From: Pseudonocardia benzenivorans CB1190
GTDB lineage: Bacteria; Actinomycetota; Actinomycetes; Mycobacteriales; Pseudonocardiaceae
DNA length: 64,000 bases
Direction of reading: 5' to 3'
NCBI RefSeq assembly: GCF_000196675.2
Contig: NC_015312.1
Span: 6,588,501-6,652,500 of the forward strand
The position numbers and the translations under genes are program-made. Below the pieces are notes generated by a model. It was given only the letters and a program-made list of their open reading frames with translations, was not told where the DNA came from and made no database searches. Shown piece after piece: positions 1 through 64,000 of this stretch. The number at the start of each line of letters is the position of its first letter. Position 1 is the stretch's first letter.

Positions 1-1170
1 GCCCTGCCCGCCGCCGGGGACGTCGGGCCCGGTGCCCGCGTCGTTCTCCACGACGACGACCAGCACGTCGGCCGAGCGCGCGACCCGGACCCGCACCGGC
101 GCACCGGCCGCGTGCTGCGCGGCGTTGGCCAGTCCCTGCTGGACGATCCGGTAGACGGTGAGCCCGAGCGGCGCCGGGACGGGTCCGCCGGGGTCGATCT
201 CCCAGCTCACGTCGGCGCCGGCGGCGCGGGCGTCGGACAGGAGCGTCTCCAGCTGGTCGGTGCCGGGCTGCGGCGCCCGCTCGGCCCCGTCGGCGTTGGA
301 CGAACGGAGCACCCCGAGCAGGTTCTGCAGGTCCCCGAGCGCCTCCCGCGCCGCCGCCGCGACCTCGGCGAGCTCCGCGCGGGCGTTCTCGGGCAGGTCA
401 CCGAGCCGGTAGGGCGCGGTCTCGCAGCGCACCGCGATCATCGACATGTGGTGGGCGACGACGTCGTGCATCTCCCGCGCGATCCGCGCCCGCTCGGCCA
501 GCGCCCCGCGTTCGGCCTGCGCCTCGGCGACCCGGATCCGCTCCGCCTCCAGCGCCACGCGGGCGTCCCAGCGCGCCCCGAAGGCCATCCCGACGGCGAC
601 GACGACCGCCACGACGAGCACCGAGCCCCACAGGTACGACGCCTCCACGGGCCACGGCGAGACGAGGGTGAGCACACCGAGCAGCGCGACCGTCAGCCCG
701 CCGACGGCCAGCGACACCCCGGCCGGTCCGGCCCACGCCGCGAGCAGCACGACCGGGACGACGAACAGCCACTCCCACACCTCGAGCACCGGCACGGTCG
801 GCACCGGCGGCCCGACGAGGAACGGCAGGACGAGCACCCAGGCGGCCATGAGCCGCCACGCGTCCAGCGGCCGGCGGTGGACCAGCCACAGCGCGGCGAC
901 GAACGGCAGCAGCATGAGGAACGCGAGGCCGCCGACCATGCGGGCGTCGTCGTTGAAGACCGCCCCGGCCGCGGCGCCGGCGACGATCAGCCCGTAGACG
1001 ACGAAAAGCACCGTCAGCCAGCGGGTCAGCCGCCGCCCGCGCGGGTAGGGCCAGCGGGCGTCGGATCGCGGCCCCTGCCAGATCACCGCCGCGACGGCCC
1101 GACCGGCGACGCGCAGGATCCGCTCGCCGACCTTGGCGGCGGGCGACGGCGCGCGGTCGTCCGTGGTCAT
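1..1170 (-). CDS. Sensor histidine kinase, C-terminus cut by window edge
   Basis: Membrane sensor kinase that would phosphorylate a LuxR-type response regulator. 390 residues are visible. The N-terminal half has about five hydrophobic segments. A DHp region follows with ARIAREMHDVVAHHMS, phospho-acceptor His near residue 232, the pattern of HisKA_3 kinases. The start of the ATPase domain is present (VYRIVQQGLANAAQHA, the N box), and the gene runs off at VVVENDAGTGPDVPGGG, just past the usual D/G1 region. The ATG at 1170 is taken because it opens the frame before the first membrane segment. It diverges from the dehydratase gene with only about 40 bases between them. The signal and partner regulator are unknown; the regulator may lie left of the window. 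Confidence 0.85.
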   Translation of the reverse strand, partial: MTTDDRAPSPAAKVGERILRVAGRAVAAVIWQGPRSDARWPYPRGRRLTRWLTVLFVVYGLIVAGAAAGAVFNDDARMVGGLAFLMLLPFVAALWLVHRRPLDAWRLMAAWVLVLPFLVGPPVPTVPVLEVWEWLFVVPVVLLAAWAGPAGVSLAVGGLTVALLGVLTLVSPWPVEASYLWGSVLVVAVVVAVGMAFGARWDARVALEAERIRVAEAQAERGALAERARIAREMHDVVAHHMSMIAVRCETAPYRLGDLPENARAELAEVAAAAREALGDLQNLLGVLRSSNADGAERAPQPGTDQLETLLSDARAAGADVSWEIDPGGPVPAPLGLTVYRIVQQGLANAAQHAAGAPVRVRVARSADVLVVVVENDAGTGPDVPGGGQG

Positions 1171-1211
1171 CGTCGCCGAGACTAGCGACGGGCGAGGTCC
1201 ATCATGGGGAC

Positions 1212-2087
1212 GTGAGTCCTTCTCCCGCCGACGTGGCCGCCGCCGCGACCCGTGTCGCCCCGCACGTCCGTCGCACGCCGCTGTTCGCCACCGAGGTCGA
1301 CGGCCGCCCGCTGCTGCTCAAGCTCGAGCACCTGCAGCGCAGCGGTTCGTTCAAGATGCGCGGCGCGACGAACGCGCTGCTGTCGGGTGAGCGCCCCGAC
1401 CGGGTCGTGACGGCGTCGGGCGGCAACCACGGGCTCGGGGTCGCCACCGCGGCCGCCCGGCTGGGCGTCCCCGCGACGGTCTACGTGCCCGAGTCCGTGC
1501 CCGATGCCAAGGCGCGACGCATCGAGGCGGCGGGGGCGAAGCTCGTCCGCCACGGCGACACCTACGCCGAGGCCGCCGCCGCCGCGCGCGCCGAGCAGGG
1601 CGGCCGCTACCTGCACGCGTACGACCAGCCCGAGGTCGTCGCCGGCCAGGGCACCGTCGCCGCGGAGATCGTGGCCGACGCGCCCGACGTCGACGCGGTC
1701 GTCGTCGCCGCGGGTGGCGGCGGGCTCGCGGCCGGGACCTCGCTCGCGATCGGCGGTCGGCGCATCGTCACCGTCGAACCCGAGCACTGCCGGGCGGTCC
1801 ACGCGGCACTCACCGCCGGGGGGCCCGTCGACGTCGGGGTCGACTCGGTCGCGGCGTCGGCGCTGGGTGCGACCCGGATCGGCGATCTCGCGTTCGCGCT
1901 GCTCGACGCGGCCGACACGGTCCCGGTACTGGTGTCCGACGACGAGATCCTCGCCGCGCGCGACCTGCTCTGGGACGAGTTCCGGCTGCGCGTCGAACCG
2001 GCCGCCGCCGCACCGTTCGCGGCGTGGCTGGCCGACCGGATCCCTGCCCGGAACCCGTGCCTGGTGCTCTGCGGCGCGAACGACTGA
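1212..2087 (+). CDS. PLP-dependent threonine/serine dehydratase family protein
   Basis: Fold-type II PLP enzyme that likely deaminates threonine or serine to the 2-oxo acid. The PLP lysine is in SGSFKMRGA (Lys48), followed by the substrate-binding SGGNHG and a glycine-rich phosphate-binding loop AAGGGGLAAG. It ends in LVLCGAND, matching the C-terminal CGGN of the family. At 291 residues it is catalytic domain only, without an ACT regulatory domain, so it is more like a catabolic or racemase-type member than biosynthetic IlvA. The start is GTG at 1212. It stands alone between a divergent kinase and a convergent gcvH. Serine racemase or another beta-eliminase is possible. Confidence 0.85.
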   Translation: MSPSPADVAAAATRVAPHVRRTPLFATEVDGRPLLLKLEHLQRSGSFKMRGATNALLSGERPDRVVTASGGNHGLGVATAAARLGVPATVYVPESVPDAKARRIEAAGAKLVRHGDTYAEAAAAARAEQGGRYLHAYDQPEVVAGQGTVAAEIVADAPDVDAVVVAAGGGGLAAGTSLAIGGRRIVTVEPEHCRAVHAALTAGGPVDVGVDSVAASALGATRIGDLAFALLDAADTVPVLVSDDEILAARDLLWDEFRLRVEPAAAAPFAAWLADRIPARNPCLVLCGAND

Positions 2088-2109
2088 CCCGGGTCCCGCA
2101 GGTGCCGGG

Positions 2110-2514
2110 TCAGGCGTCCTCGGCGTTGGCCGCGCGGTAGGCCTCGGCGGTCATCAGCTCGCCCAGCGCCGTCACCTCGACGGCGAACAGCCAGCCCTCC
2201 CCGTAGGGATCGGTGCCGACGACGGCCGGGTCGTCGACGAGCGCGGTGTTGACCTCGGCGATCGTCCCGGTCGCCGGGCTGAACAACTCCGAGACCGACT
2301 TCGTCGACTCGATCTCGCCGCACGGCTCGCCGGCGGTGACCGCGGCGCCGACCTCCGGCAGGTCGACGTAGACGATCTCGCCGAGTGCCTCCACCGCGAT
2401 GGCGGAGATGCCGACGCGGACCGGGCCGGCGGGTGCGTCGGAGCCGGGGGCGGCGGCGATCCACTCGTGCTCGGCGGTGTAGCCCAGCGAGTCGGGGAGC
2501 TCGATCTCGGACAA
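2110..2514 (-). CDS. gcvH: Glycine cleavage system H protein
   Basis: Lipoyl carrier of the glycine cleavage system; it shuttles the aminomethyl group between the P, T and L proteins. It is 134 residues, normal for GcvH. The lipoylated lysine lies in EIESTKSVSELFSP (Lys72), preceded by the family segment LGEIVYVDLPEVG. The start is ATG at 2514 (MSEIELPDSLGYTAEHEW). No gcvP, gcvT or lpd is adjacent, so the rest of the system must be elsewhere. In an autotroph with RuBisCO, glycine cleavage could recycle photorespiratory-type glycine, but that link is inference. Confidence 0.93.
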   Translation of the reverse strand: MSEIELPDSLGYTAEHEWIAAAPGSDAPAGPVRVGISAIAVEALGEIVYVDLPEVGAAVTAGEPCGEIESTKSVSELFSPATGTIAEVNTALVDDPAVVGTDPYGEGWLFAVEVTALGELMTAEAYRAANAEDA

Positions 2515-2754
2515 GGCGGTTCCTCTCGGGCGCGGACGAGTGCGGCGGCGATCCTACGAGACGGGACCGGTGTCGCGGGTCGGGCGTGCGTCGCGGCGAC
2601 CGCATGGTCGAGGCCGCCGTCGTGGAGCGGGCGCAGACCTGTCCGCGTCCCGGCCTCGACCTGCGGTCACGCCGCGCGGGGAGAAAAGTCGTCCACGATA
2701 GGTGGAAGGCGTTTATGATGCTGGACGACCTGCGAGCGACGGAGGACTCACACC

Positions 2755-3375
2755 ATGGCCACCCCGGACGTCCGTGCCGACGGGAAAGCCGACGTCGCGA
2801 GCTGGGAACCGATCGTCGGCGCCATCGGCCCGAAGGTCCGTGAGGTCCGCCAGCTGCTCGGCCTTTCGCTGCAGCAGCTCGCCGGGCGTTCCGAGGTCTC
2901 CGCCGCCGCGATCCACAAGGTCGAGCGGGGCGACATGGTCCCGACGATCACCACCCTGCTCAAACTCTCCGCCGCGCTCGGCCGCCCCATCGGGTTCTTC
3001 GTCGACGACGCCGACTGGGCGGGACCGGTGGGCGTCCACGTCCGCGCCGGCGAGCGTCCCGCGGCGCCGGGCGACTGGGCACCCGCGGCCTCCGGTGTCG
3101 ACGCGGCCGCGATCGCCCTGCCCGGCGAGCGGCTGCGCGGCGCCGGCGTGTGGGCCGAGATCGAGCCCGGCGGTGGCAGCGGCGACGCGCGGTCCGTCCG
3201 TACCGGCGAGGAGCTCGTGCTGGTCACGGCGGGTGTGCTGGCCGTCGACGTGGCCGGCGAGCGCTACCGCCTCGAGGCGGGCGACTCGCTGCACTTCCCG
3301 GCCGACCGCCCGCACAGCTGGCACAACCCCGGCCCGGAGACCACGACCGCCGTCTGGTGGCTCCTGCGCGGCTGA
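2755..3375 (+). CDS. XRE-family regulator with C-terminal cupin domain
   Basis: Transcription factor of 206 residues. Residues about 20-80 form an XRE-type HTH (VREVRQLLGLSLQQLAGRSEVSAAAIHKVERG, split here by the turn). Residues about 120-205 form a cupin barrel (LEAGDSLHFPADRPHSWHNPG), which in this family senses a small metabolite. The ATG at 2755 is preceded by GGAGG at 2741, and a possible -10 (TATGAT) lies near 2714. It is directly upstream of, and co-oriented with, the AIR-synthase-related gene, so it is the likely local regulator of that gene and its neighbour. The ligand is unknown. Confidence 0.85.
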   Translation: MATPDVRADGKADVASWEPIVGAIGPKVREVRQLLGLSLQQLAGRSEVSAAAIHKVERGDMVPTITTLLKLSAALGRPIGFFVDDADWAGPVGVHVRAGERPAAPGDWAPAASGVDAAAIALPGERLRGAGVWAEIEPGGGSGDARSVRTGEELVLVTAGVLAVDVAGERYRLEAGDSLHFPADRPHSWHNPGPETTTAVWWLLRG

Positions 3376-3429
3376 CGCGGGCCCCCGAGAACGCCGAAAG
3401 CCGCCCCGAGAAGAAGGCACGATACGTAC

Positions 3430-4428
3430 GTGACGCAGTCCGACACCCCCACCGACGCACGCGTGCTCGACGAGCTCGTCGAGTCCGTGCTGGCCAATCC
3501 GGGCCTGCACGCCAAGGCCGACATCGCCGTCGTCGGCGAGGTGCTGGGCGGGACCGACTGGGTGGCCGGGCCGGGCGACGACGGCGCCGTCCTGCCGCTG
3601 GCCCCGACCGTCGGCTCGGACGCGGGTGTCGTCGTCTGCGGCGAGGCGATCTTCCCCCCGTTCGTGAAGGCCGACCCACGTGGCGCGGGCTTCGCCGCCG
3701 TCCTCGCCAACGTCAACGACATCGCCGCGATGGGCGCCGTACCGATGGGCATCGTCGACACGATCGCGACGAGCCCCGAGGCCGGCCGGCTCGCGCTCGC
3801 CGGCATGCGTACCGCGGCCGGGCTGCTCGACGTCCCGATCGTCGGCGGCCACCTCACCGCGCACGACGGCGAGCCCGCGATCTCGGCGTTCGCGGTCGGG
3901 TCGGTGACCGACCCGGCGCTGGCGCTGTCGGTCACGCGGGCACAGCCGGGGCAGTCCCTCGTCGTCGCGGCGGCCACCATCGGCACGATGAACGCCACCT
4001 TCCCGTTCTTCCGGGCCTTCGAGGAGCGCGGCGACCGATGCGCCGGCGACGTCCGGCTGATGCCGCGGCTGGCCCGCGAGGGCGTCGTCGTCGCGGCCAA
4101 GGACATCTCGATGGCGGGCCTGGTGGGGTCGCTGGCGATGCTGCTGGAGGCCCGCGGGTTGGGCGTGACCGTCGACGTCGACGCCGTGCCCGCCCCCGCC
4201 GACGTCCCGCTCACCCGGTGGTTCAACTGCTTCCCCAGCTTCGGCTTCCTGCTGTGCGTGCCACAGGGCCGCGAGGACGAGTGCCTCGCCGCGTTCGCCG
4301 GGCGCGACCTGTCCGCGGCGGTCGTCGGCACCCTGGACGACACCGGTGAGCTCGCTCTCCGACGCGGTGACCAGCGCCGTCTCGTCATGCAACTGAACGA
4401 GTTCCTCGTCACCGGGCTGCCCCGGTAG
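3430..4428 (+). CDS. AIR synthase-related protein, Sll0787-like
   Basis: 332-residue member of the PurM/SelD/HypE ATP-binding fold. The N-terminal GPGDDGAVLPL and the long VLANVNDIAAMGAVPMGIVDT segment are the AIR-synthase metal/nucleotide motifs, and VGGHLTAHDG matches the central loop. It looks closest to the Sll0787/MSMEG_0567 C-terminal type that accompanies nitrilases in Nit1C clusters, rather than purine-biosynthetic PurM; this is from motif memory, not a search. The start is GTG at 3430 after GAAGAAGG. It follows the XRE-cupin gene and precedes a ketopantoate-reductase-like gene by 27 bases. The substrate is unknown. Confidence 0.75.
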   Translation: MTQSDTPTDARVLDELVESVLANPGLHAKADIAVVGEVLGGTDWVAGPGDDGAVLPLAPTVGSDAGVVVCGEAIFPPFVKADPRGAGFAAVLANVNDIAAMGAVPMGIVDTIATSPEAGRLALAGMRTAAGLLDVPIVGGHLTAHDGEPAISAFAVGSVTDPALALSVTRAQPGQSLVVAAATIGTMNATFPFFRAFEERGDRCAGDVRLMPRLAREGVVVAAKDISMAGLVGSLAMLLEARGLGVTVDVDAVPAPADVPLTRWFNCFPSFGFLLCVPQGREDECLAAFAGRDLSAAVVGTLDDTGELALRRGDQRRLVMQLNEFLVTGLPR

Positions 4429-4455
4429 CCCCTGCCCGCGCACTAGGTTGGCGCG

Positions 4456-5379
4456 GTGAGAATCCTCGTCCTGGGTGCCGGTGCCATCGGCGGCTACTTC
4501 GGCGGCCGGCTGGCCGCTGCGGGTCGCGACGTCACCTTCCTGGTCCGTCCGGCCCGCGCCGCCCTCCTCGCGCAGAACGGGCTGCACGTCCGCAGCCCGC
4601 ACGGCGACTTCGCCGTCGCCGCCCCGACGACGGTCACCGCCGACGCCGTGCGGGACCCGTACGACCTGGTGATCCTCGGCGCCAAGGGCTACGACCTCGA
4701 CTCCGCCGTCGACGCGATCGCGCCCGCCGTGGGCCCGGACACCGCCGTGCTGCCGCTGCTCAACGGCATGCGCCACATCGACGTCCTGGACGACCGCTTC
4801 GGCCCGGAGGCCGTACTGGGCGGGACGTGCCTGGCGCCCCTCGTGCTGCGTGCCGACGGCTCGATCGACCACCTCGGCGAGCCGCACACCCTGACCCACG
4901 GTGAGCTCAAGGGCGGCACGTCCGCCCGGTCCTCGGCCATCCAGGAGGAGCTCACCGGCGCCGGCTTCGACGCGGTCGAGTCGGCCGACATCCTGCAGGA
5001 CATGTGGGAGAAGTGGGTCTTCCTCGCCTCCGCCGCCGGCATCACCTCGCTGATGCGGGCACCTGTCGGCGACATCGTCGCCGCAGGCGGGACCGCGCTG
5101 GTCGAGCAGCTGATCGCCGAGGTCGCGGGCATCGCCGAGGAGCAGGGCCGGCCGCCGCGGGCGGCCGCACTGGCGCAGACCCGCGCGGGCCTCACCGCGC
5201 CCGGCTCGCCGATGACGGCGTCGATGATGCGCGACATCGACGCCGGCCACCGCACCGAGGTCGACCACATCATCGGCGACCTGCTGGCGCGCGCCGGCGA
5301 CCGCCCGGTCGACCTGCTGCGGACGGTGTTCGTGCACGTCAAGACGTACGAGGCGCGCCGGGAGCGCGAGGCGGGCTGA
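4456..5379 (+). CDS. 2-dehydropantoate 2-reductase family protein
   Basis: NADPH-dependent reductase of the PanE/ApbA family, 307 residues. The Rossmann motif is at the extreme N-terminus (VLGAGAIGGYFGGRLA). The conserved catalytic-lysine region is MWEKWVFLASAAGITSLMRA. The C-terminal helical domain ends in a GHRTEVDHIIGDL-type substrate segment. The start is GTG at 4456. It lies 27 bases behind the AIR-synthase-related gene and is probably co-transcribed. Actinobacteria carry several paralogues, so it may reduce another 2-oxo acid rather than ketopantoate. Confidence 0.85.
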   Translation: MRILVLGAGAIGGYFGGRLAAAGRDVTFLVRPARAALLAQNGLHVRSPHGDFAVAAPTTVTADAVRDPYDLVILGAKGYDLDSAVDAIAPAVGPDTAVLPLLNGMRHIDVLDDRFGPEAVLGGTCLAPLVLRADGSIDHLGEPHTLTHGELKGGTSARSSAIQEELTGAGFDAVESADILQDMWEKWVFLASAAGITSLMRAPVGDIVAAGGTALVEQLIAEVAGIAEEQGRPPRAAALAQTRAGLTAPGSPMTASMMRDIDAGHRTEVDHIIGDLLARAGDRPVDLLRTVFVHVKTYEARREREAG

Positions 5380-5394
5380 CGCCCCGGCGACGAT

Positions 5395-6465
5395 TCAGCC
5401 GATCCCGCGCACGAGCTCGACCGCGCGGGCGAGCGTCGTCAGGCGGGCGTCGAGATCGTCCCCGGCCGGGTAGAGCCGGACGGTGTCGACGCCTGCCGCG
5501 CGCCAGACCCGAAGCCGCGCCCTGACCATGTCCTCGGTGCCGATCAGCGTCGTGGCCAGCACCATCTCGTCCGTGACGAGTGCGGCGGCGCCGTCGCGGT
5601 CACCGGCCTGCCAGCGCTCGTGGACCCGTGCCGCGACGTCGGCCCAGCCCTGCCGGCCGTACGCGGCGTTGTAGAAGTTGGTCGACGACGAGCCCATGCC
5701 GCCGAGACTGAACGCCAGGCCGCGCCTGCGGTCGTCGACGATCGCGGCGAGCTCCTCCTCGTCGGCCGCGAAGCAGACCTCGGCGCCCTGACAGACGTCG
5801 AAATCGGCGCGCGTGCGCCCGGCGGCGGTGAGCCCGGCGTCGAGGTGGGCGAAATAGGCCTCGGCGGCGCCCTCGGGGACGAAGCTCGTCCCCAGCCAGC
5901 CGTCGGCGAGCTCACCGGTCAGCGCGAGCATCTTCGGCGACATCGTCGCGAGGTAGAGCGGGATGTCGGGGTTGGGCCGCGCCGAGAGCCGCATCGGCCG
6001 CGACTCGCCGGGCAGCGGGATCGTGTGGGCCGCACCGTCGTAGCGGATCTTCTCGCCGGCGAGGGCGCTGCGCAGGATCTCGATCGTCTCGCGGGTGCGG
6101 GTCAGCGGTCTCGCGAACGGCACGCCGTGCAGGCCCTCCATCACCTGCGGTCCCGACGTGCCGAGCCCGAGCAGGAAGCGGCCGTCGGACATGTCGGCCA
6201 ACGTCAGGGCGGCCTGCGCGAGCGCGACCGGGGACCGGGTGCCCACCTGCAGGACCCCGGACCCGAGCAGCAGCCGGTCGGTGCGGGCCGCCAGATAGCC
6301 CAGCACCGAGACCGCGTCCGAACCCCAGGCCTCGGCGACCCAGCAGACGTCGAGCCCCAGCTTCTCGGCCTCGACGACGAACGTGACGGTCTCCTGGAAC
6401 GACGCCGCCCCGGACCCTTCGACCGTCGTCGCGGTACGCATCCGCGACGACCGGCGACCGGTCAC
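5395..6465 (-). CDS. LLM-class F420-dependent oxidoreductase
   Basis: Luciferase-like TIM-barrel oxidoreductase, probably using F420 as in most actinobacterial members. Typical segments are LGLDVCWVAEAWGSDAVSVL, LADMSDGRFLLGLGTSGPQV and IPLYLATMSPKMLALTGELA. The GTG at 6465 overlaps the upstream SRPBCC stop codon (GTGA) and has GAGG seven bases upstream, so translation is probably coupled. An alternative ATG at 6441 (MRTATTVEGS) would give 348 residues and fits the usual family start. It forms a two-gene unit with the SRPBCC protein, pointing to a shared hydrophobic or polyketide-like substrate. Exact reaction unknown. Confidence 0.85.
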   Translation of the reverse strand: MTGRRSSRMRTATTVEGSGAASFQETVTFVVEAEKLGLDVCWVAEAWGSDAVSVLGYLAARTDRLLLGSGVLQVGTRSPVALAQAALTLADMSDGRFLLGLGTSGPQVMEGLHGVPFARPLTRTRETIEILRSALAGEKIRYDGAAHTIPLPGESRPMRLSARPNPDIPLYLATMSPKMLALTGELADGWLGTSFVPEGAAEAYFAHLDAGLTAAGRTRADFDVCQGAEVCFAADEEELAAIVDDRRRGLAFSLGGMGSSSTNFYNAAYGRQGWADVAARVHERWQAGDRDGAAALVTDEMVLATTLIGTEDMVRARLRVWRAAGVDTVRLYPAGDDLDARLTTLARAVELVRGIG

Positions 6466-6974
6466 CTCGCCGCCTCGGCACGCTCCTTGACGGCCGCCAG
6501 CGTCCGGCGGATGCCCGCCTCGAACTCGCGGAGGCGCACGAAGACGATCTTCTGTTCCTTGTCGGGCATGGCGTCGATCGCGAAGCTGAGCCCGGAGCGG
6601 CCCGGGCCGAGCTGCACCCACTGGCTCAGCCGCGTGCCGGCGCCCTCGGGCCGCAGCGTGAACCGCCACCGCGCCGAGGGATCGTCGGGATCGGTGACCG
6701 CCCAGGCGAGCGTCTCCGGCGCGGTGCACTCGACGACATAGGACGTCGTCGACCATTCGCCCAGAGCGTCGTGCTTGCTGTACCCGACGAACCGCGCACC
6801 GACGGCCGGTCCGGTCGCGCCGTCACACCACTCGACGGCCCGCAGCTCGTTGCTCATCGAGGGCATCTCCTCGACGGCGGCGACGATCTCCCAGACCCGC
6901 TCCGGCCGCGCGTCGATCCAGATCTCGTCCTCGACGGTAGGTGTGTCGGCATACCTGGCACCGGTCCATTCCAC
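6462..6974 (-). CDS. SRPBCC (START/polyketide-cyclase fold) family protein
   Basis: About 170 residues with the SRPBCC pattern: an N-terminal IDARPERVWEIVAAVEEMPS helix, a beta-rich middle with WRFTLRPEGAGTRLSQWVQLG, and a long C-terminal helix. Such proteins bind hydrophobic ligands in a deep pocket; some are cyclases or dehydratases, others carriers. The chosen start is GTG at 6974 (VEWTGARYAD). Its stop overlaps the start of the LLM oxidoreductase, so the two likely act together. No catalytic residues can be assigned by eye. Confidence 0.75.
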   Translation of the reverse strand: MEWTGARYADTPTVEDEIWIDARPERVWEIVAAVEEMPSMSNELRAVEWCDGATGPAVGARFVGYSKHDALGEWSTTSYVVECTAPETLAWAVTDPDDPSARWRFTLRPEGAGTRLSQWVQLGPGRSGLSFAIDAMPDKEQKIVFVRLREFEAGIRRTLAAVKERAEAAR

Positions 6975-7023
6975 GGCTTGCGACGCTAGCCCGTGGGCGC
7001 GCACCCGACCAGGCCACCCGAGA

Positions 7024-7055
7024 GTGGCGTCACCGGCCATGACCGGTGACGCCAC
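7024..7055. terminator. 13-bp perfect stem-loop downstream of pgk
   Basis: GTGGCGTCACCGG at 7024-7036 pairs perfectly with 7043-7055 around a six-base loop, starting 11 bases beyond the pgk stop. There is no T-run, as is common in high-GC actinobacteria. It probably ends the gap-pgk transcript before the SRPBCC gene. Confidence 0.6.
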
Positions 7056-7065
7056 GCACAGGTCG

Positions 7066-9347
<2,282 letters not shown>

Positions 9348-10130
9348 TCAACGGGCCCGCCACCACGCGGTGTGCACGTCGATCGCGCGCTGCGCGGTCA
9401 GCGGCCCGGAGCCGCCCTGCGCGGTCCTGTCGCCGGGACCGCCGCCGGGGCCGCCGTCGTAACCCGGCAGCACCAGCGCGGCGCCGGTGAAGTCCTGGCC
9501 CACGGTGTAGCCGTTGGTGACGACGACCGTCGCCAGTCCCGCCCCCGTCGCCGCGCGGACGCCGACGCCGGAGTCCTCGACCGCCAGCGCGGCCGAGGCG
9601 TCGAGCCCGAGACCCTGCAACGCGAGGAGATAGGCCTCGGGGTCCGGCTTGAGCCGCTCGACCTCGTCGCCGGTGACCACGACCTCGACGACGTCGCCGA
9701 GCAGGTGCCGCACCAGCGGGACCGCCCAGTCGCGGCGGCCCGTCGTGGCGACGCCGATCCGGACGCCGGCGGCGACGAGGCCGTCGACGAACGCGGTCAG
9801 GCCCTTACGGGGCACGAAGGCGCCCGCCTGCACGCGCTCGACGAAGAGCGCCGTCTTCGTCCGGTGCACGTCGAGCGCGGTGGCGGCGGCGTCGTCGGGG
9901 TCCCACCCGCGGCCGGTGAGGTCGGCGGCGACGCGGCGGCGGCCGCCGGTGATCCGCAGGAGCGAGCCGTAGTGCTCGACATCCCACTCGACGTCGATCC
10001 CGTGCCGGACGAACGCCTCGTTGAACGCGGGGCGGTGCCCGTCGCGTTCGGTGTCGGCGAGCGTGCCGTCGACGTCGAAGATCACCGCCTGCAGTCCGCC
10101 GACCGCCGCCACCCCGTCCGTGCCCCCCAC
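9348..10130 (-). CDS. HAD-IA phosphatase, CbbY/phosphoglycolate phosphatase-like
   Basis: HAD hydrolase of about 260 residues. The nucleophile motif is VIFDVDGTLADTE (Asp19, Asp21), motif II is VATTGRR, the motif III lysine is in VERLKPDPEAYLLAL and motif IV is AVEDSGVGVRAA. In cbb operons such proteins (CbbY, CbbZ) dephosphorylate xylulose-1,5-bisphosphate or 2-phosphoglycolate, both by-products around RuBisCO. The position beside gap-pgk and near the RuBisCO genes supports that role, but the choice between them is inference. The GTG at 10130 has GGGAGG upstream; GTG 10112 is an alternative. Confidence 0.8.
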   Translation of the reverse strand: MGGTDGVAAVGGLQAVIFDVDGTLADTERDGHRPAFNEAFVRHGIDVEWDVEHYGSLLRITGGRRRVAADLTGRGWDPDDAAATALDVHRTKTALFVERVQAGAFVPRKGLTAFVDGLVAAGVRIGVATTGRRDWAVPLVRHLLGDVVEVVVTGDEVERLKPDPEAYLLALQGLGLDASAALAVEDSGVGVRAATGAGLATVVVTNGYTVGQDFTGAALVLPGYDGGPGGGPGDRTAQGGSGPLTAQRAIDVHTAWWRAR

Positions 10131-10490
10131 CGCAGCCCCACCTCCCGCGCACCGCGCACACCTGTCCGGCGGGCCCGTGACAGGCCCGGCACCGGCACGG
10201 AGTGTTCGTGCCGGCCCCGGACGACCCATCCCCCACGAGGGGGGCGGATCGGGTGCGGTGGCGCCCCGGCGGCCGGACCTCCCCCGGTTGCCCACGCCTA
10301 TCCCCCGCCCGGGGGGTGCGGCTCGACCGGGGCAGGCGCGACCCTGCCCGTTCCGGATGTGGGAGCACCGCGGCCGTCGCCCCGGCGCGGGCGTCCCCGC
10401 GGCGGCGCACGCGATCGACGCGAGGCACATCGAGGCACGTGCGCGGCGGCCGGTGGCGATCCGCCCGCGATCGTTCGACGGAGGTGCGGC
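10131..10490. other. Gene-free divergent intergenic region
   Basis: 360 bases between the HAD phosphatase and the first aldolase-like gene, which diverge. It holds an 8-bp perfect dyad, CCGGCACG at 10192-10199 against 10207-10214, and two clusters of facing C- and G-runs near 10230-10250 and 10300-10320. Both promoters probably lie here. I see no convincing reading frame. Confidence 0.5.
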
Positions 10491-11504
10491 ATGGACGCGT
10501 TGCGACGGCGGACCCGGCGGATGTTCGCGTTCCGCAAGGCCGTTCTCGCGCTCGACACCGACCCGGCACGGCTCAACCGCCGGTTCAGCGCGGTCGGTGC
10601 CGAGTCCGGTCCCACCGGTGCGGCCGCCTACCGGGACATGGTGCTCGGCTCCCCCGACCTGTCGACGACGGCCAGCGCCGTCGTCCTGCCGCCGGAGGCG
10701 TTCGGCGCCGCCGCCGCGACGTCCGACCGGCTCGGCACCGCTCCGGCGGCCACGGGCGCCCGCAGCCGCGGTCTGCTCGATCGGCTCCGCGCGGCCGGGG
10801 TGCTGGTCGGGGTGCGGGCCGACACCGGGGCGGAGCCGCTGTCGTCGGACCGCGAGGAACGCATCACCTCCGGGCTCGACGGGCTGGCCGACCGGCTGCG
10901 CCGGCTGCAGGCGCTCGGCGCGACGTTCGCGGTGTGGAGCATGTCGTCGGGCTCGGCGATCGACTACGGCGCGCTGCGGACGTTGACCGTCAACAGCCAG
11001 GCCGCCGCGCGCTTCGCCTACACCTGCCAGACCGTCGGTGTCGTGCCCGTCGTCCGCGTCGGTACCCGGATGCGCGACGGCACACCGGCGCAGCGCAGCG
11101 CCGCCCGTGCGGCCGCGCTGCTCAGCGTCTGCGGCCACCTCGAGGACATCGAGGTCGATCTGCCGTCCGTCGTCATCAGCACCGAGGCCGAGTACGTCGC
11201 CGGCACCGACCCCGTCACCGGAGGGCCGCTCGTCGCGCTCCCCGGTCGGCTCGGTGGCGTCGCGCTCACCGCGGGCGACGCGTCGCTGCACACCGCGGCC
11301 GCCGCGGTCGGGGCCGTCCGGGAGGCCGACCCGCCGTGGCCGGTCACGTTCTACCTCGGCCGCGAGGTGACGCGTCCGGCCCTGTTGGCGTGGCGCGGAC
11401 GCGGCGGCTCCGTCCGCGCCGGGCAGCAGGCGCTGCGCGACGGGCTCGCCACCGCCTGCTCCTCGCTGGGCGCCCGGCCGCTCGCCGCGGTCCCCGGCTC
11501 CTAG
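10491..11504 (+). CDS. Class I fructose-bisphosphate aldolase homologue lacking catalytic residues (1)
   Basis: 337 residues, co-linear with the real class I aldolase of this window (21331-22356). Aligned by eye, the N-terminal Asp33-equivalent remains (LALDTDP) and the C-terminal phosphate site remains (PPWPVTFYLGRE, against PWPLTFSFGRA). The catalytic positions are changed: KVDAGAKPL is VRADTGAEPL, the FAKW lysine is valine (FAVW), the VEPE glutamate is arginine, and the Schiff-base lysine of VLKPNMV is replaced (VISTEAEYV). It cannot form the aldolase imine, so a regulatory, scaffolding or sugar-phosphate-binding role is likelier. The ATG at 10491 has GGAGG nine bases upstream. Carbamate kinase follows on the same strand. 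Confidence 0.75.
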   Translation: MDALRRRTRRMFAFRKAVLALDTDPARLNRRFSAVGAESGPTGAAAYRDMVLGSPDLSTTASAVVLPPEAFGAAAATSDRLGTAPAATGARSRGLLDRLRAAGVLVGVRADTGAEPLSSDREERITSGLDGLADRLRRLQALGATFAVWSMSSGSAIDYGALRTLTVNSQAAARFAYTCQTVGVVPVVRVGTRMRDGTPAQRSAARAAALLSVCGHLEDIEVDLPSVVISTEAEYVAGTDPVTGGPLVALPGRLGGVALTAGDASLHTAAAAVGAVREADPPWPVTFYLGREVTRPALLAWRGRGGSVRAGQQALRDGLATACSSLGARPLAAVPGS

Positions 11505-11505
11505 G

Positions 11506-11578
11506 GACCGCTCGTGTGGTCCGGCTCGTGAGGACCGCTCGTGGGTCCCCGGCTCCCGGGGACCGCGCGTGTGGTCCA
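11506..11578. repeat. Three tandem short dyads (GGACC...GGTCC)
   Basis: Just after the aldolase-like stop codon are three hairpin-forming units: 11506-11523, 11533-11549 and 11561-11578. Each is GGACC, a GCTCGTGT-like core, then GGTCC, and they repeat every 27-28 bases. They could act as a terminator or RNA-processing array between the aldolase-like gene and carbamate kinase, or be a genomic REP-type element. Confidence 0.65.
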
Positions 11579-11715
11579 CGCAACATCCCTGCAACGACGC
11601 AGGCCACTCTGCATCTCAACGACCCCGTACGCCAGGGCCGGCTCGACCCGAGCCGGGAATGCCGGACCGACCGGGCCACGCCCGGCACGCCGGTCACGGA
11701 GGAAGAAGGAACCGC

Positions 11716-12693
11716 ATGTCGAGGACCGCAGTCGTCGCCCTCGGGGGGAACGCGTTCACCCGCGAGGACCAGCAGGGCACGTTCGCCGAGCTCGCGGAGA
11801 ACGCCCGCGCCATGGCCGAGACGGTGCACGCGCTGCGCCGCGCGGGCTGGAACGTCGTGATCGTGCACGGCAACGGCCCGCAGGTCGGCAACCTCGCCAT
11901 CCAGCAGGAGGAGGGCGCGTCCGTCGTCCCGGCACTGCCGCTGTCCGCCCTCGGCGCCATGACGCAGGGCCAGCTCGGCAGCCTGATCTCGATCTCGCTG
12001 CGGCAGACGGCCCGGGCGGGCGAGGACATCGACGTCGCGACGATCGTCACGCACGTCGCCGTCGCCTCCGACGACCCCGCGTTCGACGACCCGCGCAAGC
12101 CCATCGGCCCGTTCTTCCACGGTGACGCCGTCACCGAGGCGGTCGAGACCCGCGGCTGGACGATGGTCGAGGACTCCGGCCGCGGCCACCGCCGCGTCGT
12201 CCCCTCCCCGAAGCCGCAGGCGATCCTCGAGGCGGCGTCGATCCGCACGCTCGCCGACGCCGGTGTCGTCGTCGTCGCGGCGGGTGGCGGCGGCGTCCCC
12301 GTCGTCGACGAGGGGAACGGGCTCGCCGGGGTCGACGCGGTCATCGACAAGGACTACGCGGCCCAGCAGCTCGCCAACCAGCTCGGTGCCGACGCGCTCG
12401 TCCTCGTCACCGGTGTCACGAACGTGATGGTCGACTTCGGCAGGCCGACGCAGCGCGCCCTCGACGAGATCGGGGTCGACGAGGTCGAGCGCCACCTCGC
12501 CGACGGCCAGTTCCCGGAGGGTTCGATGGGCCCGAAGGTGCGCGCCGGTATCGCGTTCCTGCGCAACGGCGGCTCGACCGTCGTCGTCACCACCCCGGAG
12601 TTCGCGGCCACCGCACTGGCCGACGACGAGAGCTCCCGGATCGGCACCCGCATCGTCGCCGACATCGTCGGGGCACCGGCGGCCGAAGCCTGA
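11716..12693 (+). CDS. arcC: Carbamate kinase (copy 1)
   Basis: Interconverts carbamoyl phosphate plus ADP with carbamate plus ATP. It is 325 residues with the amino-acid-kinase motifs VVALGGNAFTRED, VIVHGNGPQVGNLAIQQ, VVVVAAGGGGVPVVDEG, DAVIDKDYAAQQLA and FPEGSMGPKVRAGIAFL. The ATG at 11716 has GGAGGAAGAAGGA upstream. The protein closely resembles the second copy at 56520-57497, which sits with fdrA. This one stands alone among Calvin-cycle genes and aldolase-like pseudoenzymes, so its carbamoyl donor is unclear. It could make ATP from carbamoyl phosphate or capture carbamate. Confidence 0.93.
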   Translation: MSRTAVVALGGNAFTREDQQGTFAELAENARAMAETVHALRRAGWNVVIVHGNGPQVGNLAIQQEEGASVVPALPLSALGAMTQGQLGSLISISLRQTARAGEDIDVATIVTHVAVASDDPAFDDPRKPIGPFFHGDAVTEAVETRGWTMVEDSGRGHRRVVPSPKPQAILEAASIRTLADAGVVVVAAGGGGVPVVDEGNGLAGVDAVIDKDYAAQQLANQLGADALVLVTGVTNVMVDFGRPTQRALDEIGVDEVERHLADGQFPEGSMGPKVRAGIAFLRNGGSTVVVTTPEFAATALADDESSRIGTRIVADIVGAPAAEA

Positions 12694-12727
12694 TCCGTTT
12701 TACATCGCAGTAACTCGGCAGAAACAA

Positions 12728-12765
12728 AAGGAGGGGCCCGCGCAATTCGCGCGGGCCCCGTCCTT
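12728..12765. terminator. Bidirectional terminator between arcC and the six-TM gene
   Basis: GGGGCCCGCGC at 12733-12743 pairs perfectly with 12749-12759 around AATTC. The flanks AAGGA (12728-12732) and TCCTT (12761-12765) extend the stem. It lies between two convergent genes. Confidence 0.85.
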
Positions 12766-12778
12766 ACCGCTCAACCGA

Positions 12779-13342
12779 TCACGGAATGGCGGTGCCGGTG
12801 GCGAGGAAGACCACGGGCAGGAAGAACGTGTAGAGGGCGGTGAGGAGCAGGATTCCGCCGAGGGCCTTGGCGCCGAGCTTGCCGTACACGGTCGCGGCGA
12901 CCGCCAGGAACGCGACGACCCACACGACGAGGATGGAGCGGAACAGCCAGCCGCCCTGGAAGGGAGCGAAGTTCCACCAGAAGAGCGGAACGATGCCGAC
13001 GGGGATCGCCAGGTTGGCGATGGGGCGCAGGTCGAGACCGAGGAAGGCCGCGGTACCGACCGAGGTGAAGAACAGGCCGTAGAAGCCGACGAGGCCGCCG
13101 AGCAGCACGGGGACCGAACCGCCGCCGCCGCCGGCAGCACCGAGGTCGGCCGAGGTCCGCTGGGTGACGATGTAGACGGCCGAGATGAGGTCGACGACGC
13201 CGGCTGCGATGGCGATCGCACCCACGGTCTTGAGCGGGTTCGAGCCCGAGTCGTCCGCCTTTGCGCCCCAGCCGAGGAAGAAGCTGGAGATGACAAAGAG
13301 CGCACAGCCGGTCACGGTGAATACGAGAACGATGGGCGGCAT
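12779..13342 (-). CDS. Six-TM membrane protein, possibly AmiS/UreI-like channel
   Basis: 187 residues with six predicted membrane segments: residues about 3-28, 39-63, 82-108, 113-130, 137-158 and 163-183. A glycine-rich loop lies between segments 2 and 3. The length, six-helix layout and segments such as IVPLFWWNFAPFQGGWLF recall AmiS/UreI amide/urea channels, but I cannot confirm the family. The ATG at 13342 is preceded by GAAGGGGAGGCC. A promoter lies upstream at 13410-13415. It diverges from the second aldolase-like gene and converges on carbamate kinase; if it is an amide channel, that neighbourhood makes sense. Confidence 0.6.
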   Translation of the reverse strand: MPPIVLVFTVTGCALFVISSFFLGWGAKADDSGSNPLKTVGAIAIAAGVVDLISAVYIVTQRTSADLGAAGGGGGSVPVLLGGLVGFYGLFFTSVGTAAFLGLDLRPIANLAIPVGIVPLFWWNFAPFQGGWLFRSILVVWVVAFLAVAATVYGKLGAKALGGILLLTALYTFFLPVVFLATGTAIP

Positions 13343-13409
13343 GGCCTCCCCTTCGGTGCGAGGTGTCCTGAACGTTCGCTGAACGTGTCGGATCGTAAAC
13401 GCGAGCCGT

Positions 13410-13438
13410 ACTATAGTCCACAATTGCAACTTTGCGTT
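13410..13438 (-). promoter_or_regulatory. Probable promoter of the six-TM gene
   Basis: Reading leftward, a TATAGT -10 box lies at 13415-13410, in an AT-rich stretch (TTGCAATTGTGGAC) unlike the GC-rich surroundings. The 8-bp ACTATAGT palindrome here recurs upstream of arcC copy 2. The -35 is weak. Confidence 0.45.
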
Positions 13439-13581
13439 ACTGAACCGTGACGGGTCTCCGAGAACCCGAAGATCGGCCGGACAACCTCTCGCATCCGCCT
13501 CGTTGTCCGCAATTCCACGGTCGTGTGGTGATCCGGATCATGTCCTCACCACACGTGTTCAACACCTTCCGGGAGGCCCAG

Positions 13582-14547
13582 ATGGGTGACGTCTTCACAC
13601 CGCCAGGACCAGCGCCGGCTCCGACGCGTGGCCTGCTCGCGCTCGATCAGCCCGACTCGAATCTCGCCGAATTGTTCCGTGCCGGGAGCGTTCCGATCTC
13701 GACCTCGACCGCGGCCACATTCCGCGACGTCGTCCTCACGACGCCCGGGCTCGACCGAGCGGTGGGCGGGGTGCTCGTCGATCCCGTGACGTTGCACGGG
13801 TCGGGCGCGTCGCGAACTGCACTGCGCCGCAACCGAATTCCGATCGGGGTACGGATGGGCGACGGCACTCGCCGCGGCCACGACATCGCCGGATCCGTCG
13901 ACGACCTGGACGACGAGATCGCCCGGCACGTCGCGGCGGGCGCGAGCTTCGCGCGCTGGCAGGTCGTCGTCTCCGGCGCGGGGGCGCCGACCGAGCTGCG
14001 GGCCACGGCACGGCTGGTGGCGGGGTGGTCCGCGGTGTGCCTCGGCCGCGGTCTGGTCCCGTTCGTCGACGTCGTCGTGCGACCGGGGTCGCGCGACGAC
14101 CTCGCGACGGTCGGGTCGGTGCACACCGCGGCGGTCTCGACCGTGCTCGACGCCGTGCGGGTCACCGGCGTCGACACCGCGCGGATCGTGCTCGGCTGCA
14201 CCCTCGTCGCACCCGGCGACCGGCACGTCGCGACCGCCGACGACATCGCTCGCGCGACGCTGGGCAGCCTGCGCGGCGCGGCCGCGGTCCCGCTCGCCTG
14301 CGTCGTGTTCACCCCGGCCGGCCGCCCCGACCGGCTGACGGCGCACCTCGCCGCGACGACCTGGCTGAACCCGCCGTGGCCCATCGGGTTCTGTCTCGGC
14401 CGCAGCACGCTGGTGCACGTCGCCCGGACCTGGGCCGGCCGGCCCGACCGCGTCGCCGCGGCGCGCTCGGAGCTGCTCGGCAGGCTCGGGACACCCACCG
14501 CGGTCGGGCGGGCCGCCCGGACCGAGATCACCCGCCGGGCGGGCTGA
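13582..14547 (+). CDS. Class I fructose-bisphosphate aldolase homologue lacking catalytic residues (2)
   Basis: 321 residues, also co-linear with the true class I aldolase. GLLALDQP matches GVLAADES and keeps Asp33. TPGLDRAVGGVLVDP matches TPGLADGVSGIIFCD. PPWPIGFCLGRSTLV keeps the phosphate-binding arginine. The active-site lysines are lost: KVDAGAK is RMGDGTR, FAKW is FARW, the VEPE glutamate is aspartate, and the Schiff-base VLKPNMV is VLGCTLV. The ATG at 13582 has GGGAGG upstream; longer in-frame starts exist to 13447 but lack a ribosome site. It diverges from the six-TM gene and ends at a terminator shared with prk. It is a likely pseudoenzyme paralogue of the 10491-11504 product. Confidence 0.75.
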   Translation: MGDVFTPPGPAPAPTRGLLALDQPDSNLAELFRAGSVPISTSTAATFRDVVLTTPGLDRAVGGVLVDPVTLHGSGASRTALRRNRIPIGVRMGDGTRRGHDIAGSVDDLDDEIARHVAAGASFARWQVVVSGAGAPTELRATARLVAGWSAVCLGRGLVPFVDVVVRPGSRDDLATVGSVHTAAVSTVLDAVRVTGVDTARIVLGCTLVAPGDRHVATADDIARATLGSLRGAAAVPLACVVFTPAGRPDRLTAHLAATTWLNPPWPIGFCLGRSTLVHVARTWAGRPDRVAAARSELLGRLGTPTAVGRAARTEITRRAG

Positions 14548-14553
14548 CCTCGA

Positions 14554-14590
14554 CGAACGCCCCGGACGGCAGTCGCGTCCGGGGCGTTCG
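14554..14590. terminator. Bidirectional terminator between aldolase-like 2 and prk
   Basis: A perfect 15-bp stem, CGAACGCCCCGGACG at 14554-14568 against 14576-14590, with a seven-base loop, sits between convergent genes. Confidence 0.85.
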
Positions 14591-14606
14591 GGAGCCGGCG
14601 GGCGGT

Positions 14607-15554
14607 CTAGCGGCTCGCCTCGACGAGGTGGTGCAGCAGGAGCAGCTGGGTGATCGCGAGCGGCTCGCTGCGGCCGGCGCTCCCCAGCCGTCCCAGGCAC
14701 TCGGGGGCACCGGACATCGGCTCGCCGATCGAGGCCCAGATCGCCTTCTCCACCGCGACGCTCTCCTCCCGCTCGACGTATCCGTGCACGTGCAGGGTGT
14801 CGACGGGCCTGCCGTCGGTGTCGCGGTCGAGCCGCAGGTGCACGGCGCGGTGCACGCCCGGTTGCGCGATCTCGTCGAGGTCGGGATGGCGGATCGTCGG
14901 ACGCAACAGCAGCTCGGCCGACAACGGCACCCCCGGGTCGTCGCGCCCCTCGACCGGGGCGAACCGGACGACGATGTCGGCGTGCCTGCGCTGCGGCCGG
15001 ATGTAGGCCTGCGACTCCGGCTCACGCCGGTCGAGCTCGGCCAGCACCGCGGCGGCGTCGTACCCGCGACCACGCGTGTCGCGCTCGATCTTCCACCCCC
15101 GCCGGGTCGGCTCGTCGGGGTCGAGGAAGACGGTCACGTCGAAACACGCCCTGGCCAGCTTGCTGTGCAGCGGCAGCAACCCCTCGACGATGATGAAGTC
15201 GTTGGGCTCCACCAGCTCCGGGCGGGTGAGCCGGCCCGTCGCGTGGTCGTAGACCGGCTTGAGGACCGGCTGGCCACTGGCCAGCAGCTGCAGGTGCTGC
15301 TCCATGATGCCGAGGTAGTTGCAGTCGGGATGCAGCGCCGTGAACGGCTTGTCCCTGCGCTCCTCACGGTCGTAGCGGTGGTAGTCGTCGGTGCACAGCG
15401 ACACGCACCGCTGCGGGCCGATGGCCTCGACGAGCCCCGCGGCCAGCGTCGTCTTGCCCGCCGCGGAGTCCCCGGCGATGCCCAGCATGACGGGCCGCCG
15501 GTTGACCGGCGACCGGCCGGCCGCCCTGGTGATGCGCAACGTCTTGTCCGGCAC
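14607..15554 (-). CDS. prk: Phosphoribulokinase
   Basis: Makes ribulose-1,5-bisphosphate from ribulose-5-phosphate and ATP, the RuBisCO substrate and a Calvin-cycle marker. It is 315 residues. Walker A is GDSAAGKTT (residues 28-36), followed by CTDDYHRYDREERRDK with the catalytic-base region, the hydrophobic FIIVEGLLPLHS strand and the ERDTRGRGYDA region. The length fits the proteobacterial-type class I enzyme or its actinobacterial relatives. The GTG at 15554 lies 14 bases after tkt and the ribosome site GGAGG spans the gap, so tkt and prk are co-transcribed. Confidence 0.93.
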   Translation of the reverse strand: MPDKTLRITRAAGRSPVNRRPVMLGIAGDSAAGKTTLAAGLVEAIGPQRCVSLCTDDYHRYDREERRDKPFTALHPDCNYLGIMEQHLQLLASGQPVLKPVYDHATGRLTRPELVEPNDFIIVEGLLPLHSKLARACFDVTVFLDPDEPTRRGWKIERDTRGRGYDAAAVLAELDRREPESQAYIRPQRRHADIVVRFAPVEGRDDPGVPLSAELLLRPTIRHPDLDEIAQPGVHRAVHLRLDRDTDGRPVDTLHVHGYVEREESVAVEKAIWASIGEPMSGAPECLGRLGSAGRSEPLAITQLLLLHHLVEASR

Positions 15555-15568
15555 CGAGATGCCGCCTC

Positions 15569-17602
15569 CTAAGCTCCCGCTTCCGCCGCGGCCAGTGCGA
15601 CCCGGGCGACCGCGGTCGCGGAGAGCCCCAGGTGGTCGGCGACCTCGTGGCCCGGGCCGCTCTCGCCGAACCGGTCGATGCCGACGACGGCGTCACGCGG
15701 TCCCGCCAGCGCCCGCCACCCCGTCGTCACACCGGCCTCGATCCAGACGACCGGCGCATCGGGCAGGGCGAAGCCGCCGTCGCGGAGCGACGCCTCGAGC
15801 CGCTCCCGCCAGGGCACCGAGACGACCGTCGCCTCGACCCCGCGGGCGGCCAAGAGCTCGGCGGCCACCAGTGCCAACGACACCTCCGAGCCGGTCGCCG
15901 CGAGCACTACGGCCGGGGTCCCCGCCGCCGTGCGGACGACGCGGGCGCCGTGGGCACGCACGTCGTCGAGCCCGGCACCGCCCAGGTCGGGCAGGTCCTG
16001 GCGGCTGAGGATCAGCGCCGTCGGGCCGTCGAGCCTGCCGGCCGCGATCTCCCAGGCCACCGCGGTCTCGGCCGAGTCGGCGGGGCGCAGCACCGTGAGG
16101 CCGGGGATGATCCGCAGCGACTCGATGTGCTCGACCGGCTGGTGCGTCGGGCCGTCCTCGCCGACGTGCACCGAGTCGTGGGTGAGGATGTGCACGACCG
16201 GTTGCTTCATCAGGGCGGCCAGCCGCAGCGCCGGACGCAGGTAGTCGGCGAACACCAGGAACGTGCTGCCGAAGACGCGCAGCCCACCGTGCAGCGAGAT
16301 GCCGTTCATGGCCGCCGCCATGCCGTGCTCACGGATGCCGAAGTGGATGGTGCGGCCGGACGCGTCATCGGCGGTGACCGCGCCGCCCGGGATGGCGGTG
16401 TTGGTCGACGCGGCCAGGTCGGCCGAGCCGCCGACCAGCGCCGGGTACACCGCGGCCAGCGCGTTGAGCGCCGCGCCGGAGGCCTTGCGGGTCGCCGTCC
16501 GTCCGGTGGCCGTCGCCTCGTCGGCGAGCGGGGCCAGCGCCGCGGCGGCCTCGTCCGCCACCGGGATCCGGCCCAACGGGAAGGCCGCCGCGGTCTCCGG
16601 GTTGGCGGCCGCCCACTCGGCGTGGGTGCGGGTCCAGTCGAGCCGGGCCTTCGCCCCCACGGCGACCCGCTCGGCGGTCGCGAGCCGGACCGCCGTCGGG
16701 ACGTGGAACGGGGTGTCCGGCCAGCCGAACCGCTCGCGCATCGCCGCGATCGTCTCGGCGCCCAGCGGGCTGCCGTGCGCCTTCGACGTCCCCTCGACGC
16801 CCGGGGCGCCGTACCCGATCGTCGTCTTCACGGTGATGAACGTGGGCCGGTCCTCGGTGGCGGCCGCCTCGGCGAAGGCCCGGTCCAGCGCCGCGACGTC
16901 GTTGCCGTCGTCGACCCACAGGGTGCGCCAGCCGTAGGCGGCGAACCGGGCGGCCGCGTCGTCGGTGCAGCTCTGCCGGGCGGACCCGTCGATCGTGATG
17001 TCGTTGTCGTCGTAGACGACGGTGAGCCTGCCGAGCCTGAGCTTCCCGGCGAGGGAGGCCGCCTCGTGGCTGATGCCCTCCATCAGGTCGCCGTCGCCCG
17101 CGAGGACCCACGTCCGGTGATCGACGACGGTGTGCTCGGCGGTGTTGCAGCGCGCGGCGAGCATCCGCTCGGCCACCGCCATGCCGACGGCCGTCGCGAG
17201 GCCCTGGCCCAGCGGGCCCGTCGTCGTCTCGACGCCGACGGTGTGCCCGTACTCGGGGTGCCCCGGGGTGCGCGAGCCGAGCCGGCGGAACCGGGCGAGC
17301 TCGTCGATCGGCAGGTCGTAGCCGAAGACGTGCAGCAGGCCGTAGAGCAGCATCGAGCCGTGGCCCGCGGACAGCACGAACCGGTCGCGGTCGGGCCAGT
17401 CCGGGTCCGCGGGGTCGTGCTTGAGGTGGCGCGACCACAGGGTCCAGGCCGCGGGTGCGGTGCCGAGCGGGAGGCCGGGGTGACCGCTGTTCGCCGCCTG
17501 CACCGCGTCGGCCGCGAGGAACCGCAGGGTGGCGACGGCGAGCTCGTCGGGGTCCGCCGACCGGCCGGCGCGCTCGGCCGTCACGCTGGGGGCGGTAGTC
17601 AT
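15569..17602 (-). CDS. tkt: Transketolase
   Basis: TPP-dependent transfer of two-carbon ketol units in the regenerative phase of the Calvin cycle and in the pentose phosphate pathway. It is 677 residues. It has the N-terminal [13 protein letters not shown] motif, the TPP motif beginning [18 protein letters not shown] and ending near VVYDDND, the central [20 protein letters not shown] and the C-terminal transketolase domain. The ATG at 17602 has GGAGG eight bases upstream. It is first in the tkt-prk operon and diverges from the response regulator; the 160 bases between must hold both promoters. Confidence 0.95.
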
Positions 17603-17762
17603 GCCGCAACCTCCGCTGGGTAGGAAGGCGCGCGGCGCGAGCGGCGCCACGTGCCCGGGATCGGGAGCCGACGCTAGGACCGCCGTCACGCCCCGCCCTC
17701 CCCGACGCGGGGGAAGTCAGGGTTGAAGCCGGGGACGGGTCCGGAGCGCCTAGAGTTCCTGC

Positions 17763-18434
17763 ATGAGTACGCCCACGTCAGGAGGTCCGCTGCGGATCGT
17801 CCTCGTCGACGACCACGAGATGGTGATCGCCGGCCTGAAGGCGATGCTGGCGCCGTTCCGCGGCCGCGTCCGCGTGGTCGGCGAGGCGATCGGGGCCGAC
17901 CAGGCGGTGTCGACGGTCGCGAGCCTGACACCCGACATCGTGCTCTGCGACGTCCGCATGCAGGGCGCCAGCGGTCTCGACCTGTGCCGCACCCTGCGCG
18001 AGCGCGATCCGGAGGCGAAGGTCGTCCTGCTGTCGGTCTACGACGACGAGCAGTACCTCTTCCAGGCCCTGCGAGCCGGCGCCTCGGGCTACCTGCTCAA
18101 GAAGATCAGCGGCGAGGAGCTCGTCCGGCAGCTGGAGCTGGCGCACACCGGCACCACCGTCATCGACGCGTCGCTGGCCGGCCGGGCCGTCGACACCGCG
18201 GCGCGGCTGCAGAGCGACGAGTTCTGGCCCGGCGCCCGGCAGGGCCTCACCCACCGCGAGTCCGAGGTGCTGTCGTTGATGGTCACCGGGCTGTCCAACC
18301 GGGGGATCGCGACCCGCCTCGTCGTCAGCGACGAGACCGTCAAGAGCCACCTGCGTTCGATCTACCGCAAGCTCGGCGTCGGCGACCGGACGGCCGCCGT
18401 CGCGACGGCCCTGCGCGAAGGGATCTTCCAGTGA
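17763..18434 (+). CDS. LuxR/NarL-family response regulator
   Basis: 223 residues. The receiver domain occupies residues 11-125 with the acidic pair in VLVDDHE, phospho-acceptor Asp63 in IVLCDVRMQG and a conserved lysine in YLLKKISGEE. The LuxR HTH is C-terminal (LTHRESEVLSLMVTGLSNRG...DETVKSHLRSIYRKLGV). The ATG at 17763 has AGGAGG-like context. The cognate kinase starts 25 bases downstream. It diverges from tkt-prk, so it may control CO2-fixation genes, but nothing in the sequence proves the target. Confidence 0.9.
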   Translation: MSTPTSGGPLRIVLVDDHEMVIAGLKAMLAPFRGRVRVVGEAIGADQAVSTVASLTPDIVLCDVRMQGASGLDLCRTLRERDPEAKVVLLSVYDDEQYLFQALRAGASGYLLKKISGEELVRQLELAHTGTTVIDASLAGRAVDTAARLQSDEFWPGARQGLTHRESEVLSLMVTGLSNRGIATRLVVSDETVKSHLRSIYRKLGVGDRTAAVATALREGIFQ

Positions 18435-18459
18435 CCGTGCCGGCGAGCGGGCGAGCCCG

Positions 18460-19725
18460 ATGAGCCCGCTCGGCCGCGAGCCCGGGCACGCCCTGCTCAA
18501 CCCCTACGGCGACGGCACGGTCCTGGGCCTGACCTCGCCCGAGCGCGCCAACGCCCTGCTGCTCGGCATCATCGAGGCCGCGTCCAGCGGACCGCACGTC
18601 GAACCGCTGGCGGCGGCCGTCGCGCGGCTGATCACCGACGCCACCGCGACCGACGTCTGCTTCGTCCACGTCCTCGACGACACCGAGCGCTCGCTGACCC
18701 TCGCGGGTGCGACGCCGCCGTTCGACGAGCACGTCGGGGCGATCCACCTGCCGATCGGCTCCGGCGTCGCGGGCTGGGTCGCGAGCCACCGCGAGCCCGC
18801 GGTGATCGTCGAGCACAAGGAGGCGGACCCGCGCTACGTGCCGATCCCGGCGCTGCGCGGCACCGACTACACCTCGATGGCCTCGGTCCCGATGGAGACC
18901 GGACCGTCGGGCCTGGTCGGGGTTCTCAACGTCCACACCGTCCGGCGACGGGAGTTCACCGACCGCGACCTGCAGCTGCTCGGGGTCATCGGGCGGCTCG
19001 TCGCCGGCGCCCTGCACCAGGCCCGGATGCACCGCAAGCTCGAGGCCCGCGAGCGGGCGCACGAGCGTTTCGCCGAGCAGGTCATCGCGGCGCAGGAGGC
19101 CGAGCGCCGGCGCCTCGCGGGCGACATCCACGACGGCATCTCGCAGCGCCTGGTGACGTTGTCGTACCACCTCGACGCCGCCGGCCACAGCATGCAGTCC
19201 GACCCCGGACTCGCCGCCGAGCAGCTCGGGCTGGCCCGGGACCTGGTCGATCTCACTCTCGACGAGGCGCGTGCCGCCATCGGCGGCCTGCGCCCGCCCG
19301 TCCTCGACGACCTCGGGCTCGCCGGTGGGCTCGCCAGCCTCGCGAGGTCGTTGCCCCACTTCGAGATCGAGCTCGAGCTCGACGACGAGCGGCTCCCCGA
19401 GCACGTCGAGATCGCGCTGTACCGGATCGCGCAGGAGTGCCTGCAGAACATCACCAAGCACGCCCGGGCGACGCTGGCACGCGTGCGGTTCCGGGTGCAC
19501 CGCGGCACCGCCTGGCTCGAGGTGATCGACGACGGCGTCGGGTTCGACGTGCCCGGCACACCGCCGGGCAGCAGCGGCTCGGGGGGCTACGGCATGCAGT
19601 CGATGACCGAGCGCGCCGAGCTCGTCGGCGGGAGACTGCGGGTGATCTCCCGGCGCGGCTCGGGGACGACGGTCATCGCCACCGTCCCCCTGTCCTCCCA
19701 GGACGCCGCCACCGACCGCGCCTGA
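18460..19725 (+). CDS. GAF-domain sensor histidine kinase (soluble)
   Basis: 421 residues with no membrane segment. A GAF domain (about 35-185, FVHVLDDTERSLTLAG...LVGVLNVH) is followed by a coiled-coil and a HisKA_3 helix with the phospho-acceptor in AGDIHDGISQRLV (His224). The HATPase follows: ALYRIAQECLQNITKHA (N box), VIDDGVGFD and GGYGMQSMTERAELVGG. The GAF domain suggests a cytoplasmic small-molecule, redox or gas signal, as in DevS/NreB-type kinases; no haem- or FeS-ligand cysteine set is evident. It is paired with the response regulator just upstream. Confidence 0.88.
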   Translation: MSPLGREPGHALLNPYGDGTVLGLTSPERANALLLGIIEAASSGPHVEPLAAAVARLITDATATDVCFVHVLDDTERSLTLAGATPPFDEHVGAIHLPIGSGVAGWVASHREPAVIVEHKEADPRYVPIPALRGTDYTSMASVPMETGPSGLVGVLNVHTVRRREFTDRDLQLLGVIGRLVAGALHQARMHRKLEARERAHERFAEQVIAAQEAERRRLAGDIHDGISQRLVTLSYHLDAAGHSMQSDPGLAAEQLGLARDLVDLTLDEARAAIGGLRPPVLDDLGLAGGLASLARSLPHFEIELELDDERLPEHVEIALYRIAQECLQNITKHARATLARVRFRVHRGTAWLEVIDDGVGFDVPGTPPGSSGSGGYGMQSMTERAELVGGRLRVISRRGSGTTVIATVPLSSQDAATDRA

Positions 19726-19764
19726 CCCCCTGCCCTGCTGCGCCCGGACACCGACGCCGACGTC

Positions 19765-19859
19765 GCGCCCAGAACCTCGGCCGCAACCCCACCGCTCTCC
19801 CGAGCCCCTGCGACGACCGTCAGGTTGCGCCCAGGTTCTCGCGCGCAACCCCACCGCTC
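19765..19859. repeat. Two tandem copies of a 33-base element beside the IS
   Basis: 19765-19797 and 19827-19859 are near-identical: both start GCGCCCAG and end CGCAACCCCACCGCTC, offset by 62 bases. A related segment (ACGACGGTGAGGTTGCGCCC) lies at 21240-21259 just right of the insertion sequence. The IS therefore sits inside a family of short intergenic repeats. Confidence 0.6.
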
Positions 19860-19872
19860 CCCGCCGCCCTCG

Positions 19873-21226
19873 GGTTCAGGGGGTGGTCGCAACACCGGTG
19901 GTTACTGGCCGCGACAGTAGTCGGGTCAGTCTTTCCCCGGGGGTGTCCCAGTCCAGGGTTTTGCGGGGGCGGGAGTTGAGCTTGTCCGCGACCCGGTCCA
20001 GATCGGCGTGGGTGTGCACGGACAGATCGGTGCTTTTCGGGAAGTACTGGCGCAACAGCCCGTTGGTGTTCTCGTTGCTGCCCCGCTGCCAGGGGCTGTG
20101 TGGGTCGCAGAAATAGACCGGCAACTCCAGCGCCATGGTGATCTCGGCGTGGCGGGCCAGCTCGATGCCCTGGTCCCAGGTCAACGACCGGCGCACCATC
20201 GCGGGCAGCACCCGCATCGCGGCGATCATCGCGTCCCGGACCTGGACTGCGCCGTGGCCCCCGGGCAGGTGCAGCAGCAACACGAACCGGGTGGTCCGCT
20301 CGACCAGCGTGCCGATCGCGGTCTCGTTGCCGGTGCCGAGGATGAGATCGCCTTCCCAGTGCCCGGGCACGGCCCGGTCGGTGACCTCCGCGGGCCGCTG
20401 GGAGATCATGACCTTGTCCCGGATCCGGGTCTGGTTGCGGTGTTGGCGTTGGTCGGGCAGCCGGTTCGGGCGGCGCAACGCCCGCCCGGTCCGGAGACAC
20501 CCCGCGAGCTCGCGGCGCAGCTGCCCGCGGCCTTGGACGTAGAGGGCCTGGTAGACGCCCTGGTAGATGGTTTCGTGGGACACCCACATCTCCGGCCGGT
20601 CGGGGAAGTCTCGGCGCAGAGTCTGACTGATCTGCTCCGGGCTCCACTGCTGCTCGACCAGCCTGGTGTGTACGTGGGCGGCCAGCTCGGGGTGGGTGAG
20701 GAGTTTGGCGGGTGTGCGGCGGCGGGCGCGGGCCTCGGCTTTGGCCTGGGCCACCACCGCCCGGTACCGCAGCCGTTCGTGCTGGGGCCGGTCCCGGCCG
20801 CCGTGCGTGCCCGGGTCTGGCCCCAGGCGGTGCGGGCGCCCGTCAGGCAGCGGGGGCCGGCGTGGATAGCGCACGGTGCGGTTACGGGCCAGTTCCCGGC
20901 CGATGGTGGCGCGGTGGCGGCCCAGCCGCCGGGCGATCTCGGCCCGGCTGTGCCCGGCCGCCCAGCCCACGGCGATCTCTTCACGTTCGGCCAGGGACAG
21001 ATAACGCCCGCCGGGCTCGGTCAGGTCCGGGATCATCCCACCAGACTCGACGACCCACCCCCGCCCGGCCGAGGCCGACACCCCCACCTCCGCGGCGGCC
21101 TGCGCGATCGTGGCCCCCGCCAACCGGGCCCTCCAGAACCGGCGGACCCGTTCCCGCGGCACCCTCGGCGGACCGATCACACTCATCACCCCAGCTCGAC
21201 AGGGTGTTGCGACGAACCCTTGAATC
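19873..21226. mobile_element. IS30-family insertion sequence
   Basis: About 1.35 kb bounded by imperfect 24-base inverted repeats, 19873-19896 and 21203-21226, matching at 20 of 24 positions, including a shared GTCGCAACACC core. It contains one transposase gene on the minus strand whose stop lies inside the left repeat. No clear target duplication is visible; IS30 elements usually make 2-3 bases. Confidence 0.85.
19876..21189 (-). CDS. IS30-family transposase
   Basis: 437 residues, intact. Two N-terminal HTH segments occur (about 25-48 and 63-105; the second, LSLAEREEIAVGWAAGHS then IARRLGRH, is the IS30 type). The DDE core has Asp281 in GHWEGDLILG, Asp339 in LTWDQGIELARH and Glu373 in PWQRGSNENTNGLLRQY. 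It is somewhat longer than classical IS30 (383 residues), as in many actinobacterial members. No frameshift or internal stop is seen, so the element may be active. Confidence 0.95.
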   Translation of the reverse strand: MMSVIGPPRVPRERVRRFWRARLAGATIAQAAAEVGVSASAGRGWVVESGGMIPDLTEPGGRYLSLAEREEIAVGWAAGHSRAEIARRLGRHRATIGRELARNRTVRYPRRPPLPDGRPHRLGPDPGTHGGRDRPQHERLRYRAVVAQAKAEARARRRTPAKLLTHPELAAHVHTRLVEQQWSPEQISQTLRRDFPDRPEMWVSHETIYQGVYQALYVQGRGQLRRELAGCLRTGRALRRPNRLPDQRQHRNQTRIRDKVMISQRPAEVTDRAVPGHWEGDLILGTGNETAIGTLVERTTRFVLLLHLPGGHGAVQVRDAMIAAMRVLPAMVRRSLTWDQGIELARHAEITMALELPVYFCDPHSPWQRGSNENTNGLLRQYFPKSTDLSVHTHADLDRVADKLNSRPRKTLDWDTPGERLTRLLSRPVTTGVATTP

Positions 21227-21282
21227 CACCGCCCGCAACACGACGGTGAGGTTGCGCCCGGGATTGCACGCGCCCCGACGCG

Positions 21283-21316
21283 ACACGGCCGGCCCCGGAG
21301 CAGGGACCGGCCGTGT
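21283..21316. terminator. Stem-loop downstream of fba
   Basis: ACACGGCCGG at 21283-21292 pairs with 21307-21316, and the inner CCC/GGG adds a few pairs. It lies 15 bases past the fba stop, between it and the IS. Confidence 0.65.
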
Positions 21317-21330
21317 GCTGGAGCAGCGGG

Positions 21331-22356
21331 TCAGGCGGGCTGGAGCTCCGCGCGGCGACGCACCGCGGCGGCGTTGGCGGCGACCCGCGCGGCCAGCGCG
21401 TTCTGCCCGTCGACGACCTGCTCGTCCTTGCCCACCCACGCCGCGAGGGCCGGGTCGACCAGCGCGCGGCCGAACGAGAACGTCAGCGGCCACGGGGTGG
21501 CGATGGCCTGCATGGCCTCGAGGTTGGCGGTGGCCCGCTCGGGCGACTGCCCACCTGAGAGGAACGCGACGCCCGCGAGCTCGGCCGGCCACGCGCGCAG
21601 CACCTCGACGGTCGCGGCGGCGACGACCTCGGGCGCGGACGGCACGGAGGTGCCGTTGCCCTCGACGACCATGTTGGGCTTGAGCACGATGCCCCCGAGG
21701 TCGACGCCGAGCAGCGCAAGCTCCTCGCGGACCGCGGCGTGCACGTCGGCGGTGACCTCGGCGCAGCGCTCGATCGAATGGGTGCCGTCCATCAGCACCT
21801 CGGGCTCGACGATCGGCACGATGCCGGCGGCCTGGCAGGCGGCGGCGTACCGGGCCAGCGCGTTGGCGTTGGCCCGGACGGCACCCGCGCTCGGGGTCGC
21901 GTCGGAGATCACGTACACGGCGCGCCACTTGGCGAACGCGGCGCCGATCCCGGCGTACTCGGCGAGCCGGGCGGGCAGCCCGTCGAGCCCCTCGGTGATC
22001 GTCTCGCGCTCGAGACCGCCGGGCAGCGGCTTGGCGCCGGCGTCGACCTTGATCCCGGGCAGGATGCCGAGCGCATGGACGGCCGTCGCGAAGGGTGTCC
22101 CGTCGGCGAAGGTCTGCCGCAGGGTCTCGTCGCAGAAGATGATGCCGGACACGCCGTCGGCCAGCCCGGGCGTGGCCGAGAGCAGCTCCCGGTAGCGGCG
22201 CCGGTTCTCGGCCGTGGCCTCGACGCCTGCCTTCTCCAGGCGCGCCGACATCGTCGCGATGCTCTCGTCCGCGGCGAGTACGCCCTTGCCGGGCGCGACC
22301 ATGCGCTCCGCGATCTGCCTGCACGCGCTCGTCGGTTCGCTCGCGAGCTCACTCAT
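21331..22356 (-). CDS. fba: Class I fructose-bisphosphate aldolase
   Basis: Schiff-base aldolase of 341 residues. It condenses triose phosphates to fructose-1,6-bisphosphate, and also sedoheptulose-1,7-bisphosphate in the Calvin cycle. All class I residues are visible: Asp33-type in GVLAADES, the KVDAGAKPL lysine, FAKW lysine, IVEPE glutamate, Schiff-base lysine in IVLKPNMV, the SGGQS loop and PWPLTFSFGR. The ATG at 22356 has GGGAGG upstream. It diverges from cbbL across 171 bases that hold LysR-type motifs, suggesting joint control by CbbR. Class I aldolase is unusual in bacteria that mostly use class II. Two inactive-looking relatives lie 7-11 kb to the left. Confidence 0.95.
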   Translation of the reverse strand: MSELASEPTSACRQIAERMVAPGKGVLAADESIATMSARLEKAGVEATAENRRRYRELLSATPGLADGVSGIIFCDETLRQTFADGTPFATAVHALGILPGIKVDAGAKPLPGGLERETITEGLDGLPARLAEYAGIGAAFAKWRAVYVISDATPSAGAVRANANALARYAAACQAAGIVPIVEPEVLMDGTHSIERCAEVTADVHAAVREELALLGVDLGGIVLKPNMVVEGNGTSVPSAPEVVAAATVEVLRAWPAELAGVAFLSGGQSPERATANLEAMQAIATPWPLTFSFGRALVDPALAAWVGKDEQVVDGQNALAARVAANAAAVRRRAELQPA

Positions 22357-22444
22357 GTCGAAGTCCTCCCGTTGTGGCACCGGCGGGCACCGTAAGAGCG
22401 CGTCGAGTGCGCACGACTCCCCCGCGAGGTGGAGAGCGGGGGTG

Positions 22445-23958
<1,514 letters not shown>

Positions 23959-23972
23959 TCGGAGCCACGACG

Positions 23973-24398
23973 ATGCGGATCACGCAGGGCACCTTCTCGT
24001 ATCTCCCCGACTTCACCGACGAGGAGATCACCGCCCAGATCAACTACGCGCTGACCAACGACTGGCCGCTGTCGGTCGAGTTCACCGACGACCCGCACCC
24101 CCGCAACACGTACTGGGAGATGTGGGGGCTGCCGATGTTCGACCTGAGGGACCCGGCGGGCGTGCTGATGGAGGTCAACGCCTGCCGGGCGGCGAACCCG
24201 AACGCCTACGTGCGGCTCAACGCCTACGACGCGAGCCTCGGCCGGCAGACGACCGCCCTGTCGTTCATCGTGCAGCGTCCCGCCGAGGAGCCCGGCTTCC
24301 GCCTGGACCGCGCGGAGGGCAGGGGTCGCGCGATCGGCTACACGACGCACTCGTACGCGACCGAGCGCCCGGTCGGCGACCGCTACACCCAGGGCTGA
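23973..24398 (+). CDS. cbbS: RuBisCO small subunit
   Basis: 141 residues, RuBisCO small chain. It begins [19 protein letters not shown] and has the conserved [35 protein letters not shown] region (shown here as one family block, residues about 22-57). The extended C-terminus after residue 110 is typical of red-type small subunits and supplies the beta-hairpin that fills the central solvent channel. The ATG at 23973 has GGAG nine bases upstream. It lies 14 bases after cbbL and 3 before cbbX, so the three form one operon. Confidence 0.96.
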
Positions 24399-24401
24399 GC
24401 C

Positions 24402-25430
24402 GTGCCGACCGGAACCGATACCGACCGCAAGTCCTTCGGATTCACCCCGGGAGCGGGATCCGGTCCGCAGCTGGAGCCGGACGTCTCCGACGAGCCCGCG
24501 GTCGAGCACCTCCCGCCCGACACCGTGGTCGACCTGGCCGCGCTCCGTGCGGAGTCGGGGATCGACGAGGTCCTCGGCAAACTCGACCGGGAGCTCGTCG
24601 GGCTGGCACCGGTGAAGACGCGCATCGCGGAGATCGCCGCGCTGCTGCTGGTCGACCGCACCCGGGCGAGGTTCGGCATCACCGCCCCGCAGCCGACCCT
24701 GCACATGAGCTTCACCGGCAACCCGGGCACCGGCAAGACCACGGTCGCGATGCGGATGGCCGACCTGCTCCACCGGCTCGGCTACCTGCGGCGCGGCCAC
24801 CTGGTCGCGGTCACCCGTGACGACCTGGTGGGCGAGTACGTCGGCCACACCGCGCCGAAGACCAAAGAGGTCATCAAGCGGGCCATGGGCGGCGTGCTGT
24901 TCATCGACGAGGCGTACTACCTCTACAAGGTCGAGAACGAGCGCGACTACGGCGGCGAGTCCATCGAGATCCTGTTGCAGGTCATGGAGAACAACCGCGA
25001 CGACCTCGTCGTGATCCTGGCCGGCTACAAGGACCGGATGGACACGTTCTTCGCCGCCAACCCGGGCATGCAGTCCCGGGTGGCGCACCACGTCACGTTC
25101 CCGGACTACACGGTCCCGGAGCTGGAGCAGATCGGTGTCCTGATGACCGAGGACATCGGCTACACCTTCTCCGCAGAGGCACGTGAGGTGCTCAACCGCT
25201 ACCTGGAACGACGTGTCGGTCAGCCCTGGTTCGCCAACGCCCGCAGCGTGCGCAACGCCGTGGAGCGGGCCCGTCTGCGGCAGGCCAAGCGCCTGCTGGA
25301 GACCGGCGACGCCAAGGTCGACCTCAAGGCCCTCACCACGATCGAGGCGTCCGACCTGCTCGCGAGCCGGGTCTTCGACACCGCCCCCGACGAGGTGCTG
25401 ACGGCCGAGGAGTTCGGCGTCAGGGGCTGA
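24402..25430 (+). CDS. cbbX: CbbX, red-type RuBisCO activase (AAA+)
   Basis: Hexameric AAA+ ATPase that frees RuBisCO from inhibitory sugar phosphates by pulling the large-subunit C-terminus. It is 342 residues. After a variable, charged N-terminus it has Walker [10 protein letters not shown] (about 107-115), the pore-loop segment [15 protein letters not shown], Walker [13 protein letters not shown] and the sensor/arginine-finger region [17 protein letters not shown]. The GTG start at 24402 comes 3 bases after the cbbS stop. Presence of cbbX agrees with the red-type large subunit. Confidence 0.96.
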
Positions 25431-25466
25431 TCCCCCTGCGTCCCGCACGATTGCCATGATGACTCG

Positions 25467-26363
25467 GTGACGACGAACGCACGCCTGCGTGCCCTGGTCG
25501 AGCTGGCCGCGACCGGCTCGGTCCGCGCAGCGGCACAGCGGCTCGTCGTCACCGAGTCGTCGGTGTCCTCGGCGATCTCCGCGCTCGCCGCCGAGATCGG
25601 GGTTCCGCTCGTCGACCGCGACGGGCGCGGCGTGCGGCTCACCCCCGCGGGCGAGCGCTACGCCGACTACGCCCGCCGCATCCTCGGACTGCACGCCGAG
25701 GCCGTCACCGCAGCCCGGGGCGAGGCGGACCCCGAGCACGGCACCGTCCGCATCGCGGCGGTGACCACCGCGGGCGAGCACATGCTCCCCGCGCTGCTGA
25801 CGTCGTTCCGCAGCCGCTACCCGCACGTCGCGCTGGGCCTGGAGGTCGGCCCGCGCGGGGTGGTGTGGCCGATGCTCGCCGCGCACGAGGTCGACCTCGT
25901 CGTCGCGGGCCGCCCGCCCGACGGGCTCGACGCACGGGTCCGGGCCGTCAGCCCGAACACGCTCGTCGTCGTCGGGCCGCCGGCGCTGCGCGACGACTTC
26001 GACCCCGGCCACACCACGTGGTTGCAGCGCGAGAGGGGTTCGGGCATCCGCGCGACCGCGGTGTCGCTGCTCGACACCCTCGACGTCGCTCCCCCGCAGC
26101 TGTCCCTCGGGTCGCACGGCGCCGTCGTCGCCGGGGCCGTCGCCGGCCTGGGCGTGACGCTGGTGTCGCGGCAGTCGGTGCGGCGCCATCTGGAGTCGGG
26201 CGCGCTCGTCGAGCTGCCGGTGCCCGGCACGCCGATGCAACGCGCGTGGCACGTGGTGAGCCAGCCGACGGCGACCGCCGCGACGAACCTGCTCGTGCGG
26301 CATCTGCTGACGCACCGCGACCTGGGCTGGCGGCCGGCCGACCGGCCGGCGGGCGACGACTGA
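25467..26363 (+). CDS. cbbR: LysR-family regulator, probable CbbR
   Basis: 298 residues. The winged HTH is at 5-65 (LVELAATGSVRAAAQRLVVT...SAISALAAEIGVPLVDRDGRGVRLT), followed by a LysR co-inducer-binding domain. It lies 36 bases after cbbX on the same strand, so it could be co-transcribed with the RuBisCO operon. Most cbbR genes are divergent from cbbL, and here the divergent position is taken by fba. It is assigned as CbbR by location and family; the start is GTG at 25467. Confidence 0.82.
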   Translation: MTTNARLRALVELAATGSVRAAAQRLVVTESSVSSAISALAAEIGVPLVDRDGRGVRLTPAGERYADYARRILGLHAEAVTAARGEADPEHGTVRIAAVTTAGEHMLPALLTSFRSRYPHVALGLEVGPRGVVWPMLAAHEVDLVVAGRPPDGLDARVRAVSPNTLVVVGPPALRDDFDPGHTTWLQRERGSGIRATAVSLLDTLDVAPPQLSLGSHGAVVAGAVAGLGVTLVSRQSVRRHLESGALVELPVPGTPMQRAWHVVSQPTATAATNLLVRHLLTHRDLGWRPADRPAGDD

Positions 26364-26734
26364 CCTGCGGGCGGGACCGGGCGGCCCACCGCTCGTGACG
26401 AAATTGTCGATCATTGTTTCGTCACGTTCTCGCTCCGTGAAACCCGCACGTAGATCGTTACGCTCGGCAGCCGGTTCGCCACGGCAACGATCGTTGACAG
26501 AGAAATGAACTGCGGAATATCGTGTTCCCCGCTGCAACGGCCGCAGCCGGCGGCCGGAGGCGGCTCGACGAACCGGCCGCACGATCCCGCCCACCGACGG
26601 GCTCACATCTTCATGGTCCCGAGCGGGCCGGCAGCGGCCCGACCGCCACGGCACATCCCGCACGATCGCGGCGCGACCCGGGGCGCGCGTGCCGGCGGAG
26701 ATCTCCACGCGTACCAGCCCGAGAGGAGACGACG
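26364..26734. other. Gene-free region with dyads, upstream of the MetE-like gene
   Basis: 371 bases between cbbR and the MetE-like gene. It contains the inverted repeats at 26395-26425 and 26485-26496 and lower GC from about 26400 to 26520, so it likely holds the promoter and operators of the next gene. No convincing small gene is seen. Confidence 0.5.
26395..26425. promoter_or_regulatory. Perfect inverted repeat, possible operator
   Basis: GTGACGAAA at 26395-26403 and TTTCGTCAC at 26417-26425 form 9-base arms 13 bases apart, in an AT-richer stretch. A second perfect palindrome, CAACGATCGTTG, lies at 26485-26496. Both are upstream of the MetE-like gene. Confidence 0.5.
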
Positions 26735-27823
26735 ATGTCTGCAGGGGTCCACCTGGTCGGAAGTGTCCCGCTGGAGTCCACCGAGGCGGTCTTCCGCGCT
26801 GCCACCACCGCACTGGGGGACCTGATCGGTCGCCTTCCCGACGGCGAGACCGGCGACCGCACGGGCTGGGTCGGCTTCCAGCTCCCGCTGTTGCAGAACC
26901 ACCCCGACTTCGTCATGGCGCCGCGCCCCGGGGCCGAGAGCGCCGACGACGTCGAGAAGGCGATCCGGGCCGAGAGCGAGGACTACGAGGTCCCGGTGTT
27001 CCGGCTCAGGGACGGCGCCGATCCCGCGCGCCTGACCTTCGGCGACCTCGGTTACGCCCGGGCCGCGCTGGACTCCTGGAAGGTCTTCAGCGCGATGCAG
27101 GACGCCGGGGAGATCGGTGCCGGGGTCCGGTTCCAGGTCTGCCTGCCCACACCCCTCGCGCCGCTGCTGCTGTTCGTCGACGAGCGCGACCACCTCCGCG
27201 CCGAGCCCGCCTACCGGGCCGCCATGCTGCGCGAGCTGGACGCGATCTGCGCGGCCGTCCCGCACGAGCGGCTCGCGGTGCAGTGGGACGTCGCGCCCGA
27301 GCTCGCCCTGATCGAGCGCGCGTGGCCCTCGGTGTTCGGCGAGGACGTCGAGCGGGAGGTCGTCGACCGGGTGGCCGCCGTCGGTGCCGCGGTTCCGGAC
27401 GACGTCCAGCTCGGGTTCCACTTCTGCTACGGCGATCTCGGCCACCAGCACTTCGTCGAACCCGCCGACATGCGGATTCTGGTCGATCTGTGCACCGCGG
27501 TGCGGCGCGGCGTCCCGCGTCGGATCGACTGGGTGCACATGCCCGTGCCGCGATCCCGCGACGACGACGCGTACTTCGCGCCGTTGCGGGATCTCGAGCT
27601 CGACGGCGCCACCGAGCTCTTCCTCGGGCTGGTGCACGCCACGGACGGTCTCGACGGGGCGGCGCGCCGGATCGCCGCCGCGCGCCGCGCGACCACGACC
27701 GAGTTCGGCGTCGGCACCGAGTGCGGGTTGGGTCGTCGGGCCCCCGAATCGGTCCCCGCGCTCCTGGACCTGCACCGCGCCGCGGCCGGCCTGGCGGCCG
27801 AGGCCCGCGCCGGGCGTCGCTGA
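26735..27823 (+). CDS. MetE/UROD-superfamily protein with zinc-site residues
   Basis: 362 residues, probably a TIM barrel of the cobalamin-independent methionine synthase/uroporphyrinogen decarboxylase superfamily. It has an N-terminal GSVPLEST and RLPDGETGDRTGW segment. The potential zinc ligands His229 and Cys231 lie in GFHFCYGDLG and Cys330 in GTECGLGRR, as in MetE (HxC and later CGL). It lacks the MetE N-terminal duplicate and is half MetE length. It may transfer or remove methyl groups from an unknown substrate. The ATG at 26735 has GAGAGGAGA upstream. Alone on this strand and convergent with a LuxR-type regulator. Confidence 0.7.
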   Translation: MSAGVHLVGSVPLESTEAVFRAATTALGDLIGRLPDGETGDRTGWVGFQLPLLQNHPDFVMAPRPGAESADDVEKAIRAESEDYEVPVFRLRDGADPARLTFGDLGYARAALDSWKVFSAMQDAGEIGAGVRFQVCLPTPLAPLLLFVDERDHLRAEPAYRAAMLRELDAICAAVPHERLAVQWDVAPELALIERAWPSVFGEDVEREVVDRVAAVGAAVPDDVQLGFHFCYGDLGHQHFVEPADMRILVDLCTAVRRGVPRRIDWVHMPVPRSRDDDAYFAPLRDLELDGATELFLGLVHATDGLDGAARRIAAARRATTTEFGVGTECGLGRRAPESVPALLDLHRAAAGLAAEARAGRR

Positions 27824-27851
27824 GAGCCTCCCGGCCGCGGGCGTGCCGGCC

Positions 27852-29480
27852 TCACAGCAGCCGGTGCTCGAACGCGAACGCGGCAGCGGCGGTCCGGCTG
27901 CCGACGTCCAGCTTGACGAACATGTTGGACAGGTGCCGCGCCACGGTCTTCTCGGCGATGACCAGTTCCGCCGCGATCTCCGCATTGCTCCTGCCCGCCG
28001 CCACGAGCCGGAGGACCTCGAGCTCGCGAGGGCTCAGCCCGCCGGGGACCGCGCTGCGGCCCAGCAGTTCCGCGGCCTCCTGCTCGGCCGGTCCCGCGCC
28101 GAGCTCGGCGAAGGCGTTCCGCGCGGCCGTGAGCTCGGCCGCGGCCGACTCCTCGTCGCCGAGCAGCGCCAGCGCCCGTCCGATCAGCACCCTGCTCCGC
28201 GCCAGGTCGTACGGGGCCACCAGGCGGGCCCAGCCGCCGGCGGCCCGGCGCGCCGCGCCCAGCGCCGTGGCCGGGTCCGCACGCGCCAGCGCGACCGTGC
28301 CCACGGCGTGGCAGGCCGCCGCCTGGAGGGCCGAGCATCCGAAGGAGTCCCCGATGGCCGTCAGCTCCTGCGCCAGGGGTTCGGCCTCGTCGGCCGCGCC
28401 GCCGTCGACCAGGACGTCGACCGCGGCCGCGAGCAGGCCGGAGCGGTGGACCGGCGAACGCTGCTCGGCCAGCAGCCGACGCATCGTCGCCACCGCAGGC
28501 TCGGTCCGGCCGCGCGCGAGCCACAGCAGCGCCCGCCCGGGCTGCGCCTCGTTCCCGAGCCGCACCGCCTCCAGGTAGGCGTCCTCCGCGGCGTCGTAGT
28601 CCCCGAGGATGCGCAGCACGTCGCCGCGTTCGCGGTGGGTGAGGCCGACCGCGGGGTGCCCGCCCGCCTCCGCGTACCTGCGCGTCGCCCGCTCGAACTC
28701 GTCCAGCGCGTCCTCGTACGCGCCGTGCAGCCGCATCAGCTGCCCCCGGTGCACCGCACACTGCCCGGTGAAGGCGACCAGACCGGGCTGGGCGTCGCAC
28801 CACGTGGTGAGGGCATGGGTCCACTCGCCTGCCCGGCCGAAATCGGAGATCTCCTGACAGGCCTCGATCACCGAGCAGTAGACGATGCCGGCGTAGATGG
28901 GCGACACCTCACCTGCCACCACACCCACCATCGCCTCGTCCAGCAGCCGCAGCCCGTCGGCGACGCGTCCGGAGTAGATCGCCATCCGGCCCTCGCCGTG
29001 CAGGCCCAACGCGAGGAGGTCGGGATCGTGGAAGCGCCGCCCGTACTCGACCACCCGGGGCCCGACGACGAACGCCTCGTCGAACCTACCGGCGACGACG
29101 TGGCCGAAGAACATCATCTCGAACAGGTACCCGCGCTCGACGACGTCGCCGTCCACGTCGTCGAGCAGGCGTTCGGCGCGGCCGACCCACGCGTTCGCGA
29201 TCGCGATCTCCCCACCGAGGAACAGCACGGTCGCCAACCAGAGCGCAGAGCGCACCGCGGCCGGCGAATCCGCCCGGTCCAGGTTGGCCTGGAAGGCCCG
29301 CTGCAGCGCCTGGATGCAGTCGTTGCGCCGACCGAGCAGGTGGGCGACGGTGGCCAGTGCCGCGAAGTCGTCGGCCGACAACTCCCTGTCACCGGCGTCG
29401 GACAGCCCGCCGTACGCCGCCACCCAGTCGCGGCGCTCGAAGGCCTCGCGGGCCCGGATCAGCTCGTCGACCACGCCCAT
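27852..29480 (-). CDS. TPR-repeat LuxR-family transcriptional regulator
   Basis: 542 residues. Roughly residues 1-470 are alpha-helical TPR-like repeats (for example [19 protein letters not shown] and [18 protein letters not shown]). Residues about 480-540 are a LuxR HTH ([43 protein letters not shown], family block). There is no AAA/NB-ARC ATPase, unlike LAL/MalT regulators, so it looks like a LAL C-terminal half. The ATG is at 29480. It lies convergent to the MetE-like gene and upstream, on the same strand, is the flavoprotein gene. Confidence 0.85.
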
Positions 29481-29534
29481 CGCGCATCATCTCCGCCACC
29501 GACGATGGTGACGTGAACCACGTCGGATGTCGAC

Positions 29535-30647
29535 TCATCCCGCGGTTCGTGCGGCGACCGGGCTGCGGTTCCGGCTGCGTTCCGCGATCGCCCTGGCGAC
29601 GTACCCGGCGTCGCGGCCGACGCCCGGCAGGATCATCGAGCTGAACGCGTACTGGAACGACAGGCCGCAGAAGAACAGCCCCGGTGCCGCCTCGACGACC
29701 CCGCGGTACTCCGCGGGCCAACCGTCCTCCCCGAACACCGGCAGGTCGATCCAGTCGAACACCTGTCGGAAACCGGTGCACCACACCACGTTCGCCACGT
29801 CGAGCACGCGACCGTCGTCGAGCTGCGGCTTCCCGTCCACGACGCCCGTCACGCGGCCCTCGATCCGCTCCACCCCGCGTGCGGCGAGATGGTGGCGCTT
29901 GACCCGCAGCATCGGGCCCCCGTGCTTGCGCTCCTCGTGCATCTCCTTGCGTCCCATCGGCGTGCGCCGGGTGAGCACGTGCCGCCACACGAACAGCAGC
30001 ACCGGGAACGCCAGCCGGATCCGTCGCGAGTTCCACTCCAGCGGGATCTGCCCGCAGTCACGGCCGACCAGGATCGTGGGCCGGTCGGCCGCGACCTCGA
30101 GGGCGACGTCGCAACCGGAATGGGACGCCCCGACCACCAGCGTCGGTCCGGCGGCGAGCTGGGCGGGGCGGCGGTACCGGCTCGAGTGCAGCTGCCGGAT
30201 CGCCGGGTCCAGCTCCCGCGCGAAGGCCGGTACGTCGGGTGTGCGCCCGAACGTCCCGGTGGCCACGACGACGTTGTCGCACGTGATCGTCTCGGCGCCG
30301 AGGTGGGCGACGAACCCGCCGCCGTCCCGGGCCTCCAGCCGGTCGACCCTCGTCTTCGTGCGGACCGGGAGATCCGCGTGCAGCGCGTACTGCTCCAGGT
30401 AGTCGGCCACGTCGTCCTTGCCGGGACAGGACCAGGGCTCGCCAGGGAACGGCAGGCCGGGCAGCCCGTTGTACTTCACGGGCGTGTAGAGCGTGAGGGT
30501 GTCCCACTGCTGCCGCCAGTTGTCACCGACCCGGTCGTTCCCGTCGACGATCAGGAACTCCCGGCCGCGACGACGCAGCTGCCAGCCCGTGGCGAGCCCG
30601 GCCTGACCGGCGCCGATGATGAGGGTCTCGATGTGTTGGGTGTTCAC
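29535..30647 (-). CDS. CzcO-like flavin-dependent monooxygenase/oxidoreductase
   Basis: 370 residues. The FAD-binding motif is at the N-terminus (LIIGAGQAGLATGWQLRRRG), a second NADPH-binding motif is TLVVGASHSGCDVALEVAAD, and the linking segment VVVATGTFGRTPDVPAF is typical of the group B monooxygenase-like CzcO/YUCCA family. The GTG at 30647 has AAGGAGG upstream. The substrate is unknown; relatives act on amines, sulfides or ketones. It is the only gene between the LuxR-TPR regulator and the small membrane protein. It does not match the MSMEG_0569 N-terminus, so I do not count it as a Nit1C part. Confidence 0.85.
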   Translation of the reverse strand: MNTQHIETLIIGAGQAGLATGWQLRRRGREFLIVDGNDRVGDNWRQQWDTLTLYTPVKYNGLPGLPFPGEPWSCPGKDDVADYLEQYALHADLPVRTKTRVDRLEARDGGGFVAHLGAETITCDNVVVATGTFGRTPDVPAFARELDPAIRQLHSSRYRRPAQLAAGPTLVVGASHSGCDVALEVAADRPTILVGRDCGQIPLEWNSRRIRLAFPVLLFVWRHVLTRRTPMGRKEMHEERKHGGPMLRVKRHHLAARGVERIEGRVTGVVDGKPQLDDGRVLDVANVVWCTGFRQVFDWIDLPVFGEDGWPAEYRGVVEAAPGLFFCGLSFQYAFSSMILPGVGRDAGYVARAIAERSRNRSPVAARTAG

Positions 30648-30776
30648 GGCACGCCTCCTTCGTCTCGCCGGGGGACGCTAGGAGCGCGCGGGGTGCGTGA
30701 GCATCGGGCACGATGCCCAACCGCGGCGGGCGGCCGATGGGTCGATCGACGCATCCCGTCCGGGCCGCCGAGTCGT

Positions 30777-31214
30777 TCAGCCGTCGCGCGGGGCGCGCTC
30801 CAGCAGGAGGCGGACCGCCGCCCTGGCGAGCAGGAGGGTCACGACGAGCAGCGTCACCGAGAAGAAGCCGCCGAGGCCGACCCGGTCTCCGAAGACGAGA
30901 TCGACCGCCTCCAGCACGAGGAACTTGCTCCCGAACGCCACGGCCCAGACCATGACCCCGGCGACGACCTTGCCGGTGCGTGTCGACGCGGCCCGGAACC
31001 GCCCGACGACCCGCTTCTTGGCCACGAGGACGACCTCGAGGACCACCTTCAGCAGTACCGCCGTGAGCAGGGACAGCGTGAAGGTCTCGCTGATCACGCC
31101 CGGGAGGTACTCGACGAAGAGGTTCAGGACGACCGTGTAGACGAACAGGTCCACCACCGCCCCGACGACGGCACCGTCCACACGCGACAGGCGCGTGTCG
31201 GCCTGCTCGGCCAT
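30777..31214 (-). CDS. Small membrane protein, unknown function
   Basis: 145 residues with about four hydrophobic segments: 15-37, 43-64, 83-103 and 112-132. Two basic stretches (AKKRVVGRFR and the C-terminal RLLLERAPRDG) flank them. No family recognised. The ATG at 31214 diverges from the YihY-family gene. It could be a DUF-type integral membrane protein of the cell envelope. Confidence 0.65.
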   Translation of the reverse strand: MAEQADTRLSRVDGAVVGAVVDLFVYTVVLNLFVEYLPGVISETFTLSLLTAVLLKVVLEVVLVAKKRVVGRFRAASTRTGKVVAGVMVWAVAFGSKFLVLEAVDLVFGDRVGLGGFFSVTLLVVTLLLARAAVRLLLERAPRDG

Positions 31215-31367
31215 GGGTCACCACCACCGTCTCGTGGTCGCGTCCCGGCACCCCGGCGGTCGGCGACCCGTGGTCGAGTTGCGGGCCACGTCACGCGCGA
31301 CCCGGGAAGGACGATATGCCGTCCGCCTCGCCACCGGCGAGATCACGACCTAGGCTCGCGCTCCACG

Positions 31368-32273
31368 ATGACCGGAGCCGTCCGCGGAACCGCCCGCCTG
31401 CTGCGGCAGCGGGCCACCGGGCTGCGCGACCGGTGGCCGGCGCTGGACCACCTGCGCCGCACCGGTCGCCGCTACTTCGCGCAGCGGGGCAACCACCTGG
31501 CCTCGGCCGTCGCGTTCACCACCGTCGTCGCGGCGGTGCCGCTGCTGATGGTGCTGTTCTCCGCCGCGGGCTTCCTGCTGTGGCTGCGCCCCGAGCTCGT
31601 GGCCGACCTGGAGTCGTGGGTCCTCGGCGGGTTCCCGGCCCCGGTGGCCGCGGCCGTCGGACCCGTCGTCGAGAGTGCCGTGACGAGCCGGGCACCCGTC
31701 GCGTCGATCGGGACGGTGGCCGCGGTCTGGGCCGGGAAGACCTGGGTCACGGTGCTCCGTGAGGCACTGGCCGCGATGTGGGAGATGCCGCCGCGCCCGC
31801 CCGCGTCGGTGCGCCGGGTCCTGCGCGACCTCCTCTCGCTACTGGCCCTGATCATTGCCGTGTCGACGTCCATGGCGCTCATGGTCAGCGCCACCGGCGG
31901 GCTCGGCGCGGTCCTCCGCCTCGTCGGGCTCGCCGACCACGCCGCCGCGTACGCCCTGGTCTCCGGGGTCGGCGTCGTGCTGGGGTGGGCGATCGGCTGG
32001 GGCGTGCTCGTCTGGCTGCTCGGCAGGCTCCCGGGACACACGCTGCCGTTGCGGACCGTCGCGCCGGTCGCGGCGATCGGGGCACTGCTGATCGAGGCCC
32101 TCACCGTCGTGACCACACTGACGATCGGCGCCACCGCGGGCTCGGTCGGCGGTGTCGTGTTCGGCGGCCTGCTCGCCGGGCTGGCCTTCCTGTTCGCCGG
32201 TGCCCGCATCGTCCTGTCCCTGGCGGCGTGGCTGGCCACCGCGGAGCCCGCCGTGTCGGGTCCTGGTCCGTAG
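31368..32273 (+). CDS. YihY/BrkB-family inner membrane protein
   Basis: 301 residues with about six membrane segments. The N-terminal signature HLASAVAFTTVVAAVPLLMVLF and the later VWAGKTWVTVLREALAAMWEMP are typical of the YihY/virulence-factor BrkB family (formerly misnamed RNase BN). Function is unknown in general; some members affect envelope integrity or transport. The ATG at 31368 is used. Its end converges on the sulfurtransferase gene. Confidence 0.85.
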   Translation: MTGAVRGTARLLRQRATGLRDRWPALDHLRRTGRRYFAQRGNHLASAVAFTTVVAAVPLLMVLFSAAGFLLWLRPELVADLESWVLGGFPAPVAAAVGPVVESAVTSRAPVASIGTVAAVWAGKTWVTVLREALAAMWEMPPRPPASVRRVLRDLLSLLALIIAVSTSMALMVSATGGLGAVLRLVGLADHAAAYALVSGVGVVLGWAIGWGVLVWLLGRLPGHTLPLRTVAPVAAIGALLIEALTVVTTLTIGATAGSVGGVVFGGLLAGLAFLFAGARIVLSLAAWLATAEPAVSGPGP

Positions 32274-32329
32274 AGCGCCGCGCGTTCCCGCCGGGCACGG
32301 CCGGCGCGCTGACCACCGACGTCGGGACG

Positions 32330-33241
32330 TCAGGAGGCTCCGCCCGTGTCGAGCGGCCGCTCGGGGTCGGCGGTCCACTCCTCGAGCGAACCGTCGTAGA
32401 TCCTCAGCCCGGTGTACCCGGCGCCGACGAGGCCCAGTGCGAGCCCCGCCGCGGAGACCCCCATGCCGCAGTAGAGCGTGATCGGTTGCGGGCCCGGCGG
32501 ACCGAGGACGGGTTCGGCGACGGCCCGGACGAGGTCGGCGTCGGCGAGCCGGCCGGCCTCGTCCCGGACGCGGTGCGCGGGCAGGTTGACGCTGCCCGGG
32601 ATGTGACCCGGCCGGGGGTACCGGGTGGGCTCGACCCCGGCGAACTGGCCTTCCCCGAGCGCGCACACCAGGGTGCCCGGTCCCCCGTCGACGACCGTCC
32701 GCACGTCGTCGATCGTCGCCCAGCCGCGGGCGGTGCCCGGCAGCACGAGCGGGGCGGATGGATCGGCGACGGGTTCCGCGGGCCCGCTCACGACGTCGAA
32801 CCCGGCCGCCCGCCACGCCGCCAGGCCACCGTCGAGGACGGACGCGGGCACGTCGAAGCCGCGCAGGATCCACCACAGGCGAGCGGCCCAGGACCCGTCG
32901 CCGGAGTCGTAGCAGACGACGCGCGCGCCGGGCCGCACGCCGACCGCGGCGAGCGCCGCCCCCATCCGCGGTGCGGCGGCGACCGACAGGTGGAAGCCCG
33001 CACCGGGATCGGACAGCGCGTCGACGAGGTCGACGTGGCGCGAGCCCGGGATGTGCGCGGCCTCCCACAGCGCGGCGCCGGAGTCCAGCGGGTAACGCCG
33101 CTGCGGGGTCGGCGGACCCAGCTGGGCGGTCGCGTCGAGGACGACGACGTCGCCTGCCGCGACGTCGTCGGCCAGCGCGGCGAGCTCCGACGGGTCGAGG
33201 GTCGGCCGGGTGCCCGGTCCGCGGTCCCGGCTCTCAGCCAC
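32330..33241 (-). CDS. Two-domain rhodanese-type sulfurtransferase
   Basis: 303 residues forming two rhodanese domains (about 15-155 inactive, 170-300 active). The catalytic Cys258 lies in LYCGMGVSAAG. Such enzymes move sulfane sulfur from thiosulfate or 3-mercaptopyruvate. The GTG at 33241 overlaps the end of the upstream FMN-monooxygenase gene by 8 bases, placing it last in the SBP-permease-ATPase-monooxygenase operon. That coupling suggests handling sulfur released from an imported organosulfur compound, which is inference. Confidence 0.9.
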   Translation of the reverse strand: MAESRDRGPGTRPTLDPSELAALADDVAAGDVVVLDATAQLGPPTPQRRYPLDSGAALWEAAHIPGSRHVDLVDALSDPGAGFHLSVAAAPRMGAALAAVGVRPGARVVCYDSGDGSWAARLWWILRGFDVPASVLDGGLAAWRAAGFDVVSGPAEPVADPSAPLVLPGTARGWATIDDVRTVVDGGPGTLVCALGEGQFAGVEPTRYPRPGHIPGSVNLPAHRVRDEAGRLADADLVRAVAEPVLGPPGPQPITLYCGMGVSAAGLALGLVGAGYTGLRIYDGSLEEWTADPERPLDTGGAS

Positions 33242-34607
33242 GGCGGTACTCCGTCGCGGGGTGTCCCGGCATGGTCCGGGCGTGGCCCGGCCCGTAGAGG
33301 TGCTCGCGGAACGTCGCCCCCTCGTAGGAGCTCCACACCCGGCCCCGCCGCCGCAGCTCCGGGACCACGAGGTCGACGAAGTCGGGGAACGTCACCGACG
33401 AGAGCGTGTCGGAGATGTTGAAGCCGTCGACGTCGGCCTGCTCGACCCACTCCTCGAGCTGGTCGGCGACCGTGGTGGGGGACCCGACGAACAGCGCGCC
33501 CATGCTCGACACGCTGAGGAACTCCCCGATCTCCCGCGGCGTCCACTTCCGGGTCGGGTCGGCCTTGGTGAACACCGACAACGAGCCCTGGATCCCGTCG
33601 CTCTCGACGTACTCCAGCGGCTCGTCGGGATCCAGCGCCGCCATGTCGACGTGCACCAGCGCGCTGAACCGGGCCAGGTTCGCCTCGGACCGGCTGTGCG
33701 CCCGGTACTCGTGGTACTTCTCCCAGGCCAGCTCGTCGGTCTCGGCGGTGACGACCGTCGAGAGCGGGAACACCTTCAGGTCCCCGGGTGGCCGGCCGGC
33801 CTCCACGGCCGCGGCGCGCAGCGTGCGCACGGCGTCGCGGACCATGTCCATCCGCGGGAACGAGACGAACACGCCCTCGGCGTGCCGGGCGGCGAACGCG
33901 ATGCCCGCGGTGGAGCTGCCGGCCTGGTAGAGCGCCGGGGTGCGCTGCGGGGACGGCTCGCAGATGAAGATCCCGGGCACGTCGAAGTACTTCCCGTGGT
34001 GCTCGATCCGGCGGACCTTCGCGGGGTCGACGAAGACGCGCCGCTCGCGGTCGTGCACGACGGCGTCGTCGTCCCAGCTGCTCTCCCACAGCTTGTACAC
34101 GACGTCCATGAACTCGTCGGCGATGCGGTACCGCTCGTCGTGCGGGATCGGCTTCGACATCCCGAAGTTCTCCGCCTCGCTGCGCGACGACGACGTGACG
34201 ATGTTCCACCCGACGCGCCCGCCGGTCACGAGGTCGAGCGTCGCGAACTTGCGGGCCAGGTCGAACGGCTTCTCGTACGTCGTCGACGCCGTGACCGCGA
34301 ACCCGAGGTGCTCGGTCGCCGCCGCCATCGCCGAGACGAGCAGCATCGGGTCGATGATCGGGATGCCGAGCGCCTCGCGCAGGGTGACGTCGGTGGAGCC
34401 CTGGTAGACGTCGATGACGCCCTGCGCGTCGGCGATGAACAGGGCGTCGAAGCAGCCGCGCTCCAGCGTGCGCGCGATGCCGGTCCAGTAGTCCAGGCGC
34501 CCGTAGTCGCGCACCGCGTTGTCGGGGTGGGTCCACAGGCCGAGCGCGGTGTGGCCGATCGTCGCGGACTTGAAGCCGTTGAGCATGATCCGTCGGTTGC
34601 TGGTCAT
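33234..34607 (-). CDS. FMN-dependent monooxygenase of the NtaA/SnaA/DmoA class
   Basis: 457-residue LLM-class enzyme of the large subgroup containing nitrilotriacetate, dimethyl-sulfide and dibenzothiophene-sulfone monooxygenases. Signature stretches are RLDYWTGIARTLERGCFDAL, KFATLDLVTGGRVGWNIVTS and AGSSTAGIAFAARHAEGVF. It would need a separate flavin reductase, not seen nearby. The ATG at 34607 overlaps the ATPase stop (ATGA). Its operon place between a Liv-type transporter and a rhodanese suggests oxidation of an imported sulfur or amine compound. Confidence 0.9.
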   Translation of the reverse strand: MTSNRRIMLNGFKSATIGHTALGLWTHPDNAVRDYGRLDYWTGIARTLERGCFDALFIADAQGVIDVYQGSTDVTLREALGIPIIDPMLLVSAMAAATEHLGFAVTASTTYEKPFDLARKFATLDLVTGGRVGWNIVTSSSRSEAENFGMSKPIPHDERYRIADEFMDVVYKLWESSWDDDAVVHDRERRVFVDPAKVRRIEHHGKYFDVPGIFICEPSPQRTPALYQAGSSTAGIAFAARHAEGVFVSFPRMDMVRDAVRTLRAAAVEAGRPPGDLKVFPLSTVVTAETDELAWEKYHEYRAHSRSEANLARFSALVHVDMAALDPDEPLEYVESDGIQGSLSVFTKADPTRKWTPREIGEFLSVSSMGALFVGSPTTVADQLEEWVEQADVDGFNISDTLSSVTFPDFVDLVVPELRRRGRVWSSYEGATFREHLYGPGHARTMPGHPATEYRRG

Positions 34608-36235
34608 GACGAGAGGTGCTCCTCCTCGATGAGCGACGGCCCGGTGCGGGCCGGGGCGGTCGCGGCGAGGAAGACCTCGTGCGCGGCGGCGCCGTCGAAA
34701 CGTTCGGTGGGTCCGCTCCAGACCGGGGCACCCGCGCGCAGGCCGAGGATCGTCGAGCACGTCGCCCGCACGAGGCCGAGGTTGTGCTCGACGACGACGA
34801 CCGCGACGCCGTCGGCGCGCAGCCTGGCGAGCGCGTCGGCGAAGGGAGCGACGAGCACGGGCGCCAGGCCCGCGGTCGGCTCGTCCAGCAGCACGACGCG
34901 TGGTCCGGCCACCAGCGCCCGCGCGATGGCGAGCATCTGGCGCTGTCCGCCCGAGAGTGCCCCCGCGGGGTCCTTGCGCCGGTCCGCGATCTCGCCGAAC
35001 AGGTCGCCGACCCGCTCCATCGCCTCCGCGAACGACTGTGCCCGGGAGCCGGCGAGCCAGCCGAGCCGCAGGTTCTCCTCGACGGACAGGTCGACGACGG
35101 CGGTGAGCGTCTGGGGGACGAACCCCAGCCCGTGCCGGAACCGGTGCGGGGTCGCGGTGCCGTCGAGCCGTTCCCCGGCCAGCCGGACGCTGCCGGTCGC
35201 GGTGAGCAGCCCGGCGACGCCGCGCAGCACCGTCGACTTCCCGGCCCCGTTCGGCCCGACGATCCCGAGCCCGTCGCCCGCGGCGACCGTCAGCTCGACG
35301 CGGTCGACCGCAGGCACCGCACCGTAGAAGACCCGCAGGTCGCGGACCTCCAGGACGGCCGTGCGGTCGGCGTGCAGGTCGGGCGGCGCGGACACCGGGG
35401 TGGGTGCCGCCACGGGCGGACGCGACGGACGCGCGTCGTCGAGGCCGCCGCCGATCTCCAGCTCGATGTCGCCGATGTAGCGGCGGACGACCTCCGGGTC
35501 GGCGAGGGTCTCCTCGACCGGTCCCGCCGCGAGGACCCGTCCCGCGTCGAGGACGACGACGCGGTCGGCCAGCAGCCGGACCTGCGCCAGGTCGTGCTCG
35601 ACGAGCAGGACCCCGACCCCGTCGTCACGCAGGTTCGCGACGAGCGACGCGACGACCTCGCGGGCGGTCCGTGACAGGCCGGAGAACGGCTCGTCGAGCA
35701 GCAGGATCCGCGCACCGGACGCGAGGCTCCTGGCCATCTCGACCAGCCGTTGCTGCCCGAGGCTGAGCTCGCCCGCCCGCATCCCGGCCCTGTCCGCCAG
35801 ACCGACGCGGGCCAACGCGTCCTCGGCGGCGCGGCGCCGCGCACCCGCCCGGCGGCGGCTCGTCGGCAGGCCGAGCGCCTCCAGCCAGGCCCCGCGTGGC
35901 GCGGGCACGCCCAGTTCGACGTTCTCCCGCGCGCTCAGGTCGGGGACGAGACGCGCCGTCTGGAACATCCGCACGATCCCCAGCCGGGCCCGGGCCCGTC
36001 CCGGAGCGCCGTCGAGCCGATGAGAACGTCCGTTCTCGACGACGGTGACCGTCCCGGCATCCGGCCGGACGGCGCCGCTGAGCAGGTTGAGCAGGGTGCT
36101 CTTGCCCGCCCCGTTCGCCCCGACGACGCCGACGCACTGCCCCTCGGCGACCTCGAGGTCGACACCGTCGACGGCCCGCAACGCACCGAACGCGACGGCG
36201 AGGCCCTGCGCGTCGAGCGTGGTCCGGTCAGCCAT
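34604..36235 (-). CDS. Fused LivG-LivF-type ABC transporter ATPase
   Basis: 543 residues carrying two ABC ATPase domains. Domain 1 (about 8-255) has Walker A GANGAGKST, signature LSLGQQRLVEMA and Walker B ILLLDEP, like LivG. Domain 2 (about 294-535) has GPNGAGKST, LSGGQRQMLAIA and VVLLDEP, like LivF. They are joined by a proline-rich linker at 268-290. The two ATPases are normally separate genes. The ATG at 36235 overlaps the LivM-like gene by 8 bases. It powers a branched-chain-amino-acid-type (HAAT) importer whose real substrate is probably the monooxygenase substrate. Confidence 0.92.
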   Translation of the reverse strand: MADRTTLDAQGLAVAFGALRAVDGVDLEVAEGQCVGVVGANGAGKSTLLNLLSGAVRPDAGTVTVVENGRSHRLDGAPGRARARLGIVRMFQTARLVPDLSARENVELGVPAPRGAWLEALGLPTSRRRAGARRRAAEDALARVGLADRAGMRAGELSLGQQRLVEMARSLASGARILLLDEPFSGLSRTAREVVASLVANLRDDGVGVLLVEHDLAQVRLLADRVVVLDAGRVLAAGPVEETLADPEVVRRYIGDIELEIGGGLDDARPSRPPVAAPTPVSAPPDLHADRTAVLEVRDLRVFYGAVPAVDRVELTVAAGDGLGIVGPNGAGKSTVLRGVAGLLTATGSVRLAGERLDGTATPHRFRHGLGFVPQTLTAVVDLSVEENLRLGWLAGSRAQSFAEAMERVGDLFGEIADRRKDPAGALSGGQRQMLAIARALVAGPRVVLLDEPTAGLAPVLVAPFADALARLRADGVAVVVVEHNLGLVRATCSTILGLRAGAPVWSGPTERFDGAAAHEVFLAATAPARTGPSLIEEEHLSS

Positions 36236-37217
36236 GACGCCTCCGTCCCACCCGGGCGACGAGACCACGGACGAGCTGGTGGATGCCGCCCGGCAGGAAG
36301 AGCGCGACGAGCGTGACGAGCACGCCGTACACCGCGAGCCGGTACTCGTCGAGGAACCGCAGGTACTCGGGAGCGGCGATCACCACGATCGCGCCGACGA
36401 CGGGGGCCCACCGCCAGCCGCGCCCGCCGATGATCGGGATGACCAGCAGGCTGATCGCCGCCGTCGTCGAGAACTGGTCGGGGAAGGCGCCGCCGGCGAG
36501 CTGCGCGACCAGCGCCCCACCGACCGCGGCGGAGACCGCGCTGAGCACGAACGCCGCGACCCGGGTCCGGGACACGTTCACGCCCAGGGCGTCGGCGACC
36601 GGCGGGTCGAACCGGCCGACGATCATGGCGAGCCCGAGCGGCGACGTGCGCAGCGCCTCCTGCAGGTACAGGAACACCGCGAGCAGCAGGACGGCCGCGG
36701 CGAAGATCGACGACACCCCGGTGAGACCGAAGAGCTTGAGGTAGCCGGCCCCGGTGATGCCGGCGTCACCGTTGGTCACCGACGTCCAGTTCCGCATCAC
36801 CACGGTGCCCAGCGCGCCGAGCGCCAGGGTGCCGACGGCGAAGTAGTAGGCGCGCAGCCGCAGCAGCGCGAGCCCCGCCAGCACGGCGATGACGACCGCG
36901 ACGACGACGCCGGCGAGCAGCGCGACGAGCGGTCCACGTGGCACCGCCAGGATCGCCCACGCGTAGCCGCCCGCCGCGAGGAACAGCGAGTTGCCGATGG
37001 AGACGACGCCCGCGAAGCCGACCAGGACGTTGAAGCCGACCGCGGCGATCGCGTACGCCGCGACCAGGGTCAGGACCCGCAGGTCGAACGGCCCCGGGCG
37101 GACGACCAGCAGCACCACCGCCCCGACGAGCAGCACGATCGCGGGCTGGGTCCACCGCCAGTGCCGCGTCGTGCGCACGCTCGGCGCCGGCCGGGGCGGG
37201 GATGCGACGACCGTCAT
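36228..37217 (-). CDS. LivM-type ABC transporter permease
   Basis: 329 residues with about nine or ten membrane segments and the family block VGFNVLVGFAGVVSIGNSLF. The cytoplasmic coupling region resembles DPPVADALGVNVSRTRVAAF. It forms the HAAT-type channel with the LivH-like protein. The ATG at 37217 overlaps the LivH-like stop by 4 bases. Confidence 0.9.
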   Translation of the reverse strand: MTVVASPPRPAPSVRTTRHWRWTQPAIVLLVGAVVLLVVRPGPFDLRVLTLVAAYAIAAVGFNVLVGFAGVVSIGNSLFLAAGGYAWAILAVPRGPLVALLAGVVVAVVIAVLAGLALLRLRAYYFAVGTLALGALGTVVMRNWTSVTNGDAGITGAGYLKLFGLTGVSSIFAAAVLLLAVFLYLQEALRTSPLGLAMIVGRFDPPVADALGVNVSRTRVAAFVLSAVSAAVGGALVAQLAGGAFPDQFSTTAAISLLVIPIIGGRGWRWAPVVGAIVVIAAPEYLRFLDEYRLAVYGVLVTLVALFLPGGIHQLVRGLVARVGRRRHG

Positions 37218-38095
37218 GCGACACGCACCGTTCGGGTCCGGCCGAGCAGCCCACCCGGGCGCAGGATCAGCACCGCGAGCAGCACGACCGGGGCCACGGC
37301 CTGCCTGAGCGTGTCGTTGAGGTAGCCGCCCGCGAGCGCCTCGGCCACCCCGATCAGCAGACCACCCACGACCGCGCCTGCCGGGCTCGCGAGACCGCCG
37401 ATGATCGCGGCGGCGAACCCGTTGACGCCCAACGGCAGCGCGGCCTCCGGCGCGATCGGGACGACGGAGGCGACGAGCACCCCCGCGACCCCGCCGACGA
37501 GCGCGGCGATCGTCCAGGCGACGACGAGCATGCGCCCGACGCGCACCCCCGCGTCCCGCGCGGCGGGCACGCTGCTCGCGACCGCGCGCAGCTGCAGGCC
37601 GACGTCGGTGTGCCGGTGGAACCAGTGGACCGCGCCGAAGACGAGCGCGGCGCCGGCGAGCAGCAGCGCGTAGTGCGCCGGGACCTGCAGGTCGCCGATC
37701 GGGATGAACGCCCCGGCCAGCGGGCTGTCGAGGCGCTGTGGCTGGCGTCCGAACCAGATCCCGCTGAGGGTCGTCATCGTGGTCGCGACCCCCAGCGTCC
37801 CGATGATCACGACGTCGACGTCGACCCGGCGGTGGCGCATCGGGAGGGTGAACAGGCCGCCGAGGACGAGCCCGGCGGCCGCCACCACGACGACCGCGGT
37901 GGCCAGCGCGGGCAGGTAGCCGAATCCCGCGCCGACCACGTTCACCGCGACCAGTGCGCCGAGCACCATGAAGTCGCCCTGCGCGAAGTTGGCCAACCCG
38001 GAGCCGGCGAACAGCGTGACGATCCCGAGCCCGGACAGCGCGTACACGGAACCGACGCCGAGCCCGATGACCACGAAGTACGCCGCCTGGGTCAT
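37214..38095 (-). CDS. LivH-type ABC transporter permease
   Basis: 293 residues, about eight membrane segments. LivH features are the N-terminal GLGVGSVYALSGLGIVTLF, the ANFAQGDFMVLGALVAV block and the C-terminal FAAAIIGGLASPAGAVVGGL. The ATG at 38095 comes one base after the stop of the solute-binding protein gene, so the operon is tightly coupled. Confidence 0.92.
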   Translation of the reverse strand: MTQAAYFVVIGLGVGSVYALSGLGIVTLFAGSGLANFAQGDFMVLGALVAVNVVGAGFGYLPALATAVVVVAAAGLVLGGLFTLPMRHRRVDVDVVIIGTLGVATTMTTLSGIWFGRQPQRLDSPLAGAFIPIGDLQVPAHYALLLAGAALVFGAVHWFHRHTDVGLQLRAVASSVPAARDAGVRVGRMLVVAWTIAALVGGVAGVLVASVVPIAPEAALPLGVNGFAAAIIGGLASPAGAVVGGLLIGVAEALAGGYLNDTLRQAVAPVVLLAVLILRPGGLLGRTRTVRVA

Positions 38096-38096
38096 G

Positions 38097-39272
38097 TCAG
38101 GAACCGTCGGCCAGCCGGACGGTGCCGTTGTCGTACTGCTTCCACACGAGGTTGCCGCCGACGAGTCCGACGTGGTTGGTCGGGCTGTACTCCCAGACAC
38201 TGCCGATCCGTCCGGACAGCAGGTTCGGGTTGCGGTAGGTCTCGAGGTGGTCGCGCAGCTTCGCCCGGTCCGGGCCGACCGCACGGATTCCGTCGACGAT
38301 GACCGTCAGGATGTCGTGGGCGGAGAGGGCGTCGCTGGGCACGGTGCCGCCGAACTCACCGGACCACTTCTCGACGATCGCCTTGACCTGTGGCTTCTCG
38401 CGGTTCACCGCGTCCTGGAAGAAGATGTTCGTCGCGGCGGGTCCGGCGAGGCGGGCGACCGCGGGGTCGGCCGCGGAGGCCGTCCCGACGATCGGCAGGC
38501 CGAGGCCGACCTGCTCGGCGCCCTTGGCGAGGGTCGCGTAGGGCGGCCCGACCGTCCAGGCGATGACGTGGTCGGCGCCGGACTGCTTGGCCTTCAGCAG
38601 CACCGCGGACAGGTCGGTGGCGTCGACGGCGAAGGTGTCGGACAGCACCGGGGTGAGCCCGGCGGCGGCGAGCCCCTGCTCCAGGACCGGCTTCGCACCC
38701 GCCCCGAAGGCCGTCGTGTCGGTCAGCAGCGCGGGCTTGGTCAGGCCCTGGCTCTTGAGCCGGGCGACGATGCCGTCGATCTGGCCGAGGTCGGTGGGCC
38801 CGGTCTGGAAGACCCACGGGTTGTTCTTCTTCGTGATGGCGGAGCTGATCGCGAAGGCGAGCTGCGGGATCTGGGCGCGGGCGACCGCGTCGGACTGCGC
38901 GAGGACCACCGGCGAGTTGTAGGTGCCGGCGATGGCGACCGCACCGTTCTGGACGAAGCGGTCGACGAGCGCGACGCCGGTCGTGGGATCGCCCGCGTCG
39001 TCCTGGATGTCGAGCGCGATGGGGGTGCCGTTCACCCCGCCCGCGTCGTTGATCTCCTTGGCCGTGAGCTCGAAGCCCTTGCGCATGCTCTCGGCCGGGG
39101 CCGCCGAGGGACCGGACAGGGGCAGGTCGATGCCGATCGTGATGGCGTTGCCGGGCGCGGCGGCCGCCGGCGTGGGCTGGGTGGACGCGTCGGTGCCGGT
39201 CGAGCACGCGGCCAGGACGGCCGCGGCCGTCAGCACGGCGGCCGCGAGGCCGGTTCGTCGGAGGGGTCGCAC
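38097..39272 (-). CDS. Liv-type periplasmic-binding lipoprotein
   Basis: 391 residues. A lipoprotein signal (RRTGLAAAVLTAAAVLAACS, lipobox LAAC) precedes a type I periplasmic-binding fold: ITIGIDLPLSGPSAAPAESM, then VALVDRFVQNGAVAIAGTYN, as in branched-chain amino-acid receptors. Ligand is unknown; in this operon it is probably the compound oxidised by the adjacent monooxygenase. The GTG at 39272 places the signal correctly. First gene of the operon, divergent from a GntR regulator. Confidence 0.92.
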   Translation of the reverse strand: MRPLRRTGLAAAVLTAAAVLAACSTGTDASTQPTPAAAAPGNAITIGIDLPLSGPSAAPAESMRKGFELTAKEINDAGGVNGTPIALDIQDDAGDPTTGVALVDRFVQNGAVAIAGTYNSPVVLAQSDAVARAQIPQLAFAISSAITKKNNPWVFQTGPTDLGQIDGIVARLKSQGLTKPALLTDTTAFGAGAKPVLEQGLAAAGLTPVLSDTFAVDATDLSAVLLKAKQSGADHVIAWTVGPPYATLAKGAEQVGLGLPIVGTASAADPAVARLAGPAATNIFFQDAVNREKPQVKAIVEKWSGEFGGTVPSDALSAHDILTVIVDGIRAVGPDRAKLRDHLETYRNPNLLSGRIGSVWEYSPTNHVGLVGGNLVWKQYDNGTVRLADGS

Positions 39273-39676
39273 GGGTGACGTCCTTCGGAGGGGAGGGTGA
39301 CCGTCGAGGCCGCTGCCTGCTGCCGGTCGGGGACACACGCGACGGCGGCGCGCACGCTCTGGGGCCGTCCGGTCGAGGTCGAGACCGGGGCGGCCGCGCC
39401 GCGGCCACCGGACAGGGGTGATCAGCGGCGGTGCGGGCGCGCCCGGCGACAGGACGCGCCCGGCGCGAAGCCGTGGTGGGCGAGGCGGCACCGGCGGAAC
39501 GGGCGCGCGGGTCGCCCGACGCTGCGCACCACGGTCACCTCCACGGCCCGGGACTCTAGGAGAGGATGAATCCGGTTGGCAACGCTTTGTCCAATTTCTG
39601 TGCTCTGTGTATCCACGCGGATACGTCACGGCGAGCAGCTGCGGCCGGCGCGCGCATCATCTGTCACAATGCCCCG
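39273..39676. promoter_or_regulatory. Divergent control region with GntR-type palindrome
   Basis: 404 bases between the binding-protein operon and the GntR gene. GTATCCACGCGGATAC at 39609-39624 is a perfect dyad (6-base arms, 4-base spacer), and a TTGG...CCAA pair sits at about 39578-39596. The AT-rich part, 39565-39665, is the likely shared promoter and operator. The GC-rich rest has no convincing gene. Confidence 0.55.
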
Positions 39677-40348
39677 GTGAGCCGGCACGGGGAGGCGGGG
39701 ACGGATCCGGAGCCGACGGGTCGCGCCGCCGACTCCGACGGTCGGCCGTACCGGTTGCTGCGGCAGGAGATCCTCGACGGCGCCATCCGCCCGGGCGACC
39801 TGCTCCTGGAGACGGCGCTGAGCACCCGCTACGAGGTCTCGCGGACCCCGATCCGGGTCGCGCTGGTCCGCCTCGAGCACGACGGGCTCGTGGAGCGGGC
39901 GAGCCGCGGCTTCCGGGTCCGTGTCGGCAGTGCCGAGGACGTGCTCGACATCTACGAGGCGCGGATCGCGCTGGAGTCGACCGCGGCGGCGGGCGCCGCG
40001 CTGCGTCGCACGGACCTCGAGCTCGCGCGCCTGACGCACCTGCACCAGGAGTCCGTCGGGGCCGACGTCCCGGTGGCCGCCGACCTGCATCGGCAGTGGC
40101 ACGAGGTGCTGTGGACGGCCAGCCACAACCTGGCCATCGCGTCCACCCTGGTCCGGCTGTGCTCGCAGCTGACGATCTTCGATCCCGCACCGATGCTGCA
40201 GCCCGGCAGCCTCGACGCCGCCTGCGACGAGCACCGCCACATCCTGGACGCGATCGCGGACCGCGACCCCGACGCGGCACGCGACGCCGTCGCCGCGCAC
40301 CTCACCCGGACCCGCGAGACCCGCCTCGCGGTGCTGGCCAAGGGTTGA
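39677..40348 (+). CDS. GntR-family (FadR/FCD type) regulator
   Basis: 223 residues. The winged HTH is at about 20-90 (LLRQEILDGAIRPGDLLLET, then YEVSRTPIRVALVRLEHDGLV), and an FCD effector domain follows with metal-ligand-type histidines (HRQWHEVLW, DEHRHILDAI). The GTG at 39677 is chosen because it sits just after the palindromic operator region. It probably represses the divergent transport-monooxygenase operon until a carboxylate ligand binds. Confidence 0.88.
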   Translation: MSRHGEAGTDPEPTGRAADSDGRPYRLLRQEILDGAIRPGDLLLETALSTRYEVSRTPIRVALVRLEHDGLVERASRGFRVRVGSAEDVLDIYEARIALESTAAAGAALRRTDLELARLTHLHQESVGADVPVAADLHRQWHEVLWTASHNLAIASTLVRLCSQLTIFDPAPMLQPGSLDAACDEHRHILDAIADRDPDAARDAVAAHLTRTRETRLAVLAKG

Positions 40349-40361
40349 CCGCCACTCCACA

Positions 40362-40414
40362 CGAACGAACGGCACAGTCGCGCAACCGAGTTGCGTGACT
40401 GTGCCGTTCATTCG
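40362..40414. terminator. 25-bp near-perfect stem-loop
   Basis: 40362-40386 pairs with 40390-40414, with two mismatches and a 3-base loop. The core is GAACGGCACAGTCGCGCAAC. It lies between the convergent GntR and permease genes and should terminate both. Confidence 0.8.
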
Positions 40415-40434
40415 GGAGAAGGGGCCCGAACAGC

Positions 40435-41247
40435 TCAGACGGCCTGGCGGTTGCCTGTGCCCAGGGCGCGGCGGGCCAGCGCGTCGAGGAGCGAGCCGAG
40501 CAGGCCGATCACCAGGATGACGGCCATGACCTTGTCGTAGGCGAGCTGGTCGCGGGAGTTGAGGATCTCGTAGCCCAGCCCCGAGGTGACGCCCAGCATC
40601 TCGGCCGGGACCAGCACGACCCAGCCGATGCCGAGCGCGAGCCGCAGACCCGTGAGCACGTGCGGGCGGATCGCCGGCAGCACGACCGACGTCAGCGTCT
40701 CGGCCGGCGTCGCGCCCAGCGACCGCGCGGCGAGCAGGAAGCCCTGGTCGATCGACCGGACCCCCGCGGCGGTGTTGAGCACGATCGGCCACACCGCAGC
40801 CGCCGCGACGAGGAAGAAGACCGGGCGGTCGCCGATGCCGAACAGGCCGATCGCGACGGGCGCCCACGACAGCGGCGACACCATGCGCAGGAACTGGAAC
40901 ACCGGTCGCGACGCGGTCTCCAGGCTCTGCCACGTCCCGATCGCCAGGCCCGTCACGACCCCGAGGACGACGGCGATCAACAATCCGACCAGCAGCCGCC
41001 ACAGGCTCGTCCAGATGTCGGGGAACAGCACCCCCTGGGCGGCGAGGGCACCGATCGCGGGAATCGCGTGCTGCGGCGCGAAGTCCTGCAGCATCGACGT
41101 CGGTGAGGCGAGGACCGTGGTGATCAGCCACCAGATCGCGACGGCGACGACGACCGCGACGAGTTGCAGCCCCAGTTTCGAGGCCCAGGACCGCCCCGGC
41201 TTCGACGAACGTGTGACGGGAGGCGGGGAGAGCGTCTCGGTGCTCAT
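40435..41247 (-). CDS. ABC transporter permease, SsuC/NrtB/TauC type
   Basis: 270 residues with about six membrane segments. The EAA-loop region AARSLGATPAETLTSVVLPA is the family motif for contact with the ATPase. ATG 41247 (MSTETLSPPPV) is the start. The upstream 115 bases are occupied by three repeated micro-ORFs, the last of which overlaps this start by ATGA, so translation is probably coupled through them. With the ATPase and binding protein it forms a nitrate/sulfonate/bicarbonate-type importer. Confidence 0.92.
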   Translation of the reverse strand: MSTETLSPPPVTRSSKPGRSWASKLGLQLVAVVVAVAIWWLITTVLASPTSMLQDFAPQHAIPAIGALAAQGVLFPDIWTSLWRLLVGLLIAVVLGVVTGLAIGTWQSLETASRPVFQFLRMVSPLSWAPVAIGLFGIGDRPVFFLVAAAAVWPIVLNTAAGVRSIDQGFLLAARSLGATPAETLTSVVLPAIRPHVLTGLRLALGIGWVVLVPAEMLGVTSGLGYEILNSRDQLAYDKVMAVILVIGLLGSLLDALARRALGTGNRQAV

Positions 41248-41285
41248 GCCGCCTCCGCGGGAAGAAGTTCGTCGGCGGTGCTCAT
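41244..41285 (-). CDS. Micro-ORF c, 13 residues (MSTADELLPAEAA)
   Basis: Third copy. Its stop overlaps the permease start, which also begins MST, so the chain leads translation from the binding-protein gene to the permease gene. Confidence 0.5.
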   Translation of the reverse strand: MSTADELLPAEAA

Positions 41286-41323
41286 GTCGCCTCCGCGGGA
41301 AGAAGTACGTCGGCGGTGCTCAT
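41282..41323 (-). CDS. Micro-ORF b, 13 residues (MSTADVLLPAEAT)
   Basis: Second copy of the repeat, ATGA-overlapped on both sides, with the same ribosome-site layout. It differs from copy a by T for L at residue 3 and T for I at residue 13. Confidence 0.5.
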   Translation of the reverse strand: MSTADVLLPAEAT

Positions 41324-41361
41324 ATCGCCTCCGCGGGAAGAAGTACGTCGGCGAGGCTCAT
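41320..41361 (-). CDS. Micro-ORF a, 13 residues (MSLADVLLPAEAI)
   Basis: Its ATG overlaps the stop of the upstream solute-binding protein gene (ATGA) and its own TGA overlaps the next micro-ORF. An internal GGAGGCG ends about 4 bases before the next start. The peptide is amphipathic and short; the act of translation may matter more than the product. Confidence 0.5.
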   Translation of the reverse strand: MSLADVLLPAEAI

Positions 41362-42539
41362 GCCAGGACATCCTGTTCGGTGCGGGTGAGCGAGGCGGGC
41401 AGACCGAAGGCGGCGGGTCCGCCGAGGGTGTTCATGCTGTTGACGACGAACCGGTCGTCGACGAGGTCGCGGTGCACGGTGGCCGGGTCGAGCCGGTCGA
41501 CGAAGCTCGCGTCGCCGTCGACGACGGTGCCGCGCATGGCCTCGACGAGTGCCGTGGTGTAGCCGGGGAACGGGTAGGGCGTGTAGCCGATCCGCTCGCC
41601 GTGCCACTGCGGGTGCGTGAGGACCGTCGCGTAGTCGCCCTCGGCGCGGGTCAGCGTCTTGGTGATGGCGGGCAGCGGCTGGGGCATGTACTTGTTGCCG
41701 CTCAACAGCTTCGCCGCGTCGGGGCGGTTGCTGTTGATCCACTGCTGCGCGCCGGCGACGCCGTCGGTGAGGGCCTGCACCGTTTGTGGGGAGTTGTCGA
41801 TGAGGTCCTGGCGGACCATGATGACGCAGCAGGCGTTGTCGCGCCAGGCGTCGCCGGTGAACCAGAGGACCTTGCCGACCTTCTTGACCTCGGCGACCGC
41901 GTTGAACGGGTCGGCGACGATGTAGCCGGAGATGGTGCCGGTGTCGAGCGCGGGCACCATGTCGGCCGGTGCCATGACGACCAGCTGCACGGTCCCGTCG
42001 GACACCGACGGCGCGGTCCGCACCACCGGGGTGAGCCCGGCCGCGCGGAGCTTGCGCTGCAACAGGATGTTGTGGATCGACCACCAGAACGGGATCGCGA
42101 CGGACGTCCCGGCGAGCTGCCGGACGTCGTTGATCTCGGGCCGGACGGTGAGCGCGGAGCCGTTGGTGTGGTTCCACGCGACCATGCGGACCTGCGCCCC
42201 GAGCTGGTAGCGCAGCTGCAGCGCGAACGGCATGAGCAGGTGGACGACGTCGACCTCACCGGCGACGAACGCCTGCGCCAGCGACTCCCAGCCGCGGAAC
42301 AGCACCGGCCGCGGGATTTCGACACCCGCCTTGGCGTAGCGGTTCTGCCCGTGCGCGACGAGCAGCGGGGCGGCGTCGGTGATCGGGAGGTAGCCGATGC
42401 GTGGCGCGGTGCCGGTCTTCGCGGTGGGTCGCGACGCCGTTGCCAGGTCGGCGATGCCTGCCACCCCGCCGACCGCGGCGGCGGCCGCGCCCAGGGCGAT
42501 ACCGCCGCGCAGCACGGCGCGGCGGTTCGGTCCGGCCAT
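41358..42539 (-). CDS. ABC substrate-binding protein, NrtA/CmpA/SsuA type, Tat-like signal
   Basis: 393 residues. The N-terminus has twin arginines before a hydrophobic stretch (NRRAVLRGGIALGAAAA), suggesting Tat export. The mature part begins IGYLPITDAAPLLVAHGQNR, close to nitrate/bicarbonate (NrtA/CmpA) receptors, and includes LFRGWESLAQAFVAGEVDVV. Substrate is unknown; nitrate, bicarbonate, cyanate, sulfonate or aromatic acids are all used by relatives. The ATG at 42539 overlaps the ATPase stop by one base. Confidence 0.88.
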   Translation of the reverse strand: MAGPNRRAVLRGGIALGAAAAAVGGVAGIADLATASRPTAKTGTAPRIGYLPITDAAPLLVAHGQNRYAKAGVEIPRPVLFRGWESLAQAFVAGEVDVVHLLMPFALQLRYQLGAQVRMVAWNHTNGSALTVRPEINDVRQLAGTSVAIPFWWSIHNILLQRKLRAAGLTPVVRTAPSVSDGTVQLVVMAPADMVPALDTGTISGYIVADPFNAVAEVKKVGKVLWFTGDAWRDNACCVIMVRQDLIDNSPQTVQALTDGVAGAQQWINSNRPDAAKLLSGNKYMPQPLPAITKTLTRAEGDYATVLTHPQWHGERIGYTPYPFPGYTTALVEAMRGTVVDGDASFVDRLDPATVHRDLVDDRFVVNSMNTLGGPAAFGLPASLTRTEQDVLA

Positions 42540-43288
42540 CAGGAGGCGGCCGCGGCGCCCAGCTGGGAGCGGTAACCCGCCAGCAGGGTCGCCCGCAGGG
42601 GGTGGTCGGCGAGGTCGTCGTGGCCGGTCGGGGTGTCGCTGTGCCAGTGACCGGCGGCGCGGCCGGAGCCGTCGAGCAGCGTCACCTCGGTGGCGAGGTA
42701 GAGCGCCTCGTCGACGTCGTGGGTGACCATGACGAGCGTGAGCCCGAGCGCCGTGGCCGCGTCGCGCAGCCACAACTGCAGGCTGCGACGGGTAGCCGGG
42801 TCGAGCGCGGAGAACGGCTCGTCGAGCAGCAGGATGTCGGGCCGCACCGCGACGACGCGCGCGATCGAGACGCGTTGCGCCTGCCCGCCCGACAGCGCCG
42901 CCGGCAGCGAGTCGGCCTGGGCCCGCAGGCCGAACAGGTCGATCAGCTCCTCGACGTGCGCGGCGTCGAACCGGGCCCTGTTGGCGCGGTAGCGACCGCC
43001 GAGCGCGATGTTGTCGCGCACCGTCAGCCAGGGCAGCAGCAGGGGCTGCTGGAACACGGTCCCGACGACGGCGCCCCGGCCGTCGGCCGAGTCGGGCCTG
43101 GTCAGCGAGCCGGAGTCGAGCTCCTCGAGCCCGGCGAGCACCCGCAGCAGCGTCGACTTGCCGCTGCCGGAGTGGCCGAGCACGACGAGGCGGCCGTCCC
43201 GCTCGACGTCGAGGTCGACGCCGTCGAGGACGGCGTTGTCGCCGTACCGCTTGGTGGCGCCGGTCAGGCGTAGCGCGACAGTTCCCAC
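42539..43288 (-). CDS. ABC transporter ATPase, SsuB/TauB/NrtD type
   Basis: 249 residues. Walker A is GHSGSGKST, the Q-loop is FQQPLLLPWLTV, the signature is LSGGQAQRVSIARVV, and Walker B is ILLLDEPFSALD. The GTG at 43288 lies 25 bases inside the end of the upstream acyl-CoA-dehydrogenase-like gene. Drives the adjacent importer. Confidence 0.92.
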   Translation of the reverse strand: MGTVALRLTGATKRYGDNAVLDGVDLDVERDGRLVVLGHSGSGKSTLLRVLAGLEELDSGSLTRPDSADGRGAVVGTVFQQPLLLPWLTVRDNIALGGRYRANRARFDAAHVEELIDLFGLRAQADSLPAALSGGQAQRVSIARVVAVRPDILLLDEPFSALDPATRRSLQLWLRDAATALGLTLVMVTHDVDEALYLATEVTLLDGSGRAAGHWHSDTPTGHDDLADHPLRATLLAGYRSQLGAAAAS

Positions 43289-44304
43289 CGGAGCTGTCCT
43301 TCCGTCGGTGACTGGATGGGGAGGAAAGCGGCCTCGCGCAGCCGACGGCTGACGTCGCTGCTCGCGACGTACCCGGCGCCACCACGGGTGGTGGCCTCCA
43401 GCCGAGTGGCGTCGGTCGCCGCGGCGGACGCCTCGAGACGGAGCCGCAGCAGGTCGGCGGGGCCGGGCTCGTCGGGAGCGGACGCCCAGGCGTGCAGCCG
43501 GCCGCGCACCGACACGACACGCGCGCACACGTCGTCGATGTCGGGTCGGAGCTCGGCGTTGAGCCCGGTGCAGTGCTGCTCGGCGCCGGCGGCGGCGCGA
43601 GCGGCCAGTCCGGCGCAGAACGCCGTCTGGGTGAGCAGGAACGCCGGCCGGACGGCCTGCACGAACCCGGTGAGATCCGTGGTCAGGACATCCCCGGGCG
43701 GGACGTGCACGCCCTCGAGCGACACCGACGACGACGCCGTGCCGTCGAGCGCGAGCAGCTTCGGCGACGTCCGCACCTGCACGCCGGCGGCCGAGAGCCG
43801 GAAGTGCACGATCGCGCGGCCGCCGTCCTCGAACCGCACCGGCGACACCACGACGGCGTCGGGGAACAGGTTCGAGGCCCAGCGGATCGGGCCGTCGAGC
43901 CGGACGCCGCCGCCGGGCAGGCGGGTGCCGATCACCGGCACCGGCTCGATCCCGGCGACATCGCGCAGCGCAGGTGCCATCGCCGTGACCCCGACCGTCT
44001 CCCCCTGGCGCAGCGAGTCGACGAACGCGTCGTCGACACCGCCGCGGACGAGGTACTCGATCACCATTCCCTGCGCCCACAGGGAGAACGCGGAGCTCAT
44101 GCACTCGCCCGCGATCGCCTCGATCAGCGCGATCCGGGCGTCGAGCTCGCTCCCGAGGAGCCCACGCGCGCCGAGCCAGCGCAGTCCGTCGCGCAGGTCG
44201 CCGCTGCCCTGGTCGACGTCCTTCGCGCAGTCGCGGAACCGGTCGGTCACCTCCGCGGGCACGGGAGGCGCGACCAGGGCAGGCGCGACCTGCGCCGGGG
44301 TCAT
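43264..44304 (-). CDS. Acyl-CoA dehydrogenase-fold flavoprotein (possible monooxygenase)
   Basis: 346 residues of the acyl-CoA dehydrogenase superfamily: an N-terminal helical domain, a central beta domain (RLDGPIRWASNLFPDAVVVS) and a C-terminal four-helix bundle ending in LRWELSRYA. It is shorter than fatty-acid enzymes, and I could not identify the catalytic glutamate of acyl-CoA dehydrogenases. With a SsuABC-like transporter it may be a DszC/SfnB-like FMN monooxygenase for a sulfur or nitro compound. It overlaps the DUF4242 gene by 4 bases. Confidence 0.72.
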   Translation of the reverse strand: MTPAQVAPALVAPPVPAEVTDRFRDCAKDVDQGSGDLRDGLRWLGARGLLGSELDARIALIEAIAGECMSSAFSLWAQGMVIEYLVRGGVDDAFVDSLRQGETVGVTAMAPALRDVAGIEPVPVIGTRLPGGGVRLDGPIRWASNLFPDAVVVSPVRFEDGGRAIVHFRLSAAGVQVRTSPKLLALDGTASSSVSLEGVHVPPGDVLTTDLTGFVQAVRPAFLLTQTAFCAGLAARAAAGAEQHCTGLNAELRPDIDDVCARVVSVRGRLHAWASAPDEPGPADLLRLRLEASAAATDATRLEATTRGGAGYVASSDVSRRLREAAFLPIQSPTEGQLRWELSRYA

Positions 44305-44843
44305 CGCTCGTCCGCGGCGAGCTGGTGGAGCCGGTCGATCGGGGTGTCGACGACCTCGCGCGCCTTGACCACGCCCGCCTCGTCGTCAGCGTCGTAGAAG
44401 CACAGGCACTTGGTCATGTCCTCGCGCACGTAGGTCCGCAGGAAGCTGACCTCGGGGACGTTGGCGTACAGGGGCGCCTTCGCCTTCTTGCGCGCCAGGT
44501 AGGTGTCCATGTCCAGGCCGTCCGGGAAGTCCCATTCGACGAGGTAGCCCGCGGTCGGCTTGGCCGCCTTGATCTGCGCGAGCTCCGCACCGACGAGACG
44601 CACCTCGTCGGGGCCGACCACCTCGGTCGCGCTCGCGAGGTTCGCGGCGGCGAAGGCGTCGCCGAGGCCGTCGGCCGAGGCGGCCTCGACGACGGCGAAC
44701 ACGCGGTCGTGCGCGCCGGTCACCTGGGACTCGATGAACTCGGCCCCGGCGGCGGCCGCCGCCTTGTCGACCTCCTCCAGGACGGCGGAGGCGCCGGCCC
44801 GGTCGGCCGCAGCGGGCACGAGCTCGAACAGGTACAGGGACAT
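44301..44843 (-). CDS. DUF4242-type protein, duplicated ferredoxin-like fold
   Basis: 180 residues. The C-terminal half (EVSFLRTYVREDMTKCLCFYDADDEA...VVDTPIDRLHQL) matches DUF4242, a family that includes a nickel-binding Streptomyces protein. The N-terminal half (MSLYLFELVPAAA...DRVFAVVEAAS) looks like a degenerate second copy. Its role in this operon is unknown; it may be a ligand-binding or isomerase-like accessory. The ATG at 44843 has AAGGAGA upstream. First gene of the operon, divergent from TetR. Confidence 0.72.
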   Translation of the reverse strand: MSLYLFELVPAAADRAGASAVLEEVDKAAAAAGAEFIESQVTGAHDRVFAVVEAASADGLGDAFAAANLASATEVVGPDEVRLVGAELAQIKAAKPTAGYLVEWDFPDGLDMDTYLARKKAKAPLYANVPEVSFLRTYVREDMTKCLCFYDADDEAGVVKAREVVDTPIDRLHQLAADER

Positions 44844-45168
44844 GGAGATCTCCTTCTCGGATCGGGCATGCGACGGGCAGGCGCGCGGCGGGGCCGGCGG
44901 GCAGGGTCCTGCGCGTTCGGACGACGTCGTCGAACGATCGGGTTCGTGCGTGGAATGGCCGGCCCGCGAGGGACGCGACGGCGCCGGAAGGCCCTACCGG
45001 GCGGCGGGACGGCTCAGCGCACCCGCGACGGAGCGCCCTGACACGCCGCGGCAACGACCCGGAGCAGGTCGATGTGGCGGCGCTGTACCAGCAGCACGGG
45101 GCTCACACGACGGAGGCTAACAGACAGAACGATCGGTCTGCCAGCCGTCGGCGGCCTATGCTGGGCCC
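44844..45168. promoter_or_regulatory. Divergent control region with TetR operator
   Basis: 325 bases between the DUF4242 operon and the TetR gene. CAGAACGATCGGTCTG at 45125-45140 is a 16-base palindrome with one mismatched pair, typical of TetR operators, just upstream of the tetR GTG. I see no gene in the rest. Confidence 0.65.
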
Positions 45169-45792
45169 GTGCGCGGAACTCCCGGGCGGCCGCTGCCCGC
45201 CGAGCGGCTGCTCGAGGCGGCAGCCGCGCTGTTCGACCGTGAGGGGATCAGGGCGGTCGGCGTCGACCGGCTCGTCGCGGAGGCCGACGTGGCCCGCGCG
45301 AGCCTGTACCAGAACTTCGGGTCGAAGGACGCCCTCGTCCTGGCCTGGCTGACCAAGCAGGACGAGCTCGACCGCGCCACCTACGACCGGGCACTGCGGG
45401 CCGCCGCCCGGTCCGCGGGTGGCCCCGCCGACCCGGCTGCGCGGGTCCGCGCGTTCTTCGACCTCGCCGTGACCTCCACGCGCCGCCGGCACTACCGCGG
45501 CTGCCTGTACGTCAACGCGCTCACCGAGTTCCCCGACGACGACCACTCCGTGCACCTGCTGGTCGGCGAGCACCGCCGGTGGATGCGCGAGGAGATCGCC
45601 GACGCCGCCGCGATGGCCGGTGCCGCCGACCCCGCCGAGGTCGCCCGCTCGATCCAGCTCCTCTACGACGGTGGGCTCGTCGGCGCCAAGACGGCCCGGT
45701 CGGTGGAGCCGATCCGGCTCGCCGAGCGCCTCGCGATCGGCCTGCTGGACGCGGCCGTACCCAGCGGATCGACGGCGTCGGCAACGGTCTGA
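45169..45792 (+). CDS. TetR-family repressor
   Basis: 207 residues. The N-terminal HTH (LLEAAAALFDREGIRAVGVDRLVAEADVARASLYQNFGSKDALVLA, family block at about 12-58) is standard, with a variable ligand domain after it. The GTG at 45169 is 28 bases from the palindrome, so autorepression and control of the divergent importer/flavoprotein operon are likely. The ligand should be the imported compound or its product. Confidence 0.9.
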   Translation: MRGTPGRPLPAERLLEAAAALFDREGIRAVGVDRLVAEADVARASLYQNFGSKDALVLAWLTKQDELDRATYDRALRAAARSAGGPADPAARVRAFFDLAVTSTRRRHYRGCLYVNALTEFPDDDHSVHLLVGEHRRWMREEIADAAAMAGAADPAEVARSIQLLYDGGLVGAKTARSVEPIRLAERLAIGLLDAAVPSGSTASATV

Positions 45793-45844
45793 CGCCCCGC
45801 GCGGCCACCGGCGCGGCGTCGAGCTCCTGAAGGGCCGAGCAGTG

Positions 45845-45960
45845 GTCCTGCGCCGGTCGGCCCCACGAGGCAGGCCGCCCGAACGATCTTCGCAACCACA
45901 TGTCTCGTCCGCGACCGGAACGATCGTCGAGATCGACGGCGGCGTCACGTGCTCGGACTC
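45845..45960 (+). pseudogene. Possible C-terminal remnant of a short-chain dehydrogenase
   Basis: In one frame the bases read GRPPERSS...VSSATGTIVEIDGGVT, resembling the GRPEE and TGTVLEVDGG end of SDR enzymes. No start or Rossmann domain is present. It is probably a decayed fragment next to the TetR gene. Confidence 0.35.
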
Positions 45961-46019
45961 TGCCCACGCGGTCATCGTTCGGAGGTTTGCGATCGGGGGC
46001 GTTGGCTACGCGTTGCCGG

Positions 46020-47180
46020 ATGACCGATTCGTCGGCGGGGCAGAGGGTGGCCGCGGGGCGCACTGTCGTGGTGCACCTGGTGGCGGACGAGGGCATGCCC
46101 TCGGTCCTGGCCGAGTGGCTGACCGAGTCGCTGCCATCGGCGTTGGCGGCCCGCGTGCACGGCGGAGTGCGGTGGCAGGTGTGCAGCGCCACCACGGTGC
46201 TGCGGATCAACGAGGACGGCGACATCCCGATCGTGGAGATCGCCGAGGCTCACCGCGACGGCCGGCGCAGGGAACTCGTGGTGCTGCTGACCGACCTGCC
46301 CCGGCGGGCCGGCACGCATCCGGTCGCCTCCGACTTCAGCACCTCCGGGGACGCGGCGCTGGTGTCGGTGCCCGCGCTGGGGGCGATCCGGTTGCGGCAC
46401 CGGGCCCGCAGCCTGGTCGCCCACCTCGTCGCGCACCTGCTCGAGAACGACCCCCGGCCGGACCCGGAAACACGCCGGCACAGCGCGCAGGAGCGGATGA
46501 CCGGGAAACTGGGCGATCTACTCGCGCCGACCGTTCACATCAGCTCGAAGCACGAGGGCGTCGACATGCACCTCGGCCTGGTCGGCGTTCGAGGCCGGCT
46601 GCGGCTGCTGGCAGGCATGGTGCGCGACAACCGGCCGTGGCGCCTGGTACCCAATCTGGCCAGCGCCACCGCGGCGGCCGCAGGCACCGCCGCGTACGGG
46701 CTGATCACCAGCAGCTTCTGGCACATGGCCGACTTCCTGTCGCCGCCCCGGCTGGCGCTGATCAGCCTGGCCGCGTTGGCCGCGATGACGGCGTGGCTGG
46801 TGGCCTACAACCATCTGTGGGACCGCCCGTCCGACGTGGGGGAACGCGAGAAGGCCGTGCTCTACAACCTGTCGACCCTGCTCACCGTGTTGATCGGGGT
46901 GGCGATCATGTACGCGTTGCTGTTCGGCGTGACGCTACTCGCGGCGGCCACCTTGATCGACTCGGCCTACTTCGGGCGGGAGTTGCATCACCCGGTGTCG
47001 ATCGTCGACTACGTCCGCCTGGTCTGGCTGACGTCGTCGGTGGGCATCGTCGCCGGCGCTCTCGGGTCCAGCCTGGAGAGCGAGGACTCGGTACGCCGCG
47101 CCACCTACAGCGCGCGGGAGGCCGAGCGGCGGGCCCGGGCCAGGGAGCGGGAGGAACGGCGCGAGAGCTCGCCGCGCTGA
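46020..47180 (+). CDS. Membrane protein of unknown function, soluble N-terminal domain
   Basis: 386 residues from ATG 46020. Residues 1-210 are soluble (VVVHLVADEGMPSVLAEWLT; ELVVLLTDLPRRAGTHPVAS), then four membrane segments at about 212-235, 240-260, 285-310 and 335-355, and a very charged, arginine/glutamate-rich C-terminal helix. The family is not recognised. Alone between the TetR gene and a DMT-type transporter. Confidence 0.7.
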   Translation: MTDSSAGQRVAAGRTVVVHLVADEGMPSVLAEWLTESLPSALAARVHGGVRWQVCSATTVLRINEDGDIPIVEIAEAHRDGRRRELVVLLTDLPRRAGTHPVASDFSTSGDAALVSVPALGAIRLRHRARSLVAHLVAHLLENDPRPDPETRRHSAQERMTGKLGDLLAPTVHISSKHEGVDMHLGLVGVRGRLRLLAGMVRDNRPWRLVPNLASATAAAAGTAAYGLITSSFWHMADFLSPPRLALISLAALAAMTAWLVAYNHLWDRPSDVGEREKAVLYNLSTLLTVLIGVAIMYALLFGVTLLAAATLIDSAYFGRELHHPVSIVDYVRLVWLTSSVGIVAGALGSSLESEDSVRRATYSAREAERRARAREREERRESSPR

Positions 47181-47502
47181 CGTCGCGTCCTCGGTCCCGT
47201 GCGGCCGTCTCGGCCACCCTCGACCCGCCGAGGGCGACGGCACGCTTCGCGGGCAAACCCGGAAGCGGATGGACGGGTTGCTGCGGTGAACGCGCGTGCG
47301 TGCCGCCGGGACCACCAGGAAGCGTCCGTGCCCCGCGACGGCCCTGGCGTCGGTCCCGAGCTCCGGCCGACCGATGAGTCCGCAGCCCGGCCGACGTCCT
47401 ATCCATGTCGCTCCTACGGCACGTCCCGGAGGCCGCCCTGAGGTCCGCGAGGGGTCGGGTCGGGGAAGTCCCGGAAGCCGCGGGGGCGGGGCACGAGCGA
47501 CG
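47181..47502. other. Gene-free stretch
   Basis: 322 bases between the unknown membrane protein and the DMT-type gene, both on the plus strand. I see no convincing gene, hairpin or promoter motif. Confidence 0.4.
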
Positions 47503-48597
47503 GTGATCGGGTCGCAGACGAGAGGGGTGGGGGTCGTGGTCGTCGTCCTGGTGACGCTCGTCGCGGCGGCGCTGTCGGCGCTGAGCGCCGCGGGCGAGCA
47601 GCGCGCCGCGGCCCGGCTGGCGGGGCGACGGCGGTCCCGCCCGCAGGGGCCCGGCGCCGCGATGCGGCCGGCCACGGGTGCGCGTCGGATCCGGCTGGGC
47701 CTGGCGTTCGCCACGGCCCTGCTGACGACGCCGCTGTGGCTCGGCAGCTGGCTCGTCGACGCGTCGAGCTTCGTGGCCCAGGCCGCGGCCCTGCACCTGG
47801 GCTCGCTCTCGGTGGTGCAGCCCCTGATGGTCACGACCCTGCTGTTCAGCCTGCCGCTCGCCGCGCTGGGGACGGGCCGACGCCCCACGGCGCGGGACTG
47901 GCTCGCGGCTGCGGGGATCGGCGTCGGGCTGGGCCTGGTGCTGTCCACGCGCGACGCGGCCGCGGCCGCCGGCTCGGCCCCGGTCGGTGGATCGCTGGTC
48001 CCGGTGCTGGCGTCGGTGCTGATCGCCGTCGTCGCCCTCGTGGTGCTGTCCCGGGGCCGGTCGGCGCCGGTGCGGGCCGCGCTGCTGTCGGTGGCCGCGG
48101 GCGTCCTCTTCGCCGTCGGCGCCGCACTGACCAAGCTGACCGCGGACACCGCCGTCACCAGCGGTTTCGCCGGGTTGCTGACGGGCTGGCCGGGCTATCT
48201 CCTGGCCGCCGTGTCCGTCGCGTCGTTCGCGCTGCAGCAGACCGCGTACACGATGGGCACGCTCGCCACCGCGGTGACGGCGGTCGTGGTCGTCGACCCG
48301 CTGGTCAGCTACGTCCTCGGCGTCGCCGCGTTCGGGGAGCCGCTGCCCGCGGCGGGCTTGCCGATGGTGCAGGCCGCGCTGGGGATGGTCGTGCTGGGTG
48401 TCTCGGTGGCGGTGCTGGCCCGCTCGCCGCTGCTGCAGCCGGCCGGGTCAGGTCGACCAGAACCGGTCGCTCCCGGCGGGCAGGGCGGGCGAGTCGGCGC
48501 GGGCGAACGCGTCGAGGAACCGCCGTACGACATCGACGTGATCGTTCCCGCGGCCCACGCACGCTACCCCGGTCGACAGCCGGCTCCGTGCGCGTGA
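47503..48597 (+). CDS. DMT-superfamily (EamA-like) transporter
   Basis: 364 residues with about nine or ten hydrophobic segments. The pattern VQPLMVTTLLFSLPLAALGTG and, near the end, VVVDPLVSYVLGVAAFGEPL matches actinobacterial DMT/EamA-like proteins. The C-terminal 60 residues are hydrophilic and rich in G and P. The start is uncertain: GTG 47503 or GTG 47527. Substrate unknown. Its 3' end overlaps the next small ORF. Confidence 0.75.
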   Translation: MIGSQTRGVGVVVVVLVTLVAAALSALSAAGEQRAAARLAGRRRSRPQGPGAAMRPATGARRIRLGLAFATALLTTPLWLGSWLVDASSFVAQAAALHLGSLSVVQPLMVTTLLFSLPLAALGTGRRPTARDWLAAAGIGVGLGLVLSTRDAAAAAGSAPVGGSLVPVLASVLIAVVALVVLSRGRSAPVRAALLSVAAGVLFAVGAALTKLTADTAVTSGFAGLLTGWPGYLLAAVSVASFALQQTAYTMGTLATAVTAVVVVDPLVSYVLGVAAFGEPLPAAGLPMVQAALGMVVLGVSVAVLARSPLLQPAGSGRPEPVAPGGQGGRVGAGERVEEPPYDIDVIVPAAHARYPGRQPAPCA

Positions 48598-48818
48598 CGG
48601 CGAGCGCCTCCAAGTTCCACGGTCACGAGGGCGTCGCGTCGTGGGACCGGACCGACAACATCGGCAGGAACACCTGGTTCGAGGCGACCGGCACCCGCCG
48701 GGACGGCAGCAGCTACGTCGTGACGCTCGTCGTCACCGGCGACGGTTTCACCGGCACCAGCGACATCGTGTTCGACGTCGACGGGGACCGCATCCGCTCG
48801 ATGGTGATCAGCCCCTGA
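48594..48818 (+). CDS. Short NTF2/SnoaL-like protein, probably truncated
   Basis: 74 residues from GTG 48594 (48588 is an alternative). FHGHEGVASWDR and the later VTGDGFTGTSDIVFDVDGDRI resemble the C-terminal half of SnoaL/NTF2-like folds, which normally have about 120 residues. Its start overlaps the DMT gene by 4 bases. It may be a decayed or miniature member. Convergent with the CoA-ligase-like gene. Confidence 0.5.
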   Translation: MTASASKFHGHEGVASWDRTDNIGRNTWFEATGTRRDGSSYVVTLVVTGDGFTGTSDIVFDVDGDRIRSMVISP

Positions 48819-50197
48819 CGGCCGGGACGAACCGGCGGACCTTGCCGGTCTGCGCGTCGCGGGTCAGCCCGCCGACGACGCGCACGTCCGCCGTGCAGGC
48901 CGGTCCCGGCGAGGGCGGCCGCGAGGCGATCGGCGAGGCGGTCGCGGTCGAGGGTCGTCCCCGCGGCGAGCACGGCGTCGACGGTGATGCCGTGGTCGCG
49001 CTGGCACACCTGGTACTCGACGATCTCGGGCCGGCGCAGCAGCACCCCGCGGATCACCCCGGGCGGCACCTCGGTGTCGCCGAACCGGAACGTCGGGTCG
49101 ATCCGGCCCCGCACCCGGACGCGCTGGTGGCCGTGCGCCGGGTCGGGCTCGACGGCCACGAAGGAGTCGGTCAGCTCGTAGCGGACCAACGGCTGCAGGT
49201 GGTTGACGAGGTTGGTGACCAGCACCCGCGTCGACGGGGTGCCCGGCGGGACCGGGCGCAGGTCGTCGTCGACGAGCTCGACGACGCACTGGTCGGAGTT
49301 GAGGACGATGACGTCGTCGTCGGGCGGGGAGGTGCCGACGAGGCCCTCGGTGGACCCGAAGGTGTCGACGACCGGTGCCTCGAAGCCGGCGGAGATCGCG
49401 GCCCGCAGCTGGGGGGTGAGCGTCTCGCTCGTCGAGGTCACGATCATGGGGGAGAGCCGCAGCCGGCCGGCCCGGCGCTCGGCGGCGAGGCGGGCGAGCA
49501 CGGACGGGTAGCCGTACAGCCCGGGCGCCCCGATCTCCTCCAGCCGGGCGACGATCTCGCCGAACGGCAGCGACACCGGCACCGGGACGACCCGCAGCGG
49601 GAACGCGCCGTTCGCGGTGAAGGGCGCCGCGCAACCGGTGGCGTGCACGGCGGTCCCGGCCGCGACCATCGCCATCGGCAGGCCGCCCGGCGGGATCGCG
49701 TCCCTCGCCCGCAGGCGGGCGATGGCGGCGCGGGTCAGCCCGCCGAAGAACGCGCTCAGCGCCGCCATGTCGAACAGGAAGACGCCGCGCAGCCCAGAGC
49801 TGCCGCCGGACGCCATCGCGATGTAGGCGTCGAACAGCGGAACCGGCTCCGTCCGGGTGGCCGCGATCGCCTCCTCGACGCTGCGCCGGGTCAGCCGGCG
49901 GTCGGTCACGACGTCGTCGTAGGCGGCCATCAGCTCCGCCTTGGTCATGACGGGAAGCCGGGTGAGGTCCCCCGGCTCGACGGCGTCGAGGTCGATCCCG
50001 GCGAGACGACGGGCGTGGAACGGCGAGTGCTCGACGGCGTGGCCGAGCAGCGCGCGCAGCCGGGCCCGCCGGACCTCCGCGATCCGCTCGGCCGACCAAC
50101 CGAGCGCCTCGATCTGGGCCGGCAGGTCGGTGCGCTGCCGGTCCTGCAGGCGCTCGCACAACGCGGCGAAGCCGGTCCGCGTGGAGATCGCGTCCAT
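48808..50197 (-). pseudogene. CoA-ligase (phenylacetate-CoA-ligase-like) with a C-terminal frameshift
   Basis: AMP-forming ligase-like protein of about 460 residues. The AMP/phosphate loop is YIAMASGGSSGLRGVFLFD, the adenylation motif is TFGSTEGLVG, and the N-terminal fold is PaaK-like. The frame from ATG 50197 loses similarity near 48900 and runs to a stop at 48713 as arginine-rich sequence. The adjacent frame instead encodes CTADVRVVGGLTRDAQTG then KVRRFVPAVRG and a stop at 48808, the normal family C-terminus with its catalytic TGK lysine. A one-base loss (or sequencing error) near 48895-48900 explains this. Operon partner of the TetR gene upstream. Confidence 0.75.
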
Positions 50198-50232
50198 CGT
50201 GCACTCCCTTGTCGCGGCGGAGGCCCGACCGG

Positions 50233-50835
50233 TCAGGGTGACGGCACCCCGAGGAGCCGGCGGGCGAGGTCTTCGAGGGGCTCCTGCGGCAGCGCGGCCG
50301 GGTCGGCGGCGCGTTCCAGGGTGAGCCCCGACGTGACGGCGAACATGAACTCGGCGAGCAGCCGCGGCGCGGCAGGCGGCTGCGCATCCGCCTTGGCGTA
50401 GGCGGCGACGACGCAGTCCGCGAGCGCGTCGACCGTGCGCCGGTGCGCCGCGGCGTACCGGGCGTTCAGCTCGGGATCGCGCGCGGCGAGCACCCGGAAC
50501 TCGATCAGCAGCCGGGCCCAGTCCGCGTCGTCGGCGAGCCGGCGGTCCTGGACGTGCAGCAACGCCACCAGCGCCTCCCACCCGGTGCCTGCCTCGACGA
50601 GGCGGGCGTTCTGTGCGGCGCGCTCGGCGATCCGTTCGTCGAGGAGGGTGAGCAGGAGATCGGCCTTGCCGTCGAACTGCGAGTAGACGACGCCCTTGGA
50701 GAAGCCCGCCTCGTCGGCGATCGCCTCCACGGTCGCCCCGGCGTAGCCGCGGGCGAGGAACACCCGGCGAGCCGCGTCGAGCACCAGTTCCCGGTTGCGG
50801 CCGGCCTGCTCCGCCCTGGTCAGCCTCGTCGTCAC
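50233..50835 (-). CDS. TetR-family repressor
   Basis: 200 residues. HTH at about 10-58 (VLDAARRVFLARGYAGATVEAIADEAGFSKGVVYSQFDGKADLLL, family block), then an AcrR-like ligand domain. The GTG at 50835 is chosen since longer forms would read through the operator. It lies 35 bases upstream of the CoA-ligase-like gene and probably controls it; the divergent DUF1116 gene begins 193 bases away. Confidence 0.88.
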   Translation of the reverse strand: MTTRLTRAEQAGRNRELVLDAARRVFLARGYAGATVEAIADEAGFSKGVVYSQFDGKADLLLTLLDERIAERAAQNARLVEAGTGWEALVALLHVQDRRLADDADWARLLIEFRVLAARDPELNARYAAAHRRTVDALADCVVAAYAKADAQPPAAPRLLAEFMFAVTSGLTLERAADPAALPQEPLEDLARRLLGVPSP

Positions 50836-50848
50836 GCCGTTATTGAAG

Positions 50849-50894
50849 TACCGCTGGTATGTCAATGTCAAGGGTATTCGAATACCAACGGTAT
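50849..50894. promoter_or_regulatory. Cluster of TetR-type palindromes
   Basis: TACCGCTGGTA at 50849-50859, GGTATTCGAATACC at 50873-50886 and ATACCAACGGTAT at 50882-50894 are each perfect dyads built from GGTA/TACC half-sites. They lie directly upstream of the TetR gene and are its likely operators. Confidence 0.75.
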
Positions 50895-50965
50895 TTAGTC
50901 GTCCGCGGCGCGAGCACCCCTGAACGGGGGGCGGAACGGGGGATGTCGCGAGCGGGGATGTCTCT

Positions 50966-50998
50966 TATAGTGTGTCGGCGTCTACTTTGATGAAGTAG
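50966..50998 (+). promoter_or_regulatory. Promoter/operator of the DUF1116 (allG-like) gene
   Basis: TATAGT at 50966-50971 followed by GTG resembles the arcC copy 2 promoter. CTACTTTGATGAAGTAG at 50982-50998 is a perfect 6-5-6 palindrome, a likely operator overlapping the transcript start. Confidence 0.5.
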
Positions 50999-51027
50999 TG
51001 ACCGACGCCCCGAGGAGGAACCGCCCG

Positions 51028-52437
51028 ATGACGACACCGCTGGCACTGCCTGACGAGGTCCAGGTGGTCAACATCGGCCTGCCGATGTTCGCCGACGCGG
51101 TGCGTGCGCAGGGTCGGCCGGTCCAGCACGTCGACTGGCGCATCCCCGCCGACGGCGACCTGGCGGCCGTCCGCGCGCTGTGCAACCTCTACGGCGACGC
51201 CGGCGCCGCGATCGACGAGGCCAACGCCGAGGTCGTCCGCCGCCTCAACGAGGGTGTGCCGCAGCTCGTCGAGGTCTCGACGTTCGGCGCGGCCGTGCCC
51301 GGCGTCGAGGGCCGGATGATCCTGCACTCCGGCCCGGTGCTCCCCTACGCCGAGCACGCCGACCCGCTGCAGCGCTCGATGCGCGCGGCCGTGGTCGCCG
51401 AGGGCTGGGCCGCCGACGTCGCGGAGGCCGAGAAGCTCCTGCAGAGCGGTGCGATCACCCTCGACGCGGCGAACCACCACGACGCAGTCGTGCCGATGGC
51501 CAGCGCGGTGGGGCCGTCGCAGCCGGCGCTGGTGGTCGACAACCGCGAGGGCGGGACGCGCGCCTTCTCCTCCCTCAACCAGGGCCCCGGCGAGGTGGCC
51601 TGGTTCGGCCGCGACACCGACGCCGCGATCGCCCGGCTGCGGTTCCTCGCCGACACCGCGGGCCCGGCGATCGCACAGATCCTGGCCGAGGCGGGGCAGC
51701 TCGACATCCTGGCGATCGCCGCGCAGGGCATCACCATGGGCGACGACCTGCACATGCGCACCCAGGCCGCGACCAACCTGCTCACCCGCACCTGGCTGGC
51801 CCCGATCGCCGCGCTGCCCGACGCCGCTCGCGTCCCGTTCGCGCAGTACCTGGCCGGCAACCACCTGTTCTTCCTGAACTTCGCGATGGCGGCCGCCAAG
51901 TCGCTGCAGCTGTGGGCGCACCAGGTCGCAGGCTCGTCGATCGTCACGCACATGGCCCGCAACGGCACCACGTTCGGCGTCAAGGTCGCGGGCGACGACA
52001 GCTGGTACATCACCGAGGCCCCGCCCGTCGGCGACGCGATGTACTACTCGGGCTACGGGCCCGAGACCAGCGCGAAGGACATCGGTGACAGCGCGGTCCT
52101 GGAGCTGACCGGGATGGGCGGCCCGGCCGCCGGCAACTCCGCCGCGGTCGCGGCGTTCCTCGGTGGCGCGATGTCCGACGCCGCCGCGGCGACCGAGTCG
52201 TTCCAGGCCATCTGCGCCGGGGCCAGCACCCGCTTCACCCTGCCGGCGATGGGCTTCATCGGCACGCCGCTCGCCGTCGACGTCCGCAAGGTCGTCGAGA
52301 CGGGCATCACGCCGAAGGTGACCACCGGCATCCTGCACATCGACGCGGGGATCGGCCAGGTCGGCGCAGGCGTCGCCACCGCACCGATCGCCTGCTTCTC
52401 CGACGCGCTCAAGGCGCTCGCAGCTCGGGTGGCCTGA
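51028..52437 (+). CDS. allG: DUF1116 protein, AllG (YlbE)-like oxamate carbamoyltransferase subunit
   Basis: 469 residues matching DUF1116. Conserved blocks are NREGGTRAFSSLNQGPGEV, AQGITMGDDLHMRTQAATN, GNHLFFLNFAMAAAKS, ARNGTTFGVKVAG and ITPKVTTGILHIDAGIGQVG. In E. coli, AllF (FdrA), AllG (YlbE) and AllH (YlbF) form oxamate carbamoyltransferase, which splits oxalurate to oxamate and carbamoyl phosphate. Here the fdrA and arcC homologues lie 2.5 kb away on the other strand; no DUF2877 (AllH) gene is seen. The ATG at 51028 has GAGGAGGA upstream. Confidence 0.9.
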   Translation: MTTPLALPDEVQVVNIGLPMFADAVRAQGRPVQHVDWRIPADGDLAAVRALCNLYGDAGAAIDEANAEVVRRLNEGVPQLVEVSTFGAAVPGVEGRMILHSGPVLPYAEHADPLQRSMRAAVVAEGWAADVAEAEKLLQSGAITLDAANHHDAVVPMASAVGPSQPALVVDNREGGTRAFSSLNQGPGEVAWFGRDTDAAIARLRFLADTAGPAIAQILAEAGQLDILAIAAQGITMGDDLHMRTQAATNLLTRTWLAPIAALPDAARVPFAQYLAGNHLFFLNFAMAAAKSLQLWAHQVAGSSIVTHMARNGTTFGVKVAGDDSWYITEAPPVGDAMYYSGYGPETSAKDIGDSAVLELTGMGGPAAGNSAAVAAFLGGAMSDAAAATESFQAICAGASTRFTLPAMGFIGTPLAVDVRKVVETGITPKVTTGILHIDAGIGQVGAGVATAPIACFSDALKALAARVA

Positions 52438-52481
52438 CCATCCACCCCTCCCGGCCCGGCCGTCCGCCGGCCCGGCCACGG

Positions 52482-52515
52482 CAACGGCGGTCCCCTGCAC
52501 CGGGGGCCGCCGTTG
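52482..52515. terminator. Stem-loop after the allG-like gene
   Basis: CAACGGCGGTCCCC at 52482-52495 pairs with 52501-52515 with one small bulge around a 5-base loop. It lies 45 bases beyond the stop, with no T-run. Confidence 0.7.
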
Positions 52516-52583
52516 TCGCATCTCGGGGCCGTCTCGGGCTCGAATCTCGGGTCGTGACAGGGGCACATGACCATGGAACGTCC

Positions 52584-52596
52584 ACTATGATGAATG
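52584..52596 (+). promoter_or_regulatory. Short motif shared with the allG-like promoter
   Basis: ACTATGATGAATG at 52584-52596 resembles ACTTTGATGAAGT of the palindrome at 50982-50998. It may be a -10 (TATGAT) or a half-operator for the nitrile-hydratase-like gene. Confidence 0.3.
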
Positions 52597-52672
52597 ACGT
52601 CTCCCATCGTGATCGGCACGGTCGCGCCGCCCGATGGGACCGCCGGCCCGCCCACCCCGGAGAGACCGCAGC

Positions 52673-53185
52673 ATGAGCACCGCCCTGGACCCCGACGAGT
52701 ACCTCGACGGCTCCGGCAACCGCATCAGTCCCGGCCTGCGCACCGAGGCACTCGAACAACTCCTCACCGAACGCGGCCTCGCCCGCCCCGCCGTGACGGA
52801 CGAGAGCCGGATGCGCGCGGGCGCCGCCCTGCTCGACCTCGACACCGACCCGGCCTCGGCGCCCCCGCGGGCCGACGGCGAGCTCGTCTTCGCCGAACCG
52901 TGGGAGTCCCGCGCCTTCGGCATGGCCGTCTCGCTGCACGACGCCGGCCTGTTCGCGTGGCCCCAGTTCCAGGCTGCCCTCGTCGCCCGCATCGCCGCGT
53001 GGGAGAACCAGCACCCCGAGGGCGAGCGCTCCTCCTTCTACACCCCGTGGCTCGGCGCCCTCGAGGACGTCCTCGCCGGCGACGGCACCGTCTTCACCGA
53101 CGAGGTCGTCCAGCGCGCGGCGGAGCTGGCGCTGCGGCCCGCCGGGCACGACCACGCGGCCCGCGTCAGAGGTACGGCCGCGTGA
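52673..53185 (+). CDS. Nitrile hydratase accessory/subunit-like protein
   Basis: 170 residues. Residues about 15-40 (ISPGLRTEALEQLLTERGLA) look like the N-terminus of a nitrile-hydratase alpha chain. Residues about 68-155 (LVFAEPWESRAFGMAVSLHD, ending YTPWLGALEDVLA) look like the accessory/beta N-terminal domain. No CxxCSC metal motif is present, so it is not a catalytic alpha subunit. It may be an activator or a thiocyanate/nitrile-hydratase-related binding protein. It follows the allG-like gene, where allH would be expected. It overlaps the convergent VOC gene by 20 bases. ATG 52673. Confidence 0.65.
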   Translation: MSTALDPDEYLDGSGNRISPGLRTEALEQLLTERGLARPAVTDESRMRAGAALLDLDTDPASAPPRADGELVFAEPWESRAFGMAVSLHDAGLFAWPQFQAALVARIAAWENQHPEGERSSFYTPWLGALEDVLAGDGTVFTDEVVQRAAELALRPAGHDHAARVRGTAA

Positions 53186-53552
53186 TCAGCTCGAGGTAGT
53201 GGCCCGCGGGGTCGCGGAAGTAGACCCCGCGGCCGCCGTGCTCGGTGTTGGTCTCGCCCGGGCGTCGCATCTGCGGGTCGGCCCAGTGCTCGATCCCGCG
53301 CTCGCGCAGCCGGGCGTAGGCCCGGTCGAACAGCGCGTCGTCGACGAGGAACGCGTAGTGCTGGTTCTGGATCTCCGGGTACGCCTCGACCGGCAGGTCG
53401 GCGAACTGGAGCAGGACCCCGCCGTCGAGCTGGAGGTTGGTGAACGCCCCCCAGGACGGCGCGGCGGAGGCCTCCAGGATCTCGGCGAAGAAGCGGGCCG
53501 ACCCGGCGCGGTCACGGGCGGCGATGATCGTGTGGTTGAACGTGGCGGGCAT
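53166..53552 (-). CDS. VOC (glyoxalase/dioxygenase) family protein
   Basis: 128 residues, one VOC module pair: HTIIAARDRAGSARFFAEIL at the N-terminus and GRGVYFRDPAGHYLELITRPY at the end. Metal ligands probable are His7 and the late glutamate (YLELI). Substrate unknown; relatives include glyoxalase I, fosfomycin resistance enzymes and dioxygenases. ATG 53552. Confidence 0.85.
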   Translation of the reverse strand: MPATFNHTIIAARDRAGSARFFAEILEASAAPSWGAFTNLQLDGGVLLQFADLPVEAYPEIQNQHYAFLVDDALFDRAYARLRERGIEHWADPQMRRPGETNTEHGGRGVYFRDPAGHYLELITRPYL

Positions 53553-53800
53553 CGGGTGTGTCCTCTCGGTCGGTGAACGCCGGGAGGTGCGCCCGCGCCG
53601 GCTGCACGCACGGAGGACCTGGACTGCGCCGCTGGGCCTGCGGGGTGCACGACGCGGCAGCCGCGTCGGCCGGTACAGCCGCTCCTTCCCGGTAGGCCCA
53701 TCTGGGGCGCACGGCCACCGTACCGGATCTCCGCGTCCGAGCGGCCGGACGACGACGGCCGCACCCTCACCGGGATGCGGCCGTCGGCGCGGAGCGGACG

Positions 53801-54985
53801 TCAGGACGTCGCGGCGTCGCGGATCTCGTCGTAGATCTCGCGGTGCCTGCGCGCGCTGGCCTCCCAGCTGAACCGCGGCAGGATCGCCTCGCCGCCCGCG
53901 CGCAGCCGGTCGCGCAGCGCCGCGTCGCGGACCATGGTGCGCATCGCCTGCGCGAGCCCGTCGGAGTCCTCGACGGGCGGCAGCAGCGCCGAGACCCCGT
54001 CCTCGAGGTACTCGTGGAACACGTCGAGGTCGCTGGCGATGACGGGCAGGCCCGCGGCCATCGCCTCGAAGACGACGAGCCCCCAGCCCTCCTTCACCGA
54101 CGGGAAGCACAGCGCGTCGGCCGCGTGGTACCAGCCCGCGAGGTCGGCCTCGCTGACGGTGCCCAGCAGGTGGACGTCGTGCCCGAGCTCCAGGCCCAGC
54201 TCCGGGAGCTCGGCGAGCGCCGCGTCCCGGTAGGGGGTGTAGTCCTGGAACGAGTGGCCGCCGACGACGGCCAGCGTGGCGTCGACGCCGTCGCGTTTGA
54301 GCTGCGCGAGCGCGCGGAAGGCGTGGACCGTGCCCTTCCGGGGCTCCACACCACCGACGGCGAGGAAGACGAATCGCCCGTCGCCCGCGCCGATCCGCGC
54401 GCGCAGCTCCTCGATCGTGCCGTCCGCGGGCTTGGCGAACCTGCCGAGGTCGACCCCGTTGGGCACGATGTCGGCATCACGGCCGTAGTCGTCGCGCATG
54501 ATGCGCCGCCACTGCTCGCTGACGACGAGGATTCGGTCGGGCTCCACGATCGCCTGGCGGGAGCAGTTGATCAGCGCGGGCGTCGTGAAGTCGTCGACGT
54601 GGTGCACGGTCCGCACGACGGTGATCGGGGCGCCCGCGTCGCGCACCCGGGCGGCGGCCCGGGCGGCGATGCAGTCCTGCGCGTGCAGGATGTCGTAGTC
54701 ACCGGCGAGCTCGGCGAGCGCGGCCGCCAACGTGTCGATCGACGCGAACACCTTGTCGTCCAACGTGTCGCCCACCTTCGTGGGTGCCTGCAGGACGGTG
54801 TTCGGGACGTCGGTGCGGCGGAAGAGCCCCACCGCCGGGTCGCCGAGGGTGAGCAGGTGCACCGGCACGCCCTGCCGGTGCAGCTCCTCGGCCAGGCTGA
54901 GGGTGTGGACCAGCCCGCCCCGCGGCTTGGTGGAGTGCGAGACGAGCGCCAGCCCGCGCCGCACGCGGTCGCCGGTACCGGTCAC
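53801..54985 (-). CDS. GT4 glycosyltransferase, MSMEG_0565-like
   Basis: 394 residues, GT-B fold. The N-terminal domain begins LALVSHSTKPRGGLVHTLSL and the donor-site domain has GGVEPRKGTVHAFRALAQL and FPSVKEGWGLVVFEAMAAGLP with the EX7E glutamates. The sequence fits the MSMEG_0565 type associated with Nit1C nitrilase clusters, by recall. Its GTG at 54985 overlaps the fdrA stop (GTGA), so it is the last gene of arcC-fdrA-GT. Sugar donor and acceptor unknown. Confidence 0.82.
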   Translation of the reverse strand: MTGTGDRVRRGLALVSHSTKPRGGLVHTLSLAEELHRQGVPVHLLTLGDPAVGLFRRTDVPNTVLQAPTKVGDTLDDKVFASIDTLAAALAELAGDYDILHAQDCIAARAAARVRDAGAPITVVRTVHHVDDFTTPALINCSRQAIVEPDRILVVSEQWRRIMRDDYGRDADIVPNGVDLGRFAKPADGTIEELRARIGAGDGRFVFLAVGGVEPRKGTVHAFRALAQLKRDGVDATLAVVGGHSFQDYTPYRDAALAELPELGLELGHDVHLLGTVSEADLAGWYHAADALCFPSVKEGWGLVVFEAMAAGLPVIASDLDVFHEYLEDGVSALLPPVEDSDGLAQAMRTMVRDAALRDRLRAGGEAILPRFSWEASARRHREIYDEIRDAATS

Positions 54986-56523
54986 AGCGACATCGCCGCG
55001 ATCTCGGGCTTGCGGCTCGCGATCGCCGCGGCGGCCAGGGCCGCACGCTGCGCGGTCTGGGTGACGAGCACGCCCGCGTCCTCGAACGCCTTCTTCTGCG
55101 CCTGGTAGCCCTGCGGGTCCTGCTCGGTGCCCAGGACGTAGACGATGACCTGCGGGCCGCCGGCGTCGCGGATCTCGGTGAAGACCGGCACGAGCTCGCT
55201 CGCCGGGTTCTCGTGGGCGCCGTAGCCGAGCACGACGTCCATCAGGATCGCGGCGACCTTCGGGTCGGCCGCCTGCTCGCGCAGCAGCTCGATCCGGGCC
55301 TCCGGGTCGATCATCGGGTGCGGGCGACCCTTGGTGTACTCCTCCTCGCCCAGGTCGAGCGAGGTGTGGGCACCCTCGGGCGCGGGCAGGCCGAGCGACT
55401 TGTCGAGCGGGGTGTTGGAGTACACGTCGCCCAGCGTCTCACCCAGCACGACGAGCGACTCGTAGCAGAGGGTGCCCCCGGAGTAGAGGCCGCGGACCAG
55501 GGTGCGCTCCGCGGGCAGGGTCTCGGCGATCTCGCGGACCCGCTCGACGAGGCCCTCGGCGACGTCGGGCGGGGTCTGCCCGGCGAGCTTCGCCGCGGCG
55601 ATCGCGCCGGCCTCCAGCGTGCGGGTGACGACGACGCCCTCGGGCGCCTCGAACCCCTTGTCGATGCCGATCAGCGCGGCGACGACCTTCTTGCCCTCGG
55701 CGGCCGCGAGGACCTCCTGCGCGACCTGCGGGTTCGGCGGCTTCGACACCAGGAAGACGATCTCCGTGGCATCGTCGGCGACGAGGCGGGCCATTGCCTG
55801 CTTGGCGGTGAGGCCGCCGATCTTGGCGGTGAGGTCGCGGCCACCGAGGCCGATGACGTGCGAGATGCCCGCGCCCCACCGGTCGACCAGGCTCGCGGCC
55901 TCCTGGGCCCCGGTCCCCGCCGCGGCGACGACGGCGACGTTGCCCTTCTTGACGACGTTCGCGAACGCCAGGCAGGTGCGGCCCAGCATCGCGGTCCCGG
56001 CGCCCGGCCCCATGATGAGCCGGCCGATGCGGTTGCCGCGCTCCTTGAGCGCGACCTCGTCCTCGACGGAGACGTTGTCGCTGAACAGCAGCACGTCGAG
56101 GCCTGCGGACAGCGCCTTGTGCGCCTCCAGGGCGGCGTAGTCGCCGGGGACGGAGATGACGGCGACGTTGGTGTCGGGCTGACGCGCGACGGCCTGGGCC
56201 AGGGTGCGGGCCGGCTTCTCGGCGGCCTCGCCGGAGGCGTTGGTGCGCGGCGCGAACATCGCGGCCTCGCCGGCCTCGCGGGCCGACTCGGCGAGCTCGT
56301 CGGACTCGGCGTTCACCGCGACGAACAGGTCGTTCGCGCCGGCGTGCCCGATCTCGGAGGTGTCGAAGCCCTCGCCGGCGAGCGTCTCGAGGTTGGCGGG
56401 GGTGGCCATCGCGGCCGAGGCCCAGACGACGCCGTCGAGGCTGCGCATCGCTCGGGTGCCGGACAGCTGCACCACCGAGTCCACGTAGGTGTCGGTGTAC
56501 AGCGTGATGCGATGGATGCTCAC
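54982..56523 (-). CDS. fdrA: FdrA (AllF)-like oxamate carbamoyltransferase subunit
   Basis: 513 residues, a succinyl-CoA-synthetase-like fold used without CoA in AllF. Blocks include GPGAGTAMLGRTCLAFANVV, VVAAAGTGAQEAASLVDRWG and ISHVIGLGGRDLTAKIGGLT, and a C-terminal half with AILMDVVLGYGAHENPASEL. In E. coli AllF pairs with AllG and AllH. The GTG at 56523 overlaps the arcC stop (GTGA), and its own stop overlaps the glycosyltransferase. With carbamate kinase it would turn oxalurate into oxamate, CO2, ammonia and ATP. Confidence 0.9.
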   Translation of the reverse strand: MSIHRITLYTDTYVDSVVQLSGTRAMRSLDGVVWASAAMATPANLETLAGEGFDTSEIGHAGANDLFVAVNAESDELAESAREAGEAAMFAPRTNASGEAAEKPARTLAQAVARQPDTNVAVISVPGDYAALEAHKALSAGLDVLLFSDNVSVEDEVALKERGNRIGRLIMGPGAGTAMLGRTCLAFANVVKKGNVAVVAAAGTGAQEAASLVDRWGAGISHVIGLGGRDLTAKIGGLTAKQAMARLVADDATEIVFLVSKPPNPQVAQEVLAAAEGKKVVAALIGIDKGFEAPEGVVVTRTLEAGAIAAAKLAGQTPPDVAEGLVERVREIAETLPAERTLVRGLYSGGTLCYESLVVLGETLGDVYSNTPLDKSLGLPAPEGAHTSLDLGEEEYTKGRPHPMIDPEARIELLREQAADPKVAAILMDVVLGYGAHENPASELVPVFTEIRDAGGPQVIVYVLGTEQDPQGYQAQKKAFEDAGVLVTQTAQRAALAAAAIASRKPEIAAMSL

Positions 56524-57497
56524 GGAGCGGCTCCCAGATGCTGGTCGGCGGCAACGATTCGGGTTCCCGGTTCGGCGCCGTCGCCGCCCCCGGGGTTCAA
56601 CGACGCGACGGCGCGCTCGGCGTTCGTGACGACAGCCGTGACACCGCCCTCGCGGACGAACTGGATGGCGGCCCGCATCTTCGGGCCCATGCTTCCCTCG
56701 GGGAACTGGCCCTCGTCGGCATGCGTCTGCGCCTCGTCGACGGTGATCTCACCGATCGAGCGGGCGGACTCCTTGCCGAAGTCCAGCATCACCGCGGGGA
56801 CGTCGGTGATCAGTACGAGCGCGTCGGCGCCCAGCGTGGTGGCCAGCCGCTGCGCCGCGGCGTCCTTGTCGATGACGGCGTCGACGCCGCGCAGCGTGCC
56901 GCCCTCGTCGACGACGGGGATCCCGCCGCCACCCGCGGCGACGACGATGAGCCCCGCGTCGACCAGGTTGCGGATCGCGTCGAGCTCGACGATCTCCACG
57001 GGCTTGGGCGAGGGGACGAGGCGGCGGTACCCGCGCCCGGCGTCCTCCCCGACGACCCAGCCCTGCTCGGAGACCAGGCGGGCCGCCTCCTGGACGGTGT
57101 AGAACGGGCCGATCGGCTTGGTGGGCAACCCGAACGCCGGGTCGTCTGCACGGACGACGACGTGCGTCACGACGGTCACGACGCCCGGCAGGTCGACCCC
57201 GCCGGTCTCGCGCACGGCGAGGGCGAGCAGCGAGCCCAGCTGGCCCTCGGTCATCGCGCCGAGGACGTGCAGCGGCAGCTCGGGCACCTGTCCGGCGCCG
57301 GCGCGCTGCTGGATCGCGAGGTTGCCGACCTGGGGCCCGTTCCCGTGGACGAGTACGACGTTCCAGCCGGACTCACGCAGGCCGCGGACCGCGACGGCCA
57401 TCGCCCGCGCGTTCTCCATCTGCTCTGCCTGGGTGCCCGCCTGCCCACTGCGCGTGATGGCGTTGCCGCCGAGCGCGACGACTGCGGTCTTGGACAT
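56520..57497 (-). CDS. arcC: Carbamate kinase (copy 2)
   Basis: 325 residues. Motifs are AVVALGGNAITRSG, VLVHGNGPQVGNLAIQQ, VVAAGGGGIPVVDEGG, DAVIDKDAAAQRLA and FPEGSMGPKMRAAIQFV. First gene of the arcC-fdrA-glycosyltransferase operon. It would generate ATP from carbamoyl phosphate released by the FdrA/DUF1116 enzyme. The ATG at 57497 lies about 65 bases below a TATAGT promoter. Close paralogue of 11716-12693. Confidence 0.95.
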   Translation of the reverse strand: MSKTAVVALGGNAITRSGQAGTQAEQMENARAMAVAVRGLRESGWNVVLVHGNGPQVGNLAIQQRAGAGQVPELPLHVLGAMTEGQLGSLLALAVRETGGVDLPGVVTVVTHVVVRADDPAFGLPTKPIGPFYTVQEAARLVSEQGWVVGEDAGRGYRRLVPSPKPVEIVELDAIRNLVDAGLIVVAAGGGGIPVVDEGGTLRGVDAVIDKDAAAQRLATTLGADALVLITDVPAVMLDFGKESARSIGEITVDEAQTHADEGQFPEGSMGPKMRAAIQFVREGGVTAVVTNAERAVASLNPGGGDGAEPGTRIVAADQHLGAAP

Positions 57498-57557
57498 CGA
57501 GACGTCCGTCTTTCCCGTCGGGGTCCCGTGACCGGGGCCGGGTCTTCATCATCGGAG

Positions 57558-57583
57558 GTGTGCGCACACTATAGTAGACGGCC
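57558..57583 (-). promoter_or_regulatory. Promoter/operator of the arcC-fdrA operon
   Basis: Reading leftward, TATAGT at 57573-57568 is the -10, followed at once by the perfect palindrome GTGTGCGCACAC (57558-57569). The TATAGTGTG string matches the allG-like promoter. The region also serves the divergent SARP gene. Confidence 0.55.
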
Positions 57584-57624
57584 GCTCGTCACGTCACGTC
57601 CTGCGACCCCGATAGAGTCCGCGC

Positions 57625-60600
57625 GTGCCCCGGGCCCACCTGCGGTTGCGCCTGCTCGGCCCGTTCACCATAGAGGGCGAGCAGGCCGTGGTCGTGCCCG
57701 TCGGCAAGGCCAGGCGCGCGCTCGCCGTGCTGGCCGAGCGGCCCGGCGAGTTCGTCGCCGTCGGGGTGCTCGTCGAAGCCCTCTGGCACGAGTCGCCGCC
57801 GCAGCACGCCGACCGCAACGTCGCCGCCCTCGTCAGCAGGCTCCGCCGGACGTTGGGGCGCGACCGGATCGACGGCACCCCCGCGGGGTACCGCCTCGTC
57901 CCCGACGACCTCGGCACCGACCTGGCCGAGGCGATCGAGCACGTGGAGACGGCGGAACGCGAACTGGCGCACGGGCGGTTCGCCGTCGCACTCACCGCCG
58001 CCGAGCTCGCGACGACGACGCTCGACGCCGGCGAGGCCATGGCCGGCGAGCCCGCCGACGAGTGGGTCTCCGACGTCCGGCTGCGCGCCGCGCGCTACCT
58101 GCGCCGGGCCCGCATCGCCCGGAGCACCGCCGCGCTGGCGCTCGGCGCGCCGGACCTGGCCGTCGAGGTCGCGGGCGCGGCCCTGGCCACCGACCCGCTC
58201 GACGAGGAGGCCTGCCGCGTCGTGATGACGGGACGCTGGCGGGCCGGGGATCCCGGCGCGGCGCTCGCCGAGTACGCCCGGCTCGAGGCCGCCATGTCCG
58301 ACCAGCTGGGGTGCGACCCGTCGCCCGCGACGCGCGCGTTGCGCGACACCGTCCACGCCGCGCGGCACCCGGCCGCCGCGGCGTCCGAGCCCGGCCCCGA
58401 CCCCGTCGTCGGGCGCGACGGGGAGCTCGACGTCCTTCGCGCGCACTGGGACCGCGCGTGCACCGGGGAGCCGGGGCTCGTGGTCGTGTCCGGGGTGAGC
58501 GGGATCGGCCGCAGCGCGCTCGTGGACCGCTTCGCCGACGAACTCCGCCGCGACGGCGCCCTGGTCCTGCCCGTGACCTGCTTCGAGGCCGAGCGCTCGC
58601 TCTACCTCGAGCCGCTGGTGCAGGTCGTGCGCGCGGCGCTGCGCCGGGTCGACCCGGCCGACGTGCTCGCGCTGGCGGGCCCCCGCCTCGACACGCTCGC
58701 CCAGCTCGTCCCCGAGCTGGCCGACCTGATCGCCGAGGCCGACCGTGAGCAGGCCGGACCCGGCCCCGGGCCCGAGCTCGCCGACCCTGAACTGGCGCAC
58801 GGGCGCGCGGTCGACGCCTTCGCCGGCTTCGTCGCCCGGCTCGCCACCCGGCGCCCGGTGCTGGTGACGGTCGAGGACGCCCACCACGCCGGCCGCTCCA
58901 CGATCGCCGCGCTCGGCGTGGCCGTCCGCGAGTGGCGGACCATCCCGGGGGCGCGGGTGCTGCTCGTCGTCACCGAGCAGGGCGCGCACCCCGTGGCGGC
59001 CGAGCCGCTGCACGACGTTCCCGGTGAGCGGCTCGTGCTGGGCCCGCTCGACGTCGCCGCCGTCGCCGAGCTCGTCCGCCGCGCCGGGACCGGCCACGAC
59101 CCGCGCAGGCTGCACGCCCGGACCGGGGGTTCGCCGCTGTTCGTCACCGAGCTGCTGCGACAGCCCGACACACCCGGGTCCCGGCCCGACGACGGCGCCG
59201 TCCCGGTGCCCCGTTCGTTGCGCGACATCGTGGCCGAGCGCATCGCGGGCGTCGACGAGGACGTCGCCGAGCTGCTCGGGCAGGCCGCGGTGCTGGGCGC
59301 GTCGTTCACGCCCGCCGACCTGGCCGCGCTCGCCGGGATCGACGAGCGCACGTGCACGACGCGGGCCGACGAGGCGGTGCGGCACGGCCTGCTGCGCCTG
59401 CGCCGCGACGCGCTGGCGTTCGTCAGCGACGTGGTCCGGCAGGTCGCCTACGAGTCGTCGCCGAGCCCGGTGCGGGTCAGCAGGCACCGGCGCGCGGCGC
59501 GGATGTTCGACGCCCGTCCCGAGACCGCCGCACGCCACTACGCGGCCGCCGGGGACTGGTCGTCGGCCGCCGACGCGTGGACCGCCGCGGCCGAGGTCGC
59601 GTCGCGCGCGTTCGCCAACAACGAGGCCGTCGAGCTGCTGTCCAAGGCCGTCGGCGCCGCGCGCAGTGCGGGCGACGTCGTCGTGCTGGTGCAGACGTTG
59701 CTGCGGCGCGGGCGCGCCTGCTCGCAGATCGGCCGGCACGACGACGCGGTCGCCGACCACGAGCAGGCACTCGAGCTCGCGCGCGGGATGGACGACTCGG
59801 AGCTGGAGGCCCGCGCGCTGGAGCAGCTGGGTTGGACGGCGCTCTACGCCCGCGACGCGATGGCCGCCGTCGACCTCGCCGAACAGGCCACCGAGCTCGC
59901 CGAGTCCGCCGCCGCCGCCCCCGGCGCCCTGCCCAGCGCCACTCTGCTCCTGGGCCGCGTCCGGCACTGGGACGGCGACTACGCCGGCGCCGGCACCGCC
60001 TACGAACAGGTGCTCGGCAGTGGACCCGACGACTCGACGCGCGGCATGGCCCTGGCCTACCAGGGCGCGCTGCTGCAACACATGGACCGCTTCACCGAGG
60101 CCAAGACCGTCCTCGCCCGCGCCGCCGCCCTCTGCCGCCGCACCGGCGAGTTCCGCCCCCTGCTCCAGACCCTCTTCTTCACCGCACTCGCCCGCGGCGA
60201 CTCCGGCGACTTCGCCGGCGCCCTCCGCGCCCTCGACAACGCCCGCCGCCTCATCGACGCCGAGAAAGTCGGCTTCTACCGCGCCGGCATCGAAACCGCC
60301 ACCAGCTGGCTCTGGCAAGAACTCGGCCAGGTCCACCGCGCCCGCGACCACGCCGAACACGCCGTCGAACTCGCCCGCCGCGGCGGCGGCGCACTCGAAC
60401 TCGAACAAGAACTCCACGCCCTGCTCGCCCTCGCCGACTGCGACCTGCTCCTGGGCCACGACGACGCCGCCGCCGACCTCGTCACCGCCGCCGCCCCCAC
60501 CCTCGACCGCTCCCTGCCCTTCAAACCCCGCGCCGTCATGCGCTACCTCGAAATGCGCTCCCGCTGGGAACCCGAACACGCCGAAGCCCTGCTCGTCGAA

Positions 60601-60837
60601 GCCCGCCTCTACGCCTCACCCAAGTACGAAGCCCTCGCCCTCGCCGCACTCGACCGCCCCGACGAGGCCGCCCGCGTCGCCGCGACCACCCGCTCCGACC
60701 TCGTCATCGGACAGCTCGGCACGCCGGCCCAACGGCGCGCGGCGACGGCGCGCGTCGCCGCCGCGCTCCCGACGGAGCTACGCGAGACGTTCGCGCGGGC
60801 GGGCCGGCTCACCACCGAGGGCGTACGCACGTCCTGA
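57625..60837 (+). CDS. Large SARP-type regulator: DNA-binding, BTAD, ATPase and TPR domains
   Basis: 1070 residues from GTG 57625. Residues 1-95 are an OmpR-type winged helix (LRLRLLGPFTIEGEQAVVVP; VAALVSRLRRTLGRDRI). About 100-245 is a bacterial transcriptional activation domain. About 265-620 is an AAA/STAND ATPase with a degenerate P-loop (VSGVSGIGRSALVDRF, with Arg instead of Lys). From 640 are TPR-like repeats. It diverges from the arcC-fdrA operon across 127 bases and may control it. The part at about 60260-60650 uses GAA and CAA codons much more than the rest, which prefers GAG and CAG. Confidence 0.88.
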   Translation: MPRAHLRLRLLGPFTIEGEQAVVVPVGKARRALAVLAERPGEFVAVGVLVEALWHESPPQHADRNVAALVSRLRRTLGRDRIDGTPAGYRLVPDDLGTDLAEAIEHVETAERELAHGRFAVALTAAELATTTLDAGEAMAGEPADEWVSDVRLRAARYLRRARIARSTAALALGAPDLAVEVAGAALATDPLDEEACRVVMTGRWRAGDPGAALAEYARLEAAMSDQLGCDPSPATRALRDTVHAARHPAAAASEPGPDPVVGRDGELDVLRAHWDRACTGEPGLVVVSGVSGIGRSALVDRFADELRRDGALVLPVTCFEAERSLYLEPLVQVVRAALRRVDPADVLALAGPRLDTLAQLVPELADLIAEADREQAGPGPGPELADPELAHGRAVDAFAGFVARLATRRPVLVTVEDAHHAGRSTIAALGVAVREWRTIPGARVLLVVTEQGAHPVAAEPLHDVPGERLVLGPLDVAAVAELVRRAGTGHDPRRLHARTGGSPLFVTELLRQPDTPGSRPDDGAVPVPRSLRDIVAERIAGVDEDVAELLGQAAVLGASFTPADLAALAGIDERTCTTRADEAVRHGLLRLRRDALAFVSDVVRQVAYESSPSPVRVSRHRRAARMFDARPETAARHYAAAGDWSSAADAWTAAAEVASRAFANNEAVELLSKAVGAARSAGDVVVLVQTLLRRGRACSQIGRHDDAVADHEQALELARGMDDSELEARALEQLGWTALYARDAMAAVDLAEQATELAESAAAAPGALPSATLLLGRVRHWDGDYAGAGTAYEQVLGSGPDDSTRGMALAYQGALLQHMDRFTEAKTVLARAAALCRRTGEFRPLLQTLFFTALARGDSGDFAGALRALDNARRLIDAEKVGFYRAGIETATSWLWQELGQVHRARDHAEHAVELARRGGGALELEQELHALLALADCDLLLGHDDAAADLVTAAAPTLDRSLPFKPRAVMRYLEMRSRWEPEHAEALLVEARLYASPKYEALALAALDRPDEAARVAATTRSDLVIGQLGTPAQRRAATARVAAALPTELRETFARAGRLTTEGVRTS

Positions 60838-60878
60838 GGGATGCCGGCGCCGGGGGCCGGCCGCTCCGGGCAGGCGCG

Positions 60879-61418
60879 TCAGGACGCAGACGGACGGCTC
60901 GCGGCACGCGCCGCGGCGAGGTCGATCTCCATCAGCAGGTGGGGCAGCCCGAGGTAGACCTCCGGCTCCCCGACCTGGGTCCAGCCCAGGCGTCGGAAGA
61001 AGGTGCGGTTGGCCGGCTGCACGTGCGCGATCATCCGGCTGCCGCCACGGGCCGCGGCCGTCGCGACGGCCGCGCGGACGAGCGGGAGGCCCAGCAGCAT
61101 GCTGCGGAACGGGGGGAGCACAGCCAGCCGGTCGCCCTGCCAGTCGCCGCCGGGCTCGCCGGGATCGATCGGGAACAGCCGGACGGTGCCTGCGGGCTCG
61201 CCGTCGGCGTAGCCGAGGATGCGCATCGTGGAGGCGTCCTCGTCGCGGACGTCGTTGTCGGAGCGGGCGAAGACCGCCTGTTCGAGCACGAAGACCGACC
61301 GCCGGATGGCGTGGTGATAGGCGAGGTCGGCGTCGTCGGTGGCGAGCTTGCACTCCAGCCGGGGCCGCGGTTCGGTCCGCCAGGGCCTCGCGACGGTGAT
61401 CGGGTCGGTGGTGGTCAT
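60879..61418 (-). CDS. GNAT-type protein, MSMEG_0567 N-terminal/Sll0786-like
   Basis: 179 residues. GNAT elements are AYHHAIRRSVFVLEQAVFAR, ILGYADGEPAGTVRLFPID and, after the acetyl-CoA region (RSMLLGLPLVRAAVATAAARG), the QPANRTFFRRLGW segment. It looks like the GNAT family that, in mycobacteria, is fused to an AIR-synthase-like domain in Nit1C clusters; here the AIR-synthase gene is separate at 3430-4428. Its ATG at 61418 overlaps the upstream gene by ATGA. Acetyl acceptor unknown. Confidence 0.8.
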   Translation of the reverse strand: MTTTDPITVARPWRTEPRPRLECKLATDDADLAYHHAIRRSVFVLEQAVFARSDNDVRDEDASTMRILGYADGEPAGTVRLFPIDPGEPGGDWQGDRLAVLPPFRSMLLGLPLVRAAVATAAARGGSRMIAHVQPANRTFFRRLGWTQVGEPEVYLGLPHLLMEIDLAAARAASRPSAS

Positions 61419-62065
61419 CGTGCTCCTGTCCGCGTCGCTGTCGCCACTGGTGTCGCCGCCGGCCTCGGTGCCCGGCCCCCGTGCAGGGCCTCGACGTCGC
61501 ACCGGCAGAGCCGGAACTCGTCGAGCCACTCCGCACGGTCACAGAACCTGCGCGCCAACGGGTTTCCGAGGTGCGGGCGCACCTGGAGCTCGTAGGGTCC
61601 GTCGGCCGCGCCCGGGTCGGCCGTGGCGGTGAGGACCGTCCGGGACGCCACGTGCACCGTGACCACCCGGCCTTCGGTGACCCGGCCCGGGTCCTCGGGA
61701 CCGGCGAGCACGACCCACGTCGCGCCCGTCTCGAGTCCGCGGGCGACGAGCTGTTCGACCCGGCGCTCGTCCTGCCTGGCGGCGATCTCCCGGAGCCGGG
61801 CACCGCAGGCGACGCCCGCGAGCAGCTCGGCGGGGACGTCGACGGGCGGGAGGGCGAGCGCCGCGACGAGTGCGTCGGCGTCGGACGCCGCGGCCAGCAG
61901 GGCCGCGGGATCGTCGCCCCGGTTCCGCAGGACGACGAGGAGCCGCCCGATCACCTCGATCGCCCGCGCGGCGGCGGCCGGTTCGGTGATCAGGACGGGA
62001 AGAAGCCGCTCCTCGGCATCGCGCCATTGCGTCCGGGCGACGTCCAGTGCCGGGTGGATGTCCAC
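61415..62065 (-). CDS. Unknown soluble protein coupled to the GNAT gene
   Basis: 216 residues from GTG 62065 (DIHPALDVARTQWRDAEERL). The first 110 residues are predicted helical and alanine/leucine-rich; the last 100 are beta-rich with YELQVRPHLGNPLARRFCDR. Two cysteines near the end (FRLCRCDVE) could bind metal. Not recognised. Its stop overlaps the GNAT start (ATGA), so the pair probably acts together. Upstream starts in the same frame exist but lack a ribosome site. Confidence 0.65.
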   Translation of the reverse strand: MDIHPALDVARTQWRDAEERLLPVLITEPAAAARAIEVIGRLLVVLRNRGDDPAALLAAASDADALVAALALPPVDVPAELLAGVACGARLREIAARQDERRVEQLVARGLETGATWVVLAGPEDPGRVTEGRVVTVHVASRTVLTATADPGAADGPYELQVRPHLGNPLARRFCDRAEWLDEFRLCRCDVEALHGGRAPRPAATPVATATRTGAR

Positions 62066-62171
62066 GGGAGGCCGTTCTGGTCCGCTCCAGGAGCTGCGAG
62101 GAGCGACTCGCCGCGGAGGCGGGACCGGACGTGCCGGTCCCGCCTCCGCGGTCGAGCGGTGTAACCGTGTG

Positions 62172-62657
62172 TCAGAGCGTCCAGGTCTGCATGACCAGCG
62201 CGCCCTCACGGCGGGCGGTCAGCGTGCAGTCCAGGATGTCCAGCGGGTGGATCGGCTGCACGCCCTCGATCAGGTCGGTCTCGCGCATGCCGTACAGCGC
62301 GGCCATGGCGAAGCGGCAGGCCAGGACCTTGCCGCCCTCCTTCATGAAGGTCTGCAGCTGGTTGTTGTAGGCGAGGTGGCCGGGGAAGGCCTCCGAGCCG
62401 ACGGTCGGGAAACCACGGGTCGCCGACGCCATGAGCACGCCGGGGCCGTACAGCACGAGGCTGGTGTCGAAGCCCTTACGGTTGATGCGGGTACAGGTCA
62501 GCATGTTGACCAGACCGACCGAGCCCTCGTAGGGCACGGTGTGCATGAAGATGTAGGCCTTCTCACCGGCTTCGGCCTGGATGTCGTCGAACAGCTTCTG
62601 GTCGTAGTCGACAATCGCGTCGCCCGCCTGAGCCCGCTCACCGACGATCTGAGCCAC
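62172..62657 (-). CDS. MSMEG_0572/Sll0783-like nitrogen-starvation response protein
   Basis: 161 residues, a DsrE-like fold. The segments [40 protein letters not shown] and [20 protein letters not shown] match the Sll0783 family by recall. In Synechocystis sll0783 is strongly induced on nitrogen starvation and belongs to the Nit1C cluster with a nitrilase. The GTG at 62657 has AAGGAG upstream. Located 39 bases after the 87-residue protein gene, same strand. Confidence 0.85.
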
Positions 62658-62696
62658 AGTGCACTCCTTCTGTTTGGATGGCTGGTGCTTCGAGGG

Positions 62697-62960
62697 TCAG
62701 ACCGCCGGCCCCTGCAGGGCAGGCGGTTCGGCCCACGTCTTCCGGTGGCTGCCCGGCATCGCGCGCATCACCGTGCTCCGGACCGGCCACGGCAGGGCGC
62801 CGTAGACCGGGGCGAAGATCTTCAACCAGAAGATCTCCTTGGCGCCCCGCGGAGGCCGCGGAGCGGGCGTGCCCAGCTTGACCGAGAGCTTCCGCTGGGC
62901 GTCGACCAGCAGGTAGTGCTCGGCGTTGTGACGCAGCCACCCGAAGAAGCCGCCCGCCAC
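62697..62960 (-). CDS. Small basic protein between the flavin reductase and the Sll0783-like gene
   Basis: 87 residues from GTG 62960 (VAGGFFGWLRHNAEHYLLVD). It is rich in W, P and R (FAPVYGALPWPVRSTVMRAM) and has no clear membrane segment; it may be membrane-associated through amphipathic helices. It starts 2 bases after the reductase stop, so it is translated with it. Family not recognised; the conserved position suggests a partner of the reductase or the Sll0783-like protein. Confidence 0.65.
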   Translation of the reverse strand: MAGGFFGWLRHNAEHYLLVDAQRKLSVKLGTPAPRPPRGAKEIFWLKIFAPVYGALPWPVRSTVMRAMPGSHRKTWAEPPALQGPAV

Positions 62961-62962
62961 GG

Positions 62963-64000
62963 TCAGGCCTTCTTCGCCGCGACGAGGCCGTTGTTGGCCG
63001 CGACCACGATCGGCTCGGTGAGCGCGCCGATCGCCGGGGCGAAGACGTTCTCCATCGTCGCCAGGTCCTCGAGGGTCATCCCGAAACGGATGGCCTGCGC
63101 GAGGAAGTCGGCGCGCTCCTTGATGCCGTCGCCGCCACCGACCATCTGGGCACCGATGACCTTGTGCGACTTCGGGTCGGCCAAGATCTTGAGCTTGACC
63201 TTCTTGACGCCCGAGTAGTACCGGGACCGCGAGATCCCCTCGGCGACCCCTACGACGTACGGGATGCCGATGGCCGTCGCGGTGGCCTCGCCGAACGACG
63301 CACCACCGATGACCCACTTGCCGGCGGGCGTGCCCCACGGCACGAACACCGTCTTGTAGGTCTTGTCGCCACCGCCCGCGTTCTGACCCGCCGCCTTGCC
63401 CTGCGCGTACGCGTGCGAACCGGTGAGGCCCTGCAGCGGCGTGCCCGCGAGGCCGTGCGGGATCTCGCAGGCGTCGCCCGCGGCCCACACGTCGGGGGCC
63501 GAGGTCTTCATGTGCTCGTCGACGACGATGCCGCCCGTCGACCCCAGCTTGATCCCCGCCGCGGCGGCGAGGGCGTTGTTCGGGGTCTTGTGCGTGGCGA
63601 CGACCGCCAGGTCGACCGGGATCTCCCCCGACGACGTCCGCACCGCGCGGACCTTGCCGTCGGCGTCGCCGAGGAACGCCTCGAGCGTCGTGTTGAAGTG
63701 CAGGTGGACGCCCAGCTCGCGCCAGGACTCCTCCACCGGCGCCATGATGTCCGGGTCGGCCATCGCGGCGAGCGCGTACGGGTTCGGGTCGATCAGGTGG
63801 GTCTCGATCCCGCGGTGTGCCAGCGCGGTGACCATCTCCAGGCCGAGCGGGGAGGCCTCGACGACCACGGCGCGCTTGGAGTTGGCGATGACCTTGTCCC
63901 ACTCCGCGGCGGCCCGGATGTTCTTGACGTAGTACAGGCCGCCGAGGTCGGTGCCGGGCACGCCCGGGTCGGCGTAGGCGAAGCCGGTGCCGATGACGAG
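62963..64000 (-). CDS. NAD(P)/FAD-dependent oxidoreductase, N-terminus outside window
   Basis: At least 345 residues visible. The second Rossmann motif is VVVEASPLGLEMVTALAHRG, followed by IPVDLAVVATHKTPNNALAA and the FAD-binding VWAAGDACEIPHGLAGTPLQ. The C-terminal dimerisation domain has VKLKILADPKSHKVIGAQMV. This is the pyridine-nucleotide-disulfide/NADH-oxidase/CoA-disulfide reductase family without a visible active-site cysteine. The frame continues to the right edge (LVIGTGFAYADPGVPGTDLG), so the FAD motif and start lie beyond 64000. Leads the run to the 87-residue and Sll0783-like genes. Confidence 0.88.
   Translation of the reverse strand, partial: LVIGTGFAYADPGVPGTDLGGLYYVKNIRAAAEWDKVIANSKRAVVVEASPLGLEMVTALAHRGIETHLIDPNPYALAAMADPDIMAPVEESWRELGVHLHFNTTLEAFLGDADGKVRAVRTSSGEIPVDLAVVATHKTPNNALAAAAGIKLGSTGGIVVDEHMKTSAPDVWAAGDACEIPHGLAGTPLQGLTGSHAYAQGKAAGQNAGGGDKTYKTVFVPWGTPAGKWVIGGASFGEATATAIGIPYVVGVAEGISRSRYYSGVKKVKLKILADPKSHKVIGAQMVGGGDGIKERADFLAQAIRFGMTLEDLATMENVFAPAIGALTEPIVVAANNGLVAAKKA

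Follow-up and report, generated by a model that had tools for sequence, protein, structure and literature searches.

Genes at the locus

The window, i.e., the whole 64,000-nt stretch of DNA analyzed, contains a Calvin-cycle locus encoding PGK, GAPDH, phosphoribulokinase (PRK), transketolase, aldolase, and the RuBisCO large subunit (rbcL), much as the initial annotation had described it, together with an AAA protein with a CbbX-type lid and a LysR regulator. Two homologs of class I fructose-bisphosphate aldolase, P1 and P2, lie in this neighborhood (Table 1). Both frames are open over the coordinates given, and GGAGG occurs shortly 5' of each ATG. The gene caller favored an opposite-strand frame and left P1 uncalled; conservation decides for P1.

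Table 1. Features of the Calvin-cycle locus considered here (window coordinates).
Feature	Position	Strand	Evidence
P1, pseudo-aldolase family 1, 337 aa	10491..11504	+	ORF, PF00274, residue comparison, predicted structure
Carbamate kinase-like gene, between P1 and P2	11716..12693	+	PRK12352, 302.9 bits (cut-off 266)
Small hydrophobic protein, 187 aa, between P1 and P2	12779..13342	-	No Pfam/NCBIfam match
P2, pseudo-aldolase family 2, 321 aa	13582..14547	+	ORF, PF00274, residue comparison, predicted structure
PRK, tail-to-tail with P2	14607..15554	-	
Active-type class I fructose-bisphosphate aldolase, comparison reference	21331..22356	-	Catalytic residues present; NF033379, 449.1 bits (cut-off 250)
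rbcL, marker of the Calvin-cycle locus	22528..23958	+	

The carbamate kinase-like product fell just below the cut-off of a second profile, TIGR00746 (346.2 bits; cut-off 358.25). Its hydrophobic neighbor, initially annotated as a six-TM protein, showed about five hydrophobic stretches in a simple hydropathy scan, and six are plausible. An impression by eye that it might be an AmiS/UreI channel was not borne out: at E values up to 10, the copies from the window and from P. sulfidoxydans matched nothing in Pfam, and that of N23 had one weak, unrelated match (EcsC, E 0.54).

P1 and P2 belong to the aldolase family but lack its catalytic lysines

P1 and P2 scored 98.6 and 92.1 bits against PF00274 (cut-off 22.2; active copy, 376.7), which was their sole Pfam match at E 0.001. 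Neither reached the equivalog cut-off of NF033379 (135.0 and 106.7 bits), and they are only 31% (P1) and 26% (P2) identical to the active copy. Predicted single-chain structures gave an aldolase barrel fold for both.

Class I aldolase is a textbook lysine enzyme. Residue comparison with the active copy indicated that Lys107 is replaced by Arg in both proteins, Lys146 by Val in P1 and Arg in P2, and the Schiff-base lysine, Lys229, by Ser beside a gap in P1 and by Gly in P2. The initial annotation had recognized the lysine replacements and understated the extent of the losses, since Glu187 (Arg in P1, Asp in P2) and Glu189 (Gly and Val) are changed too. Arg148 has become Ser in P1 and Gln in P2, and Ser300 has become Tyr and Cys, respectively; Asp33, Gly302, and Arg303 are retained in both window copies. 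Realignment offered no means of restoring a catalytic lysine: P2 contains no lysine at all, and the only one in P1, at residue 16, corresponds to a lysine that has no catalytic role in the active copy. Lysine poverty was discarded as a signal in itself, 3/29 window genes (250-450 aa, gene-call score >80) being without lysine as well. No lysine occurred at position 107, 146, or 229 in any of the 60 P1-like matches where the position was covered, nor in the P2 rows examined.

By alignment and in the predicted models, then, P1 and P2 lack the Schiff-base lysine and keep the barrel, most of the subunit-interface motif, and an arginine-containing pocket. They resemble class I fructose-bisphosphate aldolase over the whole length of the barrel, in Asp33, in Gly302-Arg303 (window copies), and in the interface Asp, and differ from it in the three lysines, in Glu187, and in scoring below the equivalog cut-off. 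Judged by the loss of catalytic residues in a conserved, selected protein, their sequences qualify as pseudoenzymes. Homologs of P1 and P2, where the source names them, are mostly called fructose-bisphosphate aldolase, and reconstructed pathways may therefore include enzymes unable to work as such.

Conservation, selection, and ancestry

Conservation was assessed in 61 P1 rows, with near-duplicates included but without the window's own row (P0004), three short or partial ones (P0013, P0063, and P0064), and one of the active type (P0065), and in 13 P2 rows, three of which are without the N-terminal part, so that Asp33 was counted over 10. In P1, Arg107, Asp109, and Arg187 were present in 61/61 rows and Asp33 in 60/61, and the pocket substitutions were invariant even among rows as little as 44% identical to the window copy. 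In P2, Arg107, Gly229, Cys300, and Gly302 were fixed in 13/13 rows. When 18 pocket columns were compared with random column sets, with rows unweighted for kinship, 501 of 20,000 sets were as highly conserved for P1, a modest result, and 34 of 20,000 for P2. The Asp of the GLDGL motif, which we take to have a subunit-interface role, was kept in 60/61 P1 and 11/13 P2 rows.

This excess of conservation and these invariant charged residues are what would be expected of neofunctional enzymes, in which a rebuilt pocket (Asp33, Arg107, Asp109, and Arg187 in P1; Arg107, Arg146, and Cys300 in P2) would catalyze a Schiff base-independent reaction, e.g., sugar-phosphate isomerization or hydrolysis. The location of the genes, mostly among metabolic enzymes, also fits. 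However, no known catalytic constellation was recognized, and the P2 pocket differs between sub-lineages: position 146 is Arg in 11 rows, Ala in one, and Cys in one, and Arg303 is lost in 2/13. We regard this reading as tentative and rather unlikely.

In four genomes, dN/dS was 0.12-0.29 for P1 and 0.27-0.53 for P2, as compared to 0.24-0.32 for the active aldolase and 0.14-0.29 for PRK, and it was below 1 in every pair tested. In a phylogenetic tree, P1 and P2 formed two well-supported families in Pseudonocardia, both on one side of a branch that separates them from the active enzymes (support, 95/73). Of the initial proposal that these are ancient, selected pseudoenzymes that arose by two different losses, selection is upheld by the dN/dS values and the fixed substitutions; the two losses are not required by this branch, and the tree fits either one loss before the P1/P2 duplication or two separate losses, so that either may have occurred.

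Decay of functionless, duplicated aldolase genes would agree with the fast evolution of P2 and with G077, a draft assembly (78% complete) in which P1 lies in three pieces and P2 is split over two contig ends. It is nonetheless very improbable considering that the frames are open in 7/8 P1 and 8/9 P2 genomes, that purifying selection extends to all pairs tested, and that the P1 pocket substitutions are invariant over such distances. Rather than products of random decay, P1 and P2 represent two pseudoenzyme families of long standing, derived from class I fructose-bisphosphate aldolase.

Gene arrangement and distribution

The genes for P1 and P2 form a pair that usually adjoins genes of the Calvin cycle. 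They are directly tandem on the same strand in P. asaccharolytica, where they overlap by 4 bases, and in G076 and G082, as well as in G077 in pieces. The carbamate kinase-like gene and the 187-aa membrane gene separate them in the window genome, G022, G075, and G078. The initial annotation was right about these two flanked genes in the window, but they are not constant partners, because the four other genomes have P1 and P2 adjacent without them; they look like a later insertion. P2 is tail-to-tail with PRK in 7/9 P2 genomes (the window and six others). The P. asaccharolytica pair instead adjoins a hydrogenase-maturation cluster, and G062, which has P2 and no P1 at the family level, carries a distant homolog beside a hyp cluster. 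Hydrogenase as the real partner found no support across genomes: hypD was found in 6/9 genomes with P1/P2 and 26/53 without (p 0.48).

Among Pseudonocardia genomes, P1 and/or P2 occurred in 9/28 that were rbcL-positive vs. 0/34 others (Fisher p 3.4e-4, kinship ignored), in agreement with the expected co-occurrence with RuBisCO; with a third type (G001 and G070) the count is 11/28 vs. 0/34. Genomes were scored rbcL-positive on a PF00016 match at E 1e-130 or better, with weaker RuBisCO-like matches left out and RuBisCO forms pooled, and a gap in the scores separated genomes with each gene from those without it: accepted P1 matches had 383 bits or more and the next one 228, accepted P2 matches 373 bits or more and the next one 187, with G077 counted from its pieces. 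The remaining 19/28 rbcL-positive genomes have neither gene, thus the Calvin cycle runs without them there. In 397 genomes of the order, with three Pseudonocardia among those listed and the best 5 candidates per genome scored, P1 matched 32, of which only the window's own P1 exceeded 225 bits; the other 31 scored 146-225 bits, the range of active copies. Plasmid homologs (11 records) were at most 34% identical and annotated as aldolases where annotated.

Proposed function

P1 and P2 probably do not act as aldolases but serve as regulators or helper subunits. One such role would be that of subunits in a mixed tetramer with the active aldolase, which they would activate, stabilize, or redirect (e.g., to sedoheptulose bisphosphate). 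The predicted fold is the same, the interface Asp is mostly kept, and an active-level PF00274 match (at least 363 bits) accompanies P1 or P2 in 7/9 genomes. Dead paralogs that act on live ones have precedents, PDX1.2 and a trypanosomatid protein among them. The AdoMetDC prozyme is a catalytically dead paralog that reportedly activates its live paralog, and the enzyme of PDX1.2 is, like aldolase, a lysine-dependent barrel. A dead paralog of trypanosomatid deoxyhypusine synthase (DHS) is likewise reported to activate the live one (PMC3663545). The DHS paralog and the prozyme resemble P1 and P2 as catalytically dead paralogs of an active enzyme, but there activation of a live paralog is reported, whereas neither P1 nor P2 is live, judging from sequence. 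Arabidopsis PDX1.2, a non-catalytic pseudo-subunit of pyridoxal phosphate synthase and a paralog of its active enzymes, has lost key active-site residues while its gene was retained (PMC6829848), as have P1 and P2; it differs in enzyme and pathway and in having a known partner, while P1 and P2 are two paired dead families with a putative one. Against a mixed tetramer stand the low identity to the active copy, the altered GLDGL motif of P2, the ~7 kb between the pair and the window aldolase gene, the many genomes that have an active-level copy but neither P1 nor P2, and the lack of any active-level aldolase in the assemblies of G082 (98% complete) and G077, both of which carry P1 and P2. We consider it unlikely.

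The reading we prefer, whose probability we judge to be evenly balanced, is that these aldolase-derived, paired pseudoenzymes form a P1-P2 hetero-oligomer that would bind a phosphorylated Calvin-cycle intermediate, its bound vs. unbound state tuning a Calvin-cycle enzyme, with PRK or the active aldolase as first candidates. CP12 regulates PRK and GAPDH in cyanobacteria and plants, and in favor of our reading CP12 (PF02672) was detected in 0/62 Pseudonocardia genomes, the Synechococcus control being detected. The likeness of P1 and P2 to CP12 lies in the proposed role alone, i.e., tuning the Calvin cycle at PRK; CP12 is an unrelated small protein, and P1 and P2 have no PF02672 match. Against the preferred hetero-oligomer we count the P. 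asaccharolytica pair by hydrogenase-maturation genes, the P2-only G062, and the rbcL-positive genomes with neither gene. Moreover, P2 evolves fast and at a rate unlike that of P1, a poor fit with a tightly co-evolving complex. The initial annotation suggested that P1 and P2 might bind sugar bisphosphates and regulate or assemble Calvin-cycle enzymes; these roles are putative, and aldolase-like bisphosphate binding by P1 is doubtful, judging from its rows, because loop 271-273 varies (the most frequent residue accounts for 21-38% of rows) and Arg303 is retained in just 44/61. A more specific version would make the pair a two-protein regulator devoted to the Calvin cycle of Pseudonocardia, sensing metabolites by binding sugar phosphate or 3-phosphoglycerate via the new arginines and gating PRK in CP12's role; this version is quite improbable.

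No earlier description of such paired dead aldolases was found in the open-access literature. If our reading is true, they would be, as far as that literature shows, the first conserved pair of dead class I aldolase copies tied to autotrophy, and would point to an additional layer of Calvin-cycle control in a genus with no CP12 match in the genomes searched. The carriers of P1 and P2 are described as some carbon-fixing soil bacteria.

Loss of the catalytic lysines in P1 and P2

A PF00274 search of the 7.44-Mb genome placed its class I aldolase matches at three loci, every one inside the window (see table). Sites were mapped by alignment on the active copy and labeled with rabbit aldolase numbering and residue roles. 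The active copy keeps Asp33, Lys107, Lys146, Arg148, Glu187, Glu189, Lys229, Ser271, Gly272, Ser300, and Arg303; at these positions P1 has Asp, Arg, Val, Ser, Arg, Gly, Ser, Ala, Gly, Tyr, and Arg, and P2 has Asp, Arg, Arg, Gln, Asp, Val, Gly, Pro, Ala, Cys, and Arg. The P1 alignment is gapped around Lys229, but this is immaterial, since P2 contains no lysine at all and the only lysine of P1 (residue 16) aligns with one that is not catalytic in the active enzyme. The loss of the catalytic lysines proposed in the initial annotation therefore stands, and this lysine content rules out a realignment restoring the Schiff-base residue. Judged from composition, P2 cannot form a lysine Schiff base, and for P1 such chemistry is not credible.

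Genes and loci, window genes in order (positions in the window unless a locus is named)
Feature	Position	Strand	Remark
PGK		-	
GAPDH		-	
HAD phosphatase		-	
P1	10491-11504	+	PF00274 match
Carbamate kinase-like gene; small membrane protein	11716-13342	+; -	
P2	13582-14547	+	PF00274 match
PRK		-	
Transketolase		-	
Response regulator and GAF histidine kinase	17763-19725	+	
IS30-type transposase	19876-21036	-	
Active-type aldolase	21331-22356	-	PF00274 match
rbcL		+	
141-aa gene		+	
AAA protein		+	CbbX-type lid
LysR regulator		+	
Arg229 homologue (G007 and G011)	L070 237-1166; L071 9778-10719		near rbcL
Third pseudo-aldolase kind (G001 and G070)	L060 9743-12021; L062 9476-11056		
Hydrogenase maturation cluster	L057 1-7970; L058 42-7204		

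In the 92-row tree, P1 and P2 each formed a single clade (100/99 and 98/81, respectively), and the branch splitting both from the active enzymes received 95/73 in a tree with long branches. The two may have arisen by a single loss followed by duplication, or by two losses. Additional aldolase types lacking Lys229 are present in Pseudonocardia: a homologue in genomes G007 and G011 retains Lys146 and has Arg229, and a third kind, in G001 and G070, combines Arg107 with Ser229, lies opposite a P2-like fragment encoded on the complementary strand, and adjoins transketolase in G001. In the tree, both types group away from P1 and P2. They suggest that aldolase chemistry was lost more than once in the genus, the Arg229 copy appearing as a separate line of loss.

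Conservation, distribution and gene arrangement

The P1 search returned 62 matches, including the window protein itself and one active-type protein (P0065); the other 60 had no lysine at 107, 146, or 229 wherever the site was covered. The P2 search returned nine matches, one being the window itself; searching with a profile gave 12, of which three were new. Arg107, Asp109, and Arg187 were invariant in the P1 family (61/61 rows), with Asp33 and Gly189 each in 60 rows, Tyr300 in 59, and Arg303 in 44; in P2, Arg107, Gly229, Cys300, and Gly302 were invariant (13/13). Conservation of 18 pocket columns exceeded that of random column sets: 34 of 20000 sets scored as high for P2 and 501 of 20000 for P1, with rows unweighted for kinship. 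This is the pattern of a rebuilt pocket, as opposed to one simply freed from constraint, although the modest P1 statistic, the lack of kinship weighting, the 271-273 loop, which is variable among P1 rows, and the retention of Arg303 in only 44 of the 61 P1 rows count against this. Two differing P1-type proteins (P0029 and P0030) are both named from Pseudonocardia sp. GCM10023141, so the P1 family may also have expanded.

Both genes had been regarded as selected, and Ka/Ks between orthologues bore this out. Across six pairwise comparisons (Nei-Gojobori) of the genome carrying the window and three relatives whose gene order matches it, dN/dS was below 1 throughout: 0.12-0.29 for P1 and 0.27-0.53 for P2. 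The active aldolase gave 0.24-0.32, PRK 0.14-0.29, and rbcL 0.05-0.10. The constraint on P1 resembles that on neighbouring genes; P2 is under looser constraint than P1, chiefly along the window's branch.

A strong RuBisCO large-subunit match occurred in 28 of 62 Pseudonocardia genomes. P1 was present in eight and P2 in nine, all rbcL-positive (carriers 9/28 vs 0/34 of the other genomes; p 3.4e-4, kinship ignored), as the suggested co-occurrence with rbcL predicted. The hydrogenase-maturation gene hypD showed no link to P1/P2 in these 62 genomes (6/9 carriers vs 26/53 non-carriers, p 0.48). Among the best five candidates per genome in 397 genomes of the order, no P1 beyond the window's own was found.

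The order GAPDH-HAD-P1-kinase-membrane protein-P2-PRK-transketolase recurs in P. sulfidoxydans (G022), strain N23 (G078), and SCN 73-27 (G075), all without the IS30 gene. P1 and P2 stand in direct tandem in P. asaccharolytica (G019), 73-21 (G076), and RYN_179 (G082), with gaps of at most ~40 bases and, in P. asaccharolytica, a 4-base ATGA overlap. In G077, a fragmented P1 and then the P2 start lie at a contig start, and the P2 end adjoins PRK where a second contig ends. Given the tandems, the pair looks like a unit into which the kinase and membrane genes were inserted in one subgroup; the initial description of P1 and P2 as flanking these genes holds for the window, G022, G075, and G078, and fails for G019, G076, and G082. 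P2 and PRK are tail-to-tail in 7/9 P2-bearing genomes, the exceptions being P. asaccharolytica, where the pair adjoins a hydrogenase maturation cluster, and G062, which has P2 flanked on one side by a GlpX-type fructose bisphosphatase gene and on the other, ~4 kb away, by PRK.

The small membrane protein, which together with the kinase-like gene separates P1 from P2 in four genomes, belongs to no known family and is present in 6/62 Pseudonocardia genomes; in G013 and G077, P1/P2 were absent from the 16-17 kb around its gene. Hydrogenase maturation clusters adjoin pseudo-aldolase genes in two distant species. That in L057 comprises HypF, HypC, SIS, HypE-like, HypD, and DUF6390 (Pfam); in L058, HypD and DUF6390 were confirmed and the remaining genes matched to L057 by gene size alone.

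Possible function and the Calvin locus

P1 and P2 combine the absence of a Schiff-base lysine with a conserved pocket, paired genes, and Calvin linkage, and are predicted to adopt the aldolase fold. They might assemble as a hetero-oligomer, bind a ligand, and act on PRK or aldolase. CP12, a regulator of PRK and GAPDH elsewhere, was found in none of the 62 Pseudonocardia genomes. The AdoMetDC prozyme is reportedly a dead paralogue acting on an enzyme. Trypanosome DHS (PMC3663545) and PDX1.2 (PMC6829848) likewise provide cases of dead paralogues acting on enzymes. Searches of the open-access literature on aldolase pseudoenzymes, and on the Calvin cycle or autotrophy in Pseudonocardia, found no such proteins, which is weak evidence of absence because only open-access papers were covered; excerpts of PMC12999727 and PMC7895386 contain nothing on such aldolase-derived proteins. 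The former names Pseudonocardia as a genus in which autotrophic growth on hydrogen has been reported for a species (PMC12999727).

The gap between the histidine kinase and aldolase genes is only ~250 bases in G075 (L054), so the IS30 gene probably entered the Calvin locus recently by insertion. The response regulator/GAF histidine kinase pair ranks with the better conserved genes there, recurs in Calvin-gene surroundings in 10 of 20 compared loci, and is a possible sensor for the Calvin locus.
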